DNA from: Nitratireductor indicus C115
GTDB taxonomy: Bacteria; Pseudomonadota; Alphaproteobacteria; Rhizobiales; Rhizobiaceae
Direction: 5' to 3'
DNA: 64,000 nucleotides
Assembly: GCF_000300515.1 (NCBI RefSeq)
Contig: NZ_AMSI01000007.1
Span: 62,001-126,000, forward strand
Part shown: in pieces, positions 1 through 64,000 of the stretch
Layout: each line of letters opens with the position of its first letter
Position numbering within the stretch: the stretch's first letter is position 1
The notes under the pieces: generated by a model
The model's database searches: none
What the model was told of the DNA's origin: nothing
Seen by the model: only the letters and a program-made list of their open reading frames with translations
Made by a program: the position numbers and the translations under genes

Positions 1-532
1 TGCGCTGGCGCTGACCGCCCGAAAACATCCGCGGGTAGCGTTTGAGGTGATCCGCCGAAAGGCCGACCCGCTCCAGCAGGGCTGCGGCCTCCTCTTCGGC
101 CTGCCGTCCCTTCAGTCCCCGGTGCAGGGCGATCGGTTCGATCAGCGCCTCCCCGATGGTCATTCGCGCGTTCAGGCTGGCAAACGGGTCCTGAAAGACC
201 ATCTGCATATGCCGCCGGAAGCGGCGCATTTCCGAGGGAGCAAGCGTGCCCAGTTCCTTTCCGTCGAAGGAAACCGAACCCCGAGAGGCTTCGAGCAGCC
301 GCAGCATGAGGCGTCCGAGCGTGGACTTTCCCGACCCGGACTCTCCGACAACCCCGAGCACCTCACCTGCCGCAATGTCGAGATCGACCCCCTCGACCGC
401 CCTCAAGAGAGGCTTGGAACCTGAAAGGAAGCCACCGCCGAGATCGAAATATTTCGATACCGCGCGCGCTTGAACGAGAGGCTGTGCCGGCTTGGAGGAA
501 TCCGACGGCTTCAGGAGTGCATGTGTGGTCAC
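1..532 (-). CDS. Peptide-type ABC transporter ATP-binding protein, DppF-like (partial)
   Basis: Second ATPase of an oligopeptide/dipeptide-type ABC importer, working with the DppD-like ATPase encoded just upstream. About 177 codons are visible: Walker A (GESGSGKSTLG, near residue 60), the Q-loop (MVFQDPFAS) and, at the window edge, the ABC signature (FSGGQRQR). Walker B and the C-terminal half are outside. The GTG start at 532 overlaps the previous stop by four bases (GTGA), a sign of translational coupling. The family is clear; the substrate is not visible. The enolase-superfamily enzyme heading the operon suggests that the imported compound feeds that enzyme (inference). Confidence 0.92.
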   Translation of the reverse strand, partial: MTTHALLKPSDSSKPAQPLVQARAVSKYFDLGGGFLSGSKPLLRAVEGVDLDIAAGEVLGVVGESGSGKSTLGRLMLRLLEASRGSVSFDGKELGTLAPSEMRRFRRHMQMVFQDPFASLNARMTIGEALIEPIALHRGLKGRQAEEEAAALLERVGLSADHLKRYPRMFSGGQRQR

Positions 533-1566
533 AGCGCAATCTCCTTCCAGCGCAGGCATCTGGTGACATGTCCCGGCGCAGCGTCTTCCAGAACCGGTTC
601 GACTTCGCGGCAGTCCTGCGCAGCAAACCCGCACCGCGGACTGAACCTGCAACCGGGAGGTGGCGCGAGCGGATTGGGAAGGGTTCCGGGAATGGGCTGC
701 AGATGATGGCGCTTGCCGTCGGCCGACCGCCCGCTTGGAATGCACTCCAGCAACGCCTTTGTGTAGGGATGGCGTGGCCTCTCCAGAACCTCCGCAACCG
801 GTCCCTCCTCGACGACCTGACTGGCATACATGACAGCAACGCGATCTGCGATTTCGCCAACCAGCTTCAGGTCGTGGGTGACAAAAATCATAGCCATCCG
901 CCGCTCCTGCTGGAGCCGCCGCAGAAGGTCGATGATCTGGGCCTGGATCGTGACATCCAGCGCGGTTGTCGGTTCGTCCGCGATCAGGAGCCTCGGGTCG
1001 CAGGCAAGAGCGACGGCAATCATCACCCTCTGCCGCATGCCTCCGGACAGCTGATGCGGATAGGCATCGATGCGGCTTTCGGGATCTGAAATGCCGACCT
1101 TTCGGAGCAGGTCCAGGGCTTTGGCGCGCGCCTGCTTCTTGTCGAGTTTCTGATGGATGCGGATCGGCTCGGCAATCTGGTCGCAGACCGTGAACACCGG
1201 ATTGAGGCTGGACATCGGATCCTGAAAGATCATCGCGATATCCTTGCCCCGGATACGCTCCATGCCGGGATCGGAAAGGGCAAGCAGATCGATCAGTTCA
1301 CCGCCGCGATCGATGAATTCGATGGAGCCCCCGACGACCCGGGCGCTCGTGCGCGCCAGAAGCCGCATCACCGTTAGTCCCGTTACGGACTTTCCCGAAC
1401 CGGATTCCCCCACCACGGCCAGCGTTTCGCCTTCGCCAACGCTCAGGCTGACGCCGTTAACGGCCTTGATCACTCCGGCATCGGTATGGAAATGCGTTTT
1501 CAGGTCCTTTACCGACAGGACTGGCCGCTGCGTTTCCGATGGCACCCCTGCTTCAATCGACGGCAT
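529..1566 (-). CDS. Peptide-type ABC transporter ATP-binding protein, DppD-like
   Basis: First ATPase of the peptide-type importer, about 345 residues, a normal length. Visible motifs are Walker A (GESGSGKSVTG), signature (LSGGMRQRVMIA), Walker B (LLIADEPTTALD) and the C-terminal oligopeptide-transporter extension with HPYTKALL and a cysteine-rich tail (GCRFSPRCGFAAQDC). I chose the ATG at 1566 because the protein homologous to the family begins just after it. A GAGGAGG lies about 12 bases upstream, and the gene then overlaps the end of the enolase-superfamily gene by 14 bases. The frame stays open to 1635, but those residues are low-complexity arginine/serine and probably untranslated. Confidence 0.9.
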   Translation of the reverse strand: MPSIEAGVPSETQRPVLSVKDLKTHFHTDAGVIKAVNGVSLSVGEGETLAVVGESGSGKSVTGLTVMRLLARTSARVVGGSIEFIDRGGELIDLLALSDPGMERIRGKDIAMIFQDPMSSLNPVFTVCDQIAEPIRIHQKLDKKQARAKALDLLRKVGISDPESRIDAYPHQLSGGMRQRVMIAVALACDPRLLIADEPTTALDVTIQAQIIDLLRRLQQERRMAMIFVTHDLKLVGEIADRVAVMYASQVVEEGPVAEVLERPRHPYTKALLECIPSGRSADGKRHHLQPIPGTLPNPLAPPPGCRFSPRCGFAAQDCREVEPVLEDAAPGHVTRCLRWKEIAL

Positions 1567-2707
1567 AGCGGGCAACGGCCTCCTCGTCGATTTCGATGCC
1601 GAGGCCCGGCCCTTCCGGAACGGCGATGCAACCACCCTCGACGATGATCGGAGACTTCAGCAACTCGGTCCTGAGCGGATTGTCGCCCAGATCGTATTCG
1701 AGCAGAACAGGCTTGGGGATATTGTCGGCATGCGGAAAAACCGGCAGCGAAGCGATATAGTGCAACGCGGCCGCAAGGCCGACTGCCCCGCCCCAAACAT
1801 GAGGCGAAAGCCGCAGATGGCTGGCATGCGCCAGTTCGGCGATCTTGCGCCCCTGCCAGAACCCACCGCAGAGCGACAGGTCGGGTTGCAGAATATCGGC
1901 GCCACCGCATTCCACGAGACGTTTGAAATCATGAACCGTATAAAGCGCCTCGCCGGCAGCGATGGGCAGGCTCGCCCGCGCACGCAGGCGACCATATCCG
2001 TCAAGGTCCTGCGGACATAATGGTTCCTCGATCCAGCCCGGCCGAAACGGCTTCAGCCGCTCCATTGCCTCCAGCGCGATGTCATAGGTGTAATTCGTGT
2101 TGATGTCGGCGAGAATCTCGACATCGTCGCCCAGCACTTCGCGCGCGATCCCCATACGTTCTTCATCGCTTGCCGGGCTGAGGCCGATCTTGATCTTGAC
2201 GGCCTTGTGCCCCGCCTCGGCCATTCGCTCGATCTGGGGACGGTAGTCTGCGGCAGGCGTCTGCGTCATGTATCCGCCGGACGCGTATATCGGAACATGC
2301 CGAAGGCGCTGGCCACCCAGCAATCTCGCGACGGAAAGGCCCAGCAATTTGCCCTGAGCATCCTTCGCCGCCACGTCGATGCCGCTGATGGCATGCATCA
2401 TGCCGTTCTGCAGGCCGAAATGATAATGCCGCGCCAGGATACGACCGAACGCATGCTCGATGTCGAAAACATCGCACCCTTCCAGGTATCCGCTCAGAAA
2501 GGGCAGATAAGCCTTGTTGACCGCCGGCATGCCCCAGGCCTCGCCATAACCGGCGGTGCCGTCCTCGAGCGTAAGCCGGACCAATGTGGACTGGCGCCCG
2601 GCCGCAAGCGACTTCGACATGCCATAAGCTTTGCCCGTCCCAAGGGGGACGCTCAGCGCGATAAATTCGACAGCCCTGACCTTCAACGCGGCGCTCTCCA
2701 GTTCCAC
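1553..2707 (-). CDS. Mandelate racemase/muconate lactonizing enzyme family protein (enolase superfamily)
   Basis: A 384-residue enolase-superfamily enzyme that would abstract the alpha-proton of a carboxylate substrate with Mg2+. Visible catalytic elements are the KxK pair (K171, K173 in KIKIG), metal ligands D201 (ADINTN), E227/E228 (WIEEP) and E253 (AAGEAL), and H303 (SPHVWG). This set fits the MLE/MR subgroup, but the reaction (racemase, dehydratase or cycloisomerase) cannot be read from it. The start at 2707 is GTG with a weak ribosome site; a TTG eight codons later has a better-spaced GGAG and is an alternative. It heads the operon with the two peptide-type ATPases, and a palindromic operator candidate lies just upstream. 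Confidence 0.88.
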   Translation of the reverse strand: MELESAALKVRAVEFIALSVPLGTGKAYGMSKSLAAGRQSTLVRLTLEDGTAGYGEAWGMPAVNKAYLPFLSGYLEGCDVFDIEHAFGRILARHYHFGLQNGMMHAISGIDVAAKDAQGKLLGLSVARLLGGQRLRHVPIYASGGYMTQTPAADYRPQIERMAEAGHKAVKIKIGLSPASDEERMGIAREVLGDDVEILADINTNYTYDIALEAMERLKPFRPGWIEEPLCPQDLDGYGRLRARASLPIAAGEALYTVHDFKRLVECGGADILQPDLSLCGGFWQGRKIAELAHASHLRLSPHVWGGAVGLAAALHYIASLPVFPHADNIPKPVLLEYDLGDNPLRTELLKSPIIVEGGCIAVPEGPGLGIEIDEEAVARYAVD

Positions 2708-2725
2708 TCTGCATTCTTGCTTTTA

Positions 2726-2747
2726 TTGGTTGACCATATCCAACCAA
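2726..2747. promoter_or_regulatory. Inverted repeat, candidate operator in divergent promoter region
   Basis: Arms TTGGTTG and CAACCAA are perfect complements separated by eight bases, about 20 bases upstream of the enolase-superfamily start. Within it sits TGGT-TG-ACCA, which resembles sites of FadR-type GntR repressors that often control such catabolic operons. No regulator gene is in view. Seen in sequence; the regulator type is inference. Confidence 0.45.
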
Positions 2748-2748
2748 A

Positions 2749-2765
2749 TTCAGACTATATCTGAA
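2749..2765. promoter_or_regulatory. Second short palindrome in the same divergent promoter region
   Basis: Arms TTCAGA and TCTGAA with a five-base spacer (CTATA), immediately next to the TTGGTTG palindrome. It lies between the divergent starts at 2707 and 2860 and could be a second operator. The AT-rich surroundings fit a promoter. Confidence 0.3.
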
Positions 2766-2859
2766 CCATTAATCGTGCAATAAGCAAGAGGCTACATCAA
2801 ATTTGTTGCACGGCGGCCTTCTCGGGGCCCGTCAAATCAACCGGAGGAAACAGGGGCCA

Positions 2860-3732
2860 ATGCCAGACCGCAATCCCATCTGGGCCGATCTTACGCCGGA
2901 CGAACTTGAATTCCAGTACAATCCGCAAAAGGCCTTTCCTGACTTTGCCGCCTCCCGGGTAGATCGTGAACCGGCCAACAAGGCCGCACTGGAAAGTCTG
3001 GTTCAGCATCGAGACATAGCCTATGGCGACCATCCCCTGCACAAACTGGACATATATCCGGCCAATTCGGACCGAATTGCTCCTGTTCACTTGTTCTACC
3101 ATGGGGGGTATTGGCGTTCGCAGGACAAGGAGAATTTCGCGTACATCGCGGGAATGCTTGTCGAACAAGGCATAACAACAGTTATTGCAAACTATGAATT
3201 ATGCCCCGCCTCCACACTTGATGGCGTTGCGAATTCAGCACTTTCCGCCCTTGAATGGGTTCACCGGAATATCGCCGACTACGGCGGCAATCCCAACGAC
3301 GTGACGATCTCGGGGCATTCGGCAGGGGCGCATCTTGTGGCGGAAGCACTGGCTGCGGACTGGCAGGCCAGAGGTATCGACGCTTCCTTCATCAAGGGTG
3401 CTGTCGCCGTCAGCGGGATTTACGACCCGGCCCCGGCCATGCTGACCAGCGTGAACGAGCAACTGCGCCTGACACCTGGGATTATCGAGCGGCACAATGT
3501 CGAGAAACGGCCGCTCCATGCCAGATGCCGGGTTTCCCTTTTTGCCGGGGGGCTCGAGCCCTGGCACTGGATCGATCAGACCTATCGTTACGCCCACCAT
3601 CTTCACCGAAGCGGCATAACCGCAGAAGTCCACATTCTCCCCGAATACGGGCATTTCGACATCATCACCCCCTTCAAGGACCCGCACAGCATCCTGGGTC
3701 GCGCCCTTCTGGCCGGGAGTTCCCAATCATGA
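2860..3732 (+). CDS. Alpha/beta hydrolase, kynurenine formamidase-like
   Basis: A 290-residue alpha/beta-hydrolase. Residues 81-86 carry HGGYWR, the oxyanion-hole motif HGGxW typical of the eukaryote-type arylformamidases. The nucleophile elbow is GHSAGAH with S154, and a late PEYGHFD probably supplies the catalytic histidine. There is no signal peptide, so it acts in the cytoplasm. The ATG at 2860 is preceded by GGAGGAAA at good spacing, which is why the in-frame codons from 2803 are excluded. It is divergent from the enolase-superfamily operon and coupled by ATGA to the next gene. Hydrolysis of an amide or ester intermediate of the same pathway is likely, but the substrate is unknown. Confidence 0.85.
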   Translation: MPDRNPIWADLTPDELEFQYNPQKAFPDFAASRVDREPANKAALESLVQHRDIAYGDHPLHKLDIYPANSDRIAPVHLFYHGGYWRSQDKENFAYIAGMLVEQGITTVIANYELCPASTLDGVANSALSALEWVHRNIADYGGNPNDVTISGHSAGAHLVAEALAADWQARGIDASFIKGAVAVSGIYDPAPAMLTSVNEQLRLTPGIIERHNVEKRPLHARCRVSLFAGGLEPWHWIDQTYRYAHHLHRSGITAEVHILPEYGHFDIITPFKDPHSILGRALLAGSSQS

Positions 3733-4367
3733 CCGCACGTGCTTTCCGCCTGACCGCCTATGACTTCTCGAGTGCGGAAGGGTACATGCCGGAGACCAAA
3801 GGTCTGCGCTTCGCATATGCCGACAACACGGAACTGGAGTTCATCGCAAAGGAGGGCACCCGGAAGATTGCCCCAGGCGACGGTCATTTCCTGCCTCCGG
3901 AAACCATGCTGCGCGGCGGCGGCTGGCTGTTCGAGATGACGCGCCCGGAAGTCCCCTTCCTGCCCACGTCCGTTGCGCAAATCGAACTTGCCGCGGGAAT
4001 TGCTCTGGAAGGCGACGGCCCGTTTTTCCTGCGGGCGGATGGCGTCAGTTCCTCTCCCGGTGCGGCGACCCCGCGTCACGGTCACCGGGGCCCGGGCATA
4101 CGCCGCCTGAGCAAGGGACTGCTGATGGCCGAAGTCGGCGATTTCACGAAGCGGATCAGAGCCGGCGAAGCCTGGTTCGAAACAGGCAAGGAATGGGTGG
4201 TGGGCTCCAACATCAGCCAGGCCGGAAACACCTTCATCCGCGTCATGGCCCTGCCGGCTGAACTGAAGGGCGGCAAATCTTCCTTCGTTCCCGCCTCACC
4301 GGAAGAAGCCGCCAAACCGCGCGCGGTACAGTATCGGCTCTTCGATGAGGTCGATATCCTGTGGTAG
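3729..4367 (+). CDS. Conserved protein of unknown function, possible cupin fold
   Basis: A 212-residue soluble protein whose ATG overlaps the hydrolase stop (ATGA), so the two are translated together. The sequence is rich in short strands and glycine turns (for example PGDGHFLPPE and GHRGPGIRR) and has the look of a sugar- or acid-binding cupin, but I see no clear metal-binding HxH motif set. The frame is well used to the end at DEVDILW. I do not recognise the family with certainty. The context suggests a role in the same catabolic pathway as the hydrolase. Confidence 0.7.
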   Translation: MTARAFRLTAYDFSSAEGYMPETKGLRFAYADNTELEFIAKEGTRKIAPGDGHFLPPETMLRGGGWLFEMTRPEVPFLPTSVAQIELAAGIALEGDGPFFLRADGVSSSPGAATPRHGHRGPGIRRLSKGLLMAEVGDFTKRIRAGEAWFETGKEWVVGSNISQAGNTFIRVMALPAELKGGKSSFVPASPEEAAKPRAVQYRLFDEVDILW

Positions 4368-4710
4368 CGAGAACACCTGCATAAATGCAGAAGAAAGACG
4401 GAGCGTCGTGCGCCAAAAAAGACGAACGACGCTCCGAAGGCGAAATTTCCGGCAAGACAGAGCCTTCGCTGACGACAGGGCTGACGCTGGACCGTGCTGG
4501 TGGAAGCCCGAGCAGGGGAAGAGACGAGACGCGCCTATCTCGAAGGCCATGCTGAAGCGGAGATCACGGCGCTGATGGCCGCAGAAGTCGCACTCAAAAT
4601 CCCCGAGCGGCAGGAACGAGGCGTTCGCCACATTGATGACCTGTGGCGCATCGAGGATTTCATGAACGCCCTCACAAATGAGGGCATTGTAATCGGCAAG
4701 GCCGAATGCC
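4368..4710. other. Intergenic region between converging operons
   Basis: Beyond the stem-loop at 4399-4436, the stretch holds only a weak plus-strand frame at 4494-4721 (75 codons, helical and acidic, no recognised family, poor start context). It runs into the end of the NorD-like gene, and I do not call it a gene. No promoter, tRNA or mobile-element end was seen. Confidence 0.4.
4399..4436. repeat. Perfect 11-bp inverted repeat (stem-loop)
   Basis: Arms CGGAGCGTCGT and ACGACGCTCCG flank a 16-base A-rich loop, about 30 bases after the stop of the conserved gene ending at 4367. It could end transcription of the plus-strand pair, but no T-run follows on either strand, so it is not a textbook intrinsic terminator. 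Folding is evident; function is unclear. Confidence 0.5.
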
Positions 4711-6978
4711 CTATGCAATAAGGCGCAGATACAACGCCGGCAGTTTTTCCGGCAACCGCTCAATGTTGCTAAATGCCACCACATTGCGCCGGCCGAATAT
4801 CCGTTCGGCATAGGATTCCGCATCGGAATCGAGCGCGATGCAGAAGACATCGATGCCGGTCCGGTTCAGAGAATGCACGGCAGCCCGCGCATCCTCGACT
4901 AGATAATCGCCATCGTCCACATCGACATCCGAGGGTTCGCCATCCGTTATGAGGAGCAGCAGGCGGCGATAGGTCTGTTGGCGTGCGAGATCGGCACCCG
5001 CATGTCGGATAGCCGCACCCAGCCGTGTCGACAAACCGCTCTGCAGTCCCGCAAGCCGTGCCCGCGCCGCATTGTCATACGGCCTGGCGAAATCCTTGAC
5101 CCGCAGATAACGCACGTCCTCGCGCGTATCAGAACAGAAGGCCGCAATGGCGAAGGGATCTCCCAGACCGTCCATGGCCTGCGCCATAAGGGCGGCCGCG
5201 AGGCGCTCCACATCGAGCACCGAGCCCGCCGCGCCGGCCACCGCATCGCCGGTCGAATGCGACACGTCGATCAGGAGGTGCACGGAGAGATCGCGGCTAC
5301 GCCTCTCATAGCGGCCATGCACGCGCGGGTCCGGTGCCTCGCCCATGCGCCGTGTAATGGCGGCCTCGATGCAGGCGTCGAGATCGAGGAACTCGCCATC
5401 GGTCTGCCGCCGCACGTGCTCCTGTCGGCTGATACGTGAAGCGCTGATCAGCGCTTTCAGCCGTTCGGTCAGGTCGGCGCGCTTTTCGAGCATCCGCGTG
5501 ATCGCCATGGGTGCCACCGCCTTCGGCGCATATTCGCGCAGGGCGCACCATTCGGGTCGCTCGCGTCCCGTCACATGGTCGAACTCGGGATAACGCGCCG
5601 CGAGAACACCGTCGTCCTCCGCCGCGCGCAACGACAGGCGGTTCAGCTCCTCCTGCTGCTCGGGGTCGGGTTCCTGGCGATCCGCCTCCCCCTCGTCGCG
5701 CTCCTCCGTCTCGATGCGCGCCGTCTCGACCGTCTGCTCCATTTCGAAGGCCGCCTGCTCTTCCTGATCGGCAAAATCCCACAGACCCAGATTGTCGTCG
5801 CGATAGGCAGGTTGCACCACATAGGACTTCGCATCGAACTGCAGGCGCATCTGGCCGAGATCATTGCCCAGAAGGCCGCCGATATGGCGACTGAACTCCT
5901 GATCCTGCGGGTCGACAGCAAAAGCCTCATCGAACAATCGACGGCCCTTTACCACCCAGCCGTCGGGGTCCTCGTACCCGCTATCGATCAACGCGCGCGC
6001 CAGACGCGCCATCAGGCTCACCGCGATACCCGCGCCTCCGGGCCGGGCCACATGAAATGGACGCCACAGCGCAGCCAGCCCCGGCATCTGCGCCATGGCC
6101 AATCGTTCGACACGCGCATCCTCGATCAGCGAAATCATCGCCACCTGAAGAGGCTTCAGCTTGCCAAGCGGAAACGGCTTCGTCGTAAAACGGTGATGCG
6201 CACCGACATGCGCCATGGCCGCAAGATAGAGATTGCGACTCTCCTCGGCAGCGAAGCCGGCGAAAGCCGGCGGCACGCGAATGACCCCGCCACCGAAGCC
6301 TACCCGGCGCCGCAGATGGTCAGGAGCATCCCGCGGCACCTCGCGAATGGCAGGCCGCAGGCCCCAGAGAGCTGTGAAATAGGCTTTCAACCTCCCTTCC
6401 AGCGCCAGGAAATCGGTCATGCCGGCTTCCCGGTCCAGGAAGTGCCGCGCCTCATCGTCCTCTCGGCGAAAAAAGGCAAGGCGCCGCTCGGGCTTCCCTC
6501 GCCCGGCCGCCAGCCCCATGCGTATGAACGCCTCGAAGCCCGCTCCATCAAGCACCGCCAGAAGCTGGCTCGTACCGTCGAGAAGGGCAAGGACAGATTC
6601 CGGCGCCTGCCGTGCCGTCAGCTCCACCTGCTCGAACCACCGTGCCAGATCGTCCGGTAGGGAAAATCGCACGGCTGCGGCAAGCGCTGCTTCAGGCACG
6701 CGCGCAGCTGCGCGGCGGCCTGCACGTATGGCCAGTTCCGATACGCAGCGGCCAAGACGCAACGCGGACTGCGGAGAAGCCTGCAGGGCGAGATCGACGC
6801 CATGCCGGCGATAGGCGTAGCTCACCGCACGACCGTAACCTGCCTGTTCTATACGCTCGCGCGCCGTCTGCCACGCACTGCACCATTCGCCCGGAAAGGC
6901 GCGCGCCTCCTTCATGGAGACCGCCTCGTCATCAGCACTGCGGACACGGTGGCCGATATCCATCGTTGACGGGCTCAC
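4711..6978 (-). CDS. NorD/CbbO-like protein with C-terminal von Willebrand factor A domain
   Basis: A 755-residue partner of the AAA+ ATPase encoded just upstream. In NorQ/NorD and CbbQ/CbbO pairs the VWA protein binds the target enzyme and the ATPase remodels it, often during metal insertion or reactivation. Here the N-terminal two thirds are helical. A low-complexity acidic stretch (many E, D and R) spans about residues 405-440. The VWA domain starts near residue 565 with the MIDAS motif DVSHST and continues through [14 protein letters not shown]. The GTG at 6978 overlaps the ATPase stop (GTGA); an ATG five codons later is possible. No nitric oxide reductase or Rubisco gene is in the window, so the client is unknown; amidase or importer maturation is speculative. 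Confidence 0.85.
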
Positions 6979-7838
6979 AAGCAGGCGGCGATTGCCGCCG
7001 TCAATGCATCGCGCAGTTCCGGATCGTCCGTAATCGGCAAAACCATCGCAACCTGGCAGGCCTGCGCCGGCGCAATGCCTTTGGCTATGAGCAGGCCTGC
7101 ATTGATCAGCATACGCGTCGAGGCCCCCTCATCGAGCCCATGTCCTTTGAGATTGCGCGAGCGCTGGGCGATGCGCACCAGCATGTCGGCGGTACCTCGC
7201 TCTATTCCCGCCTCTCGGGCGACGATCTCCGCCTCGATGGCTGGTTCGGGATAGGAAAAGGCGATGGCCCCGAAACGCTGTTTGGTGGATTCCTTCAAAT
7301 CCTTCAGCACGCTCTGGTAGCCGGGATTGTAGGAAATGACGACCTGGAAATCGGGATGGGCCGGCAGAACCTCGTTCTTCTTCTCAAGGGGAAGGATGCG
7401 CCGGTCATCCGTCAGCGAATGGATGACCACCGTGGTATCCTGGCGCGCCTCGACGATCTCGTCGAGATAGCAGATGGCGCCCAGCCGCACGGCCAGCGTC
7501 AGCGGGCCGTCGTGCCACACCGTGCCCTCGGCATCGAGCAGGTAGCGGCCCACGAGATCGGAGGCGGTCATATCCTCGTGGCAAGACACGGTGATCAGCG
7601 GGCGCCCGAGCCGCCAGGCCATATGCTCGACAAAGCGCGTCTTGCCGCATCCGGTCGGCCCCTTGAGCATGATCGGCATGCGCGCCTGATAGGCGGCGTC
7701 GAAGAGCTCGACCTCCTGCCCGACCGGGCGGTAATACGGTTCGCTGGCGATACGGAATTCAGCCAGATGATCTGCCAGATGATCTGCCAGGTGATCTGTT
7801 TGCGCGGCGATGGCTCCGGCACCGGACATGGAAGTCAT
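6975..7838 (-). CDS. CbbQ/NirQ/NorQ-family AAA+ ATPase (MoxR-like)
   Basis: A 287-residue MoxR-type AAA+ ATPase with Walker A at residues 60-67 (GPTGCGKT), Walker B near AICYLDEI, and the family C-terminal domain. It would work with the VWA protein encoded immediately downstream (four-base overlap). Near the N-terminus the peptide DHLA occurs three times in tandem, encoded by a 12-base repeat around 7765-7800. The ATG at 7838 has AAGGA about ten bases upstream. It follows the amidase gene after a gap with two stem-loops, so it belongs to the tail of the amide operon. Confidence 0.9.
7765..7800 (-). repeat. 12-bp tandem repeat inside the NorQ-like gene
   Basis: The plus strand shows three near-identical copies of GATGATCTGCCA, the last with one changed base. 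It encodes three DHLA units near residue 20. Because the unit is a multiple of three, copy-number change keeps the frame. Confidence 0.75.
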
Positions 7839-7863
7839 GCGTCAGTCGTCCTTTCGGGGTTCC

Positions 7864-7928
7864 GCCGCAACGCCTCCTGAAAAGGCGCTGCGGCGTCCGG
7901 GAGGATGCCCGCGCGTTCCGCGCGGGCA
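7864..7928. repeat. Two adjacent stem-loops between amiE and the NorQ-like gene
   Basis: The first hairpin (7864-7894) pairs GCCGCAACGCC with GGCGCTGCGGC through 11 base pairs, including one wobble pair in the RNA. The second (7906-7928) pairs TGCCCGCGCG with CGCGCGGGCA around a three-base loop. They lie after the amidase stop on the transcribed strand. No T-run follows, so partial termination or protection of the mRNA 3' end is more likely than full termination. Confidence 0.55.
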
Positions 7929-7946
7929 CGGGTTGTCCAATGCGCC

Positions 7947-8984
7947 TCAGCGGTGCCCGGAGCCATTGCTGGGAATGCCATCGATCGGGCATTCCTCGGT
8001 TCCCACGCTGGTGCGCGTCATGGCCTCGACCATCTCCCGCGTCCCTTCGGGATCGTTGACCCAGTTGGCGTAGAAATTATACGGGCATGCGGCCACACCC
8101 CGGTCGCCGTCGCCGGAGTTGATCATGCCGGTGTAGCCCCGATGCAGCAGCTTGAAGAGGTGGTTCTGCGACTGCATGTTCTTGCGCGCGTCGCGGATGG
8201 CCGAGACGGAGAGCTGTGCATACTGGATGCCGTTCTCCTCGGTTCCGCACTCGCCCAGCGTACGACCGTCGAAACCGATGATCGACGAATGGCCGAAATA
8301 GGAATAGACACCGTCGAAACCGGAAGCGTTGGCCACTGCCACATAGCTGTTGTTGGCCCAGGCCATCGACTTGGAGATCAGGATCTGCTGCTCCTTGGCC
8401 GGATACATGTAGCCCTGGCAGCGAATTATGAGCTCTGCACCACGCATGGCGCAATCGCGCCAGATTTCCGGATAATTGCCGTCATCGCAGATGATCAGGC
8501 TGATTTTCAGCCCCTTCGGCCCCTCCGTGACATAGGTGCAATCGCCCGGATACCAGCCTTCGATCGGCACCCAGGGCATGATCTTGCGGTATTTCTGCAC
8601 GATCTCACCCTTGTTGTTCATCAGGATGAGCGTGTTGTAGGGCGCTTTGTTGGGATGTTCCTCGTGGCGTTCGCCGGTCAGCGAGAACACCCCCCAGACA
8701 TTGGCCTTCTTGCAAGCCTCGGCGAAAATCGCCGTCTCTTCGCCCGGCACCTGCGAGGCGGTTTCATACATTTCCTTGGAATCATACATGATCCCGTGCG
8801 TCGAGTATTCCGGGAAGATGACCAGATCCATGCCCGGCAGGCCGATTTTCATCCCCTGGATCATGTCCGCGATGTTGCGGGCGTTCGCCAGCACCTCCTG
8901 ACGTGTATGCAACCGAGGCATCTTGTAGTTGACGACCGCGACGCCGACCGTGTCCTTGCTGCTCGAAATATCGCCGTGATACAT
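7947..8984 (-). CDS. amiE: Aliphatic amidase AmiE
   Basis: Nitrilase-superfamily amidase (345 residues) that hydrolyses short-chain amides such as acetamide to acid and ammonia in the cytoplasm. The catalytic residues fall exactly at the classical AmiE positions: E59 (FPEYSTHG), K134 (YRKIMPW), E142 and C166 (LIICDDG). The N-terminus MYHGDISSS is diagnostic of the family. The ATG at 8984 is preceded by AGGAGG at good spacing, and the upstream in-frame codons are not used. It lies downstream of the five importer genes and of two ANTAR-type leader terminators, so its induction should depend on AmiC and AmiR. Formamidase AmiF is the main alternative, but the length and N-terminus favour AmiE. 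Confidence 0.96.
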
Positions 8985-9021
8985 TTTTTCATTTCCTCCT
9001 GTTGGATTTCCGCCGCGTCGT

Positions 9022-9717
9022 TCAGACGACGAGGTGTTCGTGGATGAGGTCGTCGGTGAGGCCCGCAATCTTCCCGTCGACCGCGACGCTGCCCCTGTTG
9101 AGGATCGCGAAGCGGTTCGATGCGCGGCGGGCGAATTTGAGGTTCTGCTCCACAAGGACGATGGTCAGTCCCTTGTCGCGATTGAGATCGATCAGCACCT
9201 GTTCGATCTGCTCGACGATGTTCGGCTGGATGCCCTCCGTCGGCTCATCGAGCAGCAATATCTTCGGCTGCGAAAGCAGCGCCCTGGCGATCGCCAGTTG
9301 CTGTTGCTGACCGCCCGACAGATTGCCCCCGCGCCTGTTGATGAACTCCTTGAGAATGGGAAAGAGCTCAAGCACCCATTCCGCGATGTCGCCATGGGCC
9401 GATTGCGCGGCGAAAGTGCCCACCATGAGGTTTTCGCGCACAGTAAAGGCAGGCAGGATGCCGCGGCCCTGCGGCACATAACCAAGCCCGGCACACGCGC
9501 GCTCATGGGTGGGCAGGCCGATCAACTCGCGGCCATCGAGCCGGACCGAACCGGTTGTGCGGCTCATCAGGCCGAGAACGGTGCGCAGCAGCGTTGTCTT
9601 GCCGACGCCGTTGCGCCCCAGAATGCTGAAGAAATCGCCCGTATCAACCGAAAGCGAAACCGATTGCAGCGCCCGGCTGCGGCCATAAAAGCCGTCGAGA
9701 TTGGCAAGCTCAAGCAT
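9022..9717 (-). CDS. urtE: Urea/short-chain amide ABC transporter ATP-binding protein UrtE type
   Basis: LivF/UrtE-type ATPase of 231 residues. It has Walker A (GRNGVGKTT), signature ([12 protein letters not shown]) and Walker B ([16 protein letters not shown]). The EGIQPNIV stretch is characteristic of UrtE. The ATG at 9717 has GGGAGGG upstream and overlaps the end of the urtD-like gene by eight bases. It pairs with the UrtD-type ATPase to drive the UrtB/UrtC-type permeases. Next to AmiE the cargo is probably a short-chain amide rather than urea (inference). Confidence 0.92.
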
Positions 9718-10474
9718 GGCCGATCCCTCCCGACCCCAGATAAGCCTCACGCACCCTCTGGTCGCTGGACACCTCATCCAGCGTTCCCTCCGCCAGAAGC
9801 TTGCCCTGATGCATCACCGAAATCGTCTCGGCGATGTCGCGCACGAACCCCATGTCGTGCTCGACCACGATCAGCGTGTGCTGGCCGCGCAGCCGGTTGA
9901 ACAGCTCCGCCGTCTTGTGGGTCTCCTGTCCGGTCATGCCGGCGGTTGGTTCGTCCATCAGGATCAGCGCCGGGTCCTGCGCGAGGATCAAGGCGATCTC
10001 CAGCCATTGCGTTTGCCCGTGAGACAGATGGGCAGCAGCCATCTCGAGCGCATCGCTCAAGCCGACCAGCTCTGCCAGGCGCTCGACCTCGTTGTCGTCC
10101 GTGCTGCCGCCGAAGCGGACAAGATTGGCGAACACACCGGTGTGGTGCGATCTGCCGATCTGCAGGTTCTCGCGCACCGTCAGCTCGCGGAAAACGCTCG
10201 GCACCTGGAATTTGCGCCCGATGCCGGCACGGGCGATCTCATATTCCTTCAGTTCGTGGATCGGCCTGCCCTCGAAGCGGATTTCACCGCCCGATACCCG
10301 GGTCTTGCCGCAGATGAGGTCGAGCGCCGTGGTCTTGCCCGCACCATTCGGGCCGATCAGGCAGCGCAGCTCGCCCCTGTCGACTGCAAGGTCGAGCCCG
10401 GAAACGGCGACGAAGCCGCCGAACGAAACGCTGACATCACACAATGCCAGCTGACTGTTGCTCTCGCTGTTCAC
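9710..10474 (-). CDS. urtD: Urea/short-chain amide ABC transporter ATP-binding protein UrtD type
   Basis: LivG/UrtD-type ATPase of 254 residues. It has Walker A (GPNGAGKTT), the signature LSHGQTQWLEIA (the HGQ variant typical of UrtD) and Walker B (LILMDEPTAGM). The GTG start at 10474 overlaps the permease stop (GTGA). Together with the neighbouring genes it gives the complete five-component order substrate-binding protein, permease, permease, ATPase, ATPase. Confidence 0.92.
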   Translation of the reverse strand: MNSESNSQLALCDVSVSFGGFVAVSGLDLAVDRGELRCLIGPNGAGKTTALDLICGKTRVSGGEIRFEGRPIHELKEYEIARAGIGRKFQVPSVFRELTVRENLQIGRSHHTGVFANLVRFGGSTDDNEVERLAELVGLSDALEMAAAHLSHGQTQWLEIALILAQDPALILMDEPTAGMTGQETHKTAELFNRLRGQHTLIVVEHDMGFVRDIAETISVMHQGKLLAEGTLDEVSSDQRVREAYLGSGGIGHA

Positions 10475-11601
10475 GATGCGCCCTCCCCGTGGGTGATGGC
10501 CTCGCCAGCCGGTTGGGATACGGACGGCACCTTGGCGGCGGACCGTCGTAGAAAGAGTGCCGCCAGCATCTCGAACGCACCGGCAATGCCCTTCGGCAGA
10601 AACAGGACGACGAGCACGAACAGGCCGCCCATGATCAGCATCCAGCTTTCGAGGAAGGTTTCGGATTCCGACAGTGCGCCCTGCACACCGGTGACGATCA
10701 GCGCGCCGATTGCTGCGCCGAGCAGGCTTTGCCGGCCTCCGACGGCCACCCAGATCACCACCGACAGGCTGAGCGGCACGCCGAGGAAGGTCGGCGAAGC
10801 GAATTCCATCACGATGGTGTAGAGCATGCCCGCCAGCCCGGCGATGCCCGCCGAAACCGCGAAGACGAAGATCTTGTAGAGCGCCACGTCATAGCCGAAG
10901 AAGCGCACCCGGTCCTCCTGGTCGCGGATCGCCTGCAGGATCATGCCAGTCTTGCTGCGAGTGATCGCAAGGGACAGGAGGAGCACTGCCGATAGACAGA
11001 ACGCCACCAGGTAATAGGTCGAGGAAGAATAGGCATCGAAGGCAAGGCCCGCGACTTCGAACTGAGCGAGATCCGTGATGCCATTGAAGCCGCCGGTGAA
11101 GCGCTGCTGATCGATGATCACCAGATTGACCACAACCATGGCCGCAAGCGTGATGATCGCCGCGTAGACGCCGGTAATGCGGCCACGGAACATGAACCAG
11201 CCGAGCAGGGCGGCGAAGGCCGCCGGCACCAGAATGCCCGCCATCAAGGCAAAGGCCATCGAGTGGAACGGCGCCCAGAACCAGGGCAGTTCGGTAACAT
11301 TGTTCCAGACCATGAAGTCGGGAAGCCCGTCGCTGCCGGTGTGTACCGGCACGGTGCCGAGCTTCAGCGCCATGGCCATGCAATAGGAGCCAAGGCCGAA
11401 CGTCGTCGCCTGCCCCAGATTGAGGATTCCCGCATAACCCCAGGACAGGCTGAGCGCGACGGCCAGCATGGCAAACACCAGATAGCGGGAATATTTGTTG
11501 AGCAGGAAGGCGTCGTCGAGAAACAGCGGTACCAGCAGGATGGCAACGCAGAACGCGCCGTAGAGCAAGGTTTGTTGGGCGGATTTGCCGGTCAGGTTCA
11601 T
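10471..11601 (-). CDS. urtC: Urea/short-chain amide ABC transporter permease UrtC type
   Basis: LivM/UrtC-type inner-membrane permease of 376 residues. Multiple hydrophobic helices and the family region SWGYAGILNLGQATTFGLG are present, the latter near residue 60. The ATG at 11601 has AAGGA about 13 bases upstream. In-frame codons up to 11646 precede it without a ribosome site and are excluded. The gene lies 31 bases after the UrtB-type permease. Confidence 0.92.
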   Translation of the reverse strand: MNLTGKSAQQTLLYGAFCVAILLVPLFLDDAFLLNKYSRYLVFAMLAVALSLSWGYAGILNLGQATTFGLGSYCMAMALKLGTVPVHTGSDGLPDFMVWNNVTELPWFWAPFHSMAFALMAGILVPAAFAALLGWFMFRGRITGVYAAIITLAAMVVVNLVIIDQQRFTGGFNGITDLAQFEVAGLAFDAYSSSTYYLVAFCLSAVLLLSLAITRSKTGMILQAIRDQEDRVRFFGYDVALYKIFVFAVSAGIAGLAGMLYTIVMEFASPTFLGVPLSLSVVIWVAVGGRQSLLGAAIGALIVTGVQGALSESETFLESWMLIMGGLFVLVVLFLPKGIAGAFEMLAALFLRRSAAKVPSVSQPAGEAITHGEGAS

Positions 11602-11632
11602 GATGCGGTTTGGTCCTTCTGTCCGGAGCCGT

Positions 11633-12502
11633 TCACGTGCGCACACGCGCGGCGAACAGGCCTTGCGGGCGGAAACGGATGAGGATGACGATGGCGAGCA
11701 GCACCAAAGCCTTGGCGATGGTGTCGTTGCTGTGGAATGCCAGGAAGCCCGAAAGCTCGCCGAGGATGCCGGAACTCGCTACGGTGCCAAACAGGCTCTG
11801 CGTCCCACCGAGCACCACCACCATGAAAGCGTCGACCACATAGGTCGTACCCATTTCCGGCGACACGCTCTTGAGCGGCGAAACCAGGGCTCCGGCAAGA
11901 CCTGCAATGCCTGCGCCATAGGCAAAGGTCGCCCGGTAGACACGGCCCGAATTGATGCCGAAGCTCGAGGCGATGTCGCGGTTCTGCGTGATGGCGCGCA
12001 GCTTCAGGCCGAAGGCGGTGTGGCGATAGATATACCAGGTCAGCGCGAAGAGGCTGAGCGCCAGGCCGAGAATGAACAGGCGGTAGGCCGATTCCGTTGC
12101 GCCGAAGATATTGACGCTGCTGCTGAGTGCTGCCGGCATCTCCACGTAACGCAGTTCGCCGCCAGCCATCAGCCGCACCGCCTGTTGCGCCATGACGCCG
12201 ATGCCCCATGTCGCGAGGATTGTATCGAGTGGTCGGTTGTAGAGATGCCGGATGACCAACGCCTCGATAATCCAGCCGAACAGCGCCAGGACGATGAAGA
12301 TCGGAACGAGGCTGGCGATAAGGCCTAGCCCGAATTCCGTCTGCAGGAACCAGGCGCAGTAAGCGCCGAGCATGACAAATTCGCCATGCGCGAGATTGAT
12401 GACGCCGGTGACGCCATAGATGACGGCGAGACCAAGCGCCACGAGCATCAGGATCGAGGCTATGCTGAGGCCGGTCAGAAGCTGCGATACGACAAGTTCC
12501 AT
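11633..12502 (-). CDS. urtB: Urea/short-chain amide ABC transporter permease UrtB type
   Basis: LivH/UrtB-type permease of 289 residues with about eight transmembrane segments. The family signature ALGLAVIYGVTGVINLAHGE lies near residues 22-41, and GINSGRVYRATF corresponds to the cytoplasmic coupling region. It forms the heterodimeric channel with the UrtC-type permease. The ATG at 12502 is the first of the frame; its ribosome site is weak (AGGCAG). It sits 72 bases after the binding-protein gene in the same transcript. Confidence 0.92.
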   Translation of the reverse strand: MELVVSQLLTGLSIASILMLVALGLAVIYGVTGVINLAHGEFVMLGAYCAWFLQTEFGLGLIASLVPIFIVLALFGWIIEALVIRHLYNRPLDTILATWGIGVMAQQAVRLMAGGELRYVEMPAALSSSVNIFGATESAYRLFILGLALSLFALTWYIYRHTAFGLKLRAITQNRDIASSFGINSGRVYRATFAYGAGIAGLAGALVSPLKSVSPEMGTTYVVDAFMVVVLGGTQSLFGTVASSGILGELSGFLAFHSNDTIAKALVLLAIVILIRFRPQGLFAARVRT

Positions 12503-12574
12503 CTGCCTGCTTTCGAAAAGCGTGAACGGGCAGGCGATGGCGCCCGGGCGCCATCGCCTCTCGGGCGCTGCGCG

Positions 12575-13822
12575 TCAGACTTCCTTCAAGCCTTCGGCGG
12601 TGCAGCTCTGGTTGGAATATGCCTTGTAGGGATCAGGCTCCAGCCAGTCGGCCGACTGCTTCAGTATCTCGAACTGACCGTCAGACTTGCAGCGGCCGAT
12701 CTTCGGGCGCAGCCATGTGTGCAGGTTTTCCGGCTCGACCTTGACGAGCCCTTGCGGCGCCTGGAATTGCTCACCCTTGACCGCCTCGCGGATGGTGTTG
12801 GGATCGATGTCGCTGGCCGCAAGCTTCTCCACCGCCTGCTTGAACAGATAGATCTGGAAATAGGATGGCTCGGAGACGAAATGCGTGACCTTGTCGCCGC
12901 CCCAGCGAGAGCGGTAGGCCTCGACGAACTTCTGATTTTCGGGCGAATCCCAAACCATGAAATACGGTGCGGATGTGAAATGGCCTGCGGCAGCCGCTCC
13001 GCCCATGGCGGCAACCTCGTTCTCCGATGTCGTCAAGCTCGCCATCGGCATGGTTTCGGGATCGAGCCCTGCGGCGTGGTACTGCCGGTGAAGCGCAACG
13101 ACTGAATCGCCCACCACCGTCGAGAAGATCACATCCGGCTTTTCAGCCTTGAGCTTGTTGATGACGGAAGAGAACTCCGAATGGCCGAGCGGCACATATT
13201 CCTCGGCAACCACCTCTCCGCCGAGCTCTGCCAGGAGCTTCTTGCAGTAGTTGTTCTCTTCCTTCGGATAGATGTAGTTGGAACCGATCAGGTACCAGCG
13301 CTTGCCGAAGTTCTCCAGCAGCCACGGCACAAAATCGTCCTGCTGCTGATTGGGCACCGCACCGGTGTAGATGACGTTCTTCGAGCACTCACGTCCTTCA
13401 TAGAGGGTCGGATACCAGTAGAGATTGTTCTGCTTCTCGAAGACGGGAAGAACCGCCTTGCGGCTGGCCGAAGTGTAGGAGCCGAAGACGGAAACGCATT
13501 TGTCGGACAGCACCAGCTTGCGTGCCTTTTCGGCGAAGGTTGCCGGGTCGGATGCCGGATCTTCCACGACCGGGACGATCTCCATGCCGTTGATGCCGCC
13601 GGCCGCATTGATCTCCTCGATCGCCATGATCGTCGCCTTGTTGAGCGATTCCTCGATGATGGCTGTCGTGCCGGTCAGCGAAAACAGGACACCGACCTTG
13701 ATCTGGCCGTTGGCGGCACGCGCCAGCATGCCATTTTTCGACCAGATATGGGGAAAGCCGCCGAGGGAGGCCGCGCCCAACGCCGCCGTGCCTTGAAGAA
13801 ACTTACGCCGATTGGTTGTCAC
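12575..13822 (-). CDS. urtA: Urea/short-chain amide ABC transporter substrate-binding protein (UrtA/FmdD type), Tat-exported
   Basis: Periplasmic type I binding protein of 415 residues. Residues 4-11 (NRRKFLQG) followed by a hydrophobic stretch form a twin-arginine signal. The mature protein begins near GQIKVGVLFSLTGT. Motifs YWYPTLYEG and VIYTGAVPNQ are shared with the cytoplasmic sensor AmiC in this window, so both probably bind similar amides. The GTG at 13822 has GGGAG about nine bases upstream; the open frame up to 13930 overlaps the leader terminator and is not coding. Its leader carries two terminators preceded by ANTAR-type hairpins. Length and fold match UrtA/FmdD. Confidence 0.93.
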   Translation of the reverse strand: MTTNRRKFLQGTAALGAASLGGFPHIWSKNGMLARAANGQIKVGVLFSLTGTTAIIEESLNKATIMAIEEINAAGGINGMEIVPVVEDPASDPATFAEKARKLVLSDKCVSVFGSYTSASRKAVLPVFEKQNNLYWYPTLYEGRECSKNVIYTGAVPNQQQDDFVPWLLENFGKRWYLIGSNYIYPKEENNYCKKLLAELGGEVVAEEYVPLGHSEFSSVINKLKAEKPDVIFSTVVGDSVVALHRQYHAAGLDPETMPMASLTTSENEVAAMGGAAAAGHFTSAPYFMVWDSPENQKFVEAYRSRWGGDKVTHFVSEPSYFQIYLFKQAVEKLAASDIDPNTIREAVKGEQFQAPQGLVKVEPENLHTWLRPKIGRCKSDGQFEILKQSADWLEPDPYKAYSNQSCTAEGLKEV

Positions 13823-13837
13823 CTTTGTTGCTCCCTG

Positions 13838-13891
13838 AAAATATAAAAGCCCCGAAACGCTGCTGCCTCTCGGCAGCTCGTTTCGGGGCTT
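13838..13891 (-). terminator. Second leader terminator upstream of the urtA-like gene
   Basis: On the transcribed (minus) strand, arms GCCCCGAAACG and CGTTTCGGGGC form an 11-bp stem, with an inner GCTGCC/GGCAGC stem capped by GAGA. TTTTATATTTT follows. It ends only 16 bases before the start codon, which is the position expected of an attenuator rather than of an operon end. Confidence 0.85.
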
Positions 13892-13930
13892 CGTCGCCTC
13901 TGATTGTTCGTTGCGGCGTCCCTGCCGCAA
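13887..13930 (-). promoter_or_regulatory. Candidate second ANTAR-type antiterminator hairpins
   Basis: Just before the second terminator, TTGCGGC-AGGGAC-GCCGCAA forms a 7-bp stem with a hexaloop having A at position 1 and G at position 4, as in known ANTAR targets. A second, weaker hairpin GGC-GACGAA-GCC follows (G in place of A1, G4 kept). Its 3' arm overlaps the first bases of the terminator stem, so the two structures exclude each other. Binding by AmiR is inference. Confidence 0.6.
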
Positions 13931-13954
13931 GCACCTTCACTGTGGTTCGGACAA

Positions 13955-13995
13955 TAAAAAACCCCACGTCCCGCCTGCGCGAAATCCGTGGGGTT
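13955..13995 (-). terminator. First leader terminator, between amiR and the urtA-like gene
   Basis: Minus strand: arms AACCCCACG and CGTGGGGTT, 18-base loop, then a T-run. This is an intrinsic terminator placed in the leader between the regulator gene and the importer operon. Its 5' arm is shared with the second ANTAR-type hairpin. Confidence 0.88.
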
Positions 13996-14029
13996 CCATT
14001 ACCCGTATGTGCGCGGCACCGTTGCCGCG
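13991..14029 (-). promoter_or_regulatory. ANTAR-type two-hairpin antiterminator target
   Basis: Hairpin 1 (14012-14029): CGCGGC-AACGGT-GCCGCG, a 6-bp stem with hexaloop AACGGT. After a 7-base linker, hairpin 2 (13991-14004): GGGT-AATGGA-ACCC, hexaloop AATGGA. Both loops have A1 and G4, the pattern conserved in RNA targets of ANTAR proteins. The 3' arm of hairpin 2 is the 5' arm of the terminator, so holding this structure prevents termination. It starts 16 bases after the amiR stop. AmiR is the obvious ligand. Confidence 0.78.
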
Positions 14030-14044
14030 AATGACACTGAAAAG

Positions 14045-14698
14045 CTAGCTAAGAAGTTCGTGTGAGTCAATAATCGCATTGGCCACGGCGCCAATAGTGA
14101 CTCGCCGCTCCATCGCTTGCCGCCGCAGATAGTTGTAGGCCTCCTCCTCCGTAACATCCTTCATGCGGATGAGCAGGGACTTCGCTCTTTCGACGCTGCG
14201 CATGGTGCGCAGGTTTTCGTCGAGCTTGTCGATCCGGCCACGTAGCCGCTTTTCGTAGAGGAAATGACCACGGGCCAAAGCAACGCAAGTTTGCGTGGTG
14301 CGCGGCGTGGCGGGATAATGCAACACGCCATGCGCTGCGCAATTGTGAATGAGCTGCAAGTCGAGCTCTCCGGTACCGCAATCGATCACCACCAATGCCG
14401 CCTCGGGTTCGCCCGGAATCCAGGGAATGCGTTGCGGCAGGTCCTCGGTCAGTGTGCAGAAGACAAGATCGAACTGCACTGGGATTTGCGGCGGCATCGG
14501 CCAGATATGCCGCACATTGCAGCGCAGGCGCTGCAATTCACGCATCAGCCGTTCTCCCTCGTCGTCGCGCCTGGCTATGATGGCGACGTCGAGATCCCAG
14601 AACGCCTTCTGCTGAGCCTGGATATTCGATTGGCCCGCGCTGGCCGCAGTCTTGTGCGATGGGCCACGCTTGCCTGCAGCGTGATCGTATCTTGCCAT
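14045..14698 (-). CDS. amiR: AmiR-like ANTAR antitermination regulator
   Basis: Cytoplasmic RNA-binding antiterminator of about 217 residues. An N-terminal pseudo-receiver fold (WDLDVAIIARRDDEGERLM onward) lacks an obvious phosphorylatable aspartate pocket. A coiled-coil linker (GRIDKLDENLRTM) leads into the C-terminal ANTAR domain (ERAKSLLIRMKDVTEEEAY). The known AmiR is held inactive by AmiC until an amide binds, then stops termination in the amidase leader. I prefer the ATG at 14698, preceded by AGGTGAG. The ATG at 14773, which overlaps amiC, has no ribosome site. Target-like hairpins lie just downstream. Confidence 0.9.
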   Translation of the reverse strand: MARYDHAAGKRGPSHKTAASAGQSNIQAQQKAFWDLDVAIIARRDDEGERLMRELQRLRCNVRHIWPMPPQIPVQFDLVFCTLTEDLPQRIPWIPGEPEAALVVIDCGTGELDLQLIHNCAAHGVLHYPATPRTTQTCVALARGHFLYEKRLRGRIDKLDENLRTMRSVERAKSLLIRMKDVTEEEAYNYLRRQAMERRVTIGAVANAIIDSHELLS

Positions 14699-14754
14699 TT
14701 TGTGCGTCTCACCTAGAGCGTTTTCGCGTGGTCCGATGATCCCCGGACTATCAT

Positions 14755-15897
14755 TCAGCTGTATTCGAGGCATCGTCCATACCCGATCAGATAGGGATCG
14801 GCCTTCACACTCGTCGGGGATTCATAGACGATGTCGAACTGGCCTTGCCGATTGGCGCGACCGATGCGGGTCCACAGATCCGCATGTCCCCAGATGGGAT
14901 TGATCGACACGCCGCCTTGCGGCGCATCGAATTCCGATCCCATGACGCTGTCGCGCATGAGGTTGGTTTCCATCGAGTTGGTTTTTTCCAGCGTCTTGGC
15001 AAAGACGTTGACCTGAAAGTAGGACGCCTCGAGACACATATTGGTCGGCTCATCGTCGCCATAGCGCTTCTTGTAGCGGTTGACGAAGGTGGTGTTGCTG
15101 TCATTGCCGACGCCCTGAAAATACGGAGCGGCGGTGAGGTGCCCTTCCCCCACATCGAAACCCATGGCACGAACCTCCGCCTCCGAAGTCGTGAGGCTGG
15201 CGATGGGGGTCACTTTCGGATCGAGCCCCATATCCGCATAGGCCTGGTAGAGAAAGACCGTCGCTTCGCCAACCACGGTCGAGAAGATCACATCGGGCTG
15301 AACCTGCTGGATGTCGCGCATGATCGGCACGAAGGCGCTGCGGTCGGCACCGAATTTCACGTAGCGCTCGCCCACCACGCTACCGCCCGAATGACGGATC
15401 AGTTCGCGCATGATGCGATTGGATTCACGCGGGTAGATGTAGTCGGAGCCGACGAAATAAAAGCGCGTGCCGTAAAGTTCCATGAGCGTGCGGCAGAGCT
15501 GCACGCTGTTCTGGTTCGGCGTCGCGCCCGTATAGATGACATTCGACGAGAATTCGAAGCCCTCATAAAGGGTCGGGTACCATAACAGGCCGTCCAGCCG
15601 TTCGACCACCGGCAGAACGGCCTTGCGGCTCGACGAGGTGTAGCAGCCGAAAATGGTGCTCACGCCATCCTCGACCATGAGTTTCTTGGCGTAAAGGCCG
15701 TAGGCCTTCGAATCCGAACCTGGGTCGTAGACGATCGGTTCGACCGGGCGGCCATTGATGCCACCCTTGTCGTTGATTTCATCTATGGCAGTCAGCGTTC
15801 CCCGGAGTTGGGTTTCCTCGATCACGGCCATGAAGCCCGTGCGCGAAAAGAGAATCCCGACACGCCAAGGTTCGGAAGTGTTGTTTGAACGCATCAA
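14755..15897 (-). CDS. amiC: AmiC-like amide sensor, negative regulator
   Basis: A 380-residue type I periplasmic-binding-protein fold without any signal peptide, so it stays in the cytoplasm, as AmiC does. Motifs WRVGILFSRTG, YDPGSDSKAYG, YWYPTLYEG-like LLWYPTLYEG and VIYTGATPNQN are typical. It is expected to bind short-chain amides and release AmiR. It is a clear paralogue of the Tat-exported binding protein of the importer, which differs mainly in its signal sequence. Its end overlaps the upstream alternative start of amiR, in line with co-translation. Start at 15897; the next codon is also ATG. Confidence 0.92.
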   Translation of the reverse strand: MMRSNNTSEPWRVGILFSRTGFMAVIEETQLRGTLTAIDEINDKGGINGRPVEPIVYDPGSDSKAYGLYAKKLMVEDGVSTIFGCYTSSSRKAVLPVVERLDGLLWYPTLYEGFEFSSNVIYTGATPNQNSVQLCRTLMELYGTRFYFVGSDYIYPRESNRIMRELIRHSGGSVVGERYVKFGADRSAFVPIMRDIQQVQPDVIFSTVVGEATVFLYQAYADMGLDPKVTPIASLTTSEAEVRAMGFDVGEGHLTAAPYFQGVGNDSNTTFVNRYKKRYGDDEPTNMCLEASYFQVNVFAKTLEKTNSMETNLMRDSVMGSEFDAPQGGVSINPIWGHADLWTRIGRANRQGQFDIVYESPTSVKADPYLIGYGRCLEYS

Positions 15898-15969
15898 TCA
15901 CACTCTCCCATTTTTCCCGGCCGCACGTTCCCCGGCGCGGCCTGTCATCACGAACGACGCGTTGTTTTT

Positions 15970-16992
15970 TTATGCATCGCTCGCCAGAAGCTCTTTGAGC
16001 TTTTCATCCAGAAACGCCACATCGACCGGGCTGGTGCCCGGGCCACCGGCGAAGTGTCCCCAGACGGATTCAATCGGGATCAAGGTCGCGTTCGGCATAT
16101 GTCCAACTTCGATCTCGCTGTCTTCGGGCGGAAAATAGAGATCCGTCCGTCCCGGCATAACATAAGCCTTTGCCTTGATTGCGCCGAGTGCTTTTTTGAA
16201 ATCGCCACCATAGAGCTCGTTGGCGCTGATATCGCCATTCTGCCAGGTCCACAGCATGGTGAGCAGATTGTTGGCATCCTTCGGCAGGAAAAATCCCTCC
16301 CAGAACGAGACGAGGAAGTCCTCGAGCGATGAATAGCCGAGCGTATTGAGGTCCAGCTCCTGCCGGTAGAAACTCTGCGAAAAGCCCCAGCCGGCATAGA
16401 CACGAGCCATGGCGCGCAGACCGCGTTCCGGCTTCTTCTCATACCAGCCCTCCTTGAAGGCTGCGTCGGCAGTCAGTGCTGCCTTGACGCCTTCAAGAAA
16501 GACGAAATTATGCCGGGAGCACTTGGCCGAACCGCAGAATGGAGCAATGCGCTCGACCATATCGGGGAACATAGCCCCCCAGTGGAAGGTCTGCAGCGCG
16601 CCCATCGACCAGCCCGTAACCAGTTTGATGGTCTTGACGCCGAACTTCTCCGTCATCAGCTTGTGCTGTGCACGAACGTTGTCATAGGCCGTGACATTAG
16701 GAAAGCGCGAGGCATTGTATGGCTCTGGCGTATTCGAGGGGGATGACGACAGCCCATTGCCGAGCATGTTCGGGATGACGATGAAATACTTGTCCGGATC
16801 GAGCGCCATGCCCTTTCCCACAAGCCATTCATTGTCGACATGCTGACCTGAATACCAGGTGGGATAGACGATCACGTTATCACGTTTCGCGTTGAGCTTG
16901 CCGAAGCTCTTATACGCCAGCTTGCAATCGCGCAGCGTCGCTCCGCCTTGCAGTGTAAAATCGCCCAGATCGAAAATTTCGTGGTCGGCCAT
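15970..16992 (-). CDS. Alpha/beta hydrolase of the homoserine acetyltransferase (MetX) fold
   Basis: A 340-residue MetX-fold protein. The nucleophile elbow is GWSMGALQ (S129), the acid is probably the aspartate in PGRTDLYFPP, and the histidine is in VWGHFAGGPG. True MetX enzymes are about 370 residues and lie with methionine genes. This one sits between an NCS1-type permease and amiC, so a hydrolase acting on an ester or amide imported by that permease is more likely (inference). The ATG at 16992 has GGAGG ten bases upstream; the TTG at 17001 is rejected. Confidence 0.85.
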   Translation of the reverse strand: MADHEIFDLGDFTLQGGATLRDCKLAYKSFGKLNAKRDNVIVYPTWYSGQHVDNEWLVGKGMALDPDKYFIVIPNMLGNGLSSSPSNTPEPYNASRFPNVTAYDNVRAQHKLMTEKFGVKTIKLVTGWSMGALQTFHWGAMFPDMVERIAPFCGSAKCSRHNFVFLEGVKAALTADAAFKEGWYEKKPERGLRAMARVYAGWGFSQSFYRQELDLNTLGYSSLEDFLVSFWEGFFLPKDANNLLTMLWTWQNGDISANELYGGDFKKALGAIKAKAYVMPGRTDLYFPPEDSEIEVGHMPNATLIPIESVWGHFAGGPGTSPVDVAFLDEKLKELLASDA

Positions 16993-17061
16993 GGCCGGCA
17001 ATCCTCCAGTTGAATGGAACAGAGTGCGGAGCCACCGGAAGATGGCTCCTGTTATTTTGTG

Positions 17062-18378
17062 CTACGCGCTTGCGCGGGCGGCAACGGGCATGCGGTTGAT
17101 CACGGCATAGGCAATGCCGCCGGCAAGCCCTGCCGAGATCGCTGTCGAAAGGTGCGGCGCATAAAATTCGACGATCACGGCGACCAGAGAGCCGAAGCCC
17201 CATGCGATAAAGGCCGTGGGGCGCCAGTCGCGGTCGATTTCGGCGTTGCGGCGGTGAAGATATTGATCGACCAGTATGATGGCGCCGATCGGCGGCACCA
17301 GAATGCCGAGCAGCGACAGCCATTGAATGAAGAAGGCCCAGACATTTCCTGCCGCAACAGCAATACCGATGGCGCCCAGAACGACGGCGAAGACGCGCAT
17401 GCGGCTGTTGAGGATACGGGACCAGCCGGTGGCCGCGTTGTAGAGACAGTGAGCGCAGACGGAGCCCAGATTGCAATACAGGAACAGGAAGGCAAGCACG
17501 CTGAGCAATGTCGCCTGCTTGGCATTCATGTAGCCGAACATGTTGTCGGCACCGAACGGGTTTGCATCCGGCACTGCGAGTGCTGCCGTCATGATCCCGC
17601 CCACCAGCATGGCGCAGAGATTGGCGAAGGGGAAAGCGCTGAAAGTGGCGATGATCGAGCTCTTTTTGTCCTTGGCCCAGCGGTTGAAATCGGCACTCAC
17701 CGTGCCCGCGTCGATGAACAGCGCAATCACCACCGTCAATCCGATGCCCATCGACATTGAGGCGGCACCGTTATTTCCGGGATATGCGAAGATCGCATCC
17801 CATGTGGTCGTGGAAGCGGCATCGAACACAACCCAGCCTCCCAGCACGACGAACAGCGGCACCGAGATAAGGCCGATAAGATGCAGGCCATGCACGCCGA
17901 CAAAGGTGATGCCGATATAGAGCAGGCCCGCGATGATTGTCATCGCCACATAGTTCAGGTCGTAAGCGGTGCTGATCAGAGAACCGGTGATGCCCGTCTG
18001 CACGGCATACCAGCCGAGCAACAGGGTCGACAGCAGTCCCGACGCCAGCATGTACCCCTTGCGACCGAAGACGACACTCGCCAGAAGCGCGAAATTCATG
18101 CCCCGATTGGTGCCCAGCACGCCAAGCGCACCCACATAGGCGAACATGATGAGATTGCCGATCACCATCGCCCAGAGCGCATTGGTGAACCCCATGCCGA
18201 GCACCAGGATGGAGCCTGTCATGGCACCGGTGATGATCATCGGGAAGCCGATCCATACCGTGGTGACGGAGAATGTGCTGCGCCTCGCCGATTGCGGAAC
18301 GGACTCGTGTTCATATTCCTCGCCGAGGACGTGGTCGACCTCATCGAAGGCTTCGGCCTCATTGCTTATCTTGCTCAT
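17062..18378 (-). CDS. NCS1-family (CodB-like) purine/cytosine permease homologue
   Basis: A 438-residue membrane protein with about 12 helices. It belongs to the nucleobase:cation symporter-1 family: N-terminal STFSVTTVWIGFPM, then AMTGSILVLGMGF, and a conserved FIDAGTVSADFNRWAKD. NCS1 members carry cytosine, purines, hydantoins, allantoin or thiamine; the cargo here is not visible. It is the first gene of the transcript that continues into the hydrolase, amiC and amiR. Its leader holds a strong terminator, so it is probably controlled by antitermination. ATG at 18378 with GAGGGG seven bases upstream. Confidence 0.9.
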   Translation of the reverse strand: MSKISNEAEAFDEVDHVLGEEYEHESVPQSARRSTFSVTTVWIGFPMIITGAMTGSILVLGMGFTNALWAMVIGNLIMFAYVGALGVLGTNRGMNFALLASVVFGRKGYMLASGLLSTLLLGWYAVQTGITGSLISTAYDLNYVAMTIIAGLLYIGITFVGVHGLHLIGLISVPLFVVLGGWVVFDAASTTTWDAIFAYPGNNGAASMSMGIGLTVVIALFIDAGTVSADFNRWAKDKKSSIIATFSAFPFANLCAMLVGGIMTAALAVPDANPFGADNMFGYMNAKQATLLSVLAFLFLYCNLGSVCAHCLYNAATGWSRILNSRMRVFAVVLGAIGIAVAAGNVWAFFIQWLSLLGILVPPIGAIILVDQYLHRRNAEIDRDWRPTAFIAWGFGSLVAVIVEFYAPHLSTAISAGLAGGIAYAVINRMPVAARASA

Positions 18379-18464
18379 AATCAGCCCCTCACTCGCTTTT
18401 TTGTTTGAATGCGGCCATCCTTCGCCCTCCCGGGACGTTGCATGGCAGCAGTTTTATTGAGCGC

Positions 18465-18517
18465 AAAAGAAAAGGCCTCCCCACGTCTCTGTTTCCAGAG
18501 GCATCGGGAGGCCTTTT
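18465..18517 (-). terminator. Leader terminator upstream of the NCS1-type permease gene
   Basis: Minus strand: arms AAAAGGCCTCCC and GGGAGGCCTTTT (12 bp) around an inner CTCTG-GAAA-CAGAG stem, followed by CTTTT. It lies 87 bases before the start codon, with no coding gene between it and the next gene upstream for more than 400 bases. It is therefore likely an attenuator in a long leader. Confidence 0.8.
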
Positions 18518-18533
18518 CGCCTGCAATTTTTGC

Positions 18534-18569
18534 CGGCAACATTGCCGCGCGAGAAACCGTCATCGGTTT
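18534..18569 (-). promoter_or_regulatory. Candidate ANTAR-type hairpins before the permease leader terminator
   Basis: CGGC-AATGTT-GCCG (18534-18547) forms a short stem with hexaloop AATGTT, which has A1 and G4. Six bases upstream AAACC-GATGAC-GGTTT (18554-18569) forms a second stem (loop G1, G4, though a 6-bp stem with tetraloop is also possible). Unlike the urtA leader, neither arm overlaps the terminator stem directly. The assignment is weaker and rests on the shared regulon. Confidence 0.42.
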
Positions 18570-18748
18570 GTAAAAAAGTTAGACCTCGACAAGAATTGTG
18601 TCAATCCCGCACGAATATCGTTGACTTGGTTGTGGTGGCAGACGGCCCTAAGCATTCGAGGAAGCGGCGCGGGGAAGGAAATAGGTTAACCAAGAGGCAC
18701 GAGCAGCCTCAGCGACCGCCAACCGGGAGGTTTAGGGGGTATGTCGTT

Positions 18749-18766
18749 TGGTTGCGGGGGCAGGAT
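18749..18766 (-). repeat. Fragment matching the 3' end of initiator tRNA (possible attachment-site remnant)
   Basis: The minus strand reads ATCCTGCCCCCGCAACCA, which from memory matches the T-arm/acceptor 3' end plus CCA of alphaproteobacterial tRNA-fMet. The rest of the tRNA is absent. An 11-base partial copy (TGGTTGCGGGG on the plus strand) recurs at 18800-18810. Such 3'-end fragments are common att sites of integrative elements. Identity with the resident tRNA gene could not be checked. Confidence 0.45.
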
Positions 18767-18769
18767 CTA

Positions 18770-18800
18770 ATCTTTACTTGCTGCCCGAGCAAGTAAAGAT
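18770..18800. repeat. Perfect 12-bp inverted repeat
   Basis: Arms ATCTTTACTTGC and GCAAGTAAAGAT with a seven-base spacer lie between the two tRNA-like direct repeats. No T-run follows. It may be a recombinase or regulator site; it is not explained by any gene nearby. Confidence 0.6.
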
Positions 18801-18965
18801 GGTTGCGGGGACGGGCAGCCATCATAACTTGCTATTCGAAACAGCTGCATAACCTACTCGTGGGTGACCTATTGCGCGCTGTATCCGTCAATTTTTCGAA
18901 CGGAAGCGACAACCTTCGCGGAGCAAATCGATGCGTCCAGTTTCATTACCCTGCCTGCGCCAGAG

Positions 18966-19934
18966 TTAAGTCCGAGCGAGCATAAGGTAGGCGAAGTAAG
19001 CTATGTAGCAACCGACAAATGCTGCCCCTTCGGCCCGCGACAGAGTTCTGCCCGTGAGGAAGGCTGGAACGCAAAGCACAGTTGCCGCAGCCATAACAGG
19101 AATGTCGACGGCGATGAGCGTTCTTTCCACGGTGATCGCTTCGCTCGGAACCAGCATCGTCAGCCCAAGAATGACTGCAATATTATAGACACTGCTGCCC
19201 AAAAGATTGCCTACCGCGATCTCGCGCTCATTGCGTACGGTCGAGACGATTGTCGTGATCAGTTCAGGGCTCGATGTGCCGATTGCAACTATGGTCAGTC
19301 CGATAAGAGCTTCGGAGACCTCCAACCTGCGAGCAAGATCGGAGGATCCCCATACGAGCCAATCCGCGCCTATTGTGATGACCGCAATACCACCAATCAT
19401 GACGGCGACGTTCAACCATCCGCTCCGCGGAGCGTCGCGCATCGGGCGTGGCAGGACTGGCAACTCTTTGTCGGGTGGCGAACTTCTTAAGCGCGCGCTT
19501 CGAACGACCAGGACGATATAGCCGATACCACCAAGCAGGAACACAAGGCCCTCGGCTCTCGACAGATAACCATCAGCTGCAAACACCCAGAACGCCAGTG
19601 CGGCGGCTATCATTGCAGGGAGTTCAAGCCCAACGGAGACCGGTTCCAAAACAACGGGCCGAGCGATAGCACATAGTCCAAGGATGAACAGCAGACCGAA
19701 GGTGTTGGTGCCGGCGATGTTCCCGACGACCAACCCTCCTTCTCCCGTCAACGCGGCATTGATGCCCACCGCCAGCTCAGGTGTGCTTGTCCCGATCGCA
19801 ACAAATGTGAGCCCGATGACGAGCGGGGATATGCTCAGCCGGCGCGCGAGCGTCGACCCGCTGCGCACCAGTATATCCGCTCCGCCGACCAAAGCGAGGA
19901 GGCCAAGCGCGCACCAGAGAATTGCGGCCGTCAA
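18966..19934 (-). CDS. Calcium/sodium antiporter (CaCA family, YrbG-like)
   Basis: A 322-residue inner-membrane cation/Ca2+ exchanger with the family's two inverted repeats. The first has VIGLTFVAIGTSTPELAV followed by VGNIAGTNTFG; the second has LIGLTIVAIGTSSPELIT followed by VGNLLGSSVYN. The glutamates in the two PEL motifs are the ion ligands. About ten helices and normal length. It lies alone on the minus strand, 70 bases after the nitroreductase stop. It probably exchanges Ca2+ for Na+ or H+. Near a Na+-pumping NQR operon, a sodium-driven mode is plausible (inference). Confidence 0.93.
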   Translation of the reverse strand: MTAAILWCALGLLALVGGADILVRSGSTLARRLSISPLVIGLTFVAIGTSTPELAVGINAALTGEGGLVVGNIAGTNTFGLLFILGLCAIARPVVLEPVSVGLELPAMIAAALAFWVFAADGYLSRAEGLVFLLGGIGYIVLVVRSARLRSSPPDKELPVLPRPMRDAPRSGWLNVAVMIGGIAVITIGADWLVWGSSDLARRLEVSEALIGLTIVAIGTSSPELITTIVSTVRNEREIAVGNLLGSSVYNIAVILGLTMLVPSEAITVERTLIAVDIPVMAAATVLCVPAFLTGRTLSRAEGAAFVGCYIAYFAYLMLART

Positions 19935-20004
19935 GGCTTGTGTCTCTGCAGAAGCACCGGATATGCGGCAAGGCCTGCATGCCGCTCTATGACCACGCTC
20001 CGGA

Positions 20005-20667
20005 TCAGCCGATTTCGCCTAAGGGCTGGATATATGTCACCGAAAGATGATCCGGGAACTTCAGCGCTGTTTTAATAGCTTCGCGGTCCACCGTACCGAG
20101 GAGGCATGTGCCGAGCCCTTCGGCAGCGCAGAACAGATAGACGTTCTGGGCCATGATGGCTGAGTTGACGCGTGCGGCGATAACCAGTTCTTCGGGCGCA
20201 GACTTGGCCAGGTCACCGGCGGCAGCGGCAAGTTTCTCGGCATCAGAGACATAGATCAGCACCACGGGCGCCCTGCGTACGAAAGCCGTGGGGCTGACAT
20301 CCGCGCGAATATCTGTATCGGCCACTTTGTTGAGAGCGTTTGCCACGGGGTCGTAGAGACTGACGCCATCTTCCAGCGCGACGTAGATATCGACGTTCTT
20401 CGCACCGTGCCAGGCGGGCGCTGTGCGTCCATCACCGTCCGCGCGGTTGACACCATTGGCCGCCCACAGTGCTTCGAGCACCTTTTCGCGCGCAACGTCA
20501 CCACGCCCGAAGCGCTTGGTAGAGCGGCGCTGTTTCAGGGCTTCCTGCACGGAGACGGTTGCAGCGCCGCCGGAGGCCACCTGCGCATTGGCTGTCCCGA
20601 CGATACCTGCGGACGCTGCCGCACTGGTTCCTGCGAGAAACAATCTTCTGGAGAGCTGTCGTGTCAT
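20005..20667 (-). CDS. Nitroreductase-family FMN protein with twin-arginine signal
   Basis: A 220-residue nitroreductase-fold protein. Residues 4-10 (QLSRRLF) and a hydrophobic stretch ending at ANAQ form a Tat signal, so the FMN-loaded enzyme is probably exported folded to the periplasm. The core begins with VSVQEALKQRRSTKRF, the FMN-contacting RRS motif of the family, and AEGLGTCLLGTV marks the C-terminal FMN site. Periplasmic Tat nitroreductases are uncommon. Its place after the NQR and CBS genes suggests a redox role. ATG at 20667 with AAGGA upstream; the codons up to 20841 are excluded. Confidence 0.85.
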   Translation of the reverse strand: MTRQLSRRLFLAGTSAAASAGIVGTANAQVASGGAATVSVQEALKQRRSTKRFGRGDVAREKVLEALWAANGVNRADGDGRTAPAWHGAKNVDIYVALEDGVSLYDPVANALNKVADTDIRADVSPTAFVRRAPVVLIYVSDAEKLAAAAGDLAKSAPEELVIAARVNSAIMAQNVYLFCAAEGLGTCLLGTVDREAIKTALKFPDHLSVTYIQPLGEIG

Positions 20668-20698
20668 GATATCGGTCCTTTTCTTTTCCGGGGCTTTG

Positions 20699-21094
20699 TT
20701 ATGTCCACTGCCGTGAAAGGGCGTTGAGGACGTCGGTACGGCTGATCTGGCCGACAAGTCGGCCATGGCGGGTGACGGGGAACCGCCGGTACGAGCTTGC
20801 GACAAAGCGCTCACACGCTTCGACGATGTCGATACCCGCATCGAGCGTCTCGAGTTCGGTGCTCATATAGTCGGCGACACTGCCACCCCATTGTTTGTAG
20901 TAGGAGGCGTTGAGTGCGGCCTTCAGGCAATCGCGTTTGGACAGAACGCCGACGAGATCGCCGGCGCCGTCGATGACGCATGCACCCGACACGCCGTTTT
21001 GCATGAGCACGGACACGGCCCGTACTATCTCCATGTCCGGCGTTAGCGTGATCAGGTCCGTGCGCATATGATCGGCGACCGTGTCGAGTTTCAT
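20699..21094 (-). CDS. CBS-domain pair protein
   Basis: A 131-residue protein made of two CBS motifs: VADHMRTDLITLTPDMEIVR to SKRDCLKAA, then VADYMSTELETLDAG to SRTDVLNAL. Such stand-alone pairs bind adenylates and sense energy charge. Its ATG at 21094 overlaps the nqrM stop (ATGA), so it is translated with the NQR operon and may report ATP or NAD status to it. Cytoplasmic, no membrane segment. Target unknown. Confidence 0.88.
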   Translation of the reverse strand: MKLDTVADHMRTDLITLTPDMEIVRAVSVLMQNGVSGACVIDGAGDLVGVLSKRDCLKAALNASYYKQWGGSVADYMSTELETLDAGIDIVEACERFVASSYRRFPVTRHGRLVGQISRTDVLNALSRQWT

Positions 21095-21252
21095 GTCCCG
21101 CTTCCTTCGGATCGTTCGCAAGCATGGCATTTGCCGCCGCAGGCCGCGCCGCCGCACGATCCCTTGAGCGGTGCGCGGCCGGCAAAAAGGCCGGCGGCCA
21201 GCGCGAGCATGGCAAGCCCGGTCAGAAGAACAGCGGCGAAAATGGTCTGCAT
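21091..21252 (-). CDS. nqrM: Na+-NQR maturation factor NqrM
   Basis: A 53-residue protein: one N-terminal membrane helix followed by LKGSCGG and a cysteine-rich tail (CGGKCHACE). The KGSCGG motif identifies NqrM (formerly DUF539), which is thought to deliver iron for the NqrD/NqrE metal centre. Four cysteines are visible. ATG at 21252 with GGGGAGGG upstream; a longer open frame to 21363 overlaps apbE and is not used. It lies between apbE and the CBS gene. Confidence 0.88.
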   Translation of the reverse strand: MQTIFAAVLLTGLAMLALAAGLFAGRAPLKGSCGGAACGGKCHACERSEGSGT

Positions 21253-21256
21253 GGCT

Positions 21257-22231
21257 TTATGCCCTCCCCTGGTCGATGAACAACCTGTTGGCTCTGGCCT
21301 TAAGACCTCCCGCCTCGCGAAGCAGATAAAGCGCGGGCAGACGGTTGGCGGAGGCGAATGCAAGGCCGCCTTCAGGACCCATTACCAGAAGGGCGGTCGC
21401 AAACGCGTCGGCCTCCAGCGCTGTCGGGGCCAGAACGGAAACCGAGGCGACGCTGTTGCGAACCGGCTCTCCGGTTGCGGGATCGATCGTATGACTGTAG
21501 CGGCGGCCCGCGATCTCATAGGCATTGATCGCATCGCCCGAGGTCGCCATCGCCACGCCTGTCAGGGGAAGCGTCGTGTGGACACCGGTGCGAAGCGGGT
21601 CCGCAATGCCGACGCGCCATGGACGGCCGTCAGGGCGCGCACCGAAACCATAGACTTCGCCACCCACCTCGATCAGGAAACTCGGCAGCCCTTGATCTCT
21701 CAGGTGTCCTGCAAGCCGGTCGACGGCGTAGCCCTTGGCTATGCCGCACAGATCGAGCGAAAGTTCCGGCTCTGCTTTGGAGAGGCCTTCGGCACTGACG
21801 GCAAAAGCGGTGTAGCGACCGGACCGCCCGGCAGCGATCGGCCCGAAACCGTAACGATGGACAGCGGGCCCGACGGCCGGATCGAACGCGCCGCCGGTCA
21901 ATCGCGCAATCTCGAGTGCCTTGCTAGCAACCGTCCGAAGCGGCTCGGAGGCTGCGAACGGTGTGATTTCCGAACGGCTGTTGAAGCGCGAAAGCTCCGA
22001 ACCCGCACGAAACGGGCTCATCGAATGATCGATCCCGGCCAGTAAGTGCCGGAGATCCGCGCCAATCTTGCGGGCATCGGCATCGGCCGGAACGGTGACC
22101 TGCCATCGTGTGCCGAAAGCGCGCCCGGAGATGCGCGTGAGATCATCGGCACCGGCTCGGGCCAAAGACGGCAAGGACATCAGTCCGGCCAGGGCTCCCA
22201 GTCCAAATACGATCTCGCGCCTTGTCGTCAT
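21257..22231 (-). CDS. apbE: FAD:protein FMN transferase ApbE
   Basis: A 324-residue flavin transferase that attaches FMN through a phosphoester bond to threonine or serine in NqrC- and NqrB-type proteins. It starts with MTTRREIVFGLG and a hydrophobic segment ending ARA, a signal sequence with a twin-arginine look. Family motifs are GTRWQVTVP, MSPFRAGSELSRFN, DLCGIAKGYAVD and the C-terminal HTIDPATGEPV. It follows nqrF with a five-base overlap, so it is part of the NQR operon and should flavinylate NqrC here. Confidence 0.93.
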   Translation of the reverse strand: MTTRREIVFGLGALAGLMSLPSLARAGADDLTRISGRAFGTRWQVTVPADADARKIGADLRHLLAGIDHSMSPFRAGSELSRFNSRSEITPFAASEPLRTVASKALEIARLTGGAFDPAVGPAVHRYGFGPIAAGRSGRYTAFAVSAEGLSKAEPELSLDLCGIAKGYAVDRLAGHLRDQGLPSFLIEVGGEVYGFGARPDGRPWRVGIADPLRTGVHTTLPLTGVAMATSGDAINAYEIAGRRYSHTIDPATGEPVRNSVASVSVLAPTALEADAFATALLVMGPEGGLAFASANRLPALYLLREAGGLKARANRLFIDQGRA

Positions 22232-22235
22232 GCTC

Positions 22236-23456
22236 CTAGATCCCGAAATCGTCATTGAAGATGCTCTCGCTCTCCACACCGCATTCATCGAGCATCGCGT
22301 AGATGGCCTCGATCATGAGCGGAGGGCCGCACAGATAATATTCGCAGTCCTCCGGCGCCGGGTGATCCTTCAGATAGGCGCGGAAGACGACATCATGGAC
22401 AAAGCCTAACTCACCGTCCCAGGGGTCGTTTCTGGCTGGTTCGGAGAGGGCTGGCACCCAGCGGAAGTTCTCATGACGCCGGGCAAGCTCGTCGAATTCG
22501 TCGGCGTAGAACAGTTCGCCACGGCTTCGCGCGCCGTACCAGAAGCTGATCTTGCGGCGGCTTCCCTGACGCTCGAGCATGTCCGTTATGATGGCGCGCA
22601 AGGGCGCCATGCCGACGCCGCCGCCGATAAACACCATCTCGCGCCCGGTATCCTGCGCCCCGAAGTGACCATACGGGCCCGCCACTTCGATCGGGTCGCC
22701 CTCGCGCAGACCGAACAGCCATGACGAGACGATGCCGGGAGGTGCATGCGGTTTGGCTGGCGGTGGCGTGGCCAGACGGATGTTGAGCACGATCATGCCG
22801 ACATCCTTGGGTCGGCTGGCAACCGAATAGGCGCGAGAGACGGGCTGAGGGCTTTGCGACGAGAGCTTGTCAATTCCGAGTTTTTTCCATTCGGCGGCAT
22901 GCTGCGGTTCAAGCGCGATGCCGGAGAAGTCGAGACGATAGGCCGGTGCGGTGACCTGCACGAAATTGCCCGCACGAAAGTCGAATTCCGCGCCCTCCGG
23001 CAAGGCGAGCACGATTTCCTTGATCAAAGGCGTGACACTGCGCGACGATGCCACGCGGCAGTTCATCGTGGTGATGCCGAGCACCTCGTCCGGGACGGTG
23101 ACGGCGAGGTCGTTTCGCACCACGATCTGGCAGGCGAGCCGCATTCCAGCCCGAACGTCGGCAGGAGAAAGCCGGGCGCGTTCCGTCGGCAACGGCTCTC
23201 CCGTACCCGTGACGCCGCTGACGCGGCACAGGCCGCACGTTCCCGCGCCGGCGCAGCCCGAGGGCACGGCGATGCCGTTGGAATTCAAAATATCGAGAAG
23301 CTTGAAATTCGCCAGAGCGCCAATCTCACGCCCGCCGTTAACGGTGACCGCCACGGGTCGCGACGGCAGCAGATACTCCCGAACCTTATGGACAACGGCT
23401 GCCAGCGCGACGAGCAGCAAGGAAATGAAGCCGATGCCGAGCAGGATCTCCGTCAT
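22236..23456 (-). CDS. nqrF: Na+-translocating NADH:quinone reductase subunit F
   Basis: NADH-oxidising entry subunit, 406 residues. An N-terminal membrane helix is followed by a [2Fe-2S] ferredoxin domain with the cysteine pattern [10 protein letters not shown] plus a later C in RLACQI, then an FAD domain (SRAYSVAS), and an NADH-binding domain with [12 protein letters not shown] and YYLCGPPLM. The C-terminal FNDDFGI is close to the usual ending. ATGA overlap with nqrE. Confidence 0.95.
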
Positions 23457-24055
23457 AGCACGCGCACTCCCACAAAGGCGGAGAACGCCATGGACAGGAG
23501 ACCGGTGACGATGAAAGCAATGCCGAGGCCCTGCAATCCTTCGGGGACATTGGCATAGCGCAGCCTCTCGCGGATCGCCGCGAGCGCGACGATGGCCAGC
23601 GCCCAGCCGATCCCGGTGCCGATCCCATAGACCGTGCTTTCAGTGAGATCATATTGCCGCTCGACCATGAACAGACTGCCGCCGATAATGGCGCAGTTGA
23701 TGGCGAGCAGCGGCAGGTAGATGCCAAGCGCGCCGTAGAGGGCGGGCACGTAACGATCGAGCAGCATCTCGATGATCTGCACCATCGCCGCGACGATGCC
23801 GATGAAGGTGATCAGCCGCATGAAACCGAGATCGACATCCGGCAGCCCCATCCACGCGAGCGCCCCGGCACTCAGGATATAGGCGTGCAGCAGGTAGTTC
23901 ACCGGCACGCTGAGCGATTGCACGACGATCATCGCAACACCCACGCCGAAGGCTGTTTCCACGCGCTTGGAGACGGCGAGGAAGGTGCACATGCCGAGGA
24001 AGAAGGACAGCGCGAGGTTTTCTTCGAAAATGGAGCGCTGGAACAGTTCGATCAT
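23453..24055 (-). CDS. nqrE: Na+-translocating NADH:quinone reductase subunit E
   Basis: A 200-residue six-helix membrane subunit. The two cysteines expected to hold the intramembrane Fe-S centre shared with NqrD are present: one in [11 protein letters not shown] and one in [10 protein letters not shown]. Length is normal. ATGA overlaps on both sides. Confidence 0.95.
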
Positions 24056-24711
24056 GTCTCAGTCGTCCTTTGCTGCTCGCGCAACTCGAATTCAGGCGCT
24101 TCCCTCTGGCCCCGGCGCAGGCTGCGAACAGCCCAGACCAGAAGGCCAAGGATGATGAATGCGCTCGGCGCGAGCAGCATAAGACGGAGTGGCTGGTACC
24201 AGCCACCGTCGGCCACGAGTGGCAGCAGGCCGACGCCGAACAGGCTTCCGGCGCCGAACAACTCGCGGATGGCGGCGACAGTGAGCAGCACCAGGCTGTA
24301 GCCGAGTGCATTGCCGACGCCATCCACGATGCTGGGAACGACCGGATTGTGCAGCGCATAGGCTTCGGTGCGCCCGAGCACGATGCAGTTCGTGGCAATC
24401 AACGAGACAAACACCGTCAGCCGCTGGCTCATCTCATAGGCAAAAGCCTGCAACATCTGGTCGGCGACGATGACCAGCGAGGCGATGATGGTGATCTGCA
24501 GGATGATGCGCACGGAGGACGGGATGTGTCGGCGGATGGCGCTGATGACGCCTGCCGACAGGCCGAGCACGACGGTCAGGGCGATCGACATGGTGAGAGC
24601 GGTGGACATCGATGTCGTGACCGCCAGTGCCGAGCAGATGCCGAGGATATGGACGGTGACGGGGTTCTTGTCGATGAGCGGATCTGTCAGGTTGCGGAAA
24701 GGGATAGTCAT
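24052..24711 (-). CDS. nqrD: Na+-translocating NADH:quinone reductase subunit D
   Basis: A 219-residue six-helix membrane subunit homologous to NqrE. The cluster cysteines are seen in [12 protein letters not shown] and [11 protein letters not shown]. The C-terminus ([11 protein letters not shown]) is hydrophilic. ATGA overlap with nqrC. Together with NqrE it should form the Fe-S site that NqrM helps to build. Confidence 0.95.
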
Positions 24712-25526
24712 TCGATCTCGCCTTTCTTCAGCCTGTCGAGAAACGGCCCGAAGCCGTGCTCGCCCATCCAGAATTCGAGCATGTCCGAGATCGCATAGCT
24801 CGTGACGCTGGCGCCGGAGATGCCGTCGACTTCATTGGGGCCGCTGGCATTGCCGCGCACCACGGAAATGGCGAAATCGCCATCGTCGAAGATGCGCTTG
24901 CCTGCCCATTGCGCCTGCCAACCGTCCTCGGCGACGCGGGCGCCGAGGCCGGGCGTCTCACCCTGCTCATAAACCGTGAAGGCGGCAACGGTGTCGAGAT
25001 CGGCCTCCAGCGCCAGATAGGCCCGGATGGTCGACTGGTAGCCGGCGCCGCGGACCGGAAGCACAACGAGCGCCAGTTCCTCGCCGCGGCGCAGAAGATA
25101 GACAAGCGCGTGGTTTTCGCGGCGGCTGAGACCAGCGAGGTCGTCAGCGCGCGGCAGGGCCGAACTTCGCTCTGCGTCCGCCGCCGCCGCTCGCTGATCG
25201 AAGCTTCCCGGATCGACATCGGCGGCGACCGTTCCGCTTGCGAGGTCGATGACGAGCGTTTCGACGCCGCTTGCGCCAGATTCCTTCAATATCTCCCCGA
25301 TGCCCGGAACGTTTTCCAGCATCTGCACCATGCGGCCCTGTTGCTGGGCGACGATATTGGCCTGCTGGATCGGCCGCAGGACGACCGCTGCGATGGAGAC
25401 GGTAAAGCCGCAGCCAATGGCCACCAGAAGCGACATGCCGATCGTCTTGACGCCATCGGTGTTCGGACGGTTCAGAAAGCGGCGCCACATGCCCGGGCGC
25501 GGGCTGGGAGGACGAGCGTCAGCCAT
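24708..25526 (-). CDS. nqrC: Na+-translocating NADH:quinone reductase subunit C
   Basis: A 272-residue FMN-binding subunit with one N-terminal membrane helix and a periplasmic flavin domain. The flavinylation motif is DGISGASVTS near residue 242, in which the final threonine or serine takes the FMN from ApbE. This motif is intact, in contrast to the NqrB of this operon. It overlaps nqrB by eight bases. Confidence 0.93.
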   Translation of the reverse strand: MADARPPSPRPGMWRRFLNRPNTDGVKTIGMSLLVAIGCGFTVSIAAVVLRPIQQANIVAQQQGRMVQMLENVPGIGEILKESGASGVETLVIDLASGTVAADVDPGSFDQRAAAADAERSSALPRADDLAGLSRRENHALVYLLRRGEELALVVLPVRGAGYQSTIRAYLALEADLDTVAAFTVYEQGETPGLGARVAEDGWQAQWAGKRIFDDGDFAISVVRGNASGPNEVDGISGASVTSYAISDMLEFWMGEHGFGPFLDRLKKGEIE

Positions 25527-26325
25527 GTCGCCTTGCCCTCCGCCTTACATGGATCGCCACGACCACGTAATCGATCAATGGTGCGAAAATGCTGCTCATC
25601 AGGATCGCGAAGATCGCGGCTCCAAAAGTCGATCCGGCCTGCGAGAACAGGCCGATGAGCACGCCGGTCAGAATGCCCTGTGCAAAACGACCTGGATTTG
25701 TCGTGCAGGAACATACAGGATCTGCCGCCAGAAAGAGGATCGCGCAGCCGATCGCACCCGAAAGCAGGTTGACCGACGGATCGCTTCCCTGCGCCCAAAC
25801 CATGAGGGCCATCGTGCAGTAGGCCGCAAGCAGCAATCGCCATGACGCCTGGCCGCTGAGGAGCAGGAGAACCAAAGCCGGAAGCAATGCCGCCAGAGGA
25901 ATGTTTGGCCCGGCTCGATAGTCGATTTCAGTGAAGGAGAACATCACGAAGGCAAGGGCGGCGACGGCAGGATGCACGAAATTGCGCCCGCGCCCACCGA
26001 ACACCTGTTCGGCGATCACCACGCCGAAGCTGACGCCCAAAGCGAGCTGCCAGAGCGGCGCATCGGCCGGGACAAGAAGGGCGATCAGCGTGGCGGCGAC
26101 AATACCGTCAAGTCCCGGCCTGAGACCCCGGACACGTGTGAAGACATGCTGCCACGCAAGGGTCAGGCTGACAGAGATCAGCAGCCGCGCTGCGAACTGT
26201 TCCGTATCTGCGACAAGCGCGGACACGACCGGGACGATCACGCCGAGCAGCGCGGGCGTGGCGCTGTCGGACAACAAGGTGCGGCCGACGCGGCCCGCCT
26301 GCAGGTCATGGAAGAAGGCGATCAT
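25519..26325 (-). CDS. nqrB: NqrB-like subunit, short and lacking the covalent-FMN segment
   Basis: Main membrane subunit of NQR, but only 268 residues against about 410 usual. Recognisable blocks are PLWQLALGVSFGVVIAE, VFGGRGRNFVHPA, GQASWRLL, AADPVCSCTTNPGRFAQG and IFAPLIDYVVV. The roughly 100-residue N-terminal extension is missing. So is the stretch after the GRNF block that holds the SGAT flavinylation motif; it is replaced by a short EIDYRAGPNIP link. The only SGA (LLSGAIG) lacks the acceptor threonine. The frame is intact and coupled to its neighbours, so this looks like a natural variant rather than a broken gene. Whether the complex still pumps Na+ cannot be told. Confidence 0.85.
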   Translation of the reverse strand: MIAFFHDLQAGRVGRTLLSDSATPALLGVIVPVVSALVADTEQFAARLLISVSLTLAWQHVFTRVRGLRPGLDGIVAATLIALLVPADAPLWQLALGVSFGVVIAEQVFGGRGRNFVHPAVAALAFVMFSFTEIDYRAGPNIPLAALLPALVLLLLSGQASWRLLLAAYCTMALMVWAQGSDPSVNLLSGAIGCAILFLAADPVCSCTTNPGRFAQGILTGVLIGLFSQAGSTFGAAIFAILMSSIFAPLIDYVVVAIHVRRRARRHG

Positions 26326-27623
26326 ATCGCTTCCTCCAACTCATCGAGCGTCGCACGCAACAGGGCGCCATAATCCGTGCCCGACCCGTCGACATGGCTC
26401 AGGAGCGCCAGATCCTCTTCCACAAGTTCCAGCGCACCAAGTTTCGCGGCGGTTTCCACATCGCCCGTGCTGATGGCGCGCAGGAACGGCGCGGGCAGGA
26501 TCCCGCAAGGCGCGGCCCGTTCATGAACGGCATTGGGAATGAGCGGCGCCGGAAATTGCTCGTTGAATGAGGTCAGGTAGCGCATGAGAAAGGAGCGCCG
26601 GAGCGGATGCCTGTGTGGGATGGCGGTGGCCTGCACGTCATAACGCCGCAGGAAATGCTCGACCGTTCCGCCGAGCGGAGAGCCCGAAAGCAACTGAACC
26701 GAGGGACCGGTGAGCGAGGCGCCGAAAAGATCTTTCAGATTCGCGCCTGCGGGAGCGACAACGAGGCGCGGACTGCACGTCCCCGGTCCGGTCAGCGCAA
26801 CGACGCGCCGTGTCCATATCCGGCCCGTATCGAGCAGGCATCCCAGCGCGATTACGTCCTGATAGCCGATGTGCCAAACCATCCTGTTTACACCGACAGG
26901 ATTGAGATGATGGATATGGGTTCCAACCAGACCCGCCGGATGCCTGCCCGCGAAACAGACAGCCTTGACGGCTTCGGGAACGGCCGGGGAGGCATCGGCC
27001 CCGTGACAGACGTAAACGGGACCGTCGGTCAGGTGACGCAGCGCCTCCGCGCCGAGACGAAACCATGATTCGAAGCGCCTTATGACGGGGGCCGGATCAC
27101 CTGCGAGCGGCGCGGTATCGGTGGCTGTTACGAAAATCGCATCAGGAGCCTGCCGGGGATCGGCGAGCCGACCGAATGGCCGGGTGCGAAATGACTGCCA
27201 GCAACCGCTTTGGAGCAGGAGCGACTGCATGGTCATGCGATCTGGCCGTGAGGGCCTGTCGAATTCGACGGCGGCTTCGTCCTCGACGTCGATAATAATG
27301 GAATCGAGGCTTCTACGCGCGCCGCGCGAGATTGCGCGGATTGTTCCAGCAACAGGGGCTGTAAACGTCAGATGAGGGCGGTGACGATCCGTAAACAGCC
27401 GCTCGCCGGCTCGCACGGCTTGTCCGATCGCGACATCGATAACCGGGCGCAGGCGCGGGTAATCTTCTCCCATAAGCGCAACCGAGCGAGCCACGACCGC
27501 ATCTTCAATCGTGTCTATCGGCTTGCCTTCCCATCGAAGATCGATCCCGCCCCTGATATGTACCTGCAAAAAATACCCCTCCCACGTAAGCGATGCTGGA
27601 CGTTTCCCTTCCCGATCGGACAT
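26322..27623 (-). CDS. nqrA: Na+-translocating NADH:quinone reductase subunit A
   Basis: A 433-residue cytoplasm-facing subunit and first gene of the NQR operon. Family stretches are GKPIDTI, a barrel-sandwich lipoyl-like region around LTFTAPVAGTIRAISRGARR, and the central GADASP and HHLNPVGVNR-type segments. The ATG at 27623 is chosen; the codon before it in frame (TTG) is not needed. AGGTGG lies about 15 bases upstream, a weak ribosome site. The upstream stress gene ends 17 bases away, so this may be one transcript. Confidence 0.9.
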   Translation of the reverse strand: MSDREGKRPASLTWEGYFLQVHIRGGIDLRWEGKPIDTIEDAVVARSVALMGEDYPRLRPVIDVAIGQAVRAGERLFTDRHRPHLTFTAPVAGTIRAISRGARRSLDSIIIDVEDEAAVEFDRPSRPDRMTMQSLLLQSGCWQSFRTRPFGRLADPRQAPDAIFVTATDTAPLAGDPAPVIRRFESWFRLGAEALRHLTDGPVYVCHGADASPAVPEAVKAVCFAGRHPAGLVGTHIHHLNPVGVNRMVWHIGYQDVIALGCLLDTGRIWTRRVVALTGPGTCSPRLVVAPAGANLKDLFGASLTGPSVQLLSGSPLGGTVEHFLRRYDVQATAIPHRHPLRRSFLMRYLTSFNEQFPAPLIPNAVHERAAPCGILPAPFLRAISTGDVETAAKLGALELVEEDLALLSHVDGSGTDYGALLRATLDELEEAI

Positions 27624-27640
27624 CAACCGGGCGTGGCCAC

Positions 27641-28171
27641 CTAGGCGTTGCCTGACCCGGTTACATTTTCGGACAAGGCGATCCTCAGCTTCTCTTCCTG
27701 CTCTGGCGACAGGGACGTCTTGAGAACTCGACCACGCAGGCCTTCGAACTCCGCCAGCACCTTTTCCGGCTGGACCTTGCGGACAAGAACGAACAGCGCA
27801 GACGAATTGCTTGGAATGGTCTCGCCCAGAGACTTGATGAACGTATCGTCGATGCCATAGTCGGCAAGGGAGCCGGACAAGGCGCCGACACCCGCTCCCG
27901 TCAGGCCGCCAATGGCGATGCCGGCAAGCGGATTGAGAAAGAGCAGGCCCACAAGGCCGCCCCAGATCGTTCCCGAGAGAAGGCCCGATGTGGCGCCGAG
28001 AGCCGCCAGGTTAAGGCTCTGCTTGAGATGGACCTTGCCTTCGCCGTCACGAACGACGACGACGGCATCTTCCAGATCGACCAGATATTCTTTTCTGAGA
28101 GCAGCGAGCTTGAGAAGCACCTTGTCGGCTTCATCAACCGTATCGAAACCGACGACGACCAGATCGGACAT
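27641..28171 (-). CDS. DUF1269 family membrane-associated protein
   Basis: A 176-residue protein beginning MSDLVVVGFDTVDEAD, typical of DUF1269. The central part is a glycine-rich membrane hairpin (LLSGTIWGGLVGLLFLNPLAGIAIGG read as two helices), and the C-terminus is soluble and charged. The function of the family is unknown; it is common near stress and low-oxygen genes. ATG at 28171 with GGAGAAG upstream. Confidence 0.85.
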   Translation of the reverse strand: MSDLVVVGFDTVDEADKVLLKLAALRKEYLVDLEDAVVVVRDGEGKVHLKQSLNLAALGATSGLLSGTIWGGLVGLLFLNPLAGIAIGGLTGAGVGALSGSLADYGIDDTFIKSLGETIPSNSSALFVLVRKVQPEKVLAEFEGLRGRVLKTSLSPEQEEKLRIALSENVTGSGNA

Positions 28172-28247
28172 GTTTTCTTCTCCTGTGTTGTAATCTCTTT
28201 TTGCCGACGGCCTGCGGGGCCCACCCACCCTGTTGGACGATCACGTC

Positions 28248-29096
28248 TTATCGCGAAAGAAAGATCGGGATTTTCGGATTGGCCAGAATGGTGCGTGTTG
28301 CGCTGCCGAAAACGAACTCGGTGATCCGGGACTGCCCATAGGCGCCCATGACCACCAGGTCGGCGCCAACCTCTTCCGCGCGCGACAGGATCAGATCACC
28401 GGCATTGCTGCCTTCCAGGCGGTCAAGCGTCACCCTGATCCCATGGCGCGCGAGATGGAGAGAGATATCGCTTCCGGGGTCCTCCCCCAGAAGCCGCGCG
28501 ACCTTGGGCTCGGGAACAACGACGACGTGGACGGCGCGAGCGGTGGCCAGGAACGCCATCGAATCGGCAATGGCGCGGGCCGCTTCCCGGCTGGCATTCC
28601 ATCCAACCACGATCGTCTCGGGCACGGCGCCATCGCTTTGCCAGAATGTGGGCAAAAGGATCGAAGGGCGACCGGAGGCGAAGATGATATCCTCCGAGAC
28701 GGTGAGAGCCGTCTCAGCGCGGTCCGGGTCACGCCCCGTTCCGACGATCGCCAAGGCTGCGTGGCGGGCGTGCAGCATCAGCGCCTCGCCCGTTTCACCG
28801 GAACATATGCGAAGCTCGCAATTCACGCCGGTAGCGGACGCTACATCCGAAAGGAGCCCCCGCAGCTGCTCTTCGGCGTCATGCCGGCGCCCTTCGAAGG
28901 AGGTTATCATGCTGTTGATCGCCTGCCCTCGGGCGAAGCCATGGGAGGGAGTGGCGATTAAATCTTCCGGCACGAAGGCCACAACGACATGCGCATCCCA
29001 TGCGCTTGCGAGTGAGACAGCATAATCAATATAAACCCGACAAACAGAAACATCGGCTGTATCGATATAAACGACAATATCTTTTGGCGTCTTCAT
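28248..29096 (-). CDS. Universal stress protein with two Usp domains
   Basis: A 282-residue tandem UspA protein. The first domain starts KDIVVYIDTADVSVC; the second starts ETIVVGWNASREAARA and ends with the ATP-binding signature GAYGQSRITEFVFGSATRTI. The first domain lacks a clear copy of that signature, so ATP binding is probably confined to the second. Cytoplasmic. Such proteins are induced by starvation or oxygen limitation. ATG at 29096 after GAGGGGG. Confidence 0.92.
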   Translation of the reverse strand: MKTPKDIVVYIDTADVSVCRVYIDYAVSLASAWDAHVVVAFVPEDLIATPSHGFARGQAINSMITSFEGRRHDAEEQLRGLLSDVASATGVNCELRICSGETGEALMLHARHAALAIVGTGRDPDRAETALTVSEDIIFASGRPSILLPTFWQSDGAVPETIVVGWNASREAARAIADSMAFLATARAVHVVVVPEPKVARLLGEDPGSDISLHLARHGIRVTLDRLEGSNAGDLILSRAEEVGADLVVMGAYGQSRITEFVFGSATRTILANPKIPIFLSR

Positions 29097-29235
29097 TCCC
29101 CCCCTCGTCACCAAACATCAGCTTTACCCTAATGAACATACTCCGTGAGTCAACAGCTGATGATTGAGAGGGCGAAAATCCTTTTTCTTGTGCCTCACGA
29201 TTGTGTCAGGGAGTCCGGCGGGCCAGCGTTCAGCC

Positions 29236-29424
29236 TTACCGTGTGCGGGGACGGTGGGCCGCAGGGTCGTTCTGAGGCGTGATTTCATTCGGGGCTGTGT
29301 TTTCCCCTTCCGGCGCGGATCTGGTCTCGTCTGTCTTTTTCAGGGCGCGGCTTGGAGAGAGTTCGTGCTGTTGCATCCGGCGTTTCTTTCGGACCTCCAC
29401 GGTGAACGGTGTTGTTTGCTTCAT
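29236..29424 (-). CDS. Small basic hypothetical protein
   Basis: A 62-residue frame encoding MKQTTPFTVEVRKKRRMQQ at its start, highly basic at the N-terminus and hydrophilic throughout. GGAGG precedes the ATG at 29424 by 12 bases. It lies 22 bases after the HdeD-like stop on the same strand, which suits a co-transcribed small gene. I do not recognise a family; the basic start could bind nucleic acid or a partner protein. A plus-strand frame over the same bases has a poorer composition. Confidence 0.45.
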   Translation of the reverse strand: MKQTTPFTVEVRKKRRMQQHELSPSRALKKTDETRSAPEGENTAPNEITPQNDPAAHRPRTR

Positions 29425-29446
29425 TGTCGTTTCCAACCTCCGGTTC

Positions 29447-30034
29447 TTATTCGTGATTGCGGTCGATCCTGAGGGACCGTCGCAGCGCGAGCGCCAATGC
29501 GCTCAGGGCACAGCCGGTCACCATGACGTCGATCGCCAGCAGTGCGCCGATGATCCACAAACTGTTGACCGGCCAGCCCGCAAGGATGACAAGTGCAACA
29601 AGCACCGTCGCGGCGCCGGCCGCCGCGAGCCATAGCCAACCGGAAGCCGGGCGGATCGCCAGACCGGCGGCAGTCCTGACAATGCCTGCGACGAGCATGC
29701 TGAGAGCCATCAGTAGTGTCAGGAAAGTGGATGCCAGGACCGGGTTCCAGAATGTCATCACACCGGCCGCGACATAAAGCACACCGACAACGAGCAAACC
29801 GACAGTTTGGCCCCATCGCTTCATCTGAAATGCGAAGACGATATGCGCCGCACCCGCCAGTAGCATCGTGACACCGACAAAGAGGACGGAAACGACCGTG
29901 GCCAGCAACAGGTTGGAGAGGGCGACAAGAGCTATCAACACGAGCACGATGCCGGCGACCAGCAGCCATCGCCATCGCGATCGCAACAGTTGCAGGTCGG
30001 CGGCGTCGAGGCTTGCGGTGTAATTGAATATCAT
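29447..30034 (-). CDS. HdeD family membrane protein (DUF308)
   Basis: A 195-residue protein with six membrane helices arranged as three HdeD repeats (for example WLLVAGIVLVLIALV, GLLVVGVLYVAAGVM and ILAGWPVNSLWIIGALLAID). HdeD proteins are linked to acid stress, but the mechanism is unknown. ATG at 30034 with GGAGA upstream. A second, frameshifted copy lies at 42071-42638. Confidence 0.9.
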   Translation of the reverse strand: MIFNYTASLDAADLQLLRSRWRWLLVAGIVLVLIALVALSNLLLATVVSVLFVGVTMLLAGAAHIVFAFQMKRWGQTVGLLVVGVLYVAAGVMTFWNPVLASTFLTLLMALSMLVAGIVRTAAGLAIRPASGWLWLAAAGAATVLVALVILAGWPVNSLWIIGALLAIDVMVTGCALSALALALRRSLRIDRNHE

Positions 30035-30082
30035 AAGTATTCTCCTGCGATAGTTGCGTGAAGAAAGCTGCTTCGCGTCGTG

Positions 30083-31201
30083 TCAGTTTCCGCCGACGAT
30101 CTTGCCGGCAAGGACAAACGGGCTGGAAAGGACCGCGCCAGCCGAATTGAATACAAACGCTCCGGCTTGCCTGAGATTTCGGGGGTCGCTCGTTCCATCC
30201 CGGCCCGAAAGCTTCGGATAGTAGGCAGCGAGACCGACGAAACGATTGTGGCGGAAGCTGTCTGAGGCCTCGATATCCGATATATCGATCACCTGCACAT
30301 TCGCCCTGCGCGCCGCCTCCTCGATTTTCGGATCCGTCACGTCAATCCTGCCCAGGCGCTGACGTTCTGTGGATAGAAATTCCGAGACCTTCAGCGCCCT
30401 GTCATCCTTGGAAACAAGGATTGTCATCGGCGGGTTCAGTGTCCCGATCGTCGCAAGCTGTGCCTGGAACACGTCGACATCGATATCGGGCGCCGCAAGC
30501 ACGACCTGCAGTCGACGGATCGCCGCGTCCTTGCCGGTAAGCCGCAGTTGGCGCACGGCTTCCGTCGTCAGCCATCCCCCCATGCTGTGGCCGACGAGCG
30601 TGATGGGACCCTGGGTCTGTTTGCGCGCCAGGGTGCTGAGCAGATCCGCCAACTGGTCCCGCGAGAACGTCACCGCGTCCTTGTCGGCGACGTAGCCGCT
30701 CAAAGCGCCTTCGGACGGCCAGGCAAACAGGATCGGGGCGGCATCGACGCCGGCGTCAGCTGTCATCTGGGCTATGCGATACACGGCCTCGGTGAAATTG
30801 GTGTTGTAGCCATGCACGAACACGCCGACACTCGGCGGTTTGCCGTTGTGTTTACGCGTGACTTCCGCCTCGAATGTCGCCGCGTCGAGAATGTGCTGGT
30901 CGACGGTGACAAAATCCGTCTTCGGGTTCGGCTTCGATTTCGGCCATTCGACATTGCCCGTCTTGTGACCTGGCGGGATGGAGACCCTGTAGCGGATATA
31001 GCTAACCTCGCGGCTACGACCCGACGTGTAGATACCGTTCTCATCACGCTTGCGCGTGGTCGCCACATAAACCGTCGTGAGCTTGGCCCCCGGAACGGCT
31101 TCGGCCCTCTGGGCGAGCAGTTCCGGGCCGGGGCGGCCGGCACAGGCTGCAAGCAGGCTTGTGAGAAGAAGTAGCGTAAGGCGTAGACTGAATTCACGCA
31201 T
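30083..31201 (-). CDS. Lipoprotein alpha/beta hydrolase, DUF900 family
   Basis: A 372-residue protein. MREFSLRLTLLLLTSLLAAC is a lipoprotein signal with the cysteine near residue 20. The hydrolase part carries VFVHGYNTNF (oxyanion region) and the nucleophile elbow GHSMGGW. An aspartate near LVSKDDRAL and a late RHNRFVG histidine complete a plausible triad. DUF900 members are uncharacterised, often with HdeD and Usp genes. Probably anchored on the periplasmic side. The start at 31201 gives the signal peptide directly at the N-terminus. Confidence 0.85.
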   Translation of the reverse strand: MREFSLRLTLLLLTSLLAACAGRPGPELLAQRAEAVPGAKLTTVYVATTRKRDENGIYTSGRSREVSYIRYRVSIPPGHKTGNVEWPKSKPNPKTDFVTVDQHILDAATFEAEVTRKHNGKPPSVGVFVHGYNTNFTEAVYRIAQMTADAGVDAAPILFAWPSEGALSGYVADKDAVTFSRDQLADLLSTLARKQTQGPITLVGHSMGGWLTTEAVRQLRLTGKDAAIRRLQVVLAAPDIDVDVFQAQLATIGTLNPPMTILVSKDDRALKVSEFLSTERQRLGRIDVTDPKIEEAARRANVQVIDISDIEASDSFRHNRFVGLAAYYPKLSGRDGTSDPRNLRQAGAFVFNSAGAVLSSPFVLAGKIVGGN

Positions 31202-31319
31202 TGACTGAACCGATTTCTTACTTATGCATTCGAAGCATCGCGCTCTCGATATGACAGAGTTCACCCTGTCGCCGCGCGAGCGGCGACCCCGACTTAGTTT
31301 GCATCAGCCCGCCTTCTGG

Positions 31320-32093
31320 CTAGGCCGTGATGTGGAAACCGTTGTCGGCGTATACCACCGACCCCGACAGAGGCGTTGCCGCCTCGCTTGCCAGGAATGC
31401 GGCGATACGCCCAACCTCAGCGATGCTCACGAGGCGTCGCGATGGTGTTCTCTCACGCACCGTGTCGATGAGCTCATCGAAACGCTCGATTCCGGAAGCT
31501 GCCCTGGTGGCGATCGGCCCGGTGGACAGGCAATGGACGCGGATGTCCCGCGCTGCGAGATCGGCGGCCAGGTAGCGTACGCTTGCTTCCAGGGCCGCCT
31601 TCACCGGTCCCATCAGATTGTAGTTGTCGACGACGCGCTCAGCCCCGAAAAAGCTGACGGTTATCAAGGATCCGCCTTCCTTCATCAGCGGGGCGGCGAG
31701 CCGCGCCATTCGGATAAAGGAATGGCACGATATATCCATGGCCTGCGCGAAACCGTCAGCGGAGCAGTTGACGATGCTCGTCTGCAAGTCCTGTCGTGGC
31801 GCGAAGGCGATCGAATGAAGCAAGAAATCGAGGCGGCCCCATTCATTTGCTATGGTGTCGAAAACCGCCTCGAGCTGCCCATCAATGCGAACGTCACAGG
31901 GCATGAACAGCGACGCGCCCAGGGCATCGGCGACCGGGCGTACGAACGGGACAGCCTTATCGTTGAGATAGGTGACCGCCAGATCGGCGCCGGCAGCCTT
32001 GAACGCGGTTGCACAGCCGGCTGCGATGGAGGAATCGTTGGCGATGCCGACGACGAGGCCACGTCTTCCGAATATATCAACGATCGCAGCCAT
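31320..32093 (-). CDS. fabI: Enoyl-[acyl-carrier-protein] reductase, FabI type
   Basis: A 257-residue SDR-family reductase that would reduce enoyl-ACP with NADH. The atypical N-terminal GLVVGIANDSSIA nucleotide site and the catalytic Y-x6-K (NYNLMGPVKAALEA) are FabI features. The second conserved tyrosine position is phenylalanine (SFFGAE), seen in some homologues. It is the last gene after ackA (three-base gap), so it is probably an accessory, condition-specific FabI rather than the housekeeping copy. It may act as an electron sink when oxygen is short (inference). Confidence 0.9.
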   Translation of the reverse strand: MAAIVDIFGRRGLVVGIANDSSIAAGCATAFKAAGADLAVTYLNDKAVPFVRPVADALGASLFMPCDVRIDGQLEAVFDTIANEWGRLDFLLHSIAFAPRQDLQTSIVNCSADGFAQAMDISCHSFIRMARLAAPLMKEGGSLITVSFFGAERVVDNYNLMGPVKAALEASVRYLAADLAARDIRVHCLSTGPIATRAASGIERFDELIDTVRERTPSRRLVSIAEVGRIAAFLASEAATPLSGSVVYADNGFHITA

Positions 32094-32096
32094 CGC

Positions 32097-33272
32097 TCAG
32101 CCTCCCGAGATTCTCAAGGCGTCAGTGGCGATCACCTGCTCCTCATCGGTCGGGATGACAAGGACGGTAAGACGACTGGCAGGACTGCTGATGACGGGAC
32201 CGCTCCCGGCGTTCGCTCCAGGATCGAGATCAATGCCGAGCCACATCAGCCGGGTGCAGATATCAGCTCTGATCGTCGGCTGATGCTCGCCGATCCCGGC
32301 GGTGAATACGAGAGTGTCGAGGCCGCCCAGCGTCGAGGCAAGCCGGGCAATCTCACCGGCGACCCTGAAGGTGAACAGCTCGATTGCTTCCTTGGCTTGC
32401 TGCTCATCACTCTCCAGAAGCACGCGGCTGTCGGCGCTGATGCCGGAAGCGCCCAGCAGACCCGAACGGTGATAGAGGAGATCCTCGATTTCGCCGGGAT
32501 CTCGCCCGGCCTTTAAGAGGTGTATGACCACGCCGGCGTCGAGCGCCCCGCAACGCGTCGCCATCGGCACCCCGTCCAGCGTCGAGAAACCCATGCTGGT
32601 GTCGCGGCTGACGCAGTTGTGCATCGCGCAAAGACTGGCGCCGGAACCGAGATGGGCGACGATGACCTTGCCCGCCGCCTGCTCCGGCCATTTGCTGATA
32701 AGCTGGTTGGCAATCGATCGATAAGAAAGGCCGTGGAAGCCATAGCGTTTGATACCCTCTTCGTAGAGCCGCCTCGGCAGGGCGAAGCGGCGGACGACCT
32801 CGGCATGCGTGCGATGGAAAGCCGTGTCGAAGGAGGCGGTCTGCCTGATTTCCGGACGAAGGCGCGCGATCGCCCGGACAAGGCGCAGCGCCTGGGGCTG
32901 ATGGAGCGGCGCAAGCGGTATCAGCGCTTCCATCTGCGACATCGCCTGATCGTTGATGAGCACCGGTCCGTCAAACAAGTCACCGCCGTGCACAACGCGG
33001 TGGCCGATAGCGGCGATGCCGGACAAATCATAGTGCCAGGACAGCCGATCGAACGCTTCGCGCAAGACCTCGTCCAATTCTTCCTCCGCTTTGGCTTCCA
33101 GCTCGACATCGAAGCGATCCGGGCCTTCGGAAAGCTCGAAGCGCAACGGGGCCTTGCGGAAATCGATCATTCCCTTGCCGACTCGCGTGAGGCCACCGCC
33201 TTCAATGGCGAACAGGCCGATCTTGACCGTGGAGGAGCCGGCATTGAAGGTGACAAGCAGTTGCCGGCTCAT
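32097..33272 (-). CDS. ackA: Acetate kinase
   Basis: A 391-residue ASKHA-fold kinase that converts acetyl phosphate and ADP to acetate and ATP. Motifs are the N-terminal LVTFNAGSSTVK, GHRVVHGG, the FDTAFH block, VAHLGSGASLCA and GIGEHQP near the C-terminus. ATGA overlap with the upstream phosphotransacetylase gene, so the two form a substrate-level phosphorylation pair. The sequence is complete. Confidence 0.95.
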   Translation of the reverse strand: MSRQLLVTFNAGSSTVKIGLFAIEGGGLTRVGKGMIDFRKAPLRFELSEGPDRFDVELEAKAEEELDEVLREAFDRLSWHYDLSGIAAIGHRVVHGGDLFDGPVLINDQAMSQMEALIPLAPLHQPQALRLVRAIARLRPEIRQTASFDTAFHRTHAEVVRRFALPRRLYEEGIKRYGFHGLSYRSIANQLISKWPEQAAGKVIVAHLGSGASLCAMHNCVSRDTSMGFSTLDGVPMATRCGALDAGVVIHLLKAGRDPGEIEDLLYHRSGLLGASGISADSRVLLESDEQQAKEAIELFTFRVAGEIARLASTLGGLDTLVFTAGIGEHQPTIRADICTRLMWLGIDLDPGANAGSGPVISSPASRLTVLVIPTDEEQVIATDALRISGG

Positions 33273-34684
33273 GAGATGGCCCCCGCCCCGGGCACCTGGT
33301 TGCGGGCGACGAGCAGTCTTGCGAGCGTTGCCGAGGCGATGCGTGCCGAAAGCGGATCGGAGCGACTGGTCAGTACGATCGGCACACGGGCGCCGAGCAC
33401 GATGCCAGCCGCCGTCGCCCCCGCGAAATAAATCAGTTGCTTGGCGAGCATGTTGCCGGCTTCAAGATCCGGCACGAGCAAAATGTCGGCCTCACCCGCG
33501 ACCGGGGAGACAATGCCCTTCGTCTTCGCCGCATCAAGGTCGATGGCGTTGTCGAAGGCAAGCGGGCCATCGACACGCCCGCCCGTGATCTGACCACGCG
33601 CCGCCATCACTGTCAGCGCGGCGGCGTCGAGAGTCGACGGCATCTTCGCATTGACGGTCTCGACCGCTGCGAGCACCGCCACGCGCGGCTCATCGACACC
33701 AAGAGTCCGAAGAAGGTCGATGGCGTTCTGGCAGATGTCGCGTTTTTGGTCGAGCGTCGGCTGAATGTTGATCGCGGCATCGGTGACGATCAGCGGCTTG
33801 CCATAGGCCGGGACGTCGAACGCGAAGACGTGGCTGATGCGCCGCTCCGTCCTGAGACCGGACCCGGTGGCGATGACGGCACCTAGAAGCTCGTCGGTAT
33901 GCAGGCTGCCCTTGACCAGAACCGATACCGCACGGCCGACCGCGAGTTCGACAGCGCGCGCGGCTGCGGCATGACTATGGGGAACATCCTCGATCGCCAT
34001 GTCGCCGAGATCGATCCCTGCGGCTTCGGCCGCGGCGCGGATCTTCGCTTCCGGCCCGACCAGCAGCGGGTCGAACAGGCCCTGTTGGCGGACCTCGACC
34101 GCAGCCAGGATTGCTCCGGCAGAGCATGGGTGAACGATGGCCGCCCGCACCGGGGGCAAACCGTGGGCTTCCGCCACAAAGCCTTCATAGCGGCTTGCAC
34201 GTTTCGTATCCGGCAATGCGACGGAGGACGACGCTTCGGTCCATTCGATCGACTTGTCGGGCGCGATCACCATGGCCGTGCCGGTTAGGACATGTTCGGC
34301 TTTTTGATTGGCGCAGATTGTCTCCAGCGCAACCGTCCGGTTTTCGGGGTTCTTGCGAACAACCCGCACGGTTGCCGTGATCGTGTCGCCGGAGGCGACC
34401 GGCTTCACGAAGCGAAAATCCTGTCCCAGATAGATCGTCCCAGGCCCCGGAAGCCTTGTCCCGATCACGCGCGAGACCAGCGCGCCCGTCCAAAGCCCGT
34501 TGGCAACGATATCGTTGAAGAGGGTCGTTGCCTTCGCTGCCGCGTCACCGGGAGCCAGCCTGTTGCCACCGGCCATCGCCGCCAGCAGATCGATGTTGTT
34601 ATCCCCTGCGACCCGTGTGAGGCTTGCGGTATCGCCGACCTGTAAATCGGCGAAGGTATGATTTGTCAGCAAGCTGTCGGTCAT
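33269..34684 (-). CDS. MaoC-like hydratase/phosphate acetyl- or butyryltransferase fusion
   Basis: A 471-residue fusion. Residues 1-150 are a MaoC/hot-dog domain (TFADLQVGDTASLTRV, then GGNRLAP and FRFVKPVASGD). Residues 165-471 are a phosphotransacylase (PTA/PTB) with HPCSAGAI, VLVKGSLHTDE, PLIVTDAAIN and the late LTSRSDPLSARIAS. It would exchange acetyl- or butyryl-CoA with phosphate to feed acetate kinase. The MaoC part links it to 3-hydroxyacyl-CoA or PHA metabolism, matching the phaC gene just upstream. The ATG at 34684 has GAGAGGG close by; the long frame up to 34984 lies inside phaC. Confidence 0.9.
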   Translation of the reverse strand: MTDSLLTNHTFADLQVGDTASLTRVAGDNNIDLLAAMAGGNRLAPGDAAAKATTLFNDIVANGLWTGALVSRVIGTRLPGPGTIYLGQDFRFVKPVASGDTITATVRVVRKNPENRTVALETICANQKAEHVLTGTAMVIAPDKSIEWTEASSSVALPDTKRASRYEGFVAEAHGLPPVRAAIVHPCSAGAILAAVEVRQQGLFDPLLVGPEAKIRAAAEAAGIDLGDMAIEDVPHSHAAAARAVELAVGRAVSVLVKGSLHTDELLGAVIATGSGLRTERRISHVFAFDVPAYGKPLIVTDAAINIQPTLDQKRDICQNAIDLLRTLGVDEPRVAVLAAVETVNAKMPSTLDAAALTVMAARGQITGGRVDGPLAFDNAIDLDAAKTKGIVSPVAGEADILLVPDLEAGNMLAKQLIYFAGATAAGIVLGARVPIVLTSRSDPLSARIASATLARLLVARNQVPGAGAIS

Positions 34685-34691
34685 CACCCTC

Positions 34692-36473
34692 TCACTTCTG
34701 GAATACGTAGGCGCCGGGCGCCTCGGCGATGGCAGGAAAGCCCTTGTCGGCGGCACCGAGTGAAGGCGGGTCAACACGATCCTTACCTGAGTGCGCGGCA
34801 AGCCACGGCAGCCAGGCCTCCCACCAGGAACCGTTCCGGGCCTCAGCCTCTGCTGCCCATTCGCCGGGGCCAAGGCAGATGTCGACTGCCAGTCTGGTCG
34901 CGATGCGATAACGGCGACCGCGATGGCCCGGCTCGCTGACAATGCCTGCATTGTGCCCGCCGCTGGCGAGAACGAAGGTAACATCGGTATCGGCTAGCTG
35001 GTGGATCTTGTAGACCGATCTCCATGGCGCGACATGATCGCGTTCCGTTCCCACGACGAACATCGGCACGCGGATATTTTGCAGCGCCGCCGGACGGCCA
35101 TCGACCATGAAGCGGCCGGTTGCAAGCTCGTTGTCGAGGTAGAGGCGTTGCAGATATTCAGCATGCATCCGATAGGGCATGCGCGTGGAATCGGCATTCC
35201 ACGCCATAAGGTCGTTCATCCGCGTGCGTTCGCCCATGAGATAGTCGTGGACCAGTCGCGACCAGACGAGGTCGTTGCTCTTCAATATCTGAAAGGCACC
35301 CGCCATCTGGTCCGCCGACAGATAACCCCGATCCCACATCATGCTTTCGAGGAAATGCATCTGGCTCGGGTCGATGAAGAGCGCCAGTTCGCCGGGTTCG
35401 GAAAAATCCGTCTGGGCTGCGAAAAGGGTGAGCGTTGCCAGCCTCCCGTCGCCGGCGCGCCCCATCGCAGCCGCCGCGATCGCGAGAAGCGTGCCACCCA
35501 GGCAATAGCCCGTCGCATGGATCCTGCTGTCGGGAACGATGGCGGCGATCACGTCGAGCGCGGCCATGACACCCAAACGGCGATAATCGTCCAGCGTGAG
35601 ATCGCGATCGTCTGCCCCAGGGTTTCGCCAGGAAACGGCGAAGACCGTGTGCCCCTGCCCGACCAGATAGCGCACCAGGGAATTCTCCGGCGACAGGTCA
35701 AGGATGTAGTATTTCATGATCCAGGCAGGCACGATCAGCACCGGCTCCGCCATAACGGTGTCGGTTGTGGGACTGTACTGGATCAGTTCGATCAGATGGT
35801 TTCGGAAGATGACCTTTCCGGGAGTGACCGCGACATCCCGCCCCGGTACGAACCCTTCCGTGCCCGCGGGCGGGCGACCGCCCGCAAGCCTGTTGATATC
35901 TTCGAACCAGTTCTGAAACCCCGCGAGGAAGTTTGCCCCACCAGTGGCGATGGTTTTGTTGATCACCTCGGGATTGGTGAACGGATTGTTGGATGGCGAG
36001 AACATGTCGAGCACTTGCCGCGCGGCGAAGGAGACCACGTCCTCGTGGTGAGGAGCGACGCCTGGCACCTCCCGTGTCGCATTGTGCCACCACTGCTGGG
36101 CGAGCAGGAACGCCTGAGCATAGGCCGCATAGGGGAGTTCCTTCCACGCCTCCCCGGTGAAGCGGTAGTCGCCCGGCAAGGGCTCGATGCAGCATGGAGT
36201 GTCGTCATCGAGACTGGCGGCGCAGAGATAACCCGACAGCCGGGCGCTTTTCCGCACGGCCTTGTCGGTAAGTTCCAGACGCTTTCCAGGCGCCGAGGCC
36301 AGATGGATCGACCAGTCGAACAAGGCCAGCGCCAGTGCCGCCGGAGAAAGCCCGCCAGTCATCCGCGCGCTCAGCGCCTCGCGCATCCGATCGATTGCGC
36401 GGTAGGTTTCCGTGTCGAAAGTGTCGTGGCGGGCGTCCGCCGCCTTGATGTCTCGCCGGCTCAAATCATTCAT
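34692..36473 (-). CDS. phaC: Class I-type poly(R)-hydroxyalkanoate synthase
   Basis: A 593-residue PHA polymerase that builds polyester granules from 3-hydroxyacyl-CoA. The lipase-like box GYCLGG near residue 320 holds the nucleophilic cysteine. The family block VPAWIMKYYILDLSPENSLV and the C-terminal ASGGHNAGIVSEPG (catalytic histidine) are present, with an aspartate near TERDHVAPW. The ATG at 36473 overlaps the regulator stop (ATGA) and has GGGAG upstream. An in-frame ATG at 36518 lies inside the regulator and lacks a site. It links the TetR gene with the Pta/Ack pair in one operon. Confidence 0.93.
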   Translation of the reverse strand: MNDLSRRDIKAADARHDTFDTETYRAIDRMREALSARMTGGLSPAALALALFDWSIHLASAPGKRLELTDKAVRKSARLSGYLCAASLDDDTPCCIEPLPGDYRFTGEAWKELPYAAYAQAFLLAQQWWHNATREVPGVAPHHEDVVSFAARQVLDMFSPSNNPFTNPEVINKTIATGGANFLAGFQNWFEDINRLAGGRPPAGTEGFVPGRDVAVTPGKVIFRNHLIELIQYSPTTDTVMAEPVLIVPAWIMKYYILDLSPENSLVRYLVGQGHTVFAVSWRNPGADDRDLTLDDYRRLGVMAALDVIAAIVPDSRIHATGYCLGGTLLAIAAAAMGRAGDGRLATLTLFAAQTDFSEPGELALFIDPSQMHFLESMMWDRGYLSADQMAGAFQILKSNDLVWSRLVHDYLMGERTRMNDLMAWNADSTRMPYRMHAEYLQRLYLDNELATGRFMVDGRPAALQNIRVPMFVVGTERDHVAPWRSVYKIHQLADTDVTFVLASGGHNAGIVSEPGHRGRRYRIATRLAVDICLGPGEWAAEAEARNGSWWEAWLPWLAAHSGKDRVDPPSLGAADKGFPAIAEAPGAYVFQK

Positions 36474-37087
36474 TGCGGCTCCCGACTGATCGGCACGGCG
36501 GTCGTCATGGTTTGACATCCCTTGTCTTCGTTCATGATGAACTCGACGACCTGGGAGACCAGAGCCATCAGTTCACGATCATTTCCACCACTCTGCAGCG
36601 CTGGCGTACCGATGACGTCACGAAGGATGCTGACGCCGGCCAGGAACGCGGCGACCATGGACGCGCGCTGCTCGGACATGAGCAGGCATTTGGAAGCAAA
36701 CGGCTTGACAAACCCGTCGTCTATAAGCTCGCGAAAAACACGCGAGGCCTCGGGACTGGAAAACGAACGGGCAAGGATGTCAAAAGGCCGGATTTCGTTG
36801 GCGCCCTTCTCAGCGAGGATGTCTTGCGCGAGCGTCATATGCAACTCGCTCGCCTCGCCGACGAGCCAGGCCTCCGGTTGAAGTATCGCCTTGACTGCTG
36901 CCCGGAACAGCTCTTCCTTCGAACCGAAGGAACGATGAACATAGGCCATGTCGACACCGACATCGGCGGCAATGTCTCGCAACCCGGTTTCCTCATAGGA
37001 GTGGGTGGAGAAGCGAAGTATCGCGGCTTTCAGGATGCGCTCACGGGTGGTGTCTTCCGGGACGGGCCGGATCATTCGGTTGGGCAT
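36470..37087 (-). CDS. TetR-family regulator
   Basis: A 205-residue repressor. The N-terminal helix-turn-helix spans TTRERILKAAILRFSTHSYEETGLRDIAADVGVD as far as YVHRSFGSKEELF. The C-terminal ligand domain is divergent. It is the first gene of the phaC-pta-ackA-fabI operon (ATGA overlap to phaC), so it most likely controls that operon, perhaps in response to an acyl-CoA or PHA signal (inference). ATG at 37087 with GGAGA at good spacing. Confidence 0.9.
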   Translation of the reverse strand: MPNRMIRPVPEDTTRERILKAAILRFSTHSYEETGLRDIAADVGVDMAYVHRSFGSKEELFRAAVKAILQPEAWLVGEASELHMTLAQDILAEKGANEIRPFDILARSFSSPEASRVFRELIDDGFVKPFASKCLLMSEQRASMVAAFLAGVSILRDVIGTPALQSGGNDRELMALVSQVVEFIMNEDKGCQTMTTAVPISREPQ

Positions 37088-37275
37088 AATTTCTCCAAAT
37101 AAACGGTTGTCCAGTCTATCGGCGCAACGAAAGGCAGTCAACAGCCGATGACCGACGCTGTGATGTGCTCTTCGTTTCGCGTTTTTTCACAAACTCGGAG
37201 TAATCGCGCCAAATTACCTTGAGAGAGGAGCGCTTGATCGCGAGTCATTAAAAATGTTCAAACCCTTGCTTTCGT

Positions 37276-38298
37276 TCAGCGCCGCAGGGTTGGTCGTTCC
37301 CACGCATTGGCCATGCTTTCGAGCGTCGCCGTCATCAGCGCTGCGACTGCGGTTCCGACGAAGGTCAGTGCCAGGCGGGTTAACGCTGCATAGGAAGGTT
37401 CCTGCGTGGTAAGGGCACCAACGATCAGTGACAGAGCGGCCGATGCGCTGAACTGGTAGACCATCGGAGGATGGCGGCCGATCATCATCATGGTGGCGAA
37501 ATATAGCACCGTGAGAAAGACCAGACCGACCAGCATGAAGAAATGGGCGTTCAGGGTCATCAGGAACAGGGCGACACCCGCTGCGGATGCACCTAGCACC
37601 GTCGCAAAGATCCGTTCCCGGGCCTCTGCAAACAACTGCTCGCGTGTCGGGAAACACAGCACGAATATCGCGGCGATCGCCATCATCATGTTGGACATAT
37701 CGATGAAGCTGTAGAGCCAGAAGCTGAGCCCGAGCAGGACGACCGCCCGGATGAGCGCCGATCGCACGTGATTGCCCGGTGCGGGCGTATATTCGTCGAT
37801 CATTTTCTCCTGGGTAGCCGGCGGAATGAGGAGGTAAAGGACCGGAATCGCGATCAATGCGAGGATGCCCGCCTCGACCACCGAATCACTTAGGGCGTCG
37901 AGCGCAGTGATGGAGTTCATACCCAGGATAGAGGCGAGGCCAACGGACACCAGGATCAGCATCCCCATCGGGTTGCCGGTGCTCTGGATGAGATAGAACG
38001 CGACGAAATAGAGGCTGCCGACCGCGATCAGGAACGCCACCGGCCAAGACATGAGAAGGGTGAGCACGCCGCTTGCCAACCAAATCATCATGATGAGCGC
38101 CAGAGGACCTCCTATGGCTTTCTTCGGATCGAAGGCCTTGCGCATGCCGGCCATCAGGCCAAACGGCAGGGCCGCCATCAGCGCCGGCATAGAGGGCATG
38201 ACAAAGGGTATCGCGCCCACCGAGATCACCGCAAGCAGCGCCATGCGCAAAGGAAAATTTGGGTCGTCGCGAAAGCTCGGCCGGGGCGAAACATACAT
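37276..38298 (-). CDS. DUF2955 / FUSC-like inner-membrane protein
   Basis: A 340-residue membrane protein with about ten helices in two halves (LALIMMIWLASGVLTLLMSW in the first, FWLYSFIDMSNMMMAIAAIF in the second). A cytoplasmic loop with FDPKKAIGG-type sequence is seen early. DUF2955 proteins pair with HlyD-type adaptors and resemble aromatic-acid exporters of the AaeB kind. The partner adaptor ends nine bases upstream. Exported compound unknown. Confidence 0.85.
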   Translation of the reverse strand: MYVSPRPSFRDDPNFPLRMALLAVISVGAIPFVMPSMPALMAALPFGLMAGMRKAFDPKKAIGGPLALIMMIWLASGVLTLLMSWPVAFLIAVGSLYFVAFYLIQSTGNPMGMLILVSVGLASILGMNSITALDALSDSVVEAGILALIAIPVLYLLIPPATQEKMIDEYTPAPGNHVRSALIRAVVLLGLSFWLYSFIDMSNMMMAIAAIFVLCFPTREQLFAEARERIFATVLGASAAGVALFLMTLNAHFFMLVGLVFLTVLYFATMMMIGRHPPMVYQFSASAALSLIVGALTTQEPSYAALTRLALTFVGTAVAALMTATLESMANAWERPTLRR

Positions 38299-38307
38299 GG
38301 CCCCACC

Positions 38308-39477
38308 TCAATACAGATAGGACAGAAGCGACTGGGCGCGGTGCAGGGCCATTGCGATCCACGCTGACGGATTGCTTTCGCCTGCGGCGTAGACCACGAC
38401 GGTGGCCTTCGCGCCCACCCTGACGGTGCGAGGCCATTCCGAAAGCGCTCGATCGAGTTCAATGCGCACGGGAAACCGGCGGGCCGGCTCGAACCAGCGC
38501 GTTTCCGGCTCGTTCTGCACCAGACCGCTGGATGCGGTCCGTCCGGTATCGATGCCCCAGCCGACGCTGTGTACGGTCCCGGTAAAAATCTGCCCCGGCA
38601 AGGCATCGAAAAGCAGGCCCACCTTGTTGCCCGGCTCGATATTGGCGAGCTGGTTCTCGCGCATATCGGCCGTGATCCAGGCTCCCCTTCCGTCGATGAA
38701 GGTGAGAGCGGCCGAACCCGCGCTCACGTACTGGCCGACTGCTAGATCGAGATTCGTGACCACGCCGAGCGTCGGTGCCACGACCCGTGTGTAGATCAGG
38801 TCGAGCTGCGCCCTTTCCAGCTTGAGTCGAGCGGCCTTGATGCGCGGATTGCTGGCGCCCGCCGCCCCCAACTCGGCTTCCGCGCTAGACAGATCAGCCT
38901 CCGCCGCATCGACCTCCGCCTGCGCGACCTCGAGTTCCGCGCGAGATGCTTCCTCCTGCTTCCGCGCGGCAACACCACGCTGGACAAGGCTTTGCGTCCT
39001 GGCGTTCGAGGTCTTGGCGTTTTCGAATTTGGCCCTGGCCTGCGACACCTTGGCCTGTGCAGCGATCAGCGCCGCCGACGAGGCGTTGATTGACTGGGTC
39101 GCCTGTTCGAGTTCGACTTCCGCCTGCTGGACCGCGATCTCGAACGGGCGCGGGTCGACCACGTAAAGAAGATCGCCCTCCTGGACAATCGTATTGTCCT
39201 CAACGTGGACGCTGATTACCGGGCCTGAAACACGGGGCGCTAGTCGGGCAATGTAGCCGCTGACCGTGCCGCGGTCGGTATAGGGGGCGAGCTTGTCGGA
39301 AACGGCGTACCAGGCTACGAAGGCGACCATGAGCCCGATAACGAGCACGCCGACCCGGACTCCCGTCCTGGTCGGCCCCGCCTCGACCGGAGCGTCAGCC
39401 AACGCTTCGGGGGCACGGTCGGCGGGCCTGTCCTCAGAAGAGCCTGTCGGCAGGTCATGTTGGTTCTTATCATCCAT
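38308..39477 (-). CDS. HlyD/EmrA-family membrane fusion protein
   Basis: A 389-residue periplasmic adaptor with one N-terminal membrane helix near residues 40-60, a biotinyl-lipoyl half-site (RLAPRVSGPVISVHVEDNTIV), a long coiled coil over about residues 110-210 rich in A, E and Q, and a second half-site and beta-barrel (VVAPTLGVVTNLDLAVGQYV). It connects the DUF2955 pump to an outer-membrane channel. It is a two-gene efflux unit with the gene at 37276. Confidence 0.92.
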   Translation of the reverse strand: MDDKNQHDLPTGSSEDRPADRAPEALADAPVEAGPTRTGVRVGVLVIGLMVAFVAWYAVSDKLAPYTDRGTVSGYIARLAPRVSGPVISVHVEDNTIVQEGDLLYVVDPRPFEIAVQQAEVELEQATQSINASSAALIAAQAKVSQARAKFENAKTSNARTQSLVQRGVAARKQEEASRAELEVAQAEVDAAEADLSSAEAELGAAGASNPRIKAARLKLERAQLDLIYTRVVAPTLGVVTNLDLAVGQYVSAGSAALTFIDGRGAWITADMRENQLANIEPGNKVGLLFDALPGQIFTGTVHSVGWGIDTGRTASSGLVQNEPETRWFEPARRFPVRIELDRALSEWPRTVRVGAKATVVVYAAGESNPSAWIAMALHRAQSLLSYLY

Positions 39478-39514
39478 TTTTTTCTCTTGGGGTTCGGACG
39501 AAACGTAGCCGGCG

Positions 39515-40714
39515 CTATCCTGCGAATATGGCGATCACGACCGCATTGACGAGGTCGATGAAGAAGCCGCAGACGAGCGGCACGACGATGAAGGCCCTGT
39601 GCGCCGCGCCATATTGCTGGGTGACGGCCGTCATGTTGGCGATGGCAGTGGCAGTGGATCCGAGCGTGATGCCTCCGAAGCTGGCAGATATCACGGCCGC
39701 TTCGTAGTCACGCCCCATGGCGGGAAAGACGATGAAAACCGTGTAGACGATCGTGAGCGCGATCTGCACCGCGAGCGCGGCGACGACAAAGGTGAAGACG
39801 CCGCTCAACTGCCACAGTTGCAGGCCCATCAGCGCCATCGTCAGGAACAGGCCGAGAGAGAGGTCGGACAGAAGCGACAATCCTTGTCGCACGCCGGGCC
39901 AGATGCGGGTGATGGCCGCCCCGGCTGCCAGCGGCATCAGATTGCGGATTGCAATGCCGGCCAGCAGGCAACTGACGAAGGTCGGGAGTCTGAAGCCCGT
40001 CAGCGCGATCAGGGAGTCGAGCGCCATGCCGAGCATGACCGCGACATTGAGCGCCAGGATCGCCCAGAGCAGGCAGAAATAGTCCATCTTCGGCTCCGGC
40101 TCCTCATGGGCGGCGCCGACGTCGATATCTGCGTCGCCCGAGGTGACGATTCCATTGCGGCGGATCAGCAGGGCGGCCATGGGGCCGCCGATCACACATG
40201 CCGCGATCAGCCCGACCGTGTTGCTGGCGATGCCGAGCTCCATCGCGTTGGCGATCCCGAGGTCCCCGACGAAGATCGGCGCCCAGGCGACCGTGGTGCC
40301 GACCCCGCCCGTCAGCGAGACGGACCCGACCATCAGGCCGGCCTTCGGATCGAGCCCGAACAATGCGGCGATCCCCATCCCCGTGACGTTCTGGATGAGC
40401 ATGAACGCGGTTGCGAGCGCGAGCAGCACGATGAGCGGCCTGCCGCCCTGCAAAAGGGTGGCCGTATCCGACTTCAGACCGATGCTGGCGAAGAACAGCA
40501 GTAGCAGGTGGTCACGCACGCCGAGTTCGAACTGGATTCTCCAGCCCGCAATCCAGTAGGCCAAAGCCACTAGCAAGGCGCACAAAATGCCGCCGACAAC
40601 AGGCTCCGGTATCGAGTACTTTCGCAGCACCGCGATGTTCATCGTCAAGATCTTGCCCACGATGAGGAGCAGGACCGCAATCGTGAAAGATAGAAAGGGG
40701 CTAACTTGAATCAT
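39515..40714 (-). CDS. gltS: Sodium/glutamate symporter GltS
   Basis: A 399-residue Na+-coupled glutamate carrier. Two inverted repeats each hold a glycine-rich signature, VSLTGGVGTTVAWAP and SFGGITLGSTATAIANM, plus KSDTATLLQGG in the first half. About ten helices. It stands alone on the minus strand behind a likely IclR remnant. With a sodium-pumping NQR nearby, a sodium gradient could drive uptake. Confidence 0.95.
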   Translation of the reverse strand: MIQVSPFLSFTIAVLLLIVGKILTMNIAVLRKYSIPEPVVGGILCALLVALAYWIAGWRIQFELGVRDHLLLLFFASIGLKSDTATLLQGGRPLIVLLALATAFMLIQNVTGMGIAALFGLDPKAGLMVGSVSLTGGVGTTVAWAPIFVGDLGIANAMELGIASNTVGLIAACVIGGPMAALLIRRNGIVTSGDADIDVGAAHEEPEPKMDYFCLLWAILALNVAVMLGMALDSLIALTGFRLPTFVSCLLAGIAIRNLMPLAAGAAITRIWPGVRQGLSLLSDLSLGLFLTMALMGLQLWQLSGVFTFVVAALAVQIALTIVYTVFIVFPAMGRDYEAAVISASFGGITLGSTATAIANMTAVTQQYGAAHRAFIVVPLVCGFFIDLVNAVVIAIFAG

Positions 40715-41188
40715 CTTTTTCGGCGGACTTCCATTGATTGATTTCTGGCGGGACCATCCCTAAGCGTGCGCAGACAACCCATTCCAGTGGTGGCCTTTCG
40801 ATTCCATGCGTTTGCAGAAGAGGCTCGGGTCATCGGCTTACTGCCGATCCGAGCGCGTTACCTGCCGCGCGGCCAAGTCTTTCGACCTGCTCGCCGATGC
40901 TGCGCCGCATAGTCGATTCGAAAACAGTGATCGGCGCACTGACGGCCACGCTCGCCGCTACGCCGACGGTCTGCGCTGCTTGCATCGCCCCCGCCCCGAG
41001 GTGGTCCCCCAGACCAACGTCGGCATCGATGCTCGCGTGTCTCGTCGCCGCCCCCAGCGCACCCACCTGCGTGACGCCTTCAACCGTGGCTCTGCTCGGA
41101 ACCATTGTGTCCTGAGATCGGGAAGCACAGTCCGAAACAGGCAGCCAGCGTGTTATTGCGCGGCGTTTTCCGATCGTGTGGATGCCAC
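40715..41188. other. Intergenic region between gltS and the TetR gene
   Basis: This 474-base stretch holds the possible IclR remnant and, next to gltS, about 110 bases suited to a promoter. Other frames on both strands are arginine-rich shadows. No terminator or repeat was found. Confidence 0.4.
40830..41105 (-). pseudogene. Probable remnant of an IclR-type regulator (C-terminal part)
   Basis: A minus-strand frame ends with a stretch reading VAASVAVSAPITVFESTMRR and then IGEQVERLGRAAGNALGS, which resembles the end of IclR effector domains. The preceding GDHLGAGAMQAAQ also fits loosely. There is no N-terminal helix-turn-helix and no good start, so it looks like a decayed regulator of the adjacent gltS gene. 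The identification is tentative. Confidence 0.35.
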
Positions 41189-41845
41189 TCATAGTTCCAT
41201 CTCAATTCCTCGGACGAAGATATCGATGGTGCGTTCAAGGGCGGCCCGGTCTATCCCCGCGATCCCCGGCGGCGTCCGCTGAAGAACGGCCTGCCGCAGT
41301 TGCGGTATCATCGTGATGGACAGGAATATCTCCGCATCACGGGCCAGACCGGGTTCACTTGCACCGTGGTCGCGCAGCACGGCCATTACCTCCTCGCGGA
41401 TCGGCGGCATTCCATACTGGCCGACGAGACTCGCCAACTTCGGAAACTGCCACGACTCGCCAACAACAACTCTTTCCAGGGAAATGATGAGCGGATCAGT
41501 CGCTACTTCTAGAATGCGCAACGACAAAGCCAGCAGCTTGTCCCGCGGAGTCTTGCCCGACAACTGCTCCGTGACGATATTCGATAGGCCCGTGTTTACA
41601 ACATCGAGGACAATCGCTTCGAAAAGTGCGGCCTTGCCTGGATGGCGCGAATAAAGAGTCCGCTTGGAAATTCCAATTTCCGCGGCGATCGCGTCCATGC
41701 TCGTCTGCGCAAACCCGTCTCGCAGGAACAGCTTGCGCGCAGCCGCCATGATCCGGGCCGATATGCGTTCAGACTCCGCCGGTGTCGGCCGTCCGCCGTG
41801 GTGGCTCGCCACACGCGCATGATTGATCTTGTCGGTCGGCGTCAT
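41189..41845 (-). CDS. TetR-family regulator
   Basis: A 218-residue regulator. The N-terminal DNA-binding domain runs from SERISARIMAAARKLFLRDG to the recognition helix SKRTLYSRHPGKAALF. The C-terminal region matches the AefR-like group (LVGQYGMPPIREEVM). It is divergent from the exporter-containing plus-strand run, with a palindrome between them, so it probably represses that transcript and itself. ATG at 41845. Confidence 0.9.
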   Translation of the reverse strand: MTPTDKINHARVASHHGGRPTPAESERISARIMAAARKLFLRDGFAQTSMDAIAAEIGISKRTLYSRHPGKAALFEAIVLDVVNTGLSNIVTEQLSGKTPRDKLLALSLRILEVATDPLIISLERVVVGESWQFPKLASLVGQYGMPPIREEVMAVLRDHGASEPGLARDAEIFLSITMIPQLRQAVLQRTPPGIAGIDRAALERTIDIFVRGIEMEL

Positions 41846-41948
41846 TGAAGCGCTTTTTGCTACGTTGCCTTATGAACAGGGATTGGCAGGGAATGCCTCC
41901 GGAGACGGAACATTCCTTCAGATGCCGCTCCTTGACGAGCTGGCTAGT

Positions 41949-41969
41949 TAAACGATACGGTTTCGTTTA
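41949..41969. promoter_or_regulatory. Candidate TetR operator (21-bp palindrome)
   Basis: Arms TAAACGA and TCGTTTA with a seven-base spacer, in the AT-rich region between the divergent TetR gene (start 41845) and the plus-strand HdeD-like gene (42071). Position and symmetry fit autoregulation by the neighbouring TetR protein. Confidence 0.55.
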
Positions 41970-42070
41970 CTTTGTTTATATAGAATTTCAACCGTTTTGC
42001 ATCCGGGGTTTACGGCTTGGGTGCGGCGATCGCGAATCGCTCTGCGCCGCACAGACATAAGGAGAGCTGC

Positions 42071-42638
42071 ATGGCAGCATTGAACTCATTGAAGCTCACT
42101 CGGGACGATCTCGAACGTCTGCGATCGAGATGGGAGGTGCTGAGCGGCGCAGGCATCGCCCTTGCGGCAGTTGGAGTACTGGCGCTCGCCAATGTCCTCA
42201 CGGCCAGTTTTCTTCGTCGGTGCGATGATGCTCGTCGGAGGCTCCGTGCAGGTCATCTGCGCCTTCAACGTCAAAGGTTGGAGACAGTTCGCCGGCTGGC
42301 TGCTGATCGGTGCCTTTTACATCGTCGCCGGTCTGTTCGCATTTGCCAACCCGCTTCTCGCCTCGACGATCCTGACGCTGCTTTTTTCTCTGAGCATCAT
42401 CACGGCGGGCGCTATGCGTATCGTTACCGGCTTTGCGTTGCGACCCGCGCAAGGATGGGGCTGGCTAGTGCCGGCGGGTATTATTGCATTCGTCGCCGGG
42501 GCGATCGTGATTGCCGGATGGCCTGTCAATAGCCTGTGGCTGATCGGGGCGCTGCTGGGGTTCGATCTCCTTTTCAACGGCTTGGCCATGATCATTTTTG
42601 CCTTTGCGCTGAGGCGGCGACCACAGTCACCCGCTTGA
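42071..42638 (+). pseudogene. HdeD family gene with a frameshift
   Basis: The gene starts at ATG 42071 (after GGAGAGC) with MAALNSLKLTRDDLERLRSR and runs in frame to about 42210 (LANVLTAS). It then continues in another frame as FFVGAMMLVGGSVQ to RRRPQSPA at 42638. Compared with the intact HdeD copy at 29447, about three residues and the frame are lost at the joint, as expected from a deletion of 8 or 11 bases. It is either a real pseudogene or a sequencing error. The downstream genes could still be transcribed from the same promoter. Confidence 0.8.
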
Positions 42639-42682
42639 GTTTCTTTCGCCACCTTTGGGAGGGCGCGTGCCATGGAGAGACA

Positions 42683-43717
42683 ATGAGCGACCGCGTCAGG
42701 CCAGACCTCGCCCTCACGACCGAAAGCCGCTCACGCTCGCGTGTCGGCCGTGCCTTGCTGGCCCTCGCCGTCATGTCGGTATCGATCTGGACGATGCTGG
42801 CGATCTGGCATCAGGTTGAGCCACCATTCACCTGGCCCTCCCTAGCAGCCGCTGCGGCGGCAGCGCTCGCCATCCTTGTCGTTGGAAGGCGCCGGCGGCT
42901 GTCGCCCTGGCTCCTGCTCGTCCTCGAAGTCTTCATCATCGCGGTCTGGTGGAGTTCGATCACGCCATCGAATGATCGCAACTGGGCGGCCGATGTGGCT
43001 CATGGCGTGACCGGCGAAATCAGCGGATCGCAGGTGACGCTCCGCAACGTCCGGAACTTCGAATGGCGTAGCGCCGAGGACTTCATGCCGCGCTGGGAGA
43101 CGCGCCGCTACGACCTTAACGAAATCGGCCAAGTTGATCTGATCAGCTCCGTATGGGCGAACCCCGCCATCGCGCACACCCTGATCAGCTTCGGCTTTTC
43201 CGACGGCCGGCATCTGGTGTTCTCTGCCGAGATCCGGCGGGAAGAGCATGAGTCGTTTTCCGAAATCGGCGGATTTTTCCGCGAGTTCGAACTGGTCATG
43301 ATCGCGGCAGAGGAGAACGACATCGTCCGCTTGCGCACCAATATCCGCAAGGACGAGGTTTCCCTTTTCCCTCTCGAGGTGACACCCGAGCAGGCCAGGG
43401 CGCTGTTCCTGTCCTATCTCGGAAAGGCGAATGAACTGGCCGCCGAACCACGATTCTACCACACGATCACGACCAACTGCACGACGGTGATCTTCCAGCT
43501 GGCACAGCTTCTGGAGCCGCGCATTCCCACGGACTGGCGCATCCTTTTCTCGGGCTATCTTCCCGACTATCTCCATGATCTCGGGGTCATCCGGACAGAT
43601 CGTCCGCTACAGGAACTGAAACGGGAGGCCGTGATCAGCGACATCGCCCGGCAGACCTCTTCCTTGGCCGACTACTCCCAAACCATCCGCTCACGACAAA
43701 TCGGCGTCCACCGTTGA
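42683..43717 (+). CDS. DUF4105 (Lnb N-terminal periplasmic-like) membrane protein
   Basis: A 344-residue protein with two or three N-terminal membrane helices (ALLALAVMSVSIWTMLAI and LLLVLEVFIIAVWW) followed by a periplasmic DUF4105 domain. The family's conserved asparagine-cysteine lies in HTITTNCTTVIF. Related domains occur in lipoprotein intramolecular transacylases (Lnb), so a membrane-lipid or lipoprotein role is possible. The ATG at 42683 has GGAGAGA upstream; the in-frame codons from 42536 overlap the HdeD remnant and are excluded. Confidence 0.82.
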   Translation: MSDRVRPDLALTTESRSRSRVGRALLALAVMSVSIWTMLAIWHQVEPPFTWPSLAAAAAAALAILVVGRRRRLSPWLLLVLEVFIIAVWWSSITPSNDRNWAADVAHGVTGEISGSQVTLRNVRNFEWRSAEDFMPRWETRRYDLNEIGQVDLISSVWANPAIAHTLISFGFSDGRHLVFSAEIRREEHESFSEIGGFFREFELVMIAAEENDIVRLRTNIRKDEVSLFPLEVTPEQARALFLSYLGKANELAAEPRFYHTITTNCTTVIFQLAQLLEPRIPTDWRILFSGYLPDYLHDLGVIRTDRPLQELKREAVISDIARQTSSLADYSQTIRSRQIGVHR

Positions 43718-44155
43718 CATTCTAGTCATCGAGTGATGATATGCTCGCGATTTCAAGACAAGCGTTGATGAGGCTGGGGCGAGTAGCAGTTCTTCACGCA
43801 AACACTCTGGTGCCATGAAGAACGTGCAAAAAAACCCGTCTACGACGAGCTTTCTATTAGGTTTGAATCTCGAGACCACAAGGCAGATTAGTTGCAGGCC
43901 GTGCGAAGGCAGCAGAGCGCCGCGACGGCTCATTCTCACCCGACTTCCACGCTCTCTCGATTATCGCGCGCAATCAATCGCTCGTTCGCACCCGGGAAAG
44001 GAAGCGGGACCGTCTCGTGTTTGCCCGAGCGCCGCTTTCCATGACCAACACAGGGTCTTTTCCATGACAATGAAATTTCGCATGATGACCTCAGATAGTC
44101 TCCATAGCCATCCGCGGTACGCTCGTGCGGCCGCTCCGCAAGGGGAGGTCCGCGC
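43718..44155. other. Intergenic region before the HlyD-RbbA-YhhJ genes
   Basis: This 438-base stretch has only arginine- and serine-rich frames on both strands, none with a family match or ribosome site. It presumably holds the promoter of the exporter operon. No clear palindrome, FNR-type box or terminator was seen. Confidence 0.4.
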
Positions 44156-45223
44156 GTGAAATCGCTCAAGAACTGGATAGTCGCGATCGTCGTCATTGCC
44201 GTGGTCGCCGGAGCCTATTACGGCTTGCGCATTTATGATGCATCGGGGCTGCCGGCCGGGATCGCCGGCGGAAACGGTCGGATCGAGGCCACGGAAATCG
44301 ATATCTCCACGAAGACCGCGGGCCGGATCAAGGAGATCCTGGTTGAGGAAGGCTCATTCGTAACAGCCGGCCAGGTGCTCGCTACCATGGACACACAGCA
44401 GCTGGAGGCGCAGAAAAAACAGGCAGAAGCCTCGCTGCAGCGCGCCGTCATCAGCGTCGATACGGCAAGAAGCCTTCTGTCGCAGCGCGAGGCGGAGCGT
44501 GAAGCTGCCGCTGCGGTGATCGGCCAACACGAAGCCGAGCAGGATGCTGCCGAGCGGAAACTCGCACGCACCGAGCAACTGATCAGAACCAATACGACAT
44601 CGCTGCAAACACTTGATGACGACAGGGCATCGGCACAGAGAGCACGGGCAGCCGTCGCGGCTGCGAAGGCTTCACTTTCCGCCTCCGATGCTGCCATCGG
44701 TGCCGCCAAGGCCCAGATCACTGATGCAGAAGCTTCTGTCGTGGCCGCCCAGGCGGCCATCGAAAGCATCGTTGCGGATATCAATGACAGCACGCTGAGA
44801 TCACCCCGCGAAGGGCGCGTACAGTACCGCGTAGCCCAGCCGGGCGAAGTGCTGTCGTCGGGAGGCCGCGTCCTCAACATTGTCGACCTGAGCGACGTTT
44901 ACATGACTTTCTTCCTGCCAACCGAGCAAGCGGGCCGCATTCAGATGGGATCTGAGGTTCGTCTGGTTCTCGACGCCGCTCCTCAATACGTCATACCCGC
45001 CACCGCAAGCTTTGTGGCGGACGTCGCGCAATTCACCCCCAAGACCGTCGAGACCGAGGAGGAACGCCAGAAGCTGATGTTCCGCATCAGGGCGAAAATA
45101 TCGCCGGAACTGCTGCGCGAGCACATTCAGTACGTCAAGACGGGGCTCCCCGGGATGGCCTATGTCCGCATTGCGCAGGATGCCGAATGGCCTGCACATC
45201 TCACCGAGGCCCTGGTGAAATGA
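44156..45223 (+). CDS. HlyD-family adaptor (YhiI-like)
   Basis: A 355-residue membrane fusion protein. One N-terminal helix ([18 protein letters not shown]) is followed by a lipoyl half-site, a long coiled coil over about residues 70-210 and a C-terminal barrel ([19 protein letters not shown]). It starts with GTG at 44156 after AAGGGGAGG. It is coupled by ATGA to the RbbA-like ATPase/permease and forms the YhiI-YhiH-YhhJ type export unit. Confidence 0.92.
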
Positions 45224-48006
45224 GCAGCCTGTCGTCGGGAGTGCACGACGCGCAGGAGCCCTCTGCCGCAGTGGTAAGAATTAAGGACGTCAGCCTGTCT
45301 TACGGCAAGACGCGCGCCCTTGATGCTGTCAGCCTAGACATTCCCGCCGGCATCATGGTCGGGCTGATAGGCCCGGACGGCGTCGGAAAATCCAGTCTGC
45401 TCAGCCTGATTGCGGGCGCCCACAAGATCCAGGACGGCCATATTGATGTGCTAGGCGGCGACATCGCCGACAAGAAGCACCGCGACCGGACCTGCCCGCA
45501 GATCGCTTACATGCCCCAGGGTCTCGGAAAGAACCTCTACCCGACACTGTCGGTGTTCGAGAACATCGAGTTTTTCGCGCGCCTGTTCGGCCAGGACAAG
45601 CGCGAGCGTGAACTCCGCATCGACGACCTGCTCCGGCGTACCGGGTTGGCCCCCTTCCCCGACCGCCCGGCCGGCAAACTGTCGGGCGGTATGAAGCAGA
45701 AGGTCGGACTTTGCTGCGCCCTGATCCACGACCCGGATCTGCTGATCCTCGACGAACCGACGACAGGCGTGGATCCCCTGTCACGCAGGCAATTCTGGGA
45801 GCTGATCGACGATATCCGCCGCGACCGCCCGTCGATGAGCGTCGTCGTCGCGACCGCCTATATGGAAGAGGCGCAGCGCTTCGATTGGCTGGTTGCCATG
45901 GATGACGGCAAGATCCTTGCCACGGGTACGCCGCAGGAGTTGCTCGCCCGCACCGGAGCGGCCAATCTCGATGCCGCCTTCGTCGCCCTTCTTCCTGAAG
46001 AAAGGCGTTCCGGTCACCACGAGGTGGTCATACCGCCCCGATCCGATGAGGGAGGGTCGGACTTCGCCATCGAAGCCGAACACCTGACCATGCGTTTCGG
46101 CGACTTCACCGCCGTCGACAATGTCAGCTTCCAGATTCCGCGCGGCGAAATCTTCGGGTTCCTCGGCTCGAACGGCTGCGGCAAGACCACGACCATGAAG
46201 ATGCTCACCGGCCTCCTGCCGGCGAGCGAGGGAACCGCAAAGCTGTTCGGCCACGAGGTCGATCCGAAAGATATCGAGGTCAGGCGGAAGGTCGGCTATA
46301 TGAGCCAGGCCTTCTCGCTCTACACCGAGCTTACGGTTCGCCAGAACCTCGACTTGCACGCCAGGCTCTTCAACCTGCCGCCCGATAAAATCCCGGCGCG
46401 CATTGCAGACATGGCCGAACGTTTCGACCTCGATGAAATCATGGATACGTTGCCGGATGCGTTGCCGCTCGGCATCCGGCAGAGATTGTCGCTCGCCGTA
46501 GCGATGATCCACGCGCCCGACATTCTGATCCTGGACGAACCAACATCGGGCGTCGATCCGGTGGCGCGCGACGGGTTCTGGCAGATCCTCTCCGACCTGT
46601 CGCGCAAGGATGGCGTGACGATCTTCGTTTCGACCCATTTCATGAACGAAGCCGAGCTTTGCGACCGTATTTCACTCATGCATGCCGGCAAAGTGCTTGT
46701 CAGCGACACGCCACGCGGCATCATCGAAAAGCGTTCAGCTGGGACGCTGGAGGAAGCCTTCATTTCCTATCTGGAGGAGGCTATCGGCGACAAGACTTCA
46801 CCTGCGTCCGCCCCAATCGCGCAGCGTGAAGAGGCGGATGAAGCCGCCGCGCCCCCGCCGGCTTCATCCGCCAGCTCGACTTTCAACCTACGCCGTATGC
46901 TCGCCTATACGCGGCGGGAATCGCTCGAATTGCGCCGGGATCCGATCCGCGCGACGCTCGCCATTCTCGGCAGCGTCATTTTGATGTTCGTCGTGGGCTT
47001 CGGCATCAACATGGATATCGAGAACCTGTCCTTTGCCGTGCTCGACCGGGACGACACCACGATCAGCCGCGACTACACACTCCAGATCGCCGGATCCCGC
47101 TATTTCACGGAGAAGGCGCCGATCGTCGATTACAACGACCTCGATCGACGCATGCGCAATGGCGAACTCAGCCTCGCACTGGAGATCCCGCCAGGCTTCG
47201 GGCGCGATGTCGCGCGGGGCACCAAGGTCGAAATCGGCGCCTGGATCGACGGTGCAATGCCTTCGCGGGCCGAGACTGTGCGGGGTTATGTGCAAGGCAT
47301 GCATCAGACATGGCTCACCCAGAAGGCACGTGAACTCTATGGCGACGCGGCAACCACCGGCACCTTCCAGATCGCCCTTCGATACCGCTACAATCCGAGC
47401 GTCGAGAGCCTCAAGGCCATGGTGCCGGCCGTCATCCCGATGCTGTTGATGATGATCCCCGCCATGCTCGCCGTTCTGAGCGTCGTGCGCGAAAAGGAAC
47501 TCGGCTCTATCATCAATTTCTACGTGACGCCCGTCACTCGGGTGGAGTTCCTCCTCGGCAAGCAGTTACCCTATACCGCGCTTGCCATGCTCAACTTCTT
47601 CATGTTGACGGCCTTCGCGATCTTCGTGTTCCGGGTGCCGGTGACAGGCAGCTTCCTGACGCTGACCGGTGCTGCACTTCTCTACGTCACGGCGGCGACC
47701 GGGCTGGGACTTCTCATTTCCACCTTCATGAGCAGCCAGATCGCTGCGATCTTCGGGACCGCGCTGATCACACTCATTCCGGCCGTCCAGTATTCCGGAA
47801 TGATCGATCCGGTCTCCTCCCTGGAGGGGGCCGGCGCATTTATCGGACAGATCTATCCGGCGACCTACTTCGTCACAATCGCCCGCGGTACGTTCTCCAA
47901 AGCGCTGGAGTTCCGCGATCTCGCAGCGTCCTTCATCCCGCTCCTGATCGCTGTCCCGGTTCTTCTCGCCAGCAGCGCGGCGCTCCTCAAGAAACAGGCG
48001 GGGTGA
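45220..48006 (+). CDS. RbbA/YhiH-like double ATPase-permease of an ABC exporter
   Basis: A 928-residue fusion of two ABC ATPases and an ABC-2 membrane domain. ATPase 1 has Walker A at about residues 51-58 (GPDGVGKS), signature KLSGGMKQK and Walker [13 protein letters not shown]. ATPase 2 has Walker A near 313 (GSNGCGKTT), a degenerate signature [10 protein letters not shown] and Walker [13 protein letters not shown]. The membrane part begins near residue 583 with a large periplasmic loop and ends with about five helices. RbbA of E. coli is described as ribosome-associated; here the operon favours export. Confidence 0.92.
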
Positions 48007-48009
48007 TCC

Positions 48010-49122
48010 ATGCGCTTGGCCAATATCCTTCAACTCGGCGTCAAGGAGCTACGCGGTCTCGCCCGGGACCCTATGCTTGTCGTCCTTATCCTCTATGCCT
48101 TCACCCTGTCGATCTACACGGCCTCGACCTCGATGCCCGAGACGCTCAACAAGGCAGCCATCGCCGTCGTCGACGAGGACCAGTCGCCTGTCTCCTCCCG
48201 GATCCTGACCGCGTTCTATCCGCCTTATTTTTCCATTCCCAAGATCATATCGCAGCATGAGATGGACAGTCGCATGGATGCGGGGCTCGACACCTTCGCC
48301 CTCGACATTCCCCCGAATTTCCAGCGTGATCTGCTTGCCGGTCGAACGCCGACGATCCAGCTCAATGTCGACGCCACCCGCATGTCGCAGGCCTTCAGCG
48401 GCGGCGGCTATATCCAGTCCATCGTTTCCAGCGAAGTCAACGAGTATCTCGACCGCTACCGTGGAACCACCGAGGTTCCTGTGGATCTCGCTCTGCGTTC
48501 TCGCTTCAACCAGGAGCTCAACAAGGGTTGGTTCGGCGCCATTTCCAATGTGATCTCATCGATCACGATGCTTTCGATCGTGCTCACGGGCGCGGCGCTC
48601 ATACGTGAACGCGAGCATGGCACCATCGAGCATCTTCTCGTGATGCCGGTGACGCCGACAGAGATCATGCTGAGCAAAATATGGTCGATGGGGCTGGTCG
48701 TGCTTGTTGCCTGCGCCGTGTCGATCGTGTTCGTCGTGCAGGGGGTTCTTCAGGTGCCGATCCAGGGTTCCGTCGGCCTTTTTCTGGCGGGTGCAGCGTT
48801 GCAGCTCATCGCCACCACATGCATGGGAATTTTCCTTGCCACCATCGCCGGCTCGATGCCGCAGTTCGGCCTGCTGCTGATGCTGGTCCTGCTTCCTCTT
48901 CAGGTCCTTTCGGGCGGCCTCACACCGCGCGAAAGCATGCCGCAGATCATTCAGGACATCATGCTCGCGGCGCCAAACACCCACTTCGTGATCCTTGCAC
49001 AATCGATCCTGTTTCGCGGCGCGGGCCTCGATGTGGTCTGGCCACAGCTGCTGGCTCTCGTGCTGATCGGCGCGGCGCTCTTTGTGTTTGCGCTCCGCCG
49101 CTTCCGAACCTTCTTGCAATAA
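48010..49122 (+). CDS. ABC-2 type permease (YhhJ-like)
   Basis: A 370-residue permease with an N-terminal helix (MLVVLILYAFTLSIYTAST), a periplasmic domain, and about five C-terminal helices ending LRRFRTFLQ. The conserved ALIREREHGTIEHLLVMPV is the ABC-2 coupling region. It starts three bases after the RbbA-like stop. It likely pairs with the membrane half of that protein, with the HlyD-type adaptor linking to the outer membrane. Confidence 0.92.
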   Translation: MRLANILQLGVKELRGLARDPMLVVLILYAFTLSIYTASTSMPETLNKAAIAVVDEDQSPVSSRILTAFYPPYFSIPKIISQHEMDSRMDAGLDTFALDIPPNFQRDLLAGRTPTIQLNVDATRMSQAFSGGGYIQSIVSSEVNEYLDRYRGTTEVPVDLALRSRFNQELNKGWFGAISNVISSITMLSIVLTGAALIREREHGTIEHLLVMPVTPTEIMLSKIWSMGLVVLVACAVSIVFVVQGVLQVPIQGSVGLFLAGAALQLIATTCMGIFLATIAGSMPQFGLLLMLVLLPLQVLSGGLTPRESMPQIIQDIMLAAPNTHFVILAQSILFRGAGLDVVWPQLLALVLIGAALFVFALRRFRTFLQ

Positions 49123-49207
49123 GTGAGGCCGCGGTGATCCGCGCAGCCTTATCCAGGTAATCGATCGAAATACAGCAGCGATTTATTCGAACGGGAGGTT
49201 TGTCGTC

Positions 49208-50248
49208 ATGCAAGGACTTATGAAAGCTGCAATTGTTCATGAATTCGGAAAGCCACTGTTGATCGAAAACGTTCCGATACCCGTACCCGGCCCGGGCGAA
49301 CTGCTGGTGAAAGTGGCCGCCTGTGGCGTGTGCCACACCGATCTGCATGCCGCCTCCGGCGACTGGCCGGTCAAGCCATCCCTGCCCTTCATTCCCGGCC
49401 ATGAGGTAGCAGGCACCGTCGCGGCACTCGGTCCAGGTGTCACGGACTTTGTAATCGGCGATGCCGTCGGCATCGCATGGCTCCATGACGCCTGCATGCG
49501 GTGCGAACATTGCGAAACCGGCTGGGAGACGCTTTGCAAGCATCAACACAATACGGGCTACAGCTGCGATGGAGGCTTCGCGGAATACGCGATTGCCAAT
49601 GCTGCATTCGCCGCAAGACTGCCTGACGACGTTGATTTCGCGGCGGTCGCGCCTATTCTCTGCGCCGGGGTCACGACTTACAAAGGGCTCAAGGAAACCG
49701 AAGCGCGACCCGGGCAATGGGTCGCAATCTCCGGCATCGGCGGCCTGGGCCAGGTAGCCATCCAATACGCCAAAGCAATGGGACTGAAGGTCGTTGCACT
49801 GGATTTGGCGTCTGAGAAGCTCACATTGGCCAGAAGAACCGGAGCCGATCTGGCGCTTGACGCGCGGTCCCCGGACGCCATCGCCGAGGCCCTCGAAGCA
49901 ACAGGCGGCGGAGCACACGGAGTGCTCGTCACCGCGGTATCGCCTCCGGCGTTCTCGCAGGCGCTCCAGCTCGTTCGACGAAAAGGCACCGTTGCTTTGG
50001 TCGGATTGCCGCCAGGCGAATTCGCGACCCCTATTTTCGATGTCGTCCTGAAGCGCATAACCGTGCGGGGCTCAATCGTCGGCACGCGCCGGGATCTTGA
50101 CGAGGCCATCGCCTTTTTTGCCGAAGGCAAAATCAAGGCTCAGGTCACGCCGGCGCCGCTTGAGGACATCAACCGGATATTTCAGGAGCTGAAAGCCGGC
50201 CGCGTCGACGGCCGTGTGGTTCTCGACATGACAGGCAAGGCAGCCTGA
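49208..50248 (+). CDS. Zinc-dependent alcohol dehydrogenase (AdhP-like)
   Basis: A 346-residue medium-chain dehydrogenase. Catalytic zinc ligands are in CGVCHTDLHAASGDWP and GHEVAG; the structural zinc site has four cysteines in CMRCEHCETGWETLC. The NAD site GIGGLGQVAIQYAKAMG precedes a conserved acidic end (VVALD). It interconverts ethanol or other primary alcohols and aldehydes, a fermentative outlet for NADH. ATG at 49208 with GGGAGG nine bases upstream; MKAAIV, five codons later, is a second possible start. Confidence 0.94.
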   Translation: MQGLMKAAIVHEFGKPLLIENVPIPVPGPGELLVKVAACGVCHTDLHAASGDWPVKPSLPFIPGHEVAGTVAALGPGVTDFVIGDAVGIAWLHDACMRCEHCETGWETLCKHQHNTGYSCDGGFAEYAIANAAFAARLPDDVDFAAVAPILCAGVTTYKGLKETEARPGQWVAISGIGGLGQVAIQYAKAMGLKVVALDLASEKLTLARRTGADLALDARSPDAIAEALEATGGGAHGVLVTAVSPPAFSQALQLVRRKGTVALVGLPPGEFATPIFDVVLKRITVRGSIVGTRRDLDEAIAFFAEGKIKAQVTPAPLEDINRIFQELKAGRVDGRVVLDMTGKAA

Positions 50249-50285
50249 TCAGTTTGGCGCTGCGGTTTTTGAAAAGGGGTTAGAC

Positions 50286-50936
50286 ATGATCACATCCGAC
50301 ATCATGACGCGGGACGTTGCCACGATCAGTGTGGATGCTCATGTGCGTCACGCTGTTTCAGTCATGCTGGAGCGTGGCGTCAGCGGTCTGCCGGTGACGG
50401 ATAGCGACGGAAAGCTCGTTGGGATCATTACGGAAGGCGATCTGATGTCCCGCAAGGAGATCGGAAGGTCTTTGCTCGATCGGCAGGACCATCCGATGAC
50501 CGATGAGAACGATCTTAAAAATTACATTCATTGCAACAGCTGGCGCGTTGGTGATGTCATGTCCCCGGAAGTTGTGACAGTAGCTGATACCACCTCCTTG
50601 GCGACGGTGACCGAGATGATGCTGAGCCGCAACATCAAGCGTATTCCGGTAACGTCCGACCGTGCGGTTATCGGGATCGTCAGCCGCCGCGACCTTTTAA
50701 AGGCGACCTCCTTTTCGGGTATCGAACACATTGCGCGTGGAGACGAAGGTATCAGGCTTGCAGCTTCGGCGCGTATCCGCAATGACCTCGGATTTGATCC
50801 GGAAAGGCTGAAGATCGACGTGCACGGCGGGACGGTCGCGGTCACCGGAGTACATTTGACAGATCTTCAACTCCGGGCCGTGAAATGTGTCATCGAGGGC
50901 ATACCGGGTGCGAGCTTCTCCGGCAAACCGACTTGA
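50286..50936 (+). CDS. CBS-domain pair protein with C-terminal BON-like domain
   Basis: A 216-residue protein. Two CBS motifs (ITSDIMTRDVATISVDAHVR to ITEGDLMSRKE, then VGDVMSPEVVTVADT to SRRDLLKA) are followed by a short BON-like segment (AASARIRNDLGFDPERLKID). The CBS pair may sense adenylates; BON domains usually contact membranes. Start ATG at 50286. It follows the dehydrogenase by 37 bases and is probably co-transcribed. Confidence 0.88.
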   Translation: MITSDIMTRDVATISVDAHVRHAVSVMLERGVSGLPVTDSDGKLVGIITEGDLMSRKEIGRSLLDRQDHPMTDENDLKNYIHCNSWRVGDVMSPEVVTVADTTSLATVTEMMLSRNIKRIPVTSDRAVIGIVSRRDLLKATSFSGIEHIARGDEGIRLAASARIRNDLGFDPERLKIDVHGGTVAVTGVHLTDLQLRAVKCVIEGIPGASFSGKPT

Positions 50937-51297
50937 TATTGTCTTCGCCCAAACCGATGTTGATCGATATCTACGCTTGGCATCCGGTATACCTTACCTG
51001 ACTGCGCCGGATATCGAAGCGCGGCTCCTTTCCCAGAATTCGGTCAGCAAGCAGACAATGCAGCGCGAGATCGTTGACCGACGCTTTGGTTGAACACAAC
51101 AGCCCAGGAATCAGCCTTCGGGAAAGTGCCATAGCGTTGAATTCTACTAGTCATCATCTGTTGACTCAGATCAATTCCCTGGCCTAGAAAATAAGCAATG
51201 GTCACTTTGGCTCGATGGAGAAGCCTTTCTCTGTTCCGGAGCATTCGCTTGCGGTCAGATGCCAGCTTAGCTTGTCAACTATTTCCTGGGAGGGGGT
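50937..51297. other. Intergenic region with the arc operon promoter
   Basis: This 361-base stretch holds the FNR/FixK-type box at 51161-51174 and the strong ribosome site GGGAGGGGG before 51298. No gene was found; short frames on both strands have no family features. Confidence 0.5.
51161..51174 (+). promoter_or_regulatory. FNR/FixK/ANR-type binding site upstream of the arc operon
   Basis: TTGACTCAGATCAA fits the Crp/FNR-family consensus TTGAT-N4-ATCAA with one mismatch. It lies 124 bases before the first arc-operon start. Arginine deiminase operons are typically switched on by ANR/FNR proteins when oxygen is low, so the site is well placed. No FNR-type gene is in the window. Confidence 0.65.
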
Positions 51298-52731
51298 ATG
51301 AGCACTGTTTCTGAAGCACCGGAGGAACGACGTTTTCAGTTCCCAACCGCATTCACCATCCTCTTTGGCTTGATCGTTCTAGTCGCCGCACTCACATGGA
51401 TCATACCGGCCGGGCAGTACGACCGTGTTCAGAATGCGGCCCTGAACAAGCAAGTGCCCGTCGCCGGGACCTATGCGGTCGCTGAGCCGGCGCCGCAGGG
51501 GATAGTCGACATCATCATGGCGCCAATCCGCGGGTTCTACGACCCCGCAGCCGGCACCGCAAACGCCATCGATGTCGCTCTTTTCGTCCTGGTGATTGGC
51601 GGGTTCATCGGGGTCGTCACCTCGACAGGCGCGATAAATGCCGGAATCGAGCGCGCTATGGCCAAGCTCAAGGGACGGGAAAAGTGGATGATCCCGTTCC
51701 TGATGGCGCTGTTTGCCTTCGGCGGCACCACCTATGGAATGGCCGAAGAAACGCTCGCTTTCTATATGCTGCTGATCCCGATTATGATCGCCGCGCGATA
51801 TGACGCGGTTACCGCCGTCGCCATCATCCTCCTTGGAGCAGGCGTTGGTGTCTTGGGGTCCACGGTCAACGCATTTGCCACCGTTATCGCCTCTGACGCG
51901 GCCGGCGTGCCGTTCACGCAAGGGCTGGTTTTGCGCGTCGTCATTCTCGGGCTGAGCTGGCTCGCCTGCGTTGCCTACGTCATGCGCTATGCGGAACGGG
52001 TTCGGCTCGATCCGAGCAAATCGCTCGTCTACGACATGAAAGCCGACAACGAGAAGCTTTTCCTCAGCGCTCATCACGAGGGGACGATCGACTTCACCCT
52101 GGTACACAAGGTCGTGCTTGCGGTCTTCGGCATCACCTTCGTGGTGATGATCTGGGGTGTGCTCAAGGGCGGCTGGTGGATGGGCGAGATGAGCGGTCTC
52201 TTCCTCGCCTCCGCCATTGTCATAGGCGTCATTGCGCGAACGGGTGAGAAGAACTTCACGGATGCCTTCGTTAACGGAGCACGCGACCTTCTCGGTGTTG
52301 CCCTGATCATAGGTCTGGCGCGCGGCATCGTTGTCATCATGGATGAGGGCAAGATTACCGACACCATACTGCATTGGGCCGAAGGTTCGGTCGCAGGCCT
52401 CGGCAAGGTCGCCTTTATCAACGTGATGTACTGGCTTCAGATCCTGCTGTCGTTCTTCGTGCCGTCGTCGTCGGGTCTTGCAGTCCTGTCGATGCCGATC
52501 ATGGCCCCGGTCGCCGATTTTGCCGGCGTGGGCCGCGATCTGGTGGTCACTGCCTATCAGTCGGCGAATGGCATCGTGAATCTCATTAATCCGACCTTCG
52601 CCGTGGTCATGGGTGCGCTCGCCATAGGTCGCATCCCATACGAACGGTGGCTGCGCTTCATGTGGCCGCTTCTCGTGATCCTCACCGTCATCATCATGGC
52701 GAGCCTCAGCATCGCCGCCATCATCGTCTGA
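51298..52731 (+). CDS. YfcC-family carrier, probable arginine/ornithine transporter of the arc operon
   Basis: A 477-residue membrane protein with about 12 helices of the YfcC/C4-dicarboxylate anaerobic carrier family: [37 protein letters not shown] and [19 protein letters not shown] are family stretches. By position it replaces the APC-type ArcD antiporter and would exchange arginine for ornithine (inference from synteny). ATG at 51298 after GGGAGGGGG. The following arcA starts 11 bases after its stop. Confidence 0.88.
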
Positions 52732-52742
52732 AGGAGATTGTC

Positions 52743-53969
52743 ATGCCCCACGCCTACGGAGTCCATTCCGAGGTCGGCAAGCTTCGGCGCGTTCTGGTCC
52801 ATCGACCTGGGGCAGCGCTTGCCCGGCTCACCCCGTCGAATTGCCACGAACTGCTCTTCGACGACGTCATCTGGGTCAAGCAGGCCCGCGTCGAGCATCT
52901 GACCTTCGTGGACGCCATGCGCCATCGCGGCGTCGAGGTCGTGTTTCTGCGCGAGATGCTGGTAGAAACGCTACAGATTCCCGAGGCTCGCCGATGGCTT
53001 CTTGAACGGCGGGTCAATGACGACACGGTTGGCGTCGGCTTCGCCGATGATCTCAGGGCGCATCTGATGGAGATCGAGGCGGACGCCCTTTCCCTGATCC
53101 TGCTGGGCGGACTGAGCAAGACGGAGTTACCGATCAAAAGCGCCGGCCTTCTCGCCGAAACGCTGCGGCCGGAGGATTTTGTCCTGCCGCCGCTTCCCAA
53201 TCACCTCTTTACCCGTGACACGACCTGCTGGATCTATGGCGGCGTCACGCTCAATCCGATGCGCTGGAACGCGCGCAAGCTCGAGACCGTCAACATCGCC
53301 GCCATCTATCGCTTCCACCCGGATTTCCGCGACATGGGCTTCCCGGTCTGGTGGGGCGATCCCGACAAGGACCACGGCCTTGCCACTCTCGAGGGGGGCG
53401 ACGTCATGCCGATCGGCAACGGAACGGTTCTTGTGGGCATGGGCGAGCGGACGACACCACAGGCCGTCGGTCAGCTCGCGCGGTCGCTGTTCGCACAGGG
53501 CGGCGCGGAAAGAGTGATCGCCTGCAAACTGCCTATCGAGCGCGCCTCCATGCACCTCGACACCGTCTTCAGCTTCTGCGACCGCGATCTCGTGACGCTG
53601 TTTGCGGATGTCGCCCACAAGATCGAGCCCTATTCCATTCGTCCGGGCGAGCGCGAAGGCACGATCGATGTACGCAAGGAAGAGCGGCCGCTCGTAGAGG
53701 TCGCGGCCGAGGTGCTGGGGCTGAAGCAGTTGCGCGTGGTCGAGACGGGCGGCGATGCCTATGTCGCTGAACGCGAGCAATGGGATGACGGCAACAACGT
53801 CGTGGCGCTCGAGCCTGGCGTCGTCGTCGCTTACGACCGCAACACCTACACCAACACCCAACTGCGCAAGGCAGGCGTAGAGGTCATCACCGTGCCGGGC
53901 GCCGAACTCGGCCGCGGCAGGGGTGGCGGTCATTGCATGACGTGCCCCCTCATCCGGGATCCGGTTTAA
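52743..53969 (+). CDS. arcA: Arginine deiminase
   Basis: A 408-residue guanidino-modifying enzyme that converts arginine to citrulline and ammonia. The start [20 protein letters not shown] is typical. [27 protein letters not shown] (substrate aspartate), [10 protein letters not shown] (catalytic histidine) and the C-terminal [11 protein letters not shown] with the nucleophilic cysteine are visible. ATG at 52743 after AAGGAG; codons upstream in this frame overlap the carrier gene. First enzyme of the ADI pathway. Confidence 0.97.
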
Positions 53970-53981
53970 AGGAGGTCTATC

Positions 53982-54983
53982 ATGCCCGTTAACCTGAGAG
54001 GTCGCAGTGTCCTGAAGCTGCTCGATTTCACGCCGGACGAGATCCGTTTCCTGCTCAAACTGTCAGCTTCGCTCAAGCAGGCGAAATATGGCGGCTACGA
54101 GGAGCAACGCCTGAAAGGCAAGAACGTCGCGCTGATCTTCGAGAAGGATTCGACGCGCACACGCACGGGTTTCGAGGTGGCCGCCTATGACCAGGGCGCC
54201 CACGTTACCTATCTCGGGCCAACCGGCACCCAGATCGGCAAGAAGGAGTCGATGAAGGATACCGCCCGCGTTCTCGGGCGGATGTATGACGGCATCGAGT
54301 ATCGCGGCTTCGGACAGGAACAGGCGGAAACCTTGGCGGCCTATGCCGGCGTTCCGGTCTACAACGGACTGACCGACGAGTTCCATCCGACGCAGATTCT
54401 CGCCGATTTCCTGACCATGCGGGAATACACGCGCAAGCACCTGTCCCAGGTAAGTTTCGCCTTCCTCGGTGACGCCGGAAACAACATGGGCAACTCGCTG
54501 CTGGCAGGCGCCGCGCAGATCGGCATGGATGTGCGCCTCGGCGCGCCGAAAGCCTGCTGGCCTGAGGACCATTTGGTGCGTCAGTGCCAGGAGATCGCAG
54601 CCAGGACCGGTGCGAAGATCGCCCTGACCGAAGATCCTTACGAGGCCGTCAACGGCTGCGATTTCGTCTACACCGATGTGTGGGTGTCAATGGGGGAGCC
54701 GGACTCGGTCTGGAAGGAACGCATTGAACTGCTCACACCCTATCGTGTCACCGCTGGCATCATGGCGGCGACGGGCAATCCGCATGCGAAATTCATGCAC
54801 TGCCTGCCCGCGTTCCACAATCGCGAGACCGAGGTCGGCGAGAAGATCTTCCAGCAATACGGCATCGACAGCATGGAAGTGACCGAAGAGGTCTTCGAGT
54901 CCGAAGCGTCCATCGTCTTCGACCAGGCGGAAAACCGAATGCACACGATCAAGGCCCTGCTGGTCGCAACCTTGGGGTCGTGA
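53982..54983 (+). CDS. arcB: Ornithine carbamoyltransferase, catabolic
   Basis: A 333-residue transcarbamoylase that splits citrulline with phosphate into ornithine and carbamoyl phosphate when working in the ADI pathway. The carbamoyl-phosphate motif DSTRTRT is near residue 56, the ornithine-side motifs are [16 protein letters not shown] and [11 protein letters not shown] at 53982 after GGAGG. The length fits the catabolic ArcB group. Confidence 0.96.
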
Positions 54984-54984
54984 C

Positions 54985-55911
54985 ATGAGGGTCGTGATAG
55001 CACTGGGCGGTAATGCGCTCCTCAAGCGCGGCGAGCCAATGACGGCCGATGCGCAACGCACCAACGTTCGCAAGGCGGCCGCAGCGATGGCCGATCTGGC
55101 GCGCGACCATGACATCGTGGTCGCCCATGGAAACGGACCACAGGTCGGTCTCCTCGCCTTGCAGGCGGCGGCCTACAAAGACGTCGACCCCTATCCGCTC
55201 GATGTCCTGGGTGCAGAGAGCGTCGGCATGATCGGCTATCTGGTCGAGCAGGAGCTGACCAATGCGATGCCTGCGGGTTCAAGGATCGCGACACTGCTGA
55301 CCCAGATCGAGGTGGACCGGGACGATCCCGCCTTCGCTCGCGCGGAAAAGCCGATAGGTCCGGTCTACACGCAGAACGAGGCGCTAAAGGCGAAAGAGGC
55401 ATATGGCTGGCCGATGGTAGAAGAAGCGCAGGGCCGCTGGCGCCGGGTCGTCCCGTCACCACTACCTCAGCATATTACCCAGATCGAGACGATCAGGCTC
55501 CTTGTGGAGGCTGGCGTCACTGTCATCTGCGCCGGCGGTGGAGGTATCCCGGTCATGCGCGAAGCCGATGGGACGCTTCGGGGACTGGAAGCGGTGATCG
55601 ACAAGGACAAAGCAGCCGGGCTTCTCGCCAGGGCGCTCGGGGCCGACGCTTTCCTGATGCTGACCGACGTGGACGCCGTTTATGAGGGGTGGGGAACGGT
55701 GGATAGGCGGCCGATCCGCAAAGTAACGCCTGCCGAATTGACCAGCGATATGTTCGCGGCCGGGTCCATGCGACCGAAAGTCGAAGCGGCGTGCGATTTT
55801 GCGAACGCGGGCGGGATTGCTGGAATAGGCCGGCTTGAAGATGCGCGCGGGATTCTAGAAGGGCGGCAAGGCACGTTGGTGACGCTTCAGGCGATCAATC
55901 CAGCGAGCTGA
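54985..55911 (+). CDS. arcC: Carbamate kinase
   Basis: A 308-residue amino-acid-kinase-fold enzyme that makes ATP from carbamoyl phosphate and ADP, the energy-yielding step of the ADI pathway. Motifs are the N-terminal VVIALGGNALLKRGE, VAHGNGPQVGLL, CAGGGGIPV, VIDKDKAAGLLAR and the C-terminal FANAGGIAGIGRL. It starts one base after the arcB stop. Its end overlaps tail-to-tail by 17 bases with the SNF2 helicase gene on the other strand. Confidence 0.96.
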   Translation: MRVVIALGGNALLKRGEPMTADAQRTNVRKAAAAMADLARDHDIVVAHGNGPQVGLLALQAAAYKDVDPYPLDVLGAESVGMIGYLVEQELTNAMPAGSRIATLLTQIEVDRDDPAFARAEKPIGPVYTQNEALKAKEAYGWPMVEEAQGRWRRVVPSPLPQHITQIETIRLLVEAGVTVICAGGGGIPVMREADGTLRGLEAVIDKDKAAGLLARALGADAFLMLTDVDAVYEGWGTVDRRPIRKVTPAELTSDMFAAGSMRPKVEAACDFANAGGIAGIGRLEDARGILEGRQGTLVTLQAINPAS

Positions 55912-58453
55912 TATCGCAAGCTGAGAGCGGCGGCGAAAAATCCGGCACTGCGCGCCGAACGCGGTCAGCGCAGGTTCGTTTGTCATCTATCACCTCTGAC
56001 CGACCTGGAACGGGACGCAGGACATCGCCATGCAACTGCGCCCTCAGTTCCAGCCAACGCGCCTTGAGAACCTGCCAGTTGTGATCGTCGTATGTGCCAC
56101 TGACGACAACAGGGTGAACCCGAATGCGGGGCGGGAGACCATCACCATGATCCCTCCATTTCCGCCATTCGCGAAGCCAAAGACTGTTCTTGCGATCCAC
56201 ACGCCCAATCTGCTGCTCGACAATGCCGGGATTCCACTCCGCGTGCAGTAGAATCACTGTGCGACAGGCCTCATGCAGATTCAGGCCCTCACGCCCGACG
56301 CGGGATTGCGCGAGTAGCACCATCGGCCAACTGGACGACCGGTTGAATGCAGATTGCAGCATACGCCGCGTTTGCGGTGCGGTTGCGCCTGACATCATCC
56401 TGGCGAAGTTGCCCTCGCGCCCGGAATAATCGTTCAGCCAGGCATCCAGCCTGGCTTTCTGCGTATCGTTGTTCTCTGCTTCATCATCCCCGGCAAGCTC
56501 CATGAGCAGTTTTTCGAACAGCCCGAGCATTTCCCGCCCCGTCCAGGAAGCGCCCGCAACTTCCCGCCTGCCACCAAGTGCCTCGAGCAATGCCCCGAAT
56601 TGAAGGTCTTGTTTGCCGTCCTCATGGCGCAGAATCTCTGACAGAAATGCAGCAGCTCCTCCCTCCAGCGCAAGGTCTTCCAACTCCCGATGAAGCCGTG
56701 CGAGTTCAGCCCGGCGCTCGCTCGCCCACTCCTGATAGCGGGTTTTCAACATCACATCGATTTCGTCGACCCCACCCGCCACCGCAAGATCAGGATCCCT
56801 CATCGCCGCAATGACGGCTGCTATATTGCTTTCCCCGATCCCACTGGCAGGCCAGTGCTGTCCGTCTCGCAAACGACGCAGCATCTCACGCGCGTCCAGC
56901 AGTCTGGTCAGCACATTCATCGGCGTCAGGAACCTGCCGAAGACGAGCACTTTCTCGCCGGCCCGTGTATAGGCCTCGATTTGTCTCACAGCCGCCAGGA
57001 TCGCAGGGTGGCTATAGATGTCGTTGCTCTCAGCGGTGAAAGCTTCCGTCCAAAACCCCGCCGGACCAACGAGTTTTGCATCTGTCATGCCAGAAGGGCT
57101 GTCTTCCTCATCCTCTCCAAAGCCGAACCCATACCCCTGGGCAACGGCGAGCCTGACCCGTTTCACACGCGGATCATCCTGAGGGAGTAACGACAGCGCC
57201 TCAGCCGCACAAAAGCGGCGCAACCAGTCACGGGTAAAACCCTCTGCCTCCGGTGAAACCGGGATATCGGTGACCTCACGATAATCACCATGACTGTCTT
57301 TGAAGACGCAGAATTCGGGGTCACTGCGTTTGTCCCGGCGCAGGACGTATGGTCGCAATGCTGCGCAGAACTGCCGGGCGGAGGTCTCGAATTCCCCGGT
57401 CAGCGTCTCGTCCAGTTCTTCGGTTTGAATCCGACGAACAACATCCACATAGCCGGTGATCCATTCCGTCAGCGCTGCGAGCGCAGTCATATCCTGATTG
57501 CCATCGCGACCATTGAGCCGCTCCAGCGTGTCGATCCACTGGCTGGAGTCCAGCTCGACCGGGGTTGCGGTCATGCCCAGACGAAAAGGATCATCCGCTT
57601 CCCAGCTTACCGGGCCGAGAATGCGCGAAAGGCTTGAATCTGCGCCGCGCGCCTTGTGGGCTTCGTCAACGACTATGAGATCAAACTGACCCAGGCCATA
57701 GCCGATCAGCGGCAGGATCCTGTTCTTGTAATCGTCCGCCGAAAGCCATTTCTGATCGCCGTTAATGGCATCGCGCGGCAGTTCGTGGTCCAGAATCGTT
57801 TGGGCAATGTGCCGCGCCGCACGGCGACTGGCATATACATAGCCCACCTCACCCGAATGGAAATTTTCGCGCATGAAGTTGCGCCGTCGGCCGTCAATCA
57901 GGCGGGCGACGTTGGGTAAGAGTTCCCGGCGCCAGCCTCCAGCGGGGCCTTCTCCACGATTGGGAAACTGCATGTTCGCGAAGGAATGAGAGATCATTAT
58001 GATCTCTTCGGCGGCCCAGCCGTTCTCCGGCAACTCACGCTGCTTGCGGCGATCCGAAAGCCACTCCTTATGGCTGTGTATCCGTCTTGCGCTCCCCTCC
58101 GCATCGGTATCGTGCAAGAAACCGGAGATGAAACCATCATAGCTGCGCAGCGGCAGCAATGTCTTGTCGTCGGCGTTGAACCGTTTCAGTTCCTGTTGCC
58201 ATTGTGCCCCAAGGCCCGCGGGCAGAACAATGGCGCTGCGCCCGCCCGCCTCCCGCACCGCTGCGATCAGTGCCGCCGCAATGCGGGTCTTGCCCATACC
58301 CACCTCATCAGCCAGCAGGGCCGAGCGTTGGCCCGCCCGGATACGGCACGCTAGTTCTGTGACACTCGCCTTCTGGCCATGATCTAGCAGGGTATCATCA
58401 GACGTCCCTGCGATACGATCCAGAATGCTCGCGACCTCGTTCCAGTCCACCAT
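55895..58453 (-). CDS. SNF2-family DEAD/DEAH helicase of a four-gene helicase-nuclease cluster
   Basis: An 852-residue superfamily 2 helicase. Motif I is ADEVGMGKTRIAAALI near residue 50, motif II VVDEAHKARGAD, motif III GMTATPVEL, and the C-terminal lobe has QSRVGREGLNLHEA and QQIGRVDRKNS (motifs V and VI). A large insertion of about 150 residues separates the two lobes. Such SNF2/RapA-like proteins move along or remodel dsDNA and occur in several anti-phage systems. The ATG at 58453 overlaps the PLD gene stop by one base (TGATG). It is the last gene of the cluster. No methylase lies beside it in view. Confidence 0.9.
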   Translation of the reverse strand: MVDWNEVASILDRIAGTSDDTLLDHGQKASVTELACRIRAGQRSALLADEVGMGKTRIAAALIAAVREAGGRSAIVLPAGLGAQWQQELKRFNADDKTLLPLRSYDGFISGFLHDTDAEGSARRIHSHKEWLSDRRKQRELPENGWAAEEIIMISHSFANMQFPNRGEGPAGGWRRELLPNVARLIDGRRRNFMRENFHSGEVGYVYASRRAARHIAQTILDHELPRDAINGDQKWLSADDYKNRILPLIGYGLGQFDLIVVDEAHKARGADSSLSRILGPVSWEADDPFRLGMTATPVELDSSQWIDTLERLNGRDGNQDMTALAALTEWITGYVDVVRRIQTEELDETLTGEFETSARQFCAALRPYVLRRDKRSDPEFCVFKDSHGDYREVTDIPVSPEAEGFTRDWLRRFCAAEALSLLPQDDPRVKRVRLAVAQGYGFGFGEDEEDSPSGMTDAKLVGPAGFWTEAFTAESNDIYSHPAILAAVRQIEAYTRAGEKVLVFGRFLTPMNVLTRLLDAREMLRRLRDGQHWPASGIGESNIAAVIAAMRDPDLAVAGGVDEIDVMLKTRYQEWASERRAELARLHRELEDLALEGGAAAFLSEILRHEDGKQDLQFGALLEALGGRREVAGASWTGREMLGLFEKLLMELAGDDEAENNDTQKARLDAWLNDYSGREGNFARMMSGATAPQTRRMLQSAFNRSSSWPMVLLAQSRVGREGLNLHEACRTVILLHAEWNPGIVEQQIGRVDRKNSLWLREWRKWRDHGDGLPPRIRVHPVVVSGTYDDHNWQVLKARWLELRAQLHGDVLRPVPGRSEVIDDKRTCADRVRRAVPDFSPPLSACDISSLD

Positions 58454-60255
58454 CACGCGGCCTCCCGTTCCCAGAGCGATGGGTAAGCGCTGAGCTCCCA
58501 CGCGACGGACACTGCCAAAAGCGTATCTCTCAATAGGTCTGGCGAAACCCCTTCCGGGCGCATACGCGGATCTGCTAGAGCAGGCAGAGGATTTGCCCTA
58601 GCCTTCCGGAAGAACTCGAGCATCGTTTTTTCGCGAGACGCGATAGCGCAAAGGTTCTGTTGCAACTCCCGACACCACCTTTGCCAGTCCCGCGGGTCCA
58701 ACCTTGCCTGTGTCTCACAAAGACGCACCAGAAGTTCCATCATCCTGCGAATGGGATAGGCAGCTGGCGGAGCTTCGGTGGTATCTGAGGCGTCGGTGAG
58801 CGGCTCTTCGCCTTCCTCACCCTCATCTTCGCTGTCAGCATCACCTGGCTCGGGAAATGAGCCAAGGCTGGCAAGGATATCTTCGACCGACATATCGGAG
58901 GGGCGAGCGACAACAAGTGCTTCGGAAGAAATGACAGGCAGCCGCCAGCCGCCCTCCGCGAGTGTCACAATCGCTGGAGCCGGTGCAGGCCATGGACAAG
59001 GTGTCTGGGCCTGAGCCGCATCGACACCAATCACCATCACCGATTTATCTTCGGGGGCCGAGAGCACCCCGTCTTGCCATATAAGCCACGCAACTGGCGG
59101 CTGGGTTTCTGGCTCATCGGGGCGCACAAAGCCTTCCCCTTGCTGCAGGGCCTCGGGCGTCACCACATCAGTGAACTGGATCGGCAAAACAGCGGCGATA
59201 CCGTTCCGCGTGTCTCTGCGTCGCGGCCATTTCAGCCCCCCCGGCAGATCGACGATCACACCTGCCTCAAGGTTTCCCCCGGCGCTTGCGGCACGCTCAA
59301 ACCCGTTCATGCTCAGATTGCCGGATCCAAGATAAGCCCGTCCCGAGGCCTCGGTCTCGCCCGACGCCAGCACCACAAATTTTGCATGCAGGCACCCATC
59401 AGTTCCATGCAAGACAGAGCGCGGAGGGCGCAAGTTCCAGCCTGCGTCAATCAAGGCACCGGCCCGGGCAGCAAGCCCCTGACAGGAGGACGGGTTGAGA
59501 AACAGGTCAAGAGCCGCTGTTTTCGTCAGGGATTTCTCCTGCACCAATGCGCGGCGCAGTCGCTCTGGCAGGCCAGCAGCACCATCGCCGTCGCTCTCGA
59601 AATAGCCAGACCCGAGGATGAGACGGTCGGCCTTCTTCTTCGTACCCAGGCGCTCGACCACCTGAGGAAACAGCGCCTGATTGCGGCTGTCGATGAAGCG
59701 GGGACGCGCGGATGACGTGGGCAAGGCTGTGATCGCGGCCTCCAGCAAGGCGTCTGGCCGGTGCCCGTCAAAACTGCGTTCGATCAGGGCGCAATCTGCC
59801 CGCTCGCGCAGCCAGCCAAACATCTCATGCGCGGCGCGGATATCGGCTATGTCCTGTGCGTCAGGCACAGCAGAGTCCAGATCGATCGACCAGAACAGGT
59901 CGATGCTGCGAGTAAGCGGATCCTGTGTCCAGTTCCCCGTGCTGACAGCGAGGCGAATGACATAGCCATCTCCGCCGCGCTTGCGAAAACCCAGAAGCGC
60001 CACCTTGGCATGGAGAAGGTTGTAGCCGCGTCCCACGAGGCGCATCCACATCCAGGCAAGTCCCGGAACGTCCGAGATCGCATTCACGGTTGGATGGATG
60101 AAGGCGGCCAGCACCGGGCGCGCCATCTCGCCTGTGAATGTTCGGCGGATCTGCCCCAGGACCTGCCGCGTCGCGGTGAAGCCGCACATAAGGCCAAAGT
60201 CGCCATAACAATCTTCGGGCGGCATGAAGAGGGAGTAGAGCGTCGTGTTCTGCAT
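58453..60255 (-). CDS. Phospholipase D-superfamily protein with HKN-type (Tdp1-like) motifs
   Basis: A 600-residue protein with two PLD half-sites. The first has HAK at residue 82 followed by STGN; the second has HAK near residue 295 followed by GSGN. The aspartate four residues after the lysine of classical HKD motifs is absent in both, as in tyrosyl-DNA phosphodiesterases, which use HKN. The C-terminal half has an acidic low-complexity stretch and no recognised domain. A DNA phosphodiesterase or nuclease role is likely. TGATG junctions with both neighbours show close coupling. Confidence 0.82.
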   Translation of the reverse strand: MQNTTLYSLFMPPEDCYGDFGLMCGFTATRQVLGQIRRTFTGEMARPVLAAFIHPTVNAISDVPGLAWMWMRLVGRGYNLLHAKVALLGFRKRGGDGYVIRLAVSTGNWTQDPLTRSIDLFWSIDLDSAVPDAQDIADIRAAHEMFGWLRERADCALIERSFDGHRPDALLEAAITALPTSSARPRFIDSRNQALFPQVVERLGTKKKADRLILGSGYFESDGDGAAGLPERLRRALVQEKSLTKTAALDLFLNPSSCQGLAARAGALIDAGWNLRPPRSVLHGTDGCLHAKFVVLASGETEASGRAYLGSGNLSMNGFERAASAGGNLEAGVIVDLPGGLKWPRRRDTRNGIAAVLPIQFTDVVTPEALQQGEGFVRPDEPETQPPVAWLIWQDGVLSAPEDKSVMVIGVDAAQAQTPCPWPAPAPAIVTLAEGGWRLPVISSEALVVARPSDMSVEDILASLGSFPEPGDADSEDEGEEGEEPLTDASDTTEAPPAAYPIRRMMELLVRLCETQARLDPRDWQRWCRELQQNLCAIASREKTMLEFFRKARANPLPALADPRMRPEGVSPDLLRDTLLAVSVAWELSAYPSLWEREAA

Positions 60256-61469
60256 CAGACGGCCTCCGATCCCGCGTCACGGCTGCCCGGGTTCACCTTT
60301 CCGGACAGCTCCGTCACCAGACAATGAAGATTGTGCAGCCGGAAAAGCTGCGGCGCGAAGGCCTCGTCCTGAGGAGGCCGATTCTCGTCCTGGGTCTCCG
60401 AGCTGCCCCGCAACTCGCCCGCAGCCGGCCCGAGAACAATGTGGCCTTCGCACTGACAAATTACGGTAGAATCGCGCTCGGCCAGCCTCTGGATCAGCTG
60501 CTGATCGGACAGATTTCGGATTTCCGCGATCAATCTGCGGCTAGTCTCCTCATTGCCCTGATCGACAAGCGCGCCTTTTGCCGAGGCCAGATCTCGCAAT
60601 TGTTTCAGCGGCTCGACGGCGACTTCGGCTGCCTCCGCTTCTGAAAGGCGCACAGGCTGATTATCGTCGCGAAGCTTCAGCAGGTGCTGTTCCAACTGGT
60701 CCAACACCGTCAACGCGGCATCGCGAATATCCATAAAAGCCGCTCCGGCGCGCAGATCTGACCAGTGATCCGGCGCAACCCCCGCCAATGCGGTTTCCTG
60801 GTCCAAATGCGTGGAACTGGGGCCAGTGCCGAGGCGCGCCAGATCCCGGCGCCGGGTCGAGCCGGGATCATTTCCGTCGAGCAATCGGGCAAGGATCAGT
60901 TTACGCACCGCTTCCGGGACAGCCCCAACCGGGGAAAGCACTGCCAGGGCCTCCTTCAGGCCATGTGGCTGTCTGCCATGCGCCCAGGCACCAAGCAAAC
61001 GGCGCGGTTCTTTCATCGCATTCAGCTCCAACAGCTCTCTGCCAGCGCTATGTATGCGGAACGCGCCGTAGCGGCTGCCCTGCACGAACCCGAGTGCGAC
61101 CAGAGGCTGCACCATCGCCATGCGGATCGGCTGAACCACATAAGTTCCGCGACGCCTTAGATTGTGGAAACTGCTATCCTTCAAGCCCTGCATCTTCCTC
61201 GCCCCTCGCACGCGGCGATCCTGCGGGCCCGCGATGACTTCAAGCATGACGCGCGCTTCGACCGCGTTGCCGACAGGCAGTGCTGGCACACCAAGTTCCT
61301 CGGCGATAGAGATCGCCAGAACCGACCAAAGGATGGGCATGGGAAACCACATGCCGCCGATTCCGGGGACCGCCCGATCATTGAAATGACGAACCGCCGC
61401 CGCAAGCCCGAGGTTCTGCTGGCGCCGTTGCGAAACCACGGTATCGGGCGCAAGTATTCCCCAAGTCAT
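60255..61469 (-). CDS. Conserved protein of unknown function in the helicase-nuclease cluster
   Basis: A 404-residue soluble protein starting MTWGILAPDTVVSQRRQQ. A hydrophobic patch (FPMPILWSVLAISIAEELG) near residues 42-60 may be a core helix rather than a membrane anchor. The middle is helical; the C-terminus is acidic and polar. I do not recognise the family. It is joined by TGATG overlaps to the UvrD-like and PLD genes, so it is a fixed part of the module, perhaps a target-recognition or scaffolding subunit. Confidence 0.75.
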   Translation of the reverse strand: MTWGILAPDTVVSQRRQQNLGLAAAVRHFNDRAVPGIGGMWFPMPILWSVLAISIAEELGVPALPVGNAVEARVMLEVIAGPQDRRVRGARKMQGLKDSSFHNLRRRGTYVVQPIRMAMVQPLVALGFVQGSRYGAFRIHSAGRELLELNAMKEPRRLLGAWAHGRQPHGLKEALAVLSPVGAVPEAVRKLILARLLDGNDPGSTRRRDLARLGTGPSSTHLDQETALAGVAPDHWSDLRAGAAFMDIRDAALTVLDQLEQHLLKLRDDNQPVRLSEAEAAEVAVEPLKQLRDLASAKGALVDQGNEETSRRLIAEIRNLSDQQLIQRLAERDSTVICQCEGHIVLGPAAGELRGSSETQDENRPPQDEAFAPQLFRLHNLHCLVTELSGKVNPGSRDAGSEAV

Positions 61470-64000
61470 CAGTTAACTCTGGCCTGTGCGAAAGCTCCCG
61501 CTGACGCGCCCTCATCTGCCAGTTCCAGCCAGCCGTGATCGACCCAGAACACCGCCACGCCCTGCAGCGGATGCTGCGGGTATAGTCCGGCCAACAGTCC
61601 GACATAGCTGGAAAGCTGTGGCCAATAGGGGCCAAACCCGTCACCAACGCCGCCGGATTTATGGTCGATCAGCATTGCGCCTGCCGGGCCGATGGCGAGA
61701 AGGTCGAGGGCACCGGGGATCTCTGCACCTTCGGGCGTGTGGCCAAGCACCGGAATCTCGGCACGCAGATCCGTATAGCCCTGATCGGCAAGCCAGGCTT
61801 TCAGCGCCGTGGCGCGCTCGGCCACTAGCGCAAGAGTGGCGTCGTCAAGCCCGGTCGCGAGAGCCAAAGCCGGGGCCAGATCGGGCCGGGTCAGGTATGT
61901 GCGCAGCGCCAGATGCAGTGCTGTGCCGCGGTAGGCATCGTTCAGTGCCTTTGGCCAGGGTGCTCCGATGTTGATACGGCGGGACACGGGCGGCACCCCC
62001 GCACTACGGGTTTGCGAGGGCTGTAGCCGCCAGGGCGTCAGCGGTGTCACGGGCAACGGCGCAGCAGCACCGAATCGCAGCGCTGAGGCTGTCGCACCGC
62101 CTGGGTACTCGGTAAATCCCGCCTCTTCAGGCAGTTGCGTGATCCGCGCCGGGCAATCCACGCCATTGATGCGGAGGCTGCCCACCCCGATCTGCGGCGC
62201 GCAAGTATCGGACAGGATATGAAACAGGTTCATAGCCTCGGGCGCGTCTTCTTCGCGGTCCTTCAGAAAACCCGGCCATTCCAGCACCAGCCGGTCACGG
62301 GCACGGGTCAGGGCGACATAGAGAAGGTTTTTCGCATTGGCTTCAAAATCGGCGCGACGGTCTTCGATAAAACGGCGGGTCGCCTCGGGCGCGGCAAAGC
62401 CAGGCGTGTGGATCAGGCTCGCGGACCCTAGCACCACCGCCATATCGTCGATGCGGTCCAAGGCATCGAAACGGGTCGCAGTGGTCCCCGCACGTTCCTC
62501 GATACCATAGTCGAACTCTGCGACGACAGTGATCGGCCATTCCCGCCCTTTGGAGGCATGCCAGGTGACGATCTCCACGGCCTCGGCGCTGTTGGCGGAA
62601 GGATCGGGATGACGGTCGAAATCGCGCTCGCCTCCACGGGCGTCGAGCCAGCCGAGAAAGACCTTGGCAGTCTCGCCGTGGAACCCCGAGGCGGATTTGA
62701 GATCGCGATGCGCGGCTTCGAACTCACCCGCCTCAGCCTCTAGCCGCATAAGATCGGCGCGGGATTGGGCGGCGTCAGGCTGACGTTCGGCCCAGAGGCG
62801 CAGGCCGGCGGCATCCAACACCAGATCAAGGGCCGCACCCACCGGCAGGCGGGCCAAAAGGTTCGACAGAGCGGCGAGCCGCATCAGCACCGGGTCATCC
62901 ACCAACCGCCCTTCCATTTGGGCGGATAGCGCCTCCTGCAAGGACAGTGGGTCCGGGCCAAGCGTGCGCAAGAGTAGCCCAGCATGGATATCCGCCGGAT
63001 TGGCGGCAAAGGCCAGCGCGGCGCGGGCGGCAACAATCACCGGACTTTTCGCCCAGCCATCCTCGGCGATCCGCACCGGAACGCCGCGCGCGCGCAGTTC
63101 CTCGGCATAGCGGGCGGCGGTGGTGTGGCGACAGACCAACAGCGCGATATCCGAGGGCCGAGCCGGTCGGGCGGCCTTCGTGTGGCGGTCGGTGATAGTC
63201 TCAGTATCAGTCAGGATACGGGCGATGCGCTCGGCGATGTGTTCTGGGGGCTGCGAATACTTTTGTGAGCGCCGTCCCTGCGTAGCGTTCAGCACCTCGA
63301 TCGCGGGACCTGCGACCGCATCGCGGGTCGGCACCAGCGGGTTATAGGCCTGCCCAAAGAGGCCAGCCCCCATCGCATTGACGAATTGCATGATGGCTGG
63401 GGTCGAGCGCCAGTTGCGGTCCAAAGGCTGGGTCGCATCGGGATTTGCCGCCGCCAGCGCTGTCGATAGGCGCGGATCGGCGCCCTGAAACCCCATGATC
63501 GACTGTTTGACATCGCCCACCAGCAGTGTGCGCGGCGCGTGCTGGCCCAGCTGCCACAAAAGCGCGAATTGCACGGGGTTGGTGTCCTGGAATTCGTCGA
63601 TGATGACGCAGTCGATCTCGTCCAGCACCGCTTGCCGCACGGCGAGGTCGGTGCGGAGCAGGTGCTCAGCCCCGGTGATCATGTCAGCAAAGTCGATCAG
63701 GCCGAGCGCCTTCTTGCGGGTCTCATAGGCCGCCATCACCTCTTGCGCGCAGGCGATTAGGCAGGACAGGTGCAGCTTAGCATCGGCCAGCGGGCCGGGA
63801 TGGCAGGGCAGCACATCCGCCGCCGCCATGATCGCCGTGGCAAGGTCGTCATATCCCGCAGGCGTCTTGCTGGAGCGGTTAGAGATGAACAGGCTGCGCA
63901 GATCGTTCCAGACCTGCCAATCCCGATCCAGAAGATCGGGCGCGCGATCAACACGTTTGAAAAGCGCGAGGTTTTTCTCCAGCTTCTCGACATTGGTTTT
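61469..64000 (-). CDS. UvrD/AddA-like helicase with C-terminal RecB-type nuclease domain (partial)
   Basis: At least 843 residues; the N-terminus with Walker A lies beyond the right edge. Visible superfamily 1 motifs are VIIDEFQDTNPVQ (II), LVGDVKQSIMGFQGA (III), LDRNWRST (IV), VTWHASKGREWPIT (V) and LLYVALTRARDRLVL (VI). The C-terminal PD-(D/E)XK nuclease shows a helix GTALHLAL, the metal ligands GALDLL and LIDHKSG, and the QLSSY motif of RecB/AddA nucleases. It resembles AddA, which unwinds and degrades DNA ends, but its neighbours are not the usual addB order as far as seen. An AddB-like gene may lie outside. Confidence 0.9.
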   Translation of the reverse strand, partial: KTNVEKLEKNLALFKRVDRAPDLLDRDWQVWNDLRSLFISNRSSKTPAGYDDLATAIMAAADVLPCHPGPLADAKLHLSCLIACAQEVMAAYETRKKALGLIDFADMITGAEHLLRTDLAVRQAVLDEIDCVIIDEFQDTNPVQFALLWQLGQHAPRTLLVGDVKQSIMGFQGADPRLSTALAAANPDATQPLDRNWRSTPAIMQFVNAMGAGLFGQAYNPLVPTRDAVAGPAIEVLNATQGRRSQKYSQPPEHIAERIARILTDTETITDRHTKAARPARPSDIALLVCRHTTAARYAEELRARGVPVRIAEDGWAKSPVIVAARAALAFAANPADIHAGLLLRTLGPDPLSLQEALSAQMEGRLVDDPVLMRLAALSNLLARLPVGAALDLVLDAAGLRLWAERQPDAAQSRADLMRLEAEAGEFEAAHRDLKSASGFHGETAKVFLGWLDARGGERDFDRHPDPSANSAEAVEIVTWHASKGREWPITVVAEFDYGIEERAGTTATRFDALDRIDDMAVVLGSASLIHTPGFAAPEATRRFIEDRRADFEANAKNLLYVALTRARDRLVLEWPGFLKDREEDAPEAMNLFHILSDTCAPQIGVGSLRINGVDCPARITQLPEEAGFTEYPGGATASALRFGAAAPLPVTPLTPWRLQPSQTRSAGVPPVSRRINIGAPWPKALNDAYRGTALHLALRTYLTRPDLAPALALATGLDDATLALVAERATALKAWLADQGYTDLRAEIPVLGHTPEGAEIPGALDLLAIGPAGAMLIDHKSGGVGDGFGPYWPQLSSYVGLLAGLYPQHPLQGVAVFWVDHGWLELADEGASAGAFAQARVN

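Follow-up and report, generated by a model that had tools for sequence, protein, structure and literature searches.

A putative series of three ANTAR-type attenuators in an amiC-amiR-urtABCDE-amiE operon of Nitratireductor indicus C115

In Pseudomonas aeruginosa, amide-dependent antitermination is served by one leader ahead of amiE. This leader carries a dual hexaloop hairpin over a terminator and belongs to an amidase operon controlled by AmiC and AmiR (PMC3369931), as appears to be the case at the locus described here. Pathways with multiple ANTAR elements are already known (eut) or predicted (Desulfotomaculum acetoxidans): the EutVW-controlled eut pathway of Enterococcus faecalis contains four ANTAR/terminator elements, and at least 13 elements are predicted in six transcription units of D. 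acetoxidans. A back-to-back layout is not evident from the text descriptions of either. EutV is kinase-driven, unlike AmiR, and is modelled in PMC3369931 and PMC8934654 as a dimer on a dual hairpin; the former also gives 12 nt as the upper value of the linker among eut genes and reduced induction with 14 nt. In bgl of Escherichia coli, the antiterminator gene bglG has a terminator on either side and precedes the transporter gene bglF (PMC9499468), and the nitrate leaders of NasT-NasS, also a sensor-antiterminator pair, have their hairpins between regulator and structural genes (PMC5424462). PMC13209695 mentions NorQ- and NorD-like genes in a plasmid-borne amiE-amiC-amiR operon; PMC8164766 and PMC6759348 were also consulted. 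Among the results listed by our literature searches there was no paper on back-to-back ANTAR modules; D. acetoxidans comes close.

The window, i.e., the whole stretch of 64,000 nucleotides analysed here, differs from the P. aeruginosa arrangement in that amiC-amiR lie upstream of both importer and amidase, the transporter is urtABCDE, and there are three modules. With its ANTAR elements, it resembles a version of the bgl layout that uses another protein family, BglG having its own RNA site, phosphorylation control and two terminators versus three here. NasT-NasS respond to nitrate; in this genome, a gene for a NasT-like protein stands apart from the operon. We consider it likely that AmiR opens three attenuators in series, with M0/T0 ahead of amiC-amiR and M1/T1 plus M2/T2 ahead of the importer and amidase genes. 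The sequence itself shows three modules, how they overlap with terminators, in which order they stand and that they are conserved. The features, all on the minus strand, are given below in the direction of transcription.

18576..18604, minus strand: putative sigma70-type promoter, TTGACA-17-TAACTT, seen by eye at the operon head
18509..18549, minus strand: module M0, an ANTAR-like dual hairpin (P1 18547-18534, P2 18522-18509)
18469..18518, minus strand: predicted terminator T0, its 5' arm shared with M0 P2 (-39.0 kcal/mol, z -8.8)
17062..18378, minus strand: Transp_cyt_pur permease gene (PF02133), the first gene behind T0
15970..17001, minus strand: alpha/beta hydrolase gene (PF00561)
14755..15897, minus strand: amiC-like sensor gene (PF13433; matches 1pea AmiC; no signal peptide by eye)
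14045..14698, minus strand: amiR, with AmiR_N and ANTAR domains (domain matches and 1qo0_D)
13991..14029, minus strand: module M1, the dual hairpin found originally (P1 14029-14012, P2 14004-13991; A1 and G4 in both loops)
13955..13994, minus strand: predicted terminator T1 (stem 13994-13961) with its T run (-21.0 kcal/mol, z -4.4)
13887..13930, minus strand: module M2, the second dual hairpin after amiR (P1' 13930-13911, P2' 13898-13887; rank 3 with models R1 and R2)
13846..13892, minus strand: predicted terminator T2, its 5' arm shared with M2 P2' (-37.8 kcal/mol, z -9.3)
12575..13822, minus strand: urtA-like binding protein gene (GTG start, RRKFL Tat-like leader by eye; TIGR03407)
9022..12502, minus strand: urtB, urtC, urtD and urtE transporter genes, all four above the NCBIfam cut-off
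7947..8984, minus strand: amiE aliphatic amidase gene, start at MYHGD (NF009802, 720 bits, cut-off 427)

The putative operon therefore has the order permease, hydrolase, amiC, amiR, urtABCDE and amiE, and the two genes after amiE are probably part of it as well. Upstream of M1, the gene that had been read as encoding an ANTAR protein is indeed amiR: AmiR_N (PF21332, 53.5 bits) and ANTAR (PF03861, 54.5 bits) both exceed their cut-offs, the best solved-structure match is PDB 1qo0_D AmiR (E 1.7e-12), and the conserved alanines and aromatic residue of ANTAR are present by eye in the C-terminus. The genome was found to encode two ANTAR proteins, AmiR and the NasT-like one, a protein of 197 aa beside a NasS-like gene (L001, G000:C4:255550-258711; both labels from reading). 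The sensor matches 1pea AmiC with an E-value of 3.5e-87, with 8tg1 slightly ahead (299.1 vs 296.1 bits), and shares with AmiC the Peripla_BP_5 domain family and the pairing with amiR in gene order. The labels urtABCDE-amiE of the original prediction hold for UrtB to UrtE and AmiE, which score above their cut-offs, but UrtA reaches 428.9 bits against a TIGR03407 cut-off of 492.75, which would fit an amide-adapted relative. The proposed norQD labels are weak: in NCBIfam there was a sub-cut-off, GvpN-like AAA match, and no family matched the 755-aa protein. The two genes after amiE recall the NorQ/NorD-like genes of the plasmid operon (PMC13209695). The permease and hydrolase genes head the operon in the window and in L003, L005-L007, L021, L022, L116 and L117, and stand after amiE in L009-L014 and L016-L018, so that they apparently move together with the amide operon.

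In module M1, P1 is CGCGGC(AACGGT)GCCGCG, followed by a linker of 7 nt (14011-14005), and P2 is GGGT(AATGGA)ACCC. The two hexaloop hairpins that had been predicted just after amiR, with loops AACGGT and AATGGA and with A1 and G4 in both, are thus present at 14029-13991 on the minus strand, and the 3' arm of the second, ACCC, starts the 5' arm of T1 as had been described. The whole leader folds with a z of -4.5 (0 of 200 shuffles equally good), and the two hairpins alone with a z of -1.9 (8/200 as good). In the RNAfold minimum-energy form, an extra A1-U6 pair closes P1 into a tetraloop. Among orthologs, loop position 6 may be T, C, A or G; it is therefore the hexaloop, and not the extra pair, that is conserved. 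An alignment of 23 loci (the window, L003-L022, L054 and L055) has two hexaloop hairpins with stems of at least 3 bp in every locus, and A1 and G4 in all 23 P1 loops. The P2 loop has G4 in 21/23, with A4 in L021 and L022, and A, G or C at position 1 in 13, 8 and 2 loci, respectively. The stems covary: with nine pairs scored across 19 distinct rows, 97.7% of cells are paired, and 14 double-change cells were counted versus 4.3 after shuffling, with 0 of 500 shuffles as high. Of the three modules, M1 is the most canonical.

The reading of this site as an ANTAR-type antiterminator between amiR and the importer thus agrees with a dual hairpin over a terminator beside AmiR- and AmiC-like genes, but M1 is only the middle one of three modules. 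The 'full mechanism' proposed for T1, in which its release would lead to expression of the importer and amidase, is not supported in that form. Release at T1 alone should not express urtABCDE-amiE, because T2, which is predicted to be stronger and has a hexaloop pair to itself, follows T1 ahead of the urtA start; in addition, M0/T0 precedes the first gene of the operon and hence amiC-amiR. The covariance-model check suggested for M1 had a divided outcome: an Rfam search of 12500-17500 (E up to 5) returned four matches, all far below gathering scores and none ANTAR-like, whereas a model trained on M0 (R2, see below) matches exactly 13991-14029 on the minus strand.

At the operon head, M0 consists of P1, CGGC(AATGTT)GCCG, and P2, AGGC(GAAAAG)GCCT, separated by 11 nt; the P2 loop has neither A1 nor G4, so A1/G4 are found at two of the four loop positions. 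Its region was read in 23 of the 24 tandem loci (those with both M1/T1 and M2/T2), the contig of L019 having too little upstream DNA. By eye, P1, a terminator and, some 40-60 nt 5' of P1, a TTGACA or TTGACT box are seen in 23/23 of these loci, with a weak pair in L020. The operon-head promoter was likewise recognized by eye only, as the pattern scan listed no promoter on the minus strand. A search for sigma-54 sites gave 81 matches with at most two mismatches versus 73.7 expected, and a weak one at the M0 promoter, TGACACAATTCTTGT, was not counted. M0 lies about 200 nt ahead of amiC in loci without a permease in front, and further upstream, ahead of the permease, in L116 and L117. Double changes in P1 amount to 9 cells versus 2.3 after shuffling (0/500 as high); two other covariation measures are not raised, with 271/500 shuffles as high for pairs with a double change and 500/500 for pair types. 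Folded alone, the M0 pair does not show the two hairpins at minimum energy (z -0.84, 34/200 shuffles as good). Many M0 orthologs have A4, often in P2. The third pair of P2 is broken by eye in Shinella-type loci, and the P1 loops of L008 (6617-6658) and L015 (6517-6559) appear to have seven bases. A scan for terminator-like sites listed none on the minus strand in 14700-20500, the scan being blind to long loops and having missed T0 too; we infer a single transcript from the M0 promoter through to amiR.

Module M2 stands against the urtA start. P1' is TTGCGGC(AGGGAC)GCCGCAA, with A1 and G4, and P2' is GGC(GACGAA)GCC, with G1, G4 and three pairs only, so that three of the four loop positions are canonical. 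A strong terminator T2 is found directly ahead of urtA in all 24 tandem-clade loci, for which reason a single-terminator reading was rejected. A pattern search found GGC(N6)GCC ahead of T2 in 23/23 loci, with G4 in 20 of them (A4 in L004, L054 and L055) and position 1 divided between A (11) and G (12). The GCGGC hairpin of P1' has a hexaloop in 16/23 loci, where position 4 is G in 15/16 and position 1 is G in 12, A in 2 and T in 2; it has a pentaloop in L005 (by eye), L006 and L012 and is unclear in L004, L019, L021 and L022. Compared with an eut range near 5-12 nt, the linkers of the window are 7 nt in M1, 11 nt in M0 and 12 nt in M2, and the M2 linker spans 9-15 nt in the 16 hexaloop loci, mostly 12-15, at or beyond the upper value. 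A covariation test on these loci, which omitted the seven without a clear hexaloop P1' (L004, L005, L006, L012, L019, L021 and L022), gave 0 double changes and 90.5% of cells paired versus 91.6% after shuffling, the stems being nearly invariant. The stretch with most of M2 minus its last arm folds no better than shuffles (z -0.17, 74/200). Because the stems do not covary and the loops are partly non-canonical, M2 is the least certain of the three modules.

The modules were related to each other by three covariance models, R1 trained on M1 only, R2 on M0 only and R3 on 31 modules of all three kinds. On the 64-kb window (both strands, filters off), R1 gave 53.3 bits for M1, 25.5 for M0 (E 4.5e-4) and 14.4 for M2 (E 0.12), the next match having 12.5; R2 gave 46.9 bits for M0, 24.8 for M1 (E 4.8e-4) and 16.9 for M2 (E 0.028), followed by 15.3 for the opposite strand of M1's P1. 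Therefore, each model places its two unseen modules second and third, with weak E-values for M2 in both cases. Over 63 sources, R1 matched M2 in 11/24 tandem loci, and in the whole genome M2 was 21st of the 25 matches listed (150 of about 6000 candidates scored). One whole-genome match of R1, C14:125781 (L152), lies inside and antisense to an ABC ATPase gene and was rejected. The top three of R3 in the whole genome (150 of 5870 candidates scored) are M1, M0 and M2, with 42.7, 40.2 and 34.9 bits and 25.3 for the next, these three having been among its training modules. Four of its next-best places among the 27 listed (L165-L168) have no terminator-like site within 150 nt and were set aside. Outside the R3 training set, G1146 (L128; AmiR 59%) has all three modules, with 37.6, 29.6 and 24.0 bits. 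In the window and L003-L022, a hexaloop pair defined by G4 in both loops, a linker of 5-16 nt and P2 overlapping a terminator was found at M1 in 19/21, at M2 in 13/19 and at M0 in 3/17 loci, and at 1/195 other terminator-like sites; T2 of L021 and L022 is missing from this tally, as the terminator rule did not pick it. By chance, such a pair is expected at 0-0.0015 per locus in the shuffled 60 nt upstream of T1 and at 0-0.0055 in shuffled M2 upstream sequence. In all three window modules, the second hairpin's 3' arm doubles as the 5' arm of a predicted intrinsic terminator.

It is conceivable, although we think it unlikely, that only M1 (perhaps also M0) is AmiR-controlled and that M2/T2 is a decayed ANTAR site acting as an unregulated partial terminator that sets the importer-to-sensor ratio. 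The lack of covariation in the M2 stems, the long linker, the hexaloop P1' without A1 in 14/16 orthologs and the pentaloop or unclear P1' in 7/23 would all agree with such decay. However, P2' keeps its GGC(N6)GCC frame throughout and G4 in 20/23 loci while its other loop positions vary, R1 and R2 both rank M2 third in the window without having seen it, and the hexaloop pair is far more frequent at M2 (13/19) than elsewhere (1/195). Moreover, an unopened T2 of 14 pairs should block the importer under induction. A clearly less probable arrangement is that T1 merely ends an amiCR transcript while urtA is transcribed from a promoter located between T1 and T2, so that M2 alone would function as a leader. 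From T1 to M2 P1', the distance is roughly 80-115 nt in Shinella-type loci, which leaves room for a promoter, but in the window about 24 nt lie between the T1 T run and P1', no promoter-like site is listed in 13000-15000, and M1, with its covarying stems, is the most canonical module of the three. An action of the hairpins on translation or RNA stability rather than on termination, for which some ANTAR targets thought to control translation give a precedent (PMC3369931), is highly improbable, as each of the three modules overlaps a predicted strong hairpin with a T run behind it, and T2 alone is near a start codon, with a stem that by eye ends before the likely ribosome site.

In the preferred reading of three serial attenuators, M0/T0 directly follows the putative promoter, and the interval from amiR to urtA holds M1/T1 and, immediately behind it, M2/T2. 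As long as amide is absent, AmiC would hold AmiR and T0, T1 and T2 would all form, so that a trickle of transcription past T0 would make AmiC and AmiR while T1 and T2 would stop most of it before the costly importer and amidase genes. P1 and P2 can fold ahead of synthesis of the terminator's 3' arm. With amide, free AmiR would bind the P1-P2 pair of each module as the RNA emerges, its dimers being expected to hold both loops as in the EutV model, and would keep the 3' arm of each P2 out of the terminator, so that polymerase would read through. That this AmiC binds amide, that AmiR is then released and that polymerase reads through are carried over from P. aeruginosa by analogy, and one transcript, AmiR binding, the amide signal and feedback are likewise conditional parts of the model. 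Because amiC-amiR lie behind T0, release of AmiR would raise AmiR itself, a positive feedback. The strong T0 and T2, the weaker T1 (-39.0, -37.8 and -21.0 kcal/mol as predicted) and the most canonical loops in M1 suggest tuned steps. A tentative and rather doubtful extension is a graded cascade, with the sensor and regulator behind one stop and importer and amidase behind three. The back-to-back modules might then act as a steep switch of an AND-like kind, with AmiR dimers loading onto the same nascent RNA, and M2 and M0, with altered loops (G1 or A4), might have lower affinity than M1, so that genes would open in order as free AmiR rises. If the serial reading is true, the one-switch model of AmiR would become a serial-attenuator circuit with positive feedback and a two-step importer lock, and the loop variants (G1, A4, C1) beside a single AmiR would provide a natural test of the A1/G4 recognition rule.

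The three-module layout is conserved in several families that belong to one bacterial order, and in one genome outside it. A search of genome contigs with AmiR yielded 21 loci, and L003-L022 are 20 loci with 52-91% identity that have amiC, amiR, urtA and amiE in the order of the window; the 21st (L023) matched in the ANTAR part only and was dropped. Additional close loci are L054 and L055 (identical with L116 and L117) and G1146 (L128), and many other AmiR matches exist beyond the loci fetched with flanks. The M1 plus M2 pair marks one clade of 24 AmiR loci: in a tree of 61 rows, a branch with support 95/85, present in 96% of bootstrap trees, separates all 24 tandem loci from the rest. The tandem label stands for T1 and T2, each with a P2 hairpin; 18/61 rows are unlabelled, and the tool gave a long-branch warning.

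The nearest outside loci with urtA after amiR (L109, L118 and L119; 40-48% identity) have one module each, and more distant AmiR loci mostly have one or none by the hexaloop-pair rule (two in L114). Upstream of amiC in 40 loci (700 nt; 380 nt in L109), terminator-like sites were found in L113, L114, L128, L131 and L134, with a hexaloop pair in L114 only. This rule is insensitive, as it misses the M0 pair of L128 found by R3 and the after-amiR modules of L109, L116 and L119, and its 'none' calls are weak. A single module may be the ancestral state, with the further modules as an elaboration specific to the tandem clade. L114 (G077:C1:452030-462087), which is outside that clade, has two modules, the first ahead of amiC (P2 loop AATGGA) and the second between amiR and an amiE homolog; a head module may have arisen more than once.

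Several relatives have other loops or positions. In L139 of G624, a more distant proteobacterium, amiE is directly preceded by a dual hairpin (8493-8533, minus strand) that has a strong terminator, a P2 loop AACAAG (A4) and one mismatch in P1; R3 gave this place 22.6 bits (E 0.072 over 49 sources). The site rests on its position more than on its score, because a whole-genome R3 search of G624 (150 of 9275 candidates scored) listed two other places (24.3 and 23.6 bits) and not this one. After amiR, L109 (2426-2469) and L119 (L057) have A at loop position 4 (AACAGC/GACATT and GACATA/AGCAAA, respectively), and an altered specificity of their AmiR is possible. Eight loci with an AmiR of 32-38% identity (L028, L062, L063, L065, L066, L069, L121 and L144) have a single module after amiR in which G4 is kept and the P2 loop starts with T (TATGTA, TATGCA, TTTGAA, etc.), a departure from A1.
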